IMG/VR virus record: IMGVR_UViG_3300023184_000488
Span: 1 to 25,041 of that record
Length of the DNA stretch: 25,041 bases
Reading direction: 5' to 3' (one strand)
DNA from: a virus
The notes beneath the pieces were generated by a model. That model searched no databases. It had not been told where the DNA came from and saw nothing but the letters and a program-made list of their open reading frames with translations. A program made the translations under genes and the position numbers. This document shows, one piece after another, positions 1-25,041 of this stretch. The number at the start of each line of letters is the position of its first letter. Positions within the stretch are counted from its first letter, which is position 1.

Positions 1-289
1 AGAAAATAAAATAAGGCAAATCAGGAGCGAAGAGCACGAGGCAAAATAAAACAGATCAAAACCCTGGATCATTCAAAGGTTTAAAATGGGCTTGAAAAGG
101 CATAGCATAACTATGCCCAAAAAACCCACAAAAAACCCATTGGATACCTATGCCTAAAAATCCCCTTGGGCCAAAAACCTTTTGTATAGACAAAAATCTT
201 TTATGATTACCTTAACAAAAAACCCGCTAAAAATCCTTAACAATAAGAAAAAACCCTTAATTTCGTCAAACAAAACAAAAACCCCATCT
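1..289. other. Upstream leader region, A/C-rich
   Basis: No confident gene lies here. A short open frame ends at a TAA at 47-49 and could be the last 15 codons of a gene beginning left of the window, but it is too short to judge. The rest is A/C-rich on the + strand. The word A5-6CCC occurs at 119-127, 130-138, 217-225, 248-256 and 277-284, and again before or inside later genes (495-503, 839-847). A small hairpin lies at 99-117. An ATG frame is open from 182, but its first 36 codons are low-complexity and coincide with the A/C repeats, so I treat this as untranslated leader. Confidence 0.5.
99..117 (+). other. Small hairpin in leader
   Basis: GGCATAG (99-105) and CTATGCC (111-117) form a perfect 7-bp stem with the 5-nt loop CATAA. 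It is followed by A6CCC, not a T run, so it is not a classic + strand terminator. It could be a protein-binding dyad or an RNA structure at the start of the early transcript. CTATGCC recurs nearby without a partner. Confidence 0.35.
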
Positions 290-508
290 ATGAGCTTTGA
301 ATTAATCACCGTCAAGTACGATTGCAGATGCAGTCTAACTGGCAAAAACTTCTCACCTGGAGAGCAAGTCTATTACAACTACCAAGCAAAAACTTTCCTT
401 GACCCTGTGTATTATGAGAATATGCAGTCACAAATCAATTCAAGTGGAGTCCAAAGCTATTTCCAAAGACACCAAAAACTTAATAAAGTAAACCAAAAAA
501 CCCAATAA
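290..508 (+). CDS. Hypothetical early protein (72 aa)
   Basis: I do not recognise this protein. From the ATG at 290 it encodes 72 residues with two close cysteines (YDCRCSLTGKNF) followed by an aromatic-rich stretch (GEQVYYNYQAKTF), and it ends in a basic, Gln/Asn-rich tail. The frame is open further upstream to an ATG at 182, which would give 108 residues. The extra part is low-complexity Lys/Asn/Pro encoded by the AAAAAACCC repeats, so 290 is the better start. It is followed after 1 nt by the next gene and looks like the first gene of the early operon. The two cysteines hint at a metal site, but no second pair is present. Confidence 0.65.
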   Translation: MSFELITVKYDCRCSLTGKNFSPGEQVYYNYQAKTFLDPVYYENMQSQINSSGVQSYFQRHQKLNKVNQKTQ

Positions 509-509
509 T

Positions 510-713
510 ATGACTAAATTTGAATTCATTGAAGAACTAAATCCAATGACTGGACAGGTTAGATACTGGACTGAAAAAGATGGTATGTATGTAGATCATA
601 CTATATCCGATAACGAACAAAAAGCTTACGATAGATTTATTGCCGTTGCAAGTGGCATACAAACTAAGCCTAATCTTCAAGTTAAAGAAACTATTTACTC
701 AACAATTGAATAA
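510..713 (+). CDS. Hypothetical early protein (67 aa)
   Basis: A small soluble protein of unknown function that starts 1 nt after the preceding stop. It begins with an acidic/aromatic segment (KFEFIEELNPMTGQVRYWTEKDGMYVD) that reads like two short beta-strands around a 'GQVRYW' turn, then a polar helical stretch. No signal peptide or membrane segment is visible. The next gene starts 2 nt after its stop, so the group is clearly translated from one transcript. The upstream sequence AAAAAACCCAATAAT contains no Shine-Dalgarno, as usual in Bacteroidetes. Confidence 0.7.
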   Translation: MTKFEFIEELNPMTGQVRYWTEKDGMYVDHTISDNEQKAYDRFIAVASGIQTKPNLQVKETIYSTIE

Positions 714-715
714 GT

Positions 716-958
716 ATGCACCCTACACCAGCTCAACTAAAACAAAAAGGCCTTAAGGACTATTTTATCATAGTCGTTGATGGCGAAAGGATTAAAAAAG
801 ATTACATCTATCGTGGTATGTTTATCCATTGGGATTCCAAAAAACCCCTAGATAAATTCTACTATTGGAGAGGTGATTATTTCACATCGATTGAGGGAGC
901 TATGCGTTCCATTGACCGACATTATAAACTATATAAAAAACTAAAAAATGCTGATTAG
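716..958 (+). CDS. Hypothetical early protein (80 aa)
   Basis: An unrecognised basic protein of 80 residues, rich in Tyr, Lys and Trp. It has a hydrophobic strand-like segment (DYFIIVVDGERI) near residues 15-25, a WDSKK...YYWRGDYF aromatic region and a C-terminal Lys/Tyr helix. The charge suggests nucleic-acid binding, but this is only inference. Its last 11 bases overlap the start of the next gene, which supports translational coupling inside the early operon. Confidence 0.7.
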   Translation: MHPTPAQLKQKGLKDYFIIVVDGERIKKDYIYRGMFIHWDSKKPLDKFYYWRGDYFTSIEGAMRSIDRHYKLYKKLKNAD

Positions 959-1142
959 AGACTATCGTGCCTTACTTAAGTATGGCGATATAAAAAAGAT
1001 TTGTGAGTTAACAGGTTACACACCATACAAGGTTCGTACAAGATTAGCTAAGGCTGATGAAGAAATGATTGAGATTGTAGAAGCTTTCTATCGCAAGAAG
1101 ATAGAAGAATTAAAAAACCAAATTTATGATTTCACCGAATAA
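948..1142 (+). CDS. Small HTH-like protein (64 aa)
   Basis: A 64-residue, mostly helical protein. The segment DIKKICELTGYTPYKVRTRLAKADEEM (about residues 14-40) has the spacing of a helix-turn-helix, with the turn at LTGYTP, followed by a long charged helix. It may be a small DNA-binding regulator of the early operon. It overlaps its neighbour upstream by 11 nt. An in-frame ATG of the next gene (1126) lies inside its end. The family is not identified; the HTH call rests only on pattern. Confidence 0.6.
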   Translation: MLIRDYRALLKYGDIKKICELTGYTPYKVRTRLAKADEEMIEIVEAFYRKKIEELKNQIYDFTE

Positions 1143-1158
1143 AATACACTACTACACT

Positions 1159-1521
1159 ATGCCTGGACTAATCAATATCGAACAACCTGATAGAGAAGCT
1201 ATTATTCAGTTTGTCTGCCAAGAAATGAATGTAAAATACAAAGATGCTTTATCTAAAGATAGATCACGCATTCTAGTGCTTACTAGAAATATGTGCTATG
1301 CCATTCTTAAGACCTATGTAGGGGCCACAGTAGCTTCAATAGGCAGGTTATTTTTTCGTGACCATACAACTGTCCTTCACGGATTAAGAATGCACCAACA
1401 AGACCTAAAGACTAATGACATCTATGCCGAGCAATTCGATGAGATTAGATTCTTACTCAAACTTAATTTACCAACCAAAAAACACATAAAGTATGCTAAG
1501 TCAATTCGCACAATGGGATGA
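1159..1521 (+). CDS. Stand-alone DnaA domain-IV-like protein
   Basis: The protein resembles the C-terminal DNA-binding domain of DnaA. Residues from RSRILVLTRNMCYAILKTYVGATVASIGRLFFRDH onward match the domain IV layout, and the signature RDHTTVLHG is intact. In E. coli DnaA the D-H-T-T and the following His contact the DnaA box, and all are present here. The AAA+ ATPase and domains I-II of DnaA are absent, so it cannot act as a full initiator. It may bind DnaA-box-like sites in phage or host DNA. I chose the ATG at 1159 (120 aa), behind an A-rich leader and just past the previous stop. An alternative ATG at 1126 overlaps the upstream gene. Its end overlaps the next start by 29 nt. Confidence 0.8.
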   Translation: MPGLINIEQPDREAIIQFVCQEMNVKYKDALSKDRSRILVLTRNMCYAILKTYVGATVASIGRLFFRDHTTVLHGLRMHQQDLKTNDIYAEQFDEIRFLLKLNLPTKKHIKYAKSIRTMG

Positions 1522-1699
1522 TTCTGAAAAGCGATTATTCATCGCTAAGATTATCCACCAAATTAATTATTCACAAGCCAATCTTGAATTAATGGAATCA
1601 ATCTTGTCTATATGGCAAAAGTATCCAACAAGAGAAGCACATTATTTTACTGAAACACAACCAAAAAATCTAAACTATGGAACAGCTACAAACAACTAG
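1493..1699 (+). CDS. Hypothetical early protein (68 aa)
   Basis: An unrecognised small protein, helical in its first 45 residues (WDDSEKRLFIAKIIHQINYSQANLELMESILSIWQ), ending in a polar tail. No membrane segment is visible. Both ends overlap neighbouring genes (29 nt upstream, 23 nt downstream), a compact arrangement typical of a phage early operon. The overlap and its own codon pattern argue that it is real, but no homology is claimed. Confidence 0.6.
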   Translation: MLSQFAQWDDSEKRLFIAKIIHQINYSQANLELMESILSIWQKYPTREAHYFTETQPKNLNYGTATNN

Positions 1700-2378
1700 C
1701 CCTTCGTATGAGTTAATCAACAAAGACTCAATGCTTAAACTAAGCACAGAGTTATCTAAGCTAATCAAAGAAAAAGGCTTATCGTCTAACATTCAAGGTA
1801 AACAATTCGTTAATGTGGAAGGATGGCAGTTTGCTGGAGCTTCACTAGGATTGATGCCAATTATTACATCTACTCAAGACCTATCAAATGAAACTGCTAT
1901 TAAATATATGGCGACTTGTGAGGTACGCAATATTACTACAGGTCAGCTCGTTGCTACAGGCATTGCCTTATGCTCGAATGCCGAAAAAACTAAGAGATAC
2001 TTTGATGAATATGCTATTTTATCTATGGCACAGACAAGGGCGATTGGTAAGGCTTATAGGAACTTACTTGCTTGGCTAATGAAAGCTGCTGGATTTGAGG
2101 CGACACCTGCTGAAGAGATGGACTTTGCAGATGCGAAAGCAGATGCTAGGGCTAAGGATGAGCCCAAAAAATCTTTTGTACAGGAAGTAGAAGTAGAAGA
2201 GTTAGTAGAAGAAGTAGTTGATAGAGTAGAATTAATAAAACAAATTACTGCTTGTACAAAAAATAAGGAACTAGTTGATTTGTATTATCAATACAAGCAA
2301 TACATAGATGGCGACCAAGCTTTACTAATGTTGCTTAAGTCTAAAAAAGAATCATTCACATCTAAAACAAAAAAATAA
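1677..2378 (+). CDS. Conserved phage protein, possibly recombination/ssDNA annealing
   Basis: A 233-residue soluble protein. A central block reads YMATCEVRNITTGQLVATG, then SMAQTRAIGKAYRN and GFEATPAEEM (about residues 120-146). The AQTRA...GxEATPAEEM signature is familiar from conserved phage early proteins of unknown or suspected recombination function (ERF-like single-strand annealing is one possibility). The tail after residue 150 is acidic (VEVEELVEEVVDRVE) and may bind partners. It shares its stop/start junction with the next gene (TAATG). The position among replication genes fits a role in DNA metabolism. The CDS is certain; the function is not. Confidence 0.6.
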   Translation: MEQLQTTSPSYELINKDSMLKLSTELSKLIKEKGLSSNIQGKQFVNVEGWQFAGASLGLMPIITSTQDLSNETAIKYMATCEVRNITTGQLVATGIALCSNAEKTKRYFDEYAILSMAQTRAIGKAYRNLLAWLMKAAGFEATPAEEMDFADAKADARAKDEPKKSFVQEVEVEELVEEVVDRVELIKQITACTKNKELVDLYYQYKQYIDGDQALLMLLKSKKESFTSKTKK

Positions 2379-2845
2379 TGAGTACAGAAATATTTTTACC
2401 GAAGGTAGAACTGTCTACCTATGAACCAAGTAAGTTTAATAACGACCTTATTAAGACTACTATTGTAGAGCATTTTAAAGAAACTGGCGATAGCCCACTA
2501 GAAACTCTAGTTCGTATGGATGCCATCGCACAATTATTCGATGGAGTTCGTAGTGAGCTTAGAGATTTAGTTGTCGATGAGTTAGCTAAATACCCTGGTG
2601 GTAAGGCTGATGTCTTAGGTAGCGAGGTTACTAAGATTGAATCAGGTGTTAAGTACATCTATGACCAAGATTATGCTTGGACTAAACTTAACAATGAGGT
2701 AGAATCACTTAAGTATGCTCTTAAGGAAAGAGAAAAGATGCTAAGAACTATCAACACTGCTATGGTTGATCCTGAGACTGGCGAGATGGTACATCCAGCA
2801 CCTAGAGTATCTACAACCACATTCAAAATATCCTTAAAGAAATAA
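2378..2845 (+). CDS. Hypothetical coiled-coil early protein (155 aa)
   Basis: A mostly helical 155-residue protein with two charged helical regions: residues 45-75 (VRMDAIAQLFDGVRSELRDLVVDELAKY) and 103-125 (LNNEVESLKYALKEREKMLRTI). It ends in a short strand-like tail (TTTFKISLKK). It is translationally coupled to the upstream recombination-like gene (1-nt overlap) and may act with it. It resembles conserved unknown phage early proteins in general style, but I cannot name a family. The tiny membrane-peptide gene starts immediately after its stop. Confidence 0.65.
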   Translation: MSTEIFLPKVELSTYEPSKFNNDLIKTTIVEHFKETGDSPLETLVRMDAIAQLFDGVRSELRDLVVDELAKYPGGKADVLGSEVTKIESGVKYIYDQDYAWTKLNNEVESLKYALKEREKMLRTINTAMVDPETGEMVHPAPRVSTTTFKISLKK

Positions 2846-2846
2846 T

Positions 2847-2960
2847 ATGAAAGAAACAATAGGGATGATAAAATTCTTTTTTATTTCATTACCTCTTTTT
2901 ATTGTTGTCTATTGTAGTGCGATGGTAGCTATAGAAATTAAAGAATATTTAAAAAAATGA
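2847..2960 (+). CDS. 37-residue single-span membrane peptide
   Basis: A very short gene reading MKETIGMIKFFFISLPLFIV and continuing VVYCSAMVA, then a charged end (IEIKEYLKK). It has one clear transmembrane segment (about residues 8-29) between Lys-containing ends. It starts 1 nt after the preceding stop, and its TGA overlaps the next ATG as ATGA (2957-2960). The tight fit at both ends is good evidence that it is translated. Small membrane peptides of this type in phages can be inhibitors, superinfection-exclusion factors or unknown; nothing here decides. Confidence 0.65.
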   Translation: MKETIGMIKFFFISLPLFIVVYCSAMVAIEIKEYLKK

Positions 2961-3262
2961 TTTATCAATTAAAAAACACTATCGATGTTCACACTCCTAT
3001 TGGGTACGGAAAAGCAATCGCCTGGATCGATTACGGATCGGATACAAACACAGTTTGGAAAGTCGTACTATACGACACAGGTATGGTTAGGAACTTTTAC
3101 GATGATGACATTCTCGTATATCCCAACGCAATGGATGGAGGAGAAATCGATGAAGAGTTCTTCGTCAAAAGAGAGTTTAAGTATAATAACAAACAATTTA
3201 TAAAAGGGCTAAAAAACCATTTTAAACCGTATGAGTCAAGAGATAAAGGGGATGGAGAATAA
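2957..3262 (+). CDS. Hypothetical beta-rich early protein (101 aa)
   Basis: A 101-residue protein with a first half that reads as a small beta-barrel (IDVHTPIGYGKAIAWIDYG...WKVVLYDTGMVRNFYDDDILVYPN), like the SH3-type small proteins common in phages of this group. The second half is acidic and then basic. It is coupled to the upstream membrane peptide by an ATGA overlap, and its end overlaps the next frame by 32 nt. Function unknown. Confidence 0.65.
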   Translation: MIYQLKNTIDVHTPIGYGKAIAWIDYGSDTNTVWKVVLYDTGMVRNFYDDDILVYPNAMDGGEIDEEFFVKREFKYNNKQFIKGLKNHFKPYESRDKGDGE

Positions 3263-3464
3263 TATACCAGTAAGAATGGTGTTTATAGACAACAAGGAAG
3301 AAATACATTTTAAATCTATAGCAGCAGCTAGTAGGAAGTCTAAAGTGACAGCACAGAGCATTAGAGAGTCATTAAACCCTATTGCTAGGAAGAAGTTTAT
3401 GATTAAGCACTTAGACAAAGAGAGAGTAGTGGCTTTTAGAATCTTAAATCAAAATACAGTATAA
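3231..3464 (+). CDS. NUMOD1-like small DNA-binding protein
   Basis: The sequence FIDNKEEIHFKSIAAASRKSKVTAQSIRESL follows the NUMOD1 pattern (strand, 'F.S..eAar', then a helix-turn-helix 'v...sI...l'), the DNA-binding module usually attached to homing endonucleases. Here it stands alone, without HNH or GIY-YIG catalytic residues, in 77 residues. It may be a regulator or a remnant of a homing enzyme. An alternative start at 3252 (MENNIPVRM) follows AAGGGG, an unusual purine-rich stretch, and would shorten the overlap with the previous gene. It shares a stop/start overlap with the methyltransferase. Confidence 0.55.
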   Translation: MSQEIKGMENNIPVRMVFIDNKEEIHFKSIAAASRKSKVTAQSIRESLNPIARKKFMIKHLDKERVVAFRILNQNTV

Positions 3465-4387
3465 TGATAAATCAAATACACAACGAACCCTGTTTAGAAA
3501 CATTAAAAAAGATGCCAAATGATTTTTTGGATTGCGTGATTACTTCTCCACCATATTGGCAATTAAGAGATTATGGTTATGATGGACAATGGGGGTTAGA
3601 ACCTACATTTGAACAATACCTTGAACATTTATGGGAAATGATGGACGAAATTTATAGAGTTCTTAAACCAACTGGAACTTGCTGGATTAACTTAGGAGAT
3701 ACATATGGTGGCAATAATTCAAGAGCAAGTAATAATGGCAGAGCTGGATTTGGTAATGAAAGAGAAGCTATTGTTAATAGAGGGATATCAAAATGCTTAA
3801 TGTTAATACCACACCGATTTGCAATAGGTTGTATTGATAGAGGTTGGATTATGAGAAATGATATTATATGGGCAAAAAGAAATGGTATGCCAGAAAGTAC
3901 AAATGATAGATTTGCTAAAAAACACGAGTATATTTTTTTAATGACTAAGTCAAAGAAATATTATTTTGATTTAGATGCTATTAGGGATAAGCATATATGG
4001 GGTAATGATAAGAGGAATGATGGTAAAAGACACGAATATAAAGAAGGTGCTAAAGCTCACGATGATAAAAAAATTGGAATTAAAGCAGTTTCTTTTAATC
4101 CTTTAGGTAAAAATCCTGGCGATGTTAGTGACTTTTGGGATATTAAAACTAAACCATCTTCTGTAAAGCATTATGCTTCATATAATGTCGAATTAATAAC
4201 TAAACCTATTTTAGCTGGATGTCCAGAGGGTGGCTTAATTTACGATCCTTTTATGGGTAGTGGTACTACTGCTATTCATTCAATAATGAACAATAGAAAC
4301 TTCATAGGTAGTGAAATGAGTACAGAATATTTACAAATAGCTAATAAAAGGATTTTTGATGTGCAATCTCAACCAAAATTGTTTTAG
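3464..4387 (+). CDS. DNA methyltransferase (TSPPYW type, COG0863-like)
   Basis: This is an S-adenosylmethionine-dependent DNA amino-methyltransferase. The catalytic motif IV TSPPYW is at residues 27-32 and the SAM-binding motif I region DPFMGSGTTA is at about 260-269. This is the beta-class order, with motif IV first and the target-recognition region between. The S-P-P-Y form is usual in N4-cytosine enzymes but also occurs in some N6-adenine enzymes, so the base modified is uncertain. Length (307 aa) is normal. No restriction endonuclease partner is adjacent, so it is an orphan enzyme, most likely protecting phage DNA from host restriction. It closes the first early gene block, and a leader/terminator element follows directly. 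Confidence 0.9.
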   Translation: MINQIHNEPCLETLKKMPNDFLDCVITSPPYWQLRDYGYDGQWGLEPTFEQYLEHLWEMMDEIYRVLKPTGTCWINLGDTYGGNNSRASNNGRAGFGNEREAIVNRGISKCLMLIPHRFAIGCIDRGWIMRNDIIWAKRNGMPESTNDRFAKKHEYIFLMTKSKKYYFDLDAIRDKHIWGNDKRNDGKRHEYKEGAKAHDDKKIGIKAVSFNPLGKNPGDVSDFWDIKTKPSSVKHYASYNVELITKPILAGCPEGGLIYDPFMGSGTTAIHSIMNNRNFIGSEMSTEYLQIANKRIFDVQSQPKLF

Positions 4388-4395
4388 TATATTTG
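4388..4395 (+). promoter_or_regulatory. Bacteroidetes-type -7 promoter box (TATATTTG)
   Basis: TATATTTG matches the TAnnTTTG consensus and lies immediately after the methyltransferase stop, in the only sizeable gap in this part of the early region. Transcription would be expected to begin near 4401-4403. No good -33 TTG element is seen at normal spacing. The motif occurs by chance about once per kilobase per strand in such AT-rich DNA, so confidence rests on position. Confidence 0.45.
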
Positions 4396-4402
4396 TAATG
4401 TT

Positions 4403-4447
4403 ATGTACGAGATAACAATTAAAACTTTCTGCCCTAGGTGGCGTTAG
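4403..4447 (+). CDS. Putative 14-residue leader peptide ORF
   Basis: ATG at 4403 to TAG at 4445-4447 encodes MYEITIKTFCPRWR. It begins where a transcript from the 4388-4395 box would start and ends inside the 5' arm of the terminator-like hairpin that follows. The last codons (TGC CCT AGG TGG CGT) are uncommon types in this AT-rich genome, where ribosomes could pause. This is the layout of an attenuator leader peptide. Translation is not shown, and a 15-codon open frame can arise by chance. Confidence 0.35.
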   Translation: MYEITIKTFCPRWR

Positions 4448-4483
4448 AACTCGTACTTCTAGCAAAACCGATGGGCTTTTTTT
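4431..4483 (+). terminator. Intrinsic terminator / attenuator hairpin with U7
   Basis: A long imperfect hairpin: GCCC (4431-4434) pairs with GGGC (4473-4476), GGT with ACC (4437-4439/4467-4469), then after a 3x3 internal loop GTTAGAA with TTCTAGC (4443-4449/4457-4463, one G-U), closed by the loop CTCGTAC (4450-4456). T7 follows at 4477-4483. The loop is a perfect complement of GTACGAG at 4405-4411 near the probable 5' end of the RNA. Pairing those two, plus TAAC (4413-4416) with GTTA (4443-4446), would compete with the terminator. The initiator ATG at 4487 follows directly. Confidence 0.65.
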
Positions 4484-4486
4484 ATT

Positions 4487-5131
4487 ATGTATTACACCAC
4501 AATAATTCATCCAATTCGCAAATCCCTACATCTATCTTGTAATGAGTATTGTGTATTAGATAGCATCTACAAATTACAAAACAACGAATCTCATTGGTGC
4601 TATAAATCTAGAGAGAATATGGCTAAAGACCTTGACCTATCTAAACAAACTATTATAACAATAATAAAAAATCTTGTTGCTAGGGGCTTAGTAATGCAAA
4701 ATGATGTTACAAGGCATCTAAGAGCTACTAATGAGATATTTCCAAAGCTATTAAATGACCATAAAACACTAGAATACAACAAGAAAGATAATAGCTTTAC
4801 CATTGGTATAGAAACTTTACCTGATGAGTCAAGAAACTTTACCGAAAGTGGTAAAGAAACTTTACCCTATAATAACATATATATTGATACTAATAATACT
4901 AATAAAATATATAAGGATAAAGAAGCTTTTGTTAATACCATAGAATCCCATAAAGATAAACTTGGTAACCAATACCAATCATTTTTAGACTATTGGACTG
5001 AAGCAGATGCTAAAGGCAAGATGAGATACCAAGACCAAAAATTCTTTGACATAGCTAGAAGAGTAGGAACCTGGATAAAGAATAGTAAAAACTTTGAACC
5101 TAATACACCAACTAAAATAAAACTAAAATAA
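4487..5131 (+). CDS. Replication initiator / helicase-loader-like protein with N-terminal winged helix
   Basis: A 214-residue protein. Residues 12-85 form a winged helix-turn-helix (YCVLDSIYKLQN...MAKDLDLSKQTIITIIKNLVARGLV), a polar low-complexity linker covers about 95-145, and a C-terminal helical domain contains FLDYWTEADAKGKMRYQDQKFFDIARRVGTWIK. This two-domain plan and the gene directly in front of dnaB match phage initiator/loader proteins (lambda O or DnaD-like roles): the N-terminus binds the origin and the C-terminus recruits helicase. The linker DNA carries iterons. Its ATG sits 3 nt after the T7 tract of the upstream hairpin, so expression may depend on read-through. Its stop overlaps the dnaB start. 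Confidence 0.75.
   Translation: MYYTTIIHPIRKSLHLSCNEYCVLDSIYKLQNNESHWCYKSRENMAKDLDLSKQTIITIIKNLVARGLVMQNDVTRHLRATNEIFPKLLNDHKTLEYNKKDNSFTIGIETLPDESRNFTESGKETLPYNNIYIDTNNTNKIYKDKEAFVNTIESHKDKLGNQYQSFLDYWTEADAKGKMRYQDQKFFDIARRVGTWIKNSKNFEPNTPTKIKLK
4791..4925 (+). other. Candidate replication origin: iterons plus AT-rich region inside the initiator gene
   Basis: The 11-mer GAAACTTTACC occurs three times exactly at 4811-4821, 4833-4843 and 4856-4866, with a degenerate fourth (8/11) at 4791-4801. Starts are 20, 22 and 23 bp apart, about two helical turns, which puts all copies on one face. The last copy is half of a 17-bp dyad, GGTAAAG-AAA-CTTTACC (4850-4866). Immediately downstream, 4867-4925 is extremely AT-rich, as expected of an unwinding element. 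The same arrangement (iterons then AT-rich DNA within the linker of the initiator gene) is the lambda O/ori design. Confidence 0.65.
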
Positions 5132-6468
5132 TGGATGTAATAAACCTACCTAAAAACCTTGAGCTAGAAGAGAATATCCTAGGCTCAATCCTACTAGACA
5201 AAAGAGCTTTGCCTTTAGTAGTGAACTACTTAAACGAAGAAATATTCTACGATTTAAGGCACCAACTGATATTTAGAACTATTAAGCAGATGTATGATAA
5301 GAACATACAAATAGACTTAAGTACTGTTTTCCAACGACTTATAGATAATAAACACTCAGAAGAAGTAGGGGCCTTATACCTATCAAAGATTACGAATAGT
5401 GTCGTATCTACTGCACACCTAAACACCCACATAGAGGTAGTTATAGAATTATACAAGCGTAGAAAGTTAGCAACCTTTGGCCGACTAATGGAGGTATCGG
5501 CCTTTGATGGTGCTGAATCTACTGATGATACCCTAGCTACCTTTAGTAAACAACTTATGGGACTACAAGAGTTCGGAAATATATACGAAAAGACTATAGA
5601 CCAAATTATTATGCAGCTAAATGAAGGTCGTGATGCTGCTGTTAGTGGTCAGTTACTAGGCATAAACACAGGCTTTATGGAGCTTAATAACACCCTTTGC
5701 GGTTGGGTAGATCCTGACTTTGTTATCATAGCTGCTAGACCAGGAATGGGTAAGACTGCATTTATGCTTTCTAGTATCTATCACATAGCAATCCAAGGAG
5801 GCATCGCTACGGCCATTTTTAGCCTCGAAATGAGCTCCAATCAGTTAGTTGAAAGGTTAGAGTCAATTAGCTCTGAACTGCCCTTAAAACGTCTTAGAAT
5901 GAATTTACTGACCGATAACGAAAAAGTTCACTTAATGCGAACTGACGACAAGATACTTACTTCCCCCATCTACATAGAGGATATGGGCGGTATTAGTGTA
6001 ACCCAGCTACGAGCCAAAGCAACTATTCTTAAACAGAAGTATGGCATAAAGATTATCTTTATCGATTACCTTCAACTTATGAGTGGTACTGGCAAGTCAA
6101 ACCAAAACCGAGAGCAAGAGGTATCCTACATTAGTAGGAGCCTAAAAGCACTTGCCAAAGAGTTGGAAGTACCTATTATCGCCCTATCCCAATTATCACG
6201 AAGAGTAGAAGAACGAGCCGATAAGATGCCTCAGTTATCTGACCTTAGAGAATCAGGATCAATAGAACAAGATGCTGATGCTGTGATAATGCTTATGCGA
6301 CCAGGCTACTATGAACAAATTGAGTCAGTAGAGATTGGTGGTAGAGAATATTCTCCAAGTGATTTAGTAGTTTGTAAGGTTGAGAAGAATAGACACGGAG
6401 CCACTAAAAACCTAGCATTAAGATTTTTACCTGAAACAATGACCTTCCAAGATTATAGTTTATTATAA
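5131..6468 (+). CDS. dnaB: Replicative DNA helicase DnaB
   Basis: Phage-encoded DnaB-family hexameric 5'-3' helicase. The N-terminal DnaB domain (LELEENILGSILLDKRAL, residues 10-27) is present, and the RecA-like domain carries Walker A RPGMGKTA (203-210), FSLEMS (230-235), Walker B IIFIDYLQLM (308-317) and ALSQLSR (351-357) with the following DLRESGSIEQDAD sensor/arginine-finger region. At 445 aa it is of normal length for DnaB. It overlaps the initiator gene by 1 nt, which fits co-translation with its loader, and it would unwind DNA at the candidate origin just upstream. No primase is recognisable in the window, so the host primase is probably used. Confidence 0.95.
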   Translation: MDVINLPKNLELEENILGSILLDKRALPLVVNYLNEEIFYDLRHQLIFRTIKQMYDKNIQIDLSTVFQRLIDNKHSEEVGALYLSKITNSVVSTAHLNTHIEVVIELYKRRKLATFGRLMEVSAFDGAESTDDTLATFSKQLMGLQEFGNIYEKTIDQIIMQLNEGRDAAVSGQLLGINTGFMELNNTLCGWVDPDFVIIAARPGMGKTAFMLSSIYHIAIQGGIATAIFSLEMSSNQLVERLESISSELPLKRLRMNLLTDNEKVHLMRTDDKILTSPIYIEDMGGISVTQLRAKATILKQKYGIKIIFIDYLQLMSGTGKSNQNREQEVSYISRSLKALAKELEVPIIALSQLSRRVEERADKMPQLSDLRESGSIEQDADAVIMLMRPGYYEQIESVEIGGREYSPSDLVVCKVEKNRHGATKNLALRFLPETMTFQDYSLL

Positions 6469-6470
6469 AT

Positions 6471-6833
6471 ATGATAGAGAAAGAATTATTTGAATTAATA
6501 AAAACCTTAGTGCCTGATTTAGAACAAACCGAAGAATTTAGTTACTACGATTGTTATTCAAACTATTATAAAGCACATTTTGAGTTAAAATGTAGAAATG
6601 TGCATTATGACGATTTATTAATTGAAAAGATGAAATATGATAAACTAATTAAACTTGACTCTTGGTATATAAATTCAACTCCAAAAGGTATTTACTCATT
6701 TGACCTACAAAAAATAACTGAACCTGATTGGGTGCTAGACTTTATGCCATATACAACAACATTTAATAATAATACATTAGTAAAAAAATTAGTAGGTTAT
6801 TTGCATATTAGTTTAGCTAAAAAAATAATGTAA
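6471..6833 (+). CDS. Possible PD-(D/E)XK-type nuclease (120 aa)
   Basis: A small protein starting 2 nt after dnaB. The stretch YYDCYSNYYKAHFELKCRNVHYDDLLIEKMKYD (about residues 24-57) contains a D...ExK arrangement (D at 26, ELK at 37-39) followed by a helix with conserved-looking Tyr/Lys, and SWYINSTPKGIYSFDL reads as two later strands. Such 'ELKCR..HY..L.IEK.KYD' proteins occur in phages as probable nucleases of the PD-(D/E)XK fold. That assignment is by pattern only. A repair or recombination nuclease would fit between the helicase and the next nuclease-like genes. Confidence 0.45.
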   Translation: MIEKELFELIKTLVPDLEQTEEFSYYDCYSNYYKAHFELKCRNVHYDDLLIEKMKYDKLIKLDSWYINSTPKGIYSFDLQKITEPDWVLDFMPYTTTFNNNTLVKKLVGYLHISLAKKIM

Positions 6834-6854
6834 AGTTTACCAATAGAAAACTTT
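6832..6854 (+). other. Small hairpin downstream of the D...ExK gene
   Basis: AAAGTTT (6832-6838) and AAACTTT (6848-6854) form a 7-bp A/T-rich stem with a 9-nt loop across the end of the preceding gene, just before the remnant ATG at 6856. The stem is weak and only TT follows, so it is at best a poor terminator. It may be a trace of the original intergenic region interrupted by the homing gene. Confidence 0.25.
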
Positions 6855-6855
6855 T

Positions 6856-6882
6856 ATGTCCAAGGGCTATAGAAATAGATAA
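6856..6882 (+). pseudogene. Remnant 5' end of the nuclease-like gene displaced by a homing endonuclease gene
   Basis: ATG at 6856 opens an 8-codon frame, MSKGYRNR, then TAA. The gene after the HNH insertion (7362) starts MQRKGPRNRRR. The DNA also aligns: 13 of 18 bases match across the six codons K-G-x-R-N-R. The simplest reading is that this is the original start of that gene. The HNH gene was inserted here, and the downstream part was rescued by a new start codon inside the end of the HNH gene. A chance match of so short a segment cannot be excluded. Confidence 0.5.
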
Positions 6883-6892
6883 ATTAAAATAT

Positions 6893-7381
6893 ATGAAACA
6901 GATACCAGGTTATGAAAACTATAAAATAACAGAATATGGAGTTATTTATAGTGATTATACAAATTCAGTAAAAAGAACGTCATTGCATAGGCAAGGTTAT
7001 TTTTTGGTTGGTTTGTATAAAAATAAAAAAGAAACAAAATTGCTTGTTCATCGTTTAGTAGCATTAACTTATTTAGATAACTTAAATGAATATAAATATG
7101 TTAATCATAAGGATGGAAATAAAAAAAATAACCATATAAGCAATTTAGAATGGGTTACAAGTTCAGAAAACCAAAAACACGCTTATAAAAATGGTCTAAA
7201 AATTGCTAGTAGAAAAACAATTAATAACAAGATTGTTATAAATATAGAAAGTGGCATCTATTATAATTCAGTAAAAGAGGCATCTTTAGTATATGGATTA
7301 AATAAAAGCCATTTAGCTCAAATGTTAAGAGGGCAAATCAGCAATAAAACTAATTTAGTTTATGCAACGCAAGGGGCCTAG
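6893..7381 (+). CDS. HNH homing endonuclease (NUMOD4-HNH-NUMOD1)
   Basis: A free-standing HNH homing nuclease of 162 residues. NUMOD4 occupies about 1-45 (IPGYENYKITEYGVIYS, GYFLVGLYKN). The HNH core carries VHRLVA (His53) and VNHKDGNKKNNHISNLEWVTSSEN (71-93; His72, Asn79/80 and His81, NLEW). A C-terminal NUMOD1 DNA-binding module spans about 113-160. It cuts a specific site in alleles lacking the insertion, and repair copies the gene in. The insertion seems to have split the neighbouring nuclease-like gene, since a matching start fragment lies just upstream. Its last 20 nt overlap the start of the next gene in another frame. No group I intron is evident. Confidence 0.9.
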   Translation: MKQIPGYENYKITEYGVIYSDYTNSVKRTSLHRQGYFLVGLYKNKKETKLLVHRLVALTYLDNLNEYKYVNHKDGNKKNNHISNLEWVTSSENQKHAYKNGLKIASRKTINNKIVINIESGIYYNSVKEASLVYGLNKSHLAQMLRGQISNKTNLVYATQGA

Positions 7382-7730
7382 AAACAGGAGACGTTTTGAG
7401 ATAGAAGCTGCTAAGGCTGTAGATGGTACTTACCAAGCTATTAGAATATTTGCTAAGAGTACTAAGGTTTTAGTTATACATCAAACAGAAGCCTTAAAGA
7501 AAGGTTATTTTTTGCTAGAGTATGAGAACGATGGTCAGCCTAGTGGTATATCAGATGAAAGAGTAGAGTTCTTTGCTTTTAACTTAGACCTAAGAGATAG
7601 AATAGTATTTATAAGAGCAGAGTTTTTACGAGTAAAGGCTAGAAGATATTGGAGAATAGGTGAGATAAAAGTAAAGGATAAAATAAAATATGTGAAGATG
7701 CCAACGACAGAACTTATACGCTGGTACTAA
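7362..7730 (+). CDS. Putative PD-(D/E)XK-like nuclease, N-terminus rebuilt after homing gene insertion
   Basis: A basic 122-residue protein. The core KGYFLLEYENDGQPSGIS, then EFFAFNL and IVFIRAEFLRVKARRYWR, has the strand-helix rhythm of small phage PD-(D/E)XK nucleases or resolvases ('f.EyE..G.PSGi' followed by a hydrophobic strand). Catalytic residues are not certain. The start codon lies within the end of the HNH gene. The first residues (MQRKGPRNR) echo a remnant MSKGYRNR at 6856, so the present N-terminus is probably a replacement for the original one. It could act as a Holliday-junction or repair nuclease alongside the helicase. Confidence 0.45.
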   Translation: MQRKGPRNRRRFEIEAAKAVDGTYQAIRIFAKSTKVLVIHQTEALKKGYFLLEYENDGQPSGISDERVEFFAFNLDLRDRIVFIRAEFLRVKARRYWRIGEIKVKDKIKYVKMPTTELIRWY

Positions 7731-7739
7731 ATCAACAAA

Positions 7740-8468
7740 ATGAAAAGAGTAATTAATTTTAGTGGGGGAAAGACAAGTGCTTTAATGACAATTTTAAATT
7801 ATCGTGAAGGTGACTTAGTAATATTTGCAGATACAGGTAGAGAGCATAGTAAGACTTATAAGTTTATTAATGACTTTGAGGCCCACGAAAATATTCCTGT
7901 TATTAGAGTACAATACGAAGGTGGATTTAGAGGTATGCTTGAGCATAATAAATGGAAACATATACCTAATAGAGTCAAAAGGTCTTGCACTTTAGAGCTG
8001 AAGATAAAAACAGCCAAGAGATATTTAAGAAAAAACTATGGCAAACAAAATTATGAATGGTTAGTAGGCTTTAGGTCAGACGAAGAACGCAGAGTAAAAG
8101 GATATGAACAAAGACAAGCTTACATACACCCAAGATTCCCTTTATATGATGCAGGAATAGATAAGGCTAAAGTAAATGACTATTGGAGTAAAAAACCTTA
8201 TACCTTAGAAATACCTGCTATCTTAGGTAATTGTACTTTATGTTTTCTTAAAGGTAAGAATGCGATAATAAATATTCTTAGAAGCTATCCTAAATTAGCT
8301 GATGAATGGATAGAAGATGAAGAATTAAGTAAACTGAAAGGGGGGGGGCATACTTACTTTCAGGATACGACTTATAAGCACTTATTAATGATGGCACAAA
8401 ATGATTTATTTAAGGGCCAAGATTTAACAGACTTGACTCCATCTTTTAATTGCTCGTGTACATCTTAA
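7740..8468 (+). CDS. PP-loop ATPase, PAPS-reductase/DndC-like
   Basis: A 242-residue member of the adenine-nucleotide alpha-hydrolase (PP-loop) superfamily. The pyrophosphatase loop SGGKTSA is at residues 8-14, followed by the strand LVIFADTGREHSKTY (26-40). Five cysteines (C83, C165-x2-C168, C238-x-C240) suggest a metal or Fe-S site, as in PAPS reductases, DndC and tRNA sulfur enzymes. PAPS-reductase-like genes are common in phages, but their substrate is mostly unknown. Sulfur assimilation or a nucleotide/DNA modification are both possible. A run of nine G at 8340-8348 encodes the GGG at residues 201-203 and is unusual in this AT-rich genome. It starts 9 nt after the preceding gene. Confidence 0.75.
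   Translation: MKRVINFSGGKTSALMTILNYREGDLVIFADTGREHSKTYKFINDFEAHENIPVIRVQYEGGFRGMLEHNKWKHIPNRVKRSCTLELKIKTAKRYLRKNYGKQNYEWLVGFRSDEERRVKGYEQRQAYIHPRFPLYDAGIDKAKVNDYWSKKPYTLEIPAILGNCTLCFLKGKNAIINILRSYPKLADEWIEDEELSKLKGGGHTYFQDTTYKHLLMMAQNDLFKGQDLTDLTPSFNCSCTS
8340..8348 (+). repeat. G9 homopolymer inside the PAPS-reductase-like gene
   Basis: Nine consecutive G residues, the only long G run I see in the window. They encode three glycines. Such tracts slip during replication and sequencing; loss or gain of one G would truncate the enzyme about 40 residues before its end and remove the C238/C240 pair. Confidence 0.9.
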
Positions 8469-8490
8469 GTAATATATTAATAATATATTG

Positions 8491-8498
8491 TAATTTTG
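8491..8498 (+). promoter_or_regulatory. Possible promoter box (TAATTTTG) before the VRR-NUC gene
   Basis: TAATTTTG fits TAnnTTTG and lies in a 33-nt gap between genes, 3 nt before an ATG. Just upstream, two copies of the self-complementary AATATATT (8471-8478, 8482-8489) can pair as a hairpin. No -33 TTG at normal spacing is visible. This is a weak candidate, because the motif is frequent by chance in such DNA. Confidence 0.3.
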
Positions 8499-8501
8499 GT
8501 A

Positions 8502-8864
8502 ATGGCATACCAATCAGCAAGTGAATTAACAAAGATGATGTTAGACTTTTTAAAGGATGGTGGCAATGAAGTATGGAGGAACAATAACCTAGCTGTTAGA
8601 GGTAGGGCCTTCATAGGTAGAAAAGGAGTTCCTGACATTATTGGTTACAATAAAAAGTATGGATACTTTGTATGCTGTGAGATTAAAGCGATTGGCGATA
8701 GAATGTCAGCAGATCAAATGGTATTCTTAGAAGAGTTAGCAATGGCAGGAGGGACTGCAATGCTTTGTCAACAGGTAAGAGATGAAACAATACAAGTAAA
8801 AATATATAGAGATGGCGAAAACGAAGACTGGAGATTCGAGAAAGGTGAGCTTCGGAAAGCGTAA
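8502..8864 (+). CDS. VRR-NUC domain nuclease
   Basis: A compact stand-alone VRR-NUC protein (PD-(D/E)XK superfamily). Near residues 43-62 GVPDIIGYNKKYGYFVCCEIK gives the D and ExK metal-binding residues, followed by the helix RMSADQMVFLEELAMAGGTAML typical of the family. Stand-alone phage VRR-NUC proteins have been linked to Holliday-junction resolution and repair. I place the start at the ATG at 8502 (120 aa), which follows an AT-rich gap; a TTG frame extends only two codons further. A small basic gene overlaps its end in another frame (8812). Confidence 0.85.
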   Translation: MAYQSASELTKMMLDFLKDGGNEVWRNNNLAVRGRAFIGRKGVPDIIGYNKKYGYFVCCEIKAIGDRMSADQMVFLEELAMAGGTAMLCQQVRDETIQVKIYRDGENEDWRFEKGELRKA

Positions 8865-8937
8865 AGAAGGTAAAGCAAAGAAATCATTTAATAAACACGA
8901 GGGTAAACCTAAAAAATATAGGGGACAAGGAAGATAA
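8812..8937 (+). CDS. 41-residue highly basic protein
   Basis: The frame starts at an ATG inside the end of the VRR-NUC gene and reads MAKTKTGDSRKVSFGKRKEG, then KAKKSFNKHEGKPKKYRGQGR. About 40% of residues are Lys or Arg, with no hydrophobic core. It is probably an unfolded nucleic-acid-binding or structural tail peptide. The 53-nt out-of-frame overlap upstream and the TAATG overlap with the next gene (8937) both fit an expressed phage gene. Similar small 'SFGKR...KKYRGQG' proteins are familiar from Bacteroidetes phages, but no function is known to me. Confidence 0.65.
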   Translation: MAKTKTGDSRKVSFGKRKEGKAKKSFNKHEGKPKKYRGQGR

Positions 8938-9449
8938 TGGCAATAGTATACCAACATAGAAGGAAAGACGATAATTCTGTATTTTATATAGGAATAGGAA
9001 TTGATATAAAAAGAGCTTACTCTAAAAAAAATAGAAATACTCATTGGCAAAATATTTGTAATAAATATGGATATGAGATTGATATTTTGTTTACAGGCAT
9101 TAGTTATGAAATGGCTTGTATAATAGAATATGGGTTAATTATTGATTTGGGTAGATTAGATTTAGGTACAGGAAGGCTTGTTAATTTAACAGATGGTGGT
9201 AAGGGTTCTATAAACTTTAAACACTCCAAAAAAACTATAGAAAAAATTAGTGGCAAAAGTGGTTATAAAAGTCATAGGTCTAAAGAAGTTGGCCAATTTG
9301 ATTTAAAAACAAATGAACTAATTTGCCTATTCGGATCAACTAGGGAGGCTTATAAGCTTACTGGTGTAAATTTTTCAAGCATATCACTATGCTGTAACAA
9401 TAATGTAAACTATAATCACGCAGGTGGTTATAAATGGAAATATATATAA
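8937..9449 (+). CDS. GIY-YIG-like homing endonuclease with NUMOD3/NUMOD1
   Basis: A 170-residue nuclease of the GIY-YIG type in a variant form: VYQHR (4-8) replaces GIY and FYIGIG (16-21) holds the YIG. The catalytic Arg is probably R26 in KRAY, the Glu is E64 in IIEYGLI, and the Asn is N83 in NLTDGG. A NUMOD3 motif (HSKKTIEKISGKSG, 96-109) and a NUMOD1 module (about 118-168, ending GGYKWKYI) follow for DNA binding. It is a mobile gene inserted among small early genes: its ATG overlaps the stop of the basic protein, and the next gene begins 11 nt after its own stop. Confidence 0.85.
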   Translation: MAIVYQHRRKDDNSVFYIGIGIDIKRAYSKKNRNTHWQNICNKYGYEIDILFTGISYEMACIIEYGLIIDLGRLDLGTGRLVNLTDGGKGSINFKHSKKTIEKISGKSGYKSHRSKEVGQFDLKTNELICLFGSTREAYKLTGVNFSSISLCCNNNVNYNHAGGYKWKYI

Positions 9450-9460
9450 AACAAAACAAA

Positions 9461-9658
9461 ATGGAAGAATTAGAATTAGAAAACAAGGAATTAAAAGTGG
9501 CTAAAACATTGAAGAAAAACAAAGATGTTTTCTCACAGGAAACTTTTGACTTTTTACAACAAGTCTTAATTGACTTTGCAATAGATATGAAACATAGGCC
9601 TAAGCTAAAAGAAATTTTAGCAGCTGCAAAGCCTGAAACAAAGAGCAATAGTATTTAA
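9461..9658 (+). CDS. Hypothetical helical protein (65 aa)
   Basis: A small, strongly helical, charged protein (MEELELENKELKVAKTLKKN, then a second helix ETFDFLQQVLIDFAIDM and a Lys/Ala-rich tail). No family is recognised. I prefer the ATG at 9461, directly behind the A-rich leader ATAAAACAAAACAAA, over the in-frame ATG at 9434 inside the GIY-YIG gene. The same leader style (AAATAAAACAAAAAACA) precedes the next gene. Confidence 0.65.
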   Translation: MEELELENKELKVAKTLKKNKDVFSQETFDFLQQVLIDFAIDMKHRPKLKEILAAAKPETKSNSI

Positions 9659-9676
9659 TAAATAAAACAAAAAACA

Positions 9677-9928
9677 ATGGCAGTAACTAAAGAGAAGATT
9701 TTCCTTGGAAGGTCTTTCACAATGAAGACAGCATTTGGGGAGTTTAAGAAAGTATCTTTCGGCCCTGATGATTTAAAGAAAATGAATGACTTTGCAGCAA
9801 CTAATAACGGTTGGGCTAACATTCTTATTAAAAACAAAAAGGATGCTAAACCAGGTGAAGCAGGTTTCTATATCGAGCTTGATACTTGGGTAGCTGACGG
9901 CAAACCTAAAAAAGACTTGCCATTTTAA
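9677..9928 (+). CDS. Small conserved early protein with SSB-like C-terminal tip (83 aa)
   Basis: A beta-rich 83-residue protein (EKIFLGRSFTMKTAFGEFKKVSFG..., NGWANILIKN, AGFYIELDTWV) ending in KPKKDLPF. The last four residues, DLPF, resemble the tip of bacterial single-stranded-DNA-binding proteins (DDDIPF, DDLPF), which recruits repair and replication partners. It may be a minimal ssDNA-binding or decoy protein. The body is shorter than a standard OB-fold SSB (about 110 residues) and its family is not identified, so this is inference from the tail. It lies near the end of the early operon. Confidence 0.5.
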   Translation: MAVTKEKIFLGRSFTMKTAFGEFKKVSFGPDDLKKMNDFAATNNGWANILIKNKKDAKPGEAGFYIELDTWVADGKPKKDLPF

Positions 9929-9937
9929 CTTATTCTT

Positions 9938-10123
9938 ATGAGAACAAATATCAAAGAAATTGTAATTAATTTATTAATTTTGTTATTCGGAGTTTATTTA
10001 CCATTTGCTTTTATAGTAAATGAATTTAACCCACTTGAATGGCATTGGATTACAAGATGCTTGTATGTTTTAACATTGGTTACTATACTAACCTTTGCTG
10101 TACAAGAATATAAAAATAAATAG
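9938..10123 (+). CDS. Two-span small membrane protein (61 aa)
   Basis: A 61-residue protein with two hydrophobic segments, IVINLLILLFGVYLPFAFIV (8-27) and CLYVLTLVTILTFAV (41-55), separated by a short polar loop (NEFNPLEWHWITR), with Lys residues at the C-terminus. It is the last gene of the rightward operon and is followed by a strong terminator. It could be an exclusion or holin-like protein, but the lysis genes lie in the opposite arm, so its role is open. Confidence 0.65.
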   Translation: MRTNIKEIVINLLILLFGVYLPFAFIVNEFNPLEWHWITRCLYVLTLVTILTFAVQEYKNK

Positions 10124-10150
10124 TTTGTGTGTTTTTTTGAAATAAAGGTA

Positions 10151-10179
10151 AGCCTCTCGTTTCTACGAGGGGCTTTTTT
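10151..10179 (+). terminator. Rho-independent terminator of the rightward early operon
   Basis: AGCCTCTCGT (10151-10160) pairs with ACGAGGGGCT (10165-10174) in a 10-bp stem with one T-G wobble and the 4-nt loop TTCT. It is followed by T6 (10174-10179). It lies 27 nt after the last + strand gene at the convergence of the two arms. Confidence 0.9.
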
Positions 10180-10185
10180 GTACAT

Positions 10186-10216
10186 AAAAAAACCTACTCT
10201 TTTTTAAGGAGTAGGT
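10186..10216 (-). terminator. Terminator of the leftward transcript
   Basis: ACCTACTC (10192-10199) and GAGTAGGT (10209-10216) form an 8-bp stem. On the - strand the hairpin is followed by T7 (complement of 10186-10192). It ends transcripts arriving from the right arm, 33 nt downstream of the last - strand gene, back to back with the early-operon terminator. Confidence 0.85.
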
Positions 10217-10248
10217 AAACCAAAAACCACCAACTATGAGAGAGCTTC

Positions 10249-10515
10249 TTATGTCTGCCTATTTGTTTTGTCGTAGAACCTTGTTATAACGGTTCCGAAT
10301 AAGGCCTCTTGATACCTTTTGATAAAAGAGTCTGAGCTCTCATTCACATAGAAGAAGTCTTGGGATTGCATATAGACATAACATCTATCTTTATCTTCAT
10401 CATCTTCTGTTACTGATTCAACTAAATGAATATTAATCCAAGCATTACTTTGTTCGGTACATTCTTCTAAATCATAGCTATCATCTTCCGTAAGCTGTTC
10501 GATTTGCAGTAACAT
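10249..10515 (-). CDS. Hypothetical acidic protein (88 aa)
   Basis: A strongly acidic small protein (QLTEDDSYDLEECTEQ and ESVTEDDEDKD), then an aromatic segment YVYMQSQDFFYVNESS and a basic C-terminus. No family is recognised. An ATG at 10515 gives 88 residues; a GTG at 10524 would add three (MQE). Either start overlaps the end of the upstream 52-residue gene by 30-45 nt. High negative charge in a small phage protein can indicate DNA mimicry or an inhibitor, but there is no further evidence. Confidence 0.65.
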   Translation of the reverse strand: MLLQIEQLTEDDSYDLEECTEQSNAWINIHLVESVTEDDEDKDRCYVYMQSQDFFYVNESSDSFIKRYQEALFGTVITRFYDKTNRQT

Positions 10516-10639
10516 CTCTTGCACTCTCTTTAATAATGATTAATCTTAATTTCATTGCTACATCTTTCAGTCTGTCTTCTAATAATTTCTGCTCTAATTT
10601 TAGTGCTTTAATTACTTCATCAGGATGTTGTTCGCCCAT
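10481..10639 (-). CDS. 52-residue coiled-coil protein
   Basis: The - strand frame from the ATG at 10639 reads MGEQHPDEVIKALKLEQKLL, then EDRLKDVAMKLRLIIIKESA, ending TAYGR. Heptad-like spacing of Leu/Ile between residues 9 and 36 suggests a single coiled-coil helix, perhaps a dimer. It is the first gene of a two-gene unit with the acidic protein, which overlaps its 3' end in another frame. A TAAATTTG box lies 1 nt upstream of the ATG and a terminator hairpin precedes that. Confidence 0.6.
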   Translation of the reverse strand: MGEQHPDEVIKALKLEQKLLEDRLKDVAMKLRLIIIKESARDVTANRTAYGR

Positions 10640-10640
10640 A

Positions 10641-10648
10641 CAAATTTA
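10641..10648 (-). promoter_or_regulatory. Promoter -7 box (TAAATTTG) for the two-gene unit
   Basis: On the - strand TAAATTTG is followed by T and then the ATG at 10639. If used as a -7 element the mRNA would start at or inside the start codon, giving a leaderless transcript. It stands between a terminator (10665-10711) and the gene, where a new promoter is needed. No convincing -33 element was found. Confidence 0.45.
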
Positions 10649-10664
10649 CGTTTTAATTATTATA

Positions 10665-10711
10665 GAAATAAAAAGTGCATACCTTATTGATTATCAATAT
10701 GATACACACTT
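10665..10711 (-). terminator. Long-stem terminator after the metallophosphoesterase gene
   Basis: Read on the - strand, the 19-nt arms at 10693-10711 and 10673-10691 pair almost fully. AAGTG pairs with CACTT at the base and ATTGAT with ATCAAT at the tip, with three G-U pairs and one A-A mismatch. The 3' arm runs into TTTATTT. The dyad is centred on 10692. This gives a strong hairpin 36 nt after the stop at 10747 and separates the late operon from the two small genes that follow. As DNA, the dyad could also be an operator. Confidence 0.7.
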
Positions 10712-10746
10712 ATTTGTTAATTGTCTAAAGTGAGTTTGTTAAATGT

Positions 10747-11454
10747 TTACTTTCTAGGTAGTCTTATTATTTTACTTCCTAGAGGCATAGGTACGAATAT
10801 AGCAATTCTTCCGTTATCTAAAACAACTCCACAACCTAATGTTGGTCGTTTGGGGAAAGGTCGTGAATATTCCATTGCGTAAGCGTTAATATCTATACCA
10901 CAACCGACATTCATACCGAATATCATATCCTTATCTGAGCTACTATAAAGCACACCACCGAAGGAGTGGATGTGGCCAATGACTGTTGATTGACGAGCAT
11001 CTCTTGCTCTATTGATGGCACCAGCTTGTCCTGATGATCCTGTGCCGTGCGTATATAGAACACCATCTATTTCCCATTCTAAGGCCCATTTCCAGCCCTT
11101 AGGAGCTTCCCAAGCATCTTCATAGGATTTAATAAAACGTTCAGGTAATCCGTTCGCTATGGCCTTTCTTTTATGTAGGGCTGAGTGGTTACCAATACAG
11201 ACTTTTACATTAGGGAATCTCTTGTACCAAATGTTAAGCTGTTGCATAGCCATAATAGCCTCCTTAGAAGCTGACTCGCCATTAGGATTAGTCTCGTGAA
11301 ACGATATTGCGTGATTGTCTACTTCATCACCGATGTGAACGATTTCAGAACATTGGAACTTGTTGAATACCTCATAACAAAAGTCTAGGTACTTAGGATG
11401 GCAGAATGGAAAATGGGTATCGCCTATTATACCCACATTTTTGGTTTTAGCCAT
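10747..11454 (-). CDS. Calcineurin-like metallophosphoesterase
   Basis: A 235-residue metallophosphatase. The two-metal site is laid out as GDTHFP (Asp12, His14), HIGDEVD (Asp43), IGNHS (Asn89, His90), YTHG (His136) and GHIH (His161, His163). The usual GNHD/E has Ser after the His. Such enzymes hydrolyse phosphodiesters or phosphomonoesters. Phage versions are linked to nucleotide turnover, repair or signal-nucleotide removal, and the substrate cannot be read from the sequence. It is last in the late operon, after the lysis genes, and is followed by a strong terminator, so it is probably made late. Confidence 0.85.
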   Translation of the reverse strand: MAKTKNVGIIGDTHFPFCHPKYLDFCYEVFNKFQCSEIVHIGDEVDNHAISFHETNPNGESASKEAIMAMQQLNIWYKRFPNVKVCIGNHSALHKRKAIANGLPERFIKSYEDAWEAPKGWKWALEWEIDGVLYTHGTGSSGQAGAINRARDARQSTVIGHIHSFGGVLYSSSDKDMIFGMNVGCGIDINAYAMEYSRPFPKRPTLGCGVVLDNGRIAIFVPMPLGSKIIRLPRK

Positions 11455-11472
11455 ATTAATTGGTTTTGGTTT

Positions 11473-11922
11473 CTACTTAATAACTTGGTAAACTGTTTTA
11501 CCTTTCTCTTTCACAGCTTTTAATACTTGCTTCCTATTTGCTCCTTGTCTATACCCAACGTGAACCCAAGAGTAGTTATACTCATTTATAACTTGGTCAA
11601 ATTCTAAATTGTCTTTGATATATTCAAATATTTCTTTATTAGTAACTCCTGTACATACATCATCCATATCAATATCAGCCGCACGGCCCACGCAATGGTC
11701 TGAATTAATGGCTCCTCCAATGAAATGATTGAGTAATTTGCCCCTGTATCCACTAGAGATATTGATTGAGCCGAAACGTAATCTTATCGGCTCAAGTACC
11801 TTTTCACAAAGTATCTTTATGTTTTCTAAATGTTCTGGTGTGGGAGTATTGTCAAGCCCTTCTCTTTTGGCTGATTCGCTTCTAGTAAACTCTGATAAAT
11901 CAAAGTGCTGAGATAGTTTCAT
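11473..11922 (-). CDS. Endolysin: M15-family peptidoglycan peptidase
   Basis: A 149-residue peptidase M15 protein (L-alanyl-D-glutamate or D-Ala-D-Ala cleaving class). Zinc ligands are visible in SDHCVGRAADID (His76, Asp83) and WVHVGY (His121). SSGYR (56-60) and the N-terminal helix (HFDLSEFTRSESA) match the family. There is no signal peptide or cell-wall-binding domain, so a holin must release it. It overlaps the upstream membrane-protein gene by 4 nt (ATGA). A stable hairpin lies 12-38 nt before its ATG. It would cut the peptide stems of the thin Gram-negative wall. Confidence 0.9.
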   Translation of the reverse strand: MKLSQHFDLSEFTRSESAKREGLDNTPTPEHLENIKILCEKVLEPIRLRFGSINISSGYRGKLLNHFIGGAINSDHCVGRAADIDMDDVCTGVTNKEIFEYIKDNLEFDQVINEYNYSWVHVGYRQGANRKQVLKAVKEKGKTVYQVIK

Positions 11923-12128
11923 TTTTTACTTTTTATAATCTTCGTTTTAACGAAGTTATATATTTGTAATGACAACCATATTATGGACAAGATATTAACG
12001 ATAAGTTGAGTATAAGGACTAACCTTTACGACTTCCATAAAGGATAGCCACGATATAGCTGTAGAAGCTAAACCAACTGAAGAAATTTCAGTAGAATCTG
12101 TGATACTATGCATTAGGCTTTTTTTCAA
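11919..12128 (-). CDS. Putative holin (69 aa, two membrane segments)
   Basis: A small membrane protein immediately upstream of the endolysin. Hydrophobic segments run about 17-33 (VGLASTAISWLSFMEVV) and 40-57 (TQLIVNILSIIWLSLQIY), with a strongly basic tail (KTKIIKSKK). Small size, two spans, charged C-terminus and a 4-nt overlap with the endolysin are the normal holin picture. The second candidate (12106-12321) is equally plausible, and the two may form a holin/antiholin pair. The coding DNA for the tail also forms an inverted repeat. Confidence 0.65.
   Translation of the reverse strand: MKKSLMHSITDSTEISSVGLASTAISWLSFMEVVKVSPYTQLIVNILSIIWLSLQIYNFVKTKIIKSKK
11934..11960 (-). other. Hairpin upstream of the endolysin start
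   Basis: CTTCGTT (11940-11946) and AACGAAG (11949-11955) are perfectly complementary and extended by TATAA/TTATA (11934-11938, 11956-11960) around one bulged T. It lies within the last codons of the holin-like gene and just before the endolysin ATG at 11922. No U tract follows, so it is not a terminator. It could slow endolysin translation or mark an RNA cleavage site. Confidence 0.45.
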
Positions 12129-12321
12129 AGATTTGATTAATTGTTGTTAATCCTAAGGCTATACCTGAGAATGTAAGAAGGCCATTAAATGACCATTCTT
12201 TAATATCATATTTAATAGATAAGTAAGCTAGAACTACACCATTTACTAAAGCGAATATCCCTGCCACTCTTTTAGAGGATACCTCTTTGTCTTCTGAAAC
12301 CATCTTTCTAAAGAAATTCAT
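12106..12321 (-). CDS. Small membrane protein, holin/antiholin candidate (71 aa)
   Basis: A 71-residue protein with a charged N-terminus (MNFFRKMVSEDKEVSSKR), then two hydrophobic segments, VAGIFALVNGVVLAYLSI (19-36) and NGLLTFSGIALGLTTI (46-61), and a Lys end. The 'SSKRVAGIFALVNG' beginning is familiar from lysis cassettes of Bacteroidetes phages. It overlaps the next small membrane gene by 23 nt and shares a base with the stop of the gene upstream, so the three lysis genes are coupled. Confidence 0.6.
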   Translation of the reverse strand: MNFFRKMVSEDKEVSSKRVAGIFALVNGVVLAYLSIKYDIKEWSFNGLLTFSGIALGLTTINQIFEKKPNA

Positions 12322-12920
12322 TATTTACCTATTTTAAAGTAGATACTACCTGAGTATCCAATATTATAATTTTTGTTAATATCTACGCTAAAGCCTATTA
12401 GAGCCTTATTTTTGACACCTAGCATCAAGGAAGGACTTAGTACTTCCAAGCCATTAAGTGGGCTGTATGAGCCTCTAATGCCCCAATAAAGGGTATTAGT
12501 CGGTTTACTAGCGTAGAACTCTCTTAAAATGATGGTCTTTTCGGTTAAATTGGCTTTGAAACCCCTTGAAATAATCCTATTTTGGCTGATAGTATCATTC
12601 ACTACAAAGATATTAGAATCTTTTTTAATAGTATCAGAAAAGACTTTAATACGCATATAATCGTTTAGTACGTATAAAGTATCGTGTACAGGTATCTGTA
12701 CAGAGTCAATGATATAGAATGGTATATCATTCCCCTTCTTGTACGTATTAACGTACAATGTTTTGTACGTAGTATCGTGTATCTCTACTATCTTTTTGTA
12801 CTGAGAAGTGTCAAATTGCTTACCAATTCTAGGTAAGTAGGTAGGTTTTAGTAAAAAATATAGCCATAACACAAGGAGTATTACGGCTATAAACAAGATG
12901 TTGTCTTTAAGGAATTTCAT
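12321..12920 (-). CDS. Spanin-like/inner-membrane anchored periplasmic protein (199 aa)
   Basis: An N-terminal membrane anchor (ILFIAVILLVLWLYFLL, 8-24) follows a short cytoplasmic MKFLKDN. A periplasmic part rich in 'HDTxY' and 'DT' repeats (EIHDTTYKTLYV, PVHDTLYVLND, VVNDTISQN) follows, then a C-terminal beta-rich stretch (YWGIRGSYSPLNG...GYSGSIYFKIGK). The position in the lysis cassette and the topology fit an inner-membrane spanin or a related envelope-spanning protein. The C-terminus looks like outer-membrane beta-strands, which is unusual for a spanin. The family is not certain. The DNA of the HDTxY repeats contains several GTACGT words. Confidence 0.5.
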   Translation of the reverse strand: MKFLKDNILFIAVILLVLWLYFLLKPTYLPRIGKQFDTSQYKKIVEIHDTTYKTLYVNTYKKGNDIPFYIIDSVQIPVHDTLYVLNDYMRIKVFSDTIKKDSNIFVVNDTISQNRIISRGFKANLTEKTIILREFYASKPTNTLYWGIRGSYSPLNGLEVLSPSLMLGVKNKALIGFSVDINKNYNIGYSGSIYFKIGK

Positions 12921-13072
12921 TATCCTTCCACAACTTCTGCTTCAGGAACTTGTGGATTCTGCTCCTGGTTTAATTTTCCTAATAATTGTAGGATTGGGTT
13001 CGCATACTTAAATGGAACATCCAATAGATAAGCTTCAAGAGCTTTTACGTTTTCTTCAGATAGATTTATCAT
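12920..13072 (-). CDS. 50-residue protein between fibre and lysis genes
   Basis: The - strand frame from the ATG at 13072 reads MINLSEENVKALEAYLLDVP, then FKYANPILQLLGKLNQEQNP, and an acidic end EAEVVEG. It starts behind TATATTTGTAAAAAATAACTACT and its stop overlaps the following ATG (TAATG). The sequence is helical and has no membrane segment. Similar short 'LS.e....L...L...PFKYANPIL..L' genes accompany tail or lysis genes in phages of this group. Function unknown. Confidence 0.65.
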   Translation of the reverse strand: MINLSEENVKALEAYLLDVPFKYANPILQLLGKLNQEQNPQVPEAEVVEG

Positions 13073-13087
13073 AGTAGTTATTTTTTA

Positions 13088-13095
13088 CAAATATA
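13088..13095 (-). promoter_or_regulatory. Promoter-like box (TATATTTG) before the 50-residue gene
   Basis: On the - strand TATATTTG followed by TAAAAAA precedes the 13072 start by 15 nt and separates the fibre genes from the lysis genes. It is one of four TAnnTTTGTAAAAA copies before late genes (with 16403, 22740 and 24089). No -33 element was recognised. Confidence 0.4.
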
Positions 13096-13097
13096 AC

Positions 13098-13412
13098 TTA
13101 AAATGGATTAGGTAAGACTACTGTCTTAGGGTTAATTATATTATCTAATTGAATAGCTAGTTCAGCATCTAAAGCTACTACATCTGTTCCTGCGTTTAAC
13201 CAACCCTCTACAATCTCTTGAGTAAGGTCAGCATAAGGGATAAAGCCTTCTGTTGGTGGAGTTAAGCCTACGCATACAGGAATCTGTGTTGAAGTTGTTT
13301 CATCACTAATTTCTCTGTAAGCATTTACTGTTACTACTACATCTGATAAACCATCTATACTTTTAGCAGTTACCATTGAATCTTGTGGGATTGCCCATTG
13401 AAATGTTGACAT
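13098..13412 (-). CDS. Tail-fibre-associated small protein (104 aa)
   Basis: A 104-residue protein of a type often found directly after phage tail fibres: MSTFQWAIPQDSMV at the start, a strand-rich middle (VVVTVNAYREIS), then the 'GFIPYADLTQEIVEGWLN' motif and a helix with AELAIQLDNIINPKTV ending in a Pro-rich tail. The motif 'G(F/I)xPYxdLTxexVxxW' is characteristic of this group. Its role is not established; it may be a fibre assembly or capping protein. It starts 9 nt after the fibre stop. Confidence 0.65.
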   Translation of the reverse strand: MSTFQWAIPQDSMVTAKSIDGLSDVVVTVNAYREISDETTSTQIPVCVGLTPPTEGFIPYADLTQEIVEGWLNAGTDVVALDAELAIQLDNIINPKTVVLPNPF

Positions 13413-13421
13413 ATTATTATT

Positions 13422-16016
13422 TTATACTGAAGTTATTGTTTGCCAAGCTGCACCTGTGTAAACACATAGTTTAGCTAATGTTGAATCAAATACTATTAAC
13501 CCTGTAGCAGGAGTAGCTATTGCATTCTTTTGTGTTGTAGTCATTACAGGGGGTAAGAAACCTTGAGTTGTAGAACTGACATTTAATTTGGCACTTGCTA
13601 CTAATGTTGTAGTTCCTATTGCAACTTGTCCTGCCATATAATTAGCAGCAGTTCCATTTGCATAGAAATTCCATCTGTTAGTACCACTTGCTATGTTACC
13701 ATAGAAGCCATAATTGTTAGTAGCACCTGTTAATGTAGAATCTATATAATAGCCATATTGATTAGTTACTGTTGAACCTGCGCCAAATGCACTTTGTCCT
13801 GCTATAAAATGATAATAACTTCCTAAAGTAAAAGAAGCAGCAGCAGTTTGTGCAGTATTAGAAACACCAAAAGCTGCTGATGTAACATCTGATTGTACAA
13901 TACCTGTGTTTCTTATTGCATAAGAAGAAGTAGAACCTGTGATATTATTAGCTAATCTTAAAATATATCCTGTTAAACTTGTACTACCTATACCCAACGA
14001 ACCTGCCATATAGTTATTGGCAGTACCGTTCATATATAGATTCCATCTGTTTGTGCCACTTGGTATGTTTCCGTAGAATCCGTAGTTGTTAGTTGCTCCA
14101 ATCATATTAGATTCTGCAACAAAGCCATATTGAGTTGTTAATGAACTTCCTGCACCTATTACACCTTGATAGGCATCAAAATGTGTTAATATACCTAAAG
14201 TAAATGCAGAATTTAATGTTGCTATTAGAGTTCTATAACCAACAAAGGCACTTGTAACATCTGACTGAACTGTTCCTTCCATACTAATACCATAAGCAAC
14301 TGTCGCCCCAGTAGGATTTTTATTTACTCTTAAAGAATATCCTGTTAAAGTTGATGTACTAATACCTAAAGCACCACTTGAAATTGTAGTATTAGAACCT
14401 AAAGTAATCAAAGTTCCACTATCAGTAATATTAGAATTTCCTATTGAAGAAGTACCACTAAATTTAGGAACATAGTTGATTGTACCTGTACCACCTATAG
14501 AACCTGATCCTGTACCTGTTGCAGTTAATACTCCTCCAACTAAAGATAAGCCAGTTCCAATTGTTGCAGAAACTGTATTGCCACTACCATCTGTTACTAC
14601 AGCCTTACTATTACCTAAACCTGATTGATTTACACTTGCAGGTAAATATAAAGTACCGCTTGATTCATATAAAGAACCATTACCAATTTGATTTGTTCCT
14701 GTGTAAATAGGATAATATCCTAAAGTTTGTGTACCTAATTGCTTTATACCATTTTTAAAGTCAACATAATCAGATGCAGTAATATAACCATCTGTTAAAC
14801 TACTTGCAGCAGTAATACCAACTGTAACATTACTTGATAAATCTCCACCACCTGTTAAAGGCGATGTAGCTGTAATTTGTCTTGATGAATTTACTTTATT
14901 GTTAAATGTATTCCAATCTGTAGCACTTAAATATCCATCTGTAGATGTATCAGCTTGAGTAATTGATAAAGTCCTATTAGCACTTAAATTTCCACCACCT
15001 TGCAATGGAGTAGTAGTCGCTACCGTTGTAGTAGGAGCAACTTTGCTATTAAAAGTATTCCAATCAGTAGTCGTTAAATAACCTGGTACGCTACCATTAG
15101 CAGCAGCCATACTAAATTGACCATTAGTATTATTATAAGAAACAGGAGCAATTCCACTTAAGCTTGTTAAACCAATTGGTGTAACACCTAATACAGAATT
15201 TATTGATTTATTCTCCCATAATTGAGTAGAAGTATTAAAAAATATACTATCATTATTTGATGGAGTCTGAGCTGATACATTATGAATTTCATCTAATTCA
15301 TACCCATTTTGTACCTTAACCTCGATTGATCCTTGGGTCGGATGAGACCTAACTACTACACCTACATACACTAAATGTGCAGGTGCATATTGTTTAGTTG
15401 TAGTATAAGTACCTGCTATAGTAGAACTAAGGTATAATTGAGCACCTTCAGTAATAGCACTTGTATCTAGATTTTCTATCTTTCCTGCTATAACTACATA
15501 ACCTGAAGCATTGTTTGCAATGTCAGTTTGTAAAAAACCAAGAGTTTGAGCAGAAGTAGCATCGCTTGTAGCAAGTGATTTAGCTATTGTTGGCAAGTTG
15601 CCTTGAGCACCATTGATATAAACAATAGTACCTTTTGTCATTAAAGCACCACTTCTATTGGTTACTTGAGTTACAAGTCTTTTAGCTTCATCAAGAGTAG
15701 TAGGGAAAGTTAATAAAGAACCATCACCTGCTACATACTGAGCAGAAGTACCAGCAAAACCAATATTAATATTACCACTTGTTGTAACAGGACTTCCTGT
15801 GATATTCAAAGCAGCACTAGATTCAGTAATCCCCACACTTGTAACAGTTCCAGTTCCATTGTTAGCCCAAGTTGTAGCATAGTTAGTACTACTTGTTTTA
15901 GTCAAAACTTGACCAGTAGTTCCACCTACTGGAACACCTTGACCAGCAGGGCCAGTAGGCCCAACCTCACTTACGGTTATCGTTACATTATCCTCAACAA
16001 CGGTTAAATTTATCAT
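13422..16016 (-). CDS. Tail fibre / receptor-binding protein with internal repeats
   Basis: An 864-residue fibre. The N-terminus has a short collagen-like GPTGPAGQG (19-27), followed by GTVTSVG repeats and a globular beta domain (about 110-248, 'RLVTQVTNRSGALMTKGTIVYINGA...' to 'VKVQNGYELDEIHNV') common in fibres of Bacteroidetes phages. Three 49-residue repeats contain the xTDWNTFNxKV motif or a diverged form (316, 365, 414). Two tandem repeats of about 124 residues (549-673 and 674-798) each end in GTNRWNxYxNGTAxNYMAG. The C-terminus (GFLPPVMTTTQKNAIATPATGL) is the usual fibre end. No S74 chaperone is seen. It is the most likely host-recognition protein. Confidence 0.85.
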   Translation of the reverse strand: MINLTVVEDNVTITVSEVGPTGPAGQGVPVGGTTGQVLTKTSSTNYATTWANNGTGTVTSVGITESSAALNITGSPVTTSGNINIGFAGTSAQYVAGDGSLLTFPTTLDEAKRLVTQVTNRSGALMTKGTIVYINGAQGNLPTIAKSLATSDATSAQTLGFLQTDIANNASGYVVIAGKIENLDTSAITEGAQLYLSSTIAGTYTTTKQYAPAHLVYVGVVVRSHPTQGSIEVKVQNGYELDEIHNVSAQTPSNNDSIFFNTSTQLWENKSINSVLGVTPIGLTSLSGIAPVSYNNTNGQFSMAAANGSVPGYLTTTDWNTFNSKVAPTTTVATTTPLQGGGNLSANRTLSITQADTSTDGYLSATDWNTFNNKVNSSRQITATSPLTGGGDLSSNVTVGITAASSLTDGYITASDYVDFKNGIKQLGTQTLGYYPIYTGTNQIGNGSLYESSGTLYLPASVNQSGLGNSKAVVTDGSGNTVSATIGTGLSLVGGVLTATGTGSGSIGGTGTINYVPKFSGTSSIGNSNITDSGTLITLGSNTTISSGALGISTSTLTGYSLRVNKNPTGATVAYGISMEGTVQSDVTSAFVGYRTLIATLNSAFTLGILTHFDAYQGVIGAGSSLTTQYGFVAESNMIGATNNYGFYGNIPSGTNRWNLYMNGTANNYMAGSLGIGSTSLTGYILRLANNITGSTSSYAIRNTGIVQSDVTSAAFGVSNTAQTAAASFTLGSYYHFIAGQSAFGAGSTVTNQYGYYIDSTLTGATNNYGFYGNIASGTNRWNFYANGTAANYMAGQVAIGTTTLVASAKLNVSSTTQGFLPPVMTTTQKNAIATPATGLIVFDSTLAKLCVYTGAAWQTITSV
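13623..14372 (-). repeat. Two tandem ~372-bp repeats in the fibre gene
   Basis: Residues 549-673 and 674-798 of the fibre align throughout: SLTGY/TLTGY, VQSDVTSA, ATNNYGFYGN, SGTNRWN and NYMAG occur in the same order 124 residues apart. The DNA has diverged at many codons, so this is an old duplication, but enough identity remains for recombination to change the copy number and fibre length. Confidence 0.8.
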
Positions 16017-16021
16017 TCTAG

Positions 16022-16387
16022 TTAGTTTATTTTAGTTACATCTTCGTAAATTATGAATATGCCCCAAATATAAGTTTTCTCAGTACCATCAGAGAACTGA
16101 ATAGCCATATCGTAAACATACGAACCAGCATCTATATCTACATTGTAAGCTACAGTTATTATGTTACTACTTGCTCCAGAGATTGTTATACCATTCCCTA
16201 TAGTTAAAGTAGCCAAAGCATCTGATGAATTAGCCTTTTTTCTAATCTGAATTTCCACAGTTGCCCCTGTTAAGTTAATTGGGGTAGCCTCATTTAATAA
16301 TGTGAAAGTATTATTCCAAGTGTCGTTCTTCCACATTTGGATATTATATTGGGCAGGTTTAAAATCAGCATTTGCGTAAGAAGCCAT
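16022..16387 (-). CDS. Ig-like/BppU-N-like tail or baseplate protein (121 aa)
   Basis: A beta-sandwich style protein: WKNDTWNNTFTLLNEATPINLTGATVEIQIRKK, then ITVAYNVDIDAGSYVYDMAIQFSDGTEKTYIWGIFIIYEDVTK. The 'DTWxxTF.l......iNLTGATv..qiR' and 'G.Y.YDm.i...DG...t...G.f.i..DVT' pattern is the N-terminal BppU-like fold used in fibre attachment. It lies 5 nt before the fibre gene and probably links the fibre to the tail tip. It starts behind a TAAATTTGTAAAAA box. Confidence 0.65.
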   Translation of the reverse strand: MASYANADFKPAQYNIQMWKNDTWNNTFTLLNEATPINLTGATVEIQIRKKANSSDALATLTIGNGITISGASSNIITVAYNVDIDAGSYVYDMAIQFSDGTEKTYIWGIFIIYEDVTKIN

Positions 16388-16402
16388 TATTTATAATTTT
16401 TA

Positions 16403-16410
16403 CAAATTTA
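16403..16410 (-). promoter_or_regulatory. Promoter-like box (TAAATTTG) before the tail-tip/fibre genes
   Basis: On the - strand TAAATTTGTAAAAA lies 15 nt before the ATG at 16387, in a 77-nt gap, one of the longest in the late arm. A hairpin (16434-16463) lies just upstream after the previous stop. Together these suggest a boundary between two late transcription units. No -33 element was identified. Confidence 0.45.
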
Positions 16411-16433
16411 ATCAATTATTAAATAAGTCTATA

Positions 16434-16463
16434 TAATCCTTGCTATTGTTGATATAAGGATTA
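16434..16463 (-). other. Hairpin between the tail-tube-like and BppU-like genes
   Basis: TAATCCTT (16434-16441) and AAGGATTA (16456-16463) form an 8-bp stem with a 14-nt loop, beginning immediately after the stop codon at 16465. On the - strand it is followed by ATAGACTTATTTAAT, a poor T tract, so it may be a weak terminator or an RNA 3'-end stabiliser. Confidence 0.4.
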
Positions 16464-16464
16464 A

Positions 16465-17367
16465 TTATGTTATAGAATATGGGCCTGTCCCTTGTAATGA
16501 TAAAGAATAAGTAGAAACCCCCTCTACAGGAGCACTTAAGCTAATTGATGTAATATTAGTCGTTCCACTTACTATTGAATAACCATAGGTATCACTAGCA
16601 TCTGCATTGTCATTGTCTATGGAAAATCTAACATCTATAGAAGCTCTATCTAATTGTTTCTGCATTAAAGCAAGATAAGAATAGCCACTTATGGCTATAA
16701 ACCCATCACAACTGACAGTCCAAGTTGTGACATCATTTTTATACTCTCTAAACCAAGCTGATGTCTGTGAGGTTACTTCTACTTGTTCAGTAGATGATTC
16801 AAATGTACAGCTTGTAGAAGCTCCCATTGGGGTTCCTAGTGGTATAGTTGTAGTTACTTTAGCTAAATTAGTGCCTTGAGTATAAAGAGTAATTTGATTG
16901 GTTGTTGTACCTGCATAATTAACCTTAATTAGAAGCCTATCTGTGGCACTTATAGTTGTTTGAGTAACTGTCATTGCCGTAGAATATAAGGTCGTAGATG
17001 TGGCTGTTAAGGTCGTTGCTGACGATGTAAACAACAAAGTAGCGACACTACCATTATATTTATATAATTGATACTGAACCTGAGCACCTGCAAAGGCAGT
17101 TAGAATAGAATAATAAGCACTAAAAGTCCAAGTTCCTGCTGGTATCGTAGTTACACCAGGATCTAAAGCATCCGTAATAAACGAAGCTATTGTTCCTGCT
17201 CCTGTTTTAGTAAATGTAACCGATGTTCCACCTACTTGACTTCTGCTTAATTCTTTACATACAATACTATCAAAAGTACCTTGTGCAGTACCTCCATTAA
17301 AGTAGTAGATAGCGTTGCTATCATATTCATATAAAACTATATTCGTTCCGTTTATTGCGTTTGGCAT
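16465..17367 (-). CDS. Tail-tube-like protein with inserted beta-sandwich domain (tail tip)
   Basis: A 300-residue protein whose two ends match this phage's own major tail protein (22283-21828). The N-terminal INGTNIVLYEYDSNAI parallels FNGTSLVVLIGTEVI. The C-terminal part from about residue 180 (STSCTFESSTEQVEVTSQTS...WTVSCDGF...IDVRFSI...SISLSAPVEGVSTYSLSLQGTG) parallels TSCSLSLAVDTPDSSTKQS...WSLTTDGL...VTVKFTT...SVDLTADMENPVTYSVSFVGTG. Residues about 20-178 form an inserted beta-rich domain (IPAGTWTFSAYYS, ATDRLLIKVNYAG, ITLYTQGTNLAKVTTT) like those in receptor-binding or fibre proteins. It probably caps or decorates the distal end of the tube. Confidence 0.65.
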   Translation of the reverse strand: MPNAINGTNIVLYEYDSNAIYYFNGGTAQGTFDSIVCKELSRSQVGGTSVTFTKTGAGTIASFITDALDPGVTTIPAGTWTFSAYYSILTAFAGAQVQYQLYKYNGSVATLLFTSSATTLTATSTTLYSTAMTVTQTTISATDRLLIKVNYAGTTTNQITLYTQGTNLAKVTTTIPLGTPMGASTSCTFESSTEQVEVTSQTSAWFREYKNDVTTWTVSCDGFIAISGYSYLALMQKQLDRASIDVRFSIDNDNADASDTYGYSIVSGTTNITSISLSAPVEGVSTYSLSLQGTGPYSIT

Positions 17368-17372
17368 ATTAT

Positions 17373-19292
17373 TTATATAAGTTCATTAAAAGATGTTTCA
17401 CTATCAATAGTTGCTGATATTGTTGTATTAGATATTTGTAATAAAGTAGCATTGCTTCTATCCTGAGCATAGTCTGTAGTAGAATTGCCTAACATATATG
17501 AATTACTTGCTATATTTATGCTACTAGGGTCTGTATCTGTAGCTTTAAATAGTTTAGAAGCGTTTAATACCCCATTTGATGTAGAAAAACTAGATAAATC
17601 ACAATCAAGATTTATTATATTTTTACCATATATGTTAGTATATTTTTGCATTAATAATTTTAATAAACTACCATAAGTAGTTGCCACACCATATTCGTAC
17701 CAACCTGTTGCAAGATTATTATTGCTTAACATAAGCATACCTTTTTCAATTGGGTAGTTATTATTAGCAGATAAAGCACCATAAGGTATATCAATAGTTT
17801 TTACATAGTCTAAGGTAGGATTTATATAACTATAATATTTAACACTTTTAACAGATGATGTAATTGCTAATTTTATATTGCTAATTTGAGCAAATCTTCC
17901 AGTTCCATTTTCTAATGAAAACTTAAACTTTAATTGACCTGCAATTGGAGTAACTAATGTTTTAAAGCTATAATCATTAATGGTATCTCCCCCTGCTGCT
18001 CCTGAATAAGCTGGTACAATCATAAATTGACTAGATGTTGTCCATATAGTACCATTCCAATAATATACACTTATCCCATCTGATAATGTTAAATAAACAA
18101 CACCTCTTGGAGATGAACTTAAATCTTGCCCTTGGAATATCCAAGATATTTCTAAAAGAGATGTAGCTGGTATTTTAATTAATGATGAAGGATGAGTTTC
18201 AATCCAAGCATTACTACCAGTACTATTATTAACATTTAATCTATATGAAGCAAAGCTTTCTGATGCATTATCTACTATTGTTACACTATTGCCAGTTCCA
18301 CCATTCCATTGTGCTAACCAGTTACTTGCTTGAGCAGAAACATAAGGCCTAAAATTTCCATTAGAGAAATAATTTGGAGTCATTTCTATTTGATAATTAT
18401 CTTCAATTCTATTAAAGCCTTTTTTAAGCAATTTTGTTTGAGAATTATCTATAAAATATAAGCCACTTGTATTGCCTGTATAAGCTTGAATAGTGCTTAA
18501 TGTGTTCAAGTTACTCCCACTTGCAGCAACTGTTCCTGTATAAGTATATTCTGTGTACCAATTGGTTGTATTAGCAAACTGATTAACTGCTACTATCCAC
18601 CATTTGCCACCAGCTTGAAATAATCTACAACCAAATGATTTAACAATATTAGATAATACAGTTAAACAACTTATATATGTTACTCCATTATCTATAAAGG
18701 TTCTATATGGTAAATATGTTTGGTTAAAAGGTTCACTATAAGAATTAGTTGCTCTATCTGTCATACCTGTAGCATAATAAGAACAAACTGTCATTATGTT
18801 AGGATTAGTAGGGAACCCATTACTATTTAGACATAATCTAATAAAATAAAGTAAGGTATTAATTGCATTAATATCAGTAGTATTTGCTATAGGCAAAGGT
18901 ATTTTATCTAGCATACCTAAACCATCAATAGCATTAAACGACATCATCTTACGACCTGTAGAATAGCTAATACTAACACCATCACTTAATACCCATCCAC
19001 ACCATTCTAAAGTAGCATCTAGGTAAAGTTTAGCAAAGTACTTTCTATCGTTTAATGTTGTTAAATCAGGTATGTTAGCTATATTATCAGTAACGTCTAT
19101 TGTTACTCCTAATTGACTGGCAAATATTGGTTCAAACGGATCATCTGAATTAGGTATGTACTGAAGGTTTAAATTCTTACCAGGGTATTCAATTACCGTT
19201 GGTGCAGAACCTAAGTCCTCTTGTAAATACAAGTAAGCAGTCTTATTAGCCCTTGTAGCAAACGTAAATTTATATTTGTTATAATATGCCAT
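17373..19292 (-). CDS. Tail-tip hub/distal tail protein (639 aa)
   Basis: The gene directly after the tape measure, where siphoviruses encode the distal tail and hub proteins. The N-terminal 130 residues are beta-rich (YKFTFATRANKTAYLYLQED..., EPIFASQLGVTIDV, LEWCGWVLSDGVSISY), as in distal tail (Dit-like) proteins of Bacteroidetes phages. A second beta-sandwich with a carbohydrate-binding flavour (YFSNGNFRPYVSAQASNWLA to about residue 480) lies in the middle. No peptidase or hydrolase motif is apparent. Its ATG overlaps the stop of the tape-measure gene. The role is by position and style, not by a named domain. Confidence 0.65.
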   Translation of the reverse strand: MAYYNKYKFTFATRANKTAYLYLQEDLGSAPTVIEYPGKNLNLQYIPNSDDPFEPIFASQLGVTIDVTDNIANIPDLTTLNDRKYFAKLYLDATLEWCGWVLSDGVSISYSTGRKMMSFNAIDGLGMLDKIPLPIANTTDINAINTLLYFIRLCLNSNGFPTNPNIMTVCSYYATGMTDRATNSYSEPFNQTYLPYRTFIDNGVTYISCLTVLSNIVKSFGCRLFQAGGKWWIVAVNQFANTTNWYTEYTYTGTVAASGSNLNTLSTIQAYTGNTSGLYFIDNSQTKLLKKGFNRIEDNYQIEMTPNYFSNGNFRPYVSAQASNWLAQWNGGTGNSVTIVDNASESFASYRLNVNNSTGSNAWIETHPSSLIKIPATSLLEISWIFQGQDLSSSPRGVVYLTLSDGISVYYWNGTIWTTSSQFMIVPAYSGAAGGDTINDYSFKTLVTPIAGQLKFKFSLENGTGRFAQISNIKLAITSSVKSVKYYSYINPTLDYVKTIDIPYGALSANNNYPIEKGMLMLSNNNLATGWYEYGVATTYGSLLKLLMQKYTNIYGKNIINLDCDLSSFSTSNGVLNASKLFKATDTDPSSINIASNSYMLGNSTTDYAQDRSNATLLQISNTTISATIDSETSFNELI

Positions 19293-21118
19293 TATGAACC
19301 TCTTCTTAAGTTTAATGATGATTCAGACCTATTCAAAGCTAATACTAAATCATTACCTCTTAATACAAATTGACCATTATTATCAGATGTTTGATTTGTT
19401 TGTATAGTATTAATTGCGTTAGTCGCTTGAGAAGCATCTGCACCAGCACTACCTCCTCCACCAAATAAAGCAGAGCCAAGCCCCATACCACCTGCTACTA
19501 AATTGCCAAAAGTAGCTAATCCCTTACCTGGTTGTATTAAACCAGGTATCAAAGACATAATAGCTACAGCTATTGCTGCTGTAATAGCAACCTTTACTAA
19601 TTTCTTAATAATATCTTGGAATGCTTTAGTTAAAACCTCCCCAATATTAGCACCTTTTTCTAATAATAAATCTAAAGCTGGGCCTAAGGCATTCATTATA
19701 CCTATGCCTATTTTAACAGTTTGAGCCATTAATTCTTCAGCATTTTTTAAAGCTGCTTTATTTTGGTCTTGAACTAGGTTTGTGACTGCTTTTGAATATT
19801 CAATTAACCCAAGTGATCCATCTTTATAAGCAGCATCTAAACTAGCTCTCATATTTTCTTGAGCTACTTTAATTTTTTCATAACTGCCTTGTGCTTCACT
19901 TACTTCTGTTTGATATTTTTCTTTAATTACATTTAAAGTAATTGCAGAAGTTTCTTTAATATTTTTAAGCTGAAAAGCTAAAGCATCTTGTTGTTCTTTT
20001 TCTGCATTTTTAATATCTTGCTCATAACTATCTGCAATAGGAGATGTTGCTTGGTTCATACTCAAAGCAACTCTTTTATCAAATGCAGATTTAAACTTAG
20101 CTTGTGCTTTAAGATTATCTTTATATAACTTAGTAGCAGCAGCAGCCTTCTTTTTATCATCATTAGGCCCTAAATCTAAAGTATTAGCTGTAGTCTTTTC
20201 GTACAAACCACCAAGTCTATTTAACTCTATATCTAATTTCCCTATTTCTCCTTTTATTAAATTTTCTTTTTCTCTAATATCAAATAAAGTAAAATCTAAA
20301 TATCCTTTTAATGCTTTGCCTTTATATCCGTGAGATGTAGCTAAAGCAATATCGCTTTGCATCCTCTTTGTCTTCTGTAATGCCAATTGAAATAGCTCTT
20401 CTTCTTTAATAAACTTATCAGATGATATTGTATTAATTTTACCAGCAATAGCAGTAGCTTTAGCTCTTTCGATTATAGCAAATTTTACCTTATCTACGGC
20501 ACTTGATACATTGCCATTAAGAATTTGCTCTTGTGTTAAATTACCAAAATATGAAGGGTATTGATCTTGTAATAATTTTACTGCTTTTAGCCTTTTGCTC
20601 ATTGAAAGCTCTTGATTACTAGCAGCAGATGTTAAGGCATTAATCTTAGCAATTTCTTCACCAGCACTACCCATTGCTGTTTTTATACTTTCTGAGTATT
20701 CTTTATTAGCTTTTGTTAAAGCTTCAGTAGCATTCTTCATTTTAAAGAACCCTTGATCCCATAAAGTCACTAATGCAATAATTGCTGAACCAACAAGATA
20801 TATAGGCCCTGCTAAACCAGCAATTCCACCTAAAAGAGCAGGTAAGTTATTTTGAATACCTCTAAAACCATAAGGTAAATCTTGTATTACTAAAGCAAAG
20901 TTTGTCCATTGTTGATTAGACTTTTTAATAGACCCACCTGATTTATTCATCTTATCAGCAGTCTTATCTATTTCATTGCCTAATGTTTTTAATTGAGCTT
21001 GAGTTTCTTTTGAACTAGCTTCTATTCCTTTTAGATATTCAGCAAACTTCTTAGCTGATGCAGGAACATTTCCTAAATCAAAGTCGAACTCAATTTTCAC
21101 CATCTGATTATCTGCCAT
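19292..21118 (-). CDS. Tail tape measure protein
   Basis: At 608 residues this sets tail length; at about 1.5 angstrom per residue it predicts a tail near 90 nm. The N-terminus is coiled coil (KGIEASSKETQAQLKTLGNEIDKTADK). DLPYGFRGIQNNLPALLGG (81-99) precedes a hydrophobic segment (LAGPIYLVGSAIIALVTLW, 102-120). A long Lys/Gln/Ala-rich helical middle follows, then a second hydrophobic segment (VAITAAIAVAIMSLIPGL, about 510-527) and a Gly/Ala-rich end. The membrane segments may form the DNA channel at injection. It follows the chaperone pair G/GT, as in most siphoviruses. Confidence 0.9.
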   Translation of the reverse strand: MADNQMVKIEFDFDLGNVPASAKKFAEYLKGIEASSKETQAQLKTLGNEIDKTADKMNKSGGSIKKSNQQWTNFALVIQDLPYGFRGIQNNLPALLGGIAGLAGPIYLVGSAIIALVTLWDQGFFKMKNATEALTKANKEYSESIKTAMGSAGEEIAKINALTSAASNQELSMSKRLKAVKLLQDQYPSYFGNLTQEQILNGNVSSAVDKVKFAIIERAKATAIAGKINTISSDKFIKEEELFQLALQKTKRMQSDIALATSHGYKGKALKGYLDFTLFDIREKENLIKGEIGKLDIELNRLGGLYEKTTANTLDLGPNDDKKKAAAATKLYKDNLKAQAKFKSAFDKRVALSMNQATSPIADSYEQDIKNAEKEQQDALAFQLKNIKETSAITLNVIKEKYQTEVSEAQGSYEKIKVAQENMRASLDAAYKDGSLGLIEYSKAVTNLVQDQNKAALKNAEELMAQTVKIGIGIMNALGPALDLLLEKGANIGEVLTKAFQDIIKKLVKVAITAAIAVAIMSLIPGLIQPGKGLATFGNLVAGGMGLGSALFGGGGSAGADASQATNAINTIQTNQTSDNNGQFVLRGNDLVLALNRSESSLNLRRGS

Positions 21119-21130
21119 TATCCTATAAGT

Positions 21131-21439
21131 TTATATATGTCCATATTTTTTAAGTACTTTCTCTAATTCTTCTTTATCCATTATTCTAGGCTTTACAAAG
21201 TTACGATTATCACAATCTAACTCAATTAAGTCTTGTGGTTTTACTTTCTTCCCTTTCGGTAATTGGATATTAACTAAGACTGTTGTCTGCCATCTAGTTC
21301 TAATCCATTGTTGCTCTTCCTCGTGCCTATAACCATACCAAATAAAATCTAATTCAGCCATAGTCATCTCCCAAAACAAATGGGGAAGCACTTTGCACTC
21401 CCCCATTGTATATTTCTCTATGTCAATCCACTCTAATTT
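21131..21439 (-). CDS. Tail assembly chaperone T portion, made as a -1 frameshift fusion (GT)
   Basis: This frame is open from the A9 run (21445-21437) through the ATG at 21406 to a stop at 21131. Reading the A9 with a -1 slip from the upstream gene continues as K-L-E-W-I-D-I-E-K-Y-T and then MGECKVLPHLFWEM without interruption. The fusion would be about 224 residues. The T part is rich in Trp and charged residues (LDFIWYGYRHEEEQQWIRTRWQ). The ATG at 21406 is a poor independent start and lies inside the open frame. The GT protein should bind the tape measure and the tail subunits during assembly. Confidence 0.75.
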   Translation of the reverse strand, partial: KLEWIDIEKYTMGECKVLPHLFWEMTMAELDFIWYGYRHEEEQQWIRTRWQTTVLVNIQLPKGKKVKPQDLIELDCDNRNFVKPRIMDKEELEKVLKKYGHI

Positions 21440-21804
21440 TTTTTTACTCCATCCTTTTTACTTGACTTTGTTGGGGCTACTTCTATACCGCTTTGCATAC
21501 TTTCTGATAATGCTGACATTACTTCCTGGAATTTATGACTTCCCATTCCTCCCATATCATCTACCCAATCACAAACTTCTATTTCAGTAAAGGTTGGTGT
21601 TATACCTTGCGAGTATAATGGATATTCAGCAGCAGCTTTCAATAAGTTTATAATAGCGTCTAAAGATGCTTGTCCACTTAAAGCCTCTCCTATTTCAGAA
21701 GGCCCTATGCCTTGTAATTGACAGAATCTTTTAAGACTCCAGGTACAAAAACGCATCGGTATCTTCTTTCCATCGGAAAGAGTTAATTCAAATTGTCCTC
21801 TCAT
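21433..21804 (-). CDS. Tail assembly chaperone G
   Basis: A 123-residue gpG-type chaperone between the major tail protein and the tape measure. It begins with a strand (GQFELTLSDGKKIPMRFC), then a helical domain (TWSLKRFCQLQGIGPSEIGEALS), matching the small tail-chaperone fold, and ends in a basic tail (KSSKKDGVKKN). Its stop TAG follows the A9 slippery run directly, so most ribosomes make G and a minority shift -1 to make GT. Confidence 0.8.
   Translation of the reverse strand: MRGQFELTLSDGKKIPMRFCTWSLKRFCQLQGIGPSEIGEALSGQASLDAIINLLKAAAEYPLYSQGITPTFTEIEVCDWVDDMGGMGSHKFQEVMSALSESMQSGIEVAPTKSSKKDGVKKN
21437..21445 (-). promoter_or_regulatory. Programmed -1 ribosomal frameshift site (A9)
   Basis: The - strand reads GGA GTA AAA AAA AAT TAG. 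The in-frame heptamer A AAA AAA (21445-21439) is an ideal X XXY YYZ slip site, six bases before the zero-frame stop. A slip of -1 joins the 21433-21804 and 21131-21439 frames. The site is exactly where siphoviruses place the G/GT shift, between major tail and tape-measure genes. Confidence 0.8.
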
Positions 21805-21827
21805 TTTGGTTTATTTTTGGTTGGTTA

Positions 21828-22283
21828 TTATGCGTTGGTAGCGATAGTTAATACTCCTGTTCCTACGAAAGATACTGAGTAAGTAACTGGATTCTCCATA
21901 TCAGCAGTCAAATCTACACTCTCAATAAATGCTGAACCTGAATAAATCACATCACCTGAAACTGGAGTTATACCACCTACTGTTGAATTATCTACTGTAG
22001 TAAATTTAACTGTAACAGCAGTTCTAGCTATTGCTAAAGCATTTAATTCAGCTGTAGTTACATAAGTAGCAACTGTACCAGGTACTACTGTAGCTAAACC
22101 ATCAGTTGTTAAAGACCAAGACTTTTGACCACCAATATGTTCAGCCCAACCTAAACTTTGTTTAGTAGATGAATCTGGAGTGTCTACAGCCAAGCTTAAA
22201 GAACAAGAAGTAGCATATCCTATTACTTCAGTTCCAATTAGAACTACTAATGAAGTTCCGTTAAAAATCCCTGTTGTTGCCAT
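21828..22283 (-). CDS. Major tail (tube) protein
   Basis: A 151-residue tube protein of the TP901-1/Phage_tail_2 style: FNGTSLVVLIGTEVIGYATS, then SLSLAVDTPDSSTKQSLGWAEHIGG, KSWSLTTDGLATV, VTVKFTTVDN, and GSAFIESVDLTADMENPVTYSVSFVGTGVL. The last motif, 'SGSAfIesvdltadmenpvtYsvsF.GtG', is highly characteristic. Hexameric rings stack to form the tail tube. Its partner gene upstream is the tail terminator and downstream are the G/GT chaperones. A paralogue of it lies at 16465-17367. Confidence 0.85.
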   Translation of the reverse strand: MATTGIFNGTSLVVLIGTEVIGYATSCSLSLAVDTPDSSTKQSLGWAEHIGGQKSWSLTTDGLATVVPGTVATYVTTAELNALAIARTAVTVKFTTVDNSTVGGITPVSGDVIYSGSAFIESVDLTADMENPVTYSVSFVGTGVLTIATNA

Positions 22284-22304
22284 TTTATTTTATTTTATTT
22301 TATA

Positions 22305-22733
22305 TTATGTTAATTGATTCACGAAATGATCCATTGTTATCACTCTTCTGAAAACATAAGCTTCATTCACATAGTCAAAGGTAGCAATATTACTGCCAAC
22401 CTTTCTAGTAACTATTTTAAAATCAGGTGCTGTATTTGGGTAGAGAGGAGGATAAACACCAACAATATTTAAAAATTCATTAGTGTAAGTATCAACAGTC
22501 TTTTGCCCTACTTCTCCTGCTTTAAAAGTTCTATAAACTATGTCAAATTGAATGGTAACATCAAAACCGAAACTTTGTTTGTTGCTATTCTCTGCTTGTG
22601 TCTGACTACTGATAATCAAATAAGGTGGTTCTACAGTATCAGGTGCAATGGTATCATAAACACCTAATGAATAAGAAGCCGATGTAAGCTTATCTATATA
22701 AGCTTTCCTTAGTGTATATCCGCAGTCCTTCAT
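22305..22733 (-). CDS. Tail terminator / completion protein (DUF3168-like)
   Basis: A 142-residue protein with LRKAYIDKLTSA at the N-terminus, PPYLIISSQTQAENSNKQSFGFDVTIQFDIV, and a late VNEAYVFRRVITMDHFV, in line with the DUF3168-like tail completion family that caps the tube at the head side. Its position between the gp10-like gene and the major tail gene is the standard one. The ATG stands directly behind TAAATTTGTAAAAA, so the transcript from this box would be leaderless or nearly so. Confidence 0.75.
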   Translation of the reverse strand: MKDCGYTLRKAYIDKLTSASYSLGVYDTIAPDTVEPPYLIISSQTQAENSNKQSFGFDVTIQFDIVYRTFKAGEVGQKTVDTYTNEFLNIVGVYPPLYPNTAPDFKIVTRKVGSNIATFDYVNEAYVFRRVITMDHFVNQLT

Positions 22734-22739
22734 TTTTTA

Positions 22740-22747
22740 CAAATTTA
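22740..22747 (-). promoter_or_regulatory. Promoter-like box (TAAATTTG) before the tail terminator gene
   Basis: On the - strand TAAATTTGTAAAAAATG: the box is separated from the start codon by only six bases. It could be a -7 element giving a leaderless mRNA, or a translation-enhancing A-rich leader. No -33 element was identified. Confidence 0.4.
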
Positions 22748-22758
22748 ACGAAATATAT

Positions 22759-23208
22759 TTATATCCTTATTTTCTTAATCTTGTTAACCATCTTGCCTAA
22801 AACTTCGCTGTATGAATTAAACATATATGGTCTATAAGGCATTCCTATAAACTTTTTATTTTTCTTAAAAGACAATGCATAACCTTCTAAATCATTCATA
22901 TTAATATTTGGGTAAACAGGTATTCCAAACCCCATATCTCCTGTACCAAATTCTACATAGGCAGCATATCTTGTATCAGCATAAACTGATGCTCCTATTC
23001 CTTGCTTATAAATACTATAACCTATTGAATTTTTGAGAGTTCCACCATTTCTTTTAGCAACTGGTACTTTTGCTTTTGCTGCATTAGCTATTTCCTTTAC
23101 GGAATCATTTATAATCTTTGTAGATTCTTCAGCTACTTTTTTAGGTGCATTATTAATCTTTCTAATAATGGCATCTACACCAGTAATCTTAGCATTAAAA
23201 GTAGCCAT
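22759..23208 (-). CDS. HK97 gp10-like minor tail/neck protein
   Basis: A 149-residue protein of the HK97-gp10 family. The N-terminal helix (VDAIIRKINNAPKKVAEESTKIINDSVKEIANAAKAKVPV) and the core RNGGTLKNSIGYSIY, followed by YAAYVEFGTG, give the family hallmark 'tG.L..SI......g....v.....YA.yvE.GT'. The end GMPYRPYMFNSY also fits ('p..PfmrpA'). It joins neck and tail tube. It shares a base with the stop of the adaptor gene upstream and precedes the tail terminator. Confidence 0.85.
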   Translation of the reverse strand: MATFNAKITGVDAIIRKINNAPKKVAEESTKIINDSVKEIANAAKAKVPVAKRNGGTLKNSIGYSIYKQGIGASVYADTRYAAYVEFGTGDMGFGIPVYPNINMNDLEGYALSFKKNKKFIGMPYRPYMFNSYSEVLGKMVNKIKKIRI

Positions 23209-23528
23209 TACTTAAGAGTTGAACAACCGATTAAATAATATTTGTTTAAATCTTCTTCGTTTATAATAGAATTAATTAGATAAGTTCTTGATTTCCAAGT
23301 AATTACAAGAGCATTAGTAAATGTTTTACTAGTAGTATATCTAATTCTGAAGGTGATTGAATCATTCAAGCTATCTCTACCTGTTATATTAGTCTTAGAA
23401 TTTGTATTAGAGACAATTTGAGCCCAGCAAGTGTAATAAGCAACAAGTGTGTTCACAAAGCCACCAGCACTATCAGAAACGCTTGTTTTAGTATTAAAGG
23501 TGATTCTATTTCTTAATTGTTCTATCAT
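23208..23528 (-). CDS. Head-tail adaptor (SPP1 gp16 / phage_H_T_join type)
   Basis: A 106-residue protein: LRNRITFNTKTSVSDSAGGFVNTLVAYYTCWAQIV at the N-terminus and FRIRYTTSKTFTNALVITWKSRTYLINSIINEED after it. 'L..ri....................W..i' and 'f.iRy........i.w.g..y.I..i' is the stopper/adaptor pattern. It closes the connector beneath the gp6/gp15-like ring and opens for DNA passage. It overlaps the connector gene by 1 nt. Confidence 0.8.
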   Translation of the reverse strand: MIEQLRNRITFNTKTSVSDSAGGFVNTLVAYYTCWAQIVSNTNSKTNITGRDSLNDSITFRIRYTTSKTFTNALVITWKSRTYLINSIINEEDLNKYYLIGCSTLK

Positions 23529-24073
23529 TAAATAAAGATATTAATGCGTTTAAATGGCCTCATAAGCTCATAGGCTGTCATTAAATTGGCACTTGGCTTA
23601 CTTGATTCAACACTTGATTCTCTGTACTCGTATAGGTCAGATAATAGCTTGTAAACAGCAGTCTTCATACTTGAAGGAACGTCATTATACCCACAAGTAT
23701 ATGTAAATCTAAATTCCATAGAATAAAAACCAACAGGAACTATTTTCATTGTGTTTATGCCTATAGCTATATAATCTGATTCGCCTAATTCAACCCAATC
23801 CGATCCGCTTAAATACTCCACATCTAATACCGTTCCTATAGGGCAATATGGTAATTCTATTAACTCATCAACATACGCAATAACTTGTAGTGTTCTAGGT
23901 GTCATTGCCACCCCAGCATATTGCTCAAGTCTTACTCTAGCACTTGTAATTAAAGCTTCAATTAAATCATCATCCTCATTGTAATCTACCCTTAAATAAT
24001 TTTTAGCCTCAGCTAATGTTATCGGCTCTGTAATCGTATCCGATAAAACAGCTATATCTCTTACTATCTGCAT
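23528..24073 (-). CDS. Head-tail connector (gp6/gp15-like)
   Basis: A 181-residue mainly helical connector protein. ITLAEAKNYLRVDYNEDDDLIEALITSARVRLEQYAGVAMTPRTL is the typical N-terminal signature ('tlaeaK.hLRvd...dD.li..li.aA.e..E...g'), followed by ELPYCPIGTVLDVEYL and a C-terminal helix pair (VPSSMKTAVYKLLSDLYEYRES). It forms the ring docked on the portal. It is the first structural gene after the homing gene and has a TATTTTTGTAAAAA box upstream. Confidence 0.9.
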   Translation of the reverse strand: MQIVRDIAVLSDTITEPITLAEAKNYLRVDYNEDDDLIEALITSARVRLEQYAGVAMTPRTLQVIAYVDELIELPYCPIGTVLDVEYLSGSDWVELGESDYIAIGINTMKIVPVGFYSMEFRFTYTCGYNDVPSSMKTAVYKLLSDLYEYRESSVESSKPSANLMTAYELMRPFKRINIFI

Positions 24074-24088
24074 TATGCTTAATTTTTA

Positions 24089-24096
24089 CAAAAATA
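24089..24096 (-). promoter_or_regulatory. Promoter-like box (TATTTTTG) restarting the head-tail operon
   Basis: On the - strand TATTTTTGTAAAAATTAAGCATA precedes the connector ATG at 24073. It lies just after the stop of the homing gene, downstream of the terminator at 24809-24838, so a fresh promoter is expected here. No -33 element was recognised. Confidence 0.45.
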
Positions 24097-24097
24097 G

Positions 24098-24808
24098 CTA
24101 AAATTTAGTGTATGACCATTTAAAGCCTCCTGATGATGGAATCTTACCTAAAGCAGCAGAGCTTATGTTTTTTATACCTAAATATCTTTGAGCTTCAGAG
24201 ACATTTCTATATTCATCTATAAACATACCATTCATAGTATATTGGTAAACTACCCTTGATTTTCCGCTATTAAAACTTTGCTTGATTTTAGTAGCTTCTG
24301 ATGCTTTGGGCCTAAACTTACCTTTTTGATTTTGTGGTAGTTTAGCTATATGTTCAGCAGTAAACTTTTTGCCCTTATTTGATTCTGATATTCTTTTCTT
24401 AGTTTCTTCGCTATGTTTTTTACCCATAGCAGAATTTCTTAATTTGTCAATCCACACTTGGTCGAATATTCTTCCTTTTCTAGCTTCAGACATTTTAGCC
24501 TTTGATTCATCACTTATAAAACCACTTTTACCTTTGGCTTCGGTAAGTCTACAGTTAAGTCCATTCTCTCCAATAACATTATAAAAGTCTTGCCAATACC
24601 TTTCTCGTTCATTAAGATTATGTACTAAACATTCTTCAATTAGCACAATATGATGTGCATCATAACCATACTTTTGCAATGAATTGTAAATCCTTACTTG
24701 ATATGGCTTTGCACCATTCTTGTAATAGTTTTTTCTTTTAGTAAAATTGGTTGTTTGGCCAATGTAAATTTTGCCACTTGGGCTTGTGATTTTATATATA
24801 CCTATCAT
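24098..24808 (-). CDS. GIY-YIG homing endonuclease (NUMOD3, NUMOD1)
   Basis: A 236-residue free-standing homing nuclease. The GIY-YIG core has GIYKITSPSGKIYIGQT (3-19), a basic segment TKRKNYY with the catalytic-type Arg/Lys, the Glu in NERERYWQ (67-73), and Asn in GLNCRL (83-88). Two or three NUMOD3 copies (SDESKAKMSEARKGR, HSEETKKRISESNKGKKF, and TAEHIAKLPQNQKGKF) and a C-terminal NUMOD1 (VVYQYTMNGMFIDEYRNVSEAQRYLGI...GGFKWSY) bind DNA. It is inserted between the major capsid gene and the connector gene, a frequent target. Its ATG follows directly after the T6 tract of a terminator. Confidence 0.9.
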   Translation of the reverse strand: MIGIYKITSPSGKIYIGQTTNFTKRKNYYKNGAKPYQVRIYNSLQKYGYDAHHIVLIEECLVHNLNERERYWQDFYNVIGENGLNCRLTEAKGKSGFISDESKAKMSEARKGRIFDQVWIDKLRNSAMGKKHSEETKKRISESNKGKKFTAEHIAKLPQNQKGKFRPKASEATKIKQSFNSGKSRVVYQYTMNGMFIDEYRNVSEAQRYLGIKNISSAALGKIPSSGGFKWSYTKF

Positions 24809-24838
24809 AAAAAAGGGAGTAGCTTTTGAACTACTCCC
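24809..24838 (-). terminator. Terminator after the major capsid gene
   Basis: GGGAGTAG (24815-24822) pairs with CTACTCCC (24831-24838) around the 8-nt loop CTTTTGAA. On the - strand the stem is followed by T6 (complement of 24809-24814) and then directly by the homing gene ATG (24808). It should end the capsid transcript and keep the homing gene weakly expressed. Confidence 0.85.
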
Positions 24839-24868
24839 CTCAAAGATAGGATAATTATGTTATATTAC

Positions 24869-25041
24869 CTAAGCAACATTGCCAAAATCTCCGTACACAA
24901 ACGCACCATTGTAATAGATAGGGAATGCAATACGAGCCTCAACTCTTACAGTAATCATATTCTTTGTAAAGTTGTCAGCATCCATTTCAGAGAACTGAAC
25001 AGAGATACCTTGATTCTGCATAATTTGAGCACCCATAGCCC
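24869..25041 (-). CDS. Major capsid protein, C-terminal fragment
   Basis: The - strand frame entering from the right edge reads AMGAQIMQNQGISVQFSEMD, then ADNFTKNMITVRVEARIAFP, IYYNGAFVYGDFG and NVA before a TAG at 24869-24871. The run 'i.vqfse.d.dnF.kN.itVRvE.R.afpiy..gAfvygdf' is the end of an HK97-fold major capsid protein. The gene is cut by the window edge, so its length and start are not known. It is followed by a terminator, and portal/terminase genes are expected beyond. Confidence 0.8.
   Translation of the reverse strand, partial: AMGAQIMQNQGISVQFSEMDADNFTKNMITVRVEARIAFPIYYNGAFVYGDFGNVA

Follow-up and report, generated by a model that had tools for sequence, protein, structure and literature searches.

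The replication initiator gene of an uncultured phage, represented by a window of 25,041 nucleotides (the whole stretch of DNA analysed, positions 1 to 25,041 of IMG/VR record IMGVR_UViG_3300023184_000488), is directly preceded by an RNA of approximately 84 nt whose two hairpins carry complementary loops. This kissing RNA is almost certainly a real conserved family, as judged from aligned relatives; it has no Rfam entry, immediately precedes the replication initiator in several uncultured phage groups, and suggests a previously undescribed RNA switch controlling DNA replication in phages. The RNA likely acts in cis as the leader of the replication operon, and the reading preferred here, to which we give a probability of about 0.5, is an attenuator latched by the kissing contact, with partial termination as its main output. 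In the chief rival reading this fold controls translation or mRNA stability instead; the most interesting rival is an activity in trans like that of P4. If the inference is right, the element would be a main DNA-replication switch in these phages and would also provide a natural set of orthogonal kissing loops.

All elements of the leader lie on the + strand of the window. A methylase stop codon ends at 4387, directly before a putative -7 promoter box, TATATTTG (4388-4395), which reads as the TAnnTTTG box of Bacteroidetes type. Hairpin H1 (4399-4417) has the stem TGTTAT/ATAACA and the loop GTACGAG (4405-4411), and its five core pairs all covary; as RNA the core is GUUAU-GUACGAG-AUAAC, with GUACGAG as the entire 7-nt loop. 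An A/U-rich linker (4418-4430), with an AACUU-type motif according to column conservation, connects H1 to hairpin H2 (4431-4476), a terminator-like, long interrupted stem-loop identified from its fold and covariation. H2 consists of an outer stem GCCC/GGGC (4431-4434/4473-4476), mid pairs GGU/ACC, an inner stem GTTAGAA/TTCTAGC (4443-4449/4457-4463) and CTCGTAC (4450-4456; CUCGUAC in the RNA) as its complete loop, which matches the H1 loop in perfect complementarity. Immediately 3' of H2 follows a U7 tract (4477-4483), a candidate terminator-like and/or ribosome landing region. The ATG of the presumably controlled gene, at 4487, stands 10 nt past H2 and 3 nt past U7; it opens an HTH_36 replication initiator (4487-5131; matches to PF13730 and to PHROG replication-initiation families), whose stop codon is overlapped in the window ORFs by the DnaB replicative helicase gene downstream in the same operon (5131-6468; PF03796/PF00772). 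The elements named in the initial annotation, i.e. the TATATTTG box, GTACGAG, H2, U7 and the ATG at 4487, are all located where it had placed them.

The predicted contact is loop-to-loop (kissing), with 7 bp between two hairpins of one RNA. That annotation had recognised the complementarity, which covaries in every member, but had taken GUACGAG for a free 5' segment, whereas it forms the H1 loop. The proposal that this pairing, together with UAAC/GUUA, competes with the terminator is not supported, as the loops of two hairpins are able to coexist, and the UAAC/GUUA complementarity is not retained in other alleles. In the single window sequence, the leader RNA has a minimum free energy of -20.5 kcal/mol (z -2.1). 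In dinucleotide shuffles of the window, a pair of hairpins that have stems of 5 bp or more and fully complementary 7-nt loops inside 90 nt turns up 0.02 times per shuffle; the window itself has one such site, which registers on either strand owing to its self-complementarity. The single-sequence z-score is weak and insufficient alone, so the proof of an RNA lies in its conservation in relatives.

A search of viral contigs with the initiator yielded 36 loci. Close relatives possess an identical or nearly identical RNA behind adjacent upstream sequence from different genes, and distant relatives have the same plan before the initiator in different sequences. Among the members 11 loop alleles are observed, e.g. 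ATGCGAC/GTCGCAT, GTCGGAT/ATCCGAC and GTTGCAG/CTGCAAC. One allele has 6-nt loops on both sides (CCGUAC/GUACGG), the length having changed in concert. The covariation check proposed at the outset finds matched changes of the loop pairing throughout the members. Since the first model was derived from sequences found by the kissing scan, the preferred count comes from a covariance model of both hairpins built without the loop-loop pairs and applied to 100 loci fetched solely because they encode related replisome organizers (protein similarity). This model gives 96 strong matches in 92 of the 100 loci, and loop complementarity is perfect in 96 of 96 matches (55 distinct sequences).

In the alignment of 85 sequences, standard pairs make up 97.9% of cells. 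Changes on both sides are seen in 23 of 24 pairs, among them six of the seven kissing pairs, and the covariation score of 0.776 compares with 0.195 for shuffles and a maximum of 0.165 for slid versions. The members share kinship and the shuffles therefore overstate independence, so that the 11 unlike loop pairs are more telling. The kissing helix is 94% paired in this alignment; the failures arise because alleles with inserted or shortened loops are shifted in the alignment, though complementary. On the + strand G-U pairs are common and A-C rare, which identifies the functional molecule as an RNA of that strand. In two distant phages (loci L301 and L302) a different pair of hairpins, longer and unlike those above, lies some 110 nt ahead of the ORF at 3001 (organizer ATG); their loops are complementary by inspection and differ in a matched way (GAGCGAC/GTCGCTC and GAACGAC/GTCGTTC). 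Not flagged by the automatic kissing scan and a lead only, they may represent another class built on this design, although nothing in their look relates them to the first.

Of 85 members, 82 have a TAnnTTTG box in the 32 nt that precede H1, compared with 2.9% of control positions, and a T-rich stretch lies 23-25 nt upstream of it. The consensus of the Bacteroidetes primary sigma factor has TAnnTTTG at -7 and TTTG or a T-rich stretch near -33 (PMC7366714). By sequence the element is a promoter of this type, in agreement with the initial annotation of a structured RNA with its own promoter, and mainly from this box the host of these uncultured phages is probably a member of the Bacteroidetes. 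Transcription would start at about 4399-4403, and most members have H1 at the 5' end expected from this. The distance from the H2 outer stem to the ATG is 9-13 nt in 85 of 86 members, a space too short for a second promoter, so any initiator mRNA transcribed from the TATATTTG-type promoter must have the RNA as its leader. Three loci (L297-L299) possess the same organizer type and TATATTTG without the RNA, with the ATG close behind, so that the RNA is a removable cassette between promoter and start codon. The reading as a cis leader draws further on covariation, seen in the two hairpins as well as in the loop-loop helix, and on the occurrence of the RNA mostly in one copy per phage, before three initiator types.

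H2 and the tract behind it resemble an intrinsic terminator in sequence, i.e. a G/C-rich hairpin with a U tract, and termination itself is predicted from this likeness. Across 85 distinct members the positions +3 to +6 after H2 are almost always U; some members have A or C at +1/+2, and in some alleles the tract is interrupted (CUAUUUUAUUUAUG, CACUUUUAUUUUAUG). In the proposed mechanism, RNA polymerase would start at the foot of H1, and the emerging H2 loop would dock on the H1 loop, forming a latch that would stabilise H2 and the surrounding fold. With the latch closed, many transcripts would end at the U tract before the ATG, and initiator and dnaB expression would be low; with the latch unformed, or opened by a phage or host factor, read-through would occur and the replication proteins would be made. 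A role in read-through into the initiator and dnaB, as suggested in the initial annotation, is thus rated likely. The latch-opening step is a proposal: the covariation scan of all column pairs finds no conserved alternative or antiterminator helix. Interrupted U tracts would weaken termination, and together with this result they keep confidence in attenuation only moderate. Since the fold needs only loop complementarity, the loops can change freely in sequence and may thereby mark specificity.

The closely kept spacing to the ATG is also compatible with control at the level of translation. The latched leader may act on translation or mRNA stability, by protecting the 5' end or by masking a ribosome landing site, which would be the U-rich tract of a Bacteroidetes mRNA without a Shine-Dalgarno sequence. 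The position of H1 at the inferred 5' end and the interruption of the tract in several alleles are likewise in favour of this explanation, which is nevertheless rather unlikely, because at +3 to +6 the tract is U in nearly all members, as for a terminator, and not an A/U mixture.

Attenuation by a latched leader would place this RNA beside several known systems. In satellite phage P4, replication genes are kept off by premature termination via short RNA pairing (as summarised in PMC4825925). The P4 CI RNA with seqA/seqC is similar in that a short RNA-RNA pairing in the leader region restrains phage replication genes, but it is an antisense RNA that undergoes processing and targets two sites, whereas here, as known from sequence alone, both partners are hairpin loops of a compact 84-nt leader before the initiator. 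In plasmid pT181, transcription of rep is attenuated by the antisense RNAI pairing with the leader (PMC5703833), and in engineered pT181 attenuators changes of loop and upper stem can yield orthogonal pairs (PMC3753616). Both cases control a replication initiator through a terminator in the mRNA leader; pT181, however, requires a counter-transcribed RNA, whereas here the complement is built into the leader. A search for an antisense promoter found TAnnTTTG on the opposite strand in 5 of 86 members and in 2 of 86 in a control stretch, i.e. no enrichment, and antisense control was rejected. The kissing leader resembles P4 and pT181 in place and logic, as far as the analogy reaches, and matches no described family found. 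Lysine and purine riboswitches are cis leaders with a fold held by contact between two hairpin loops. They share with the present RNA a leader folded through loop-loop contact, but here the whole loops are Watson-Crick complements that vary freely, one loop caps a terminator-like hairpin, and neither a conserved ligand core nor an Rfam match is present. ColE1 RNAI/RNAII form kissing complexes of fully complementary 7-nt loops, in which loop changes create new specificity. Full complementarity of 7-nt loops, with loop change as a route to specificity, is the common feature, the difference being that ColE1 uses two RNAs from opposite strands and the present system a single RNA.

The RNA is matched in 76 of 80 contigs searched whole, 72 of them with a single copy and four with two copies, which carry different loops. 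The second copies are located at 4620-4704 (L328), 2854-2938 (L382), 3936-4020 (L384) and 4782-4866 (L387), with the loop pair GTGAGAT/ATCTCAC where it was read. An HNH-type endonuclease gene follows the second copy in L328 and L382 (NUMOD4 and HNH_3 confirmed for L382), as if the endonuclease carried its own leader cassette. The genes after the RNA are initiators of unlike types (HTH_36, Lin1244_N, DUF1376-like) and occasionally an HNH gene or a methylase. DNA methylases of different kinds also flank the cassette (3464-4387 in the window, 2378-2992 in L028, 1970-2608 in L033) and appear to have been inserted on both of its sides.

Rfam 15 gives no match above the gathering threshold for the window and ten loci with other alleles, and a relaxed Rfam search of 4300-4560 gives a chance match only. 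The RNA was not found in Bacteroidota genomes (296 + 395 + 395, a few counted twice; about 1,080), which is weak evidence of absence, as few candidates were scored per genome and the search had no positive control. Bacterial genome contigs contain 78 H2-like matches, none with a kissing partner, and no match to the initiator. Among phages with related initiators, the RNA is absent from Flavobacterium phage 1/32, a Porphyromonas phage, Riemerella phage CRP5, Enterococcus EF62phi and one faecal phage. A blastn search of INPHARED with the RNA returns chance-level matches only. The literature searched, from which most subscription journals were out of reach, holds no description of the kissing RNA.

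The leader cassette is, according to sequence comparisons, exchanged between phages. Among contig pairs with at least 85% identical flanks, the loops differ in 37 of 89 pairs compared by the upstream flank and in 67 of 160 pairs compared by the downstream flank. L029 and L083 have three differences outside the loops, both of which are replaced and mutually matching; L377 and L334 have zero stem differences and three changes per loop. Near-identical initiators occur with different loops in the pairs L031/L032 and L035/L037, so that the loops are not matched to the initiator protein and change as a unit. By analogy with P4 or plasmid copy-control RNAs, the loop alleles may be specificity tags. 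In a bolder reading, which we rate as rather unlikely, the loop pair is an exchangeable tag: each phage would carry one of at least 11 self-complementary alleles, swapped by recombination, and its leader would avoid pairing with other leaders in the same cell, while free leader would also act on leaders of its own type. If true, phage replication would be governed by a self/non-self or copy-control code made of RNA only. Because the alleles are exchanged so cleanly, the question whether related phages exclude one another through RNA is open to direct test.

The same observations bear on a small RNA of 80 nt that would act in trans, its loops pairing with those of same-allele leaders, for copy control or exclusion as in P4 CI. 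It would account for the RNA's own promoter and terminator-like end, for discrete loop alleles that differ between like flanks and within two-copy contigs, and for loops replaced in concert on almost unchanged stems (L029/L083, L377/L334). We regard it as improbable because both partners reside within one molecule, where the intramolecular kiss should win, because ordinary phage mosaicism also predicts allele shuffling, and because the loops of some alleles differ by a single pair.

A few positions are conserved: within the loops, position 2 is U with few exceptions and position 6 is invariably A, the closing pair is nearly always U-A in H1 and A-U in H2, and the inner internal loop retains a G and an A by column conservation. 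The column-pair scan finds no pairing partner for the linker 4418-4430. In a riboswitch-like leader sensing a ligand or protein, the kiss would be architectural and conserved internal-loop nucleotides would bind the signal, the candidates being G in column 54 and A in column 81 (alignment A6) and the AACUU linker. Freely varying loops beside few, nearly invariant unpaired positions are known from loop-loop riboswitches, but the conserved unpaired nucleotides are very few, Rfam offers no match, and initiators of different families follow the same RNA, so that the sensor would not be the initiator; this explanation is very unlikely.

Hardly credible is an element acting as DNA, i.e. an origin, a cruciform or an initiator binding site: it would adjoin the initiator gene, with the loops as a 7-bp inverted repeat, but G-U pairs are frequent on one strand only, the loop sequence is independent of the initiator, and promoter box, U tract and ATG distance are left unexplained. 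An ordinary terminator of the upstream methylase operon, to which a hairpin with U7 after the methylase gene would correspond, or a leader-peptide attenuator is the least probable alternative, as the cassette stays the same behind differing upstream genes, relatives have a broken peptide frame or none, and H1 and the kiss remain unexplained, as do the promoter box and the fixed ATG distance by a simple terminator. The leaderless leader peptide of the initial annotation, a short ORF over the terminator, has an in-frame stop in L103 (ATG TAC GAG ATA ACA ATT TAA) and a 1-nt deletion in L037, and lacks its start codon in most alleles; the suggested remnant gene with a +1 shift falls together with this frame.

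Other features of the window include a small protein in the early operon (1126-1521) with the DnaA C-terminal DNA-binding domain alone (PF08299); similar small DnaA-like genes precede the RNA in L139 and L151. Candidate homing endonucleases are located at 6893-7381 (HNH_3 and a weak NUMOD4), 24098-24808 (GIY-YIG with NUMOD1/3) and 8937-9449 (GIY-YIG-like by eye, no Pfam match). A PAPS-reductase-domain protein (7740-8468) adjoins a VRR-NUC nuclease (8496-8864), and the two may belong to a module for DNA modification or nuclease activity. A strong terminator-like hairpin of 11 pairs with a UUCU loop region (10150-10175) separates the rightward early genes from the leftward late genes.
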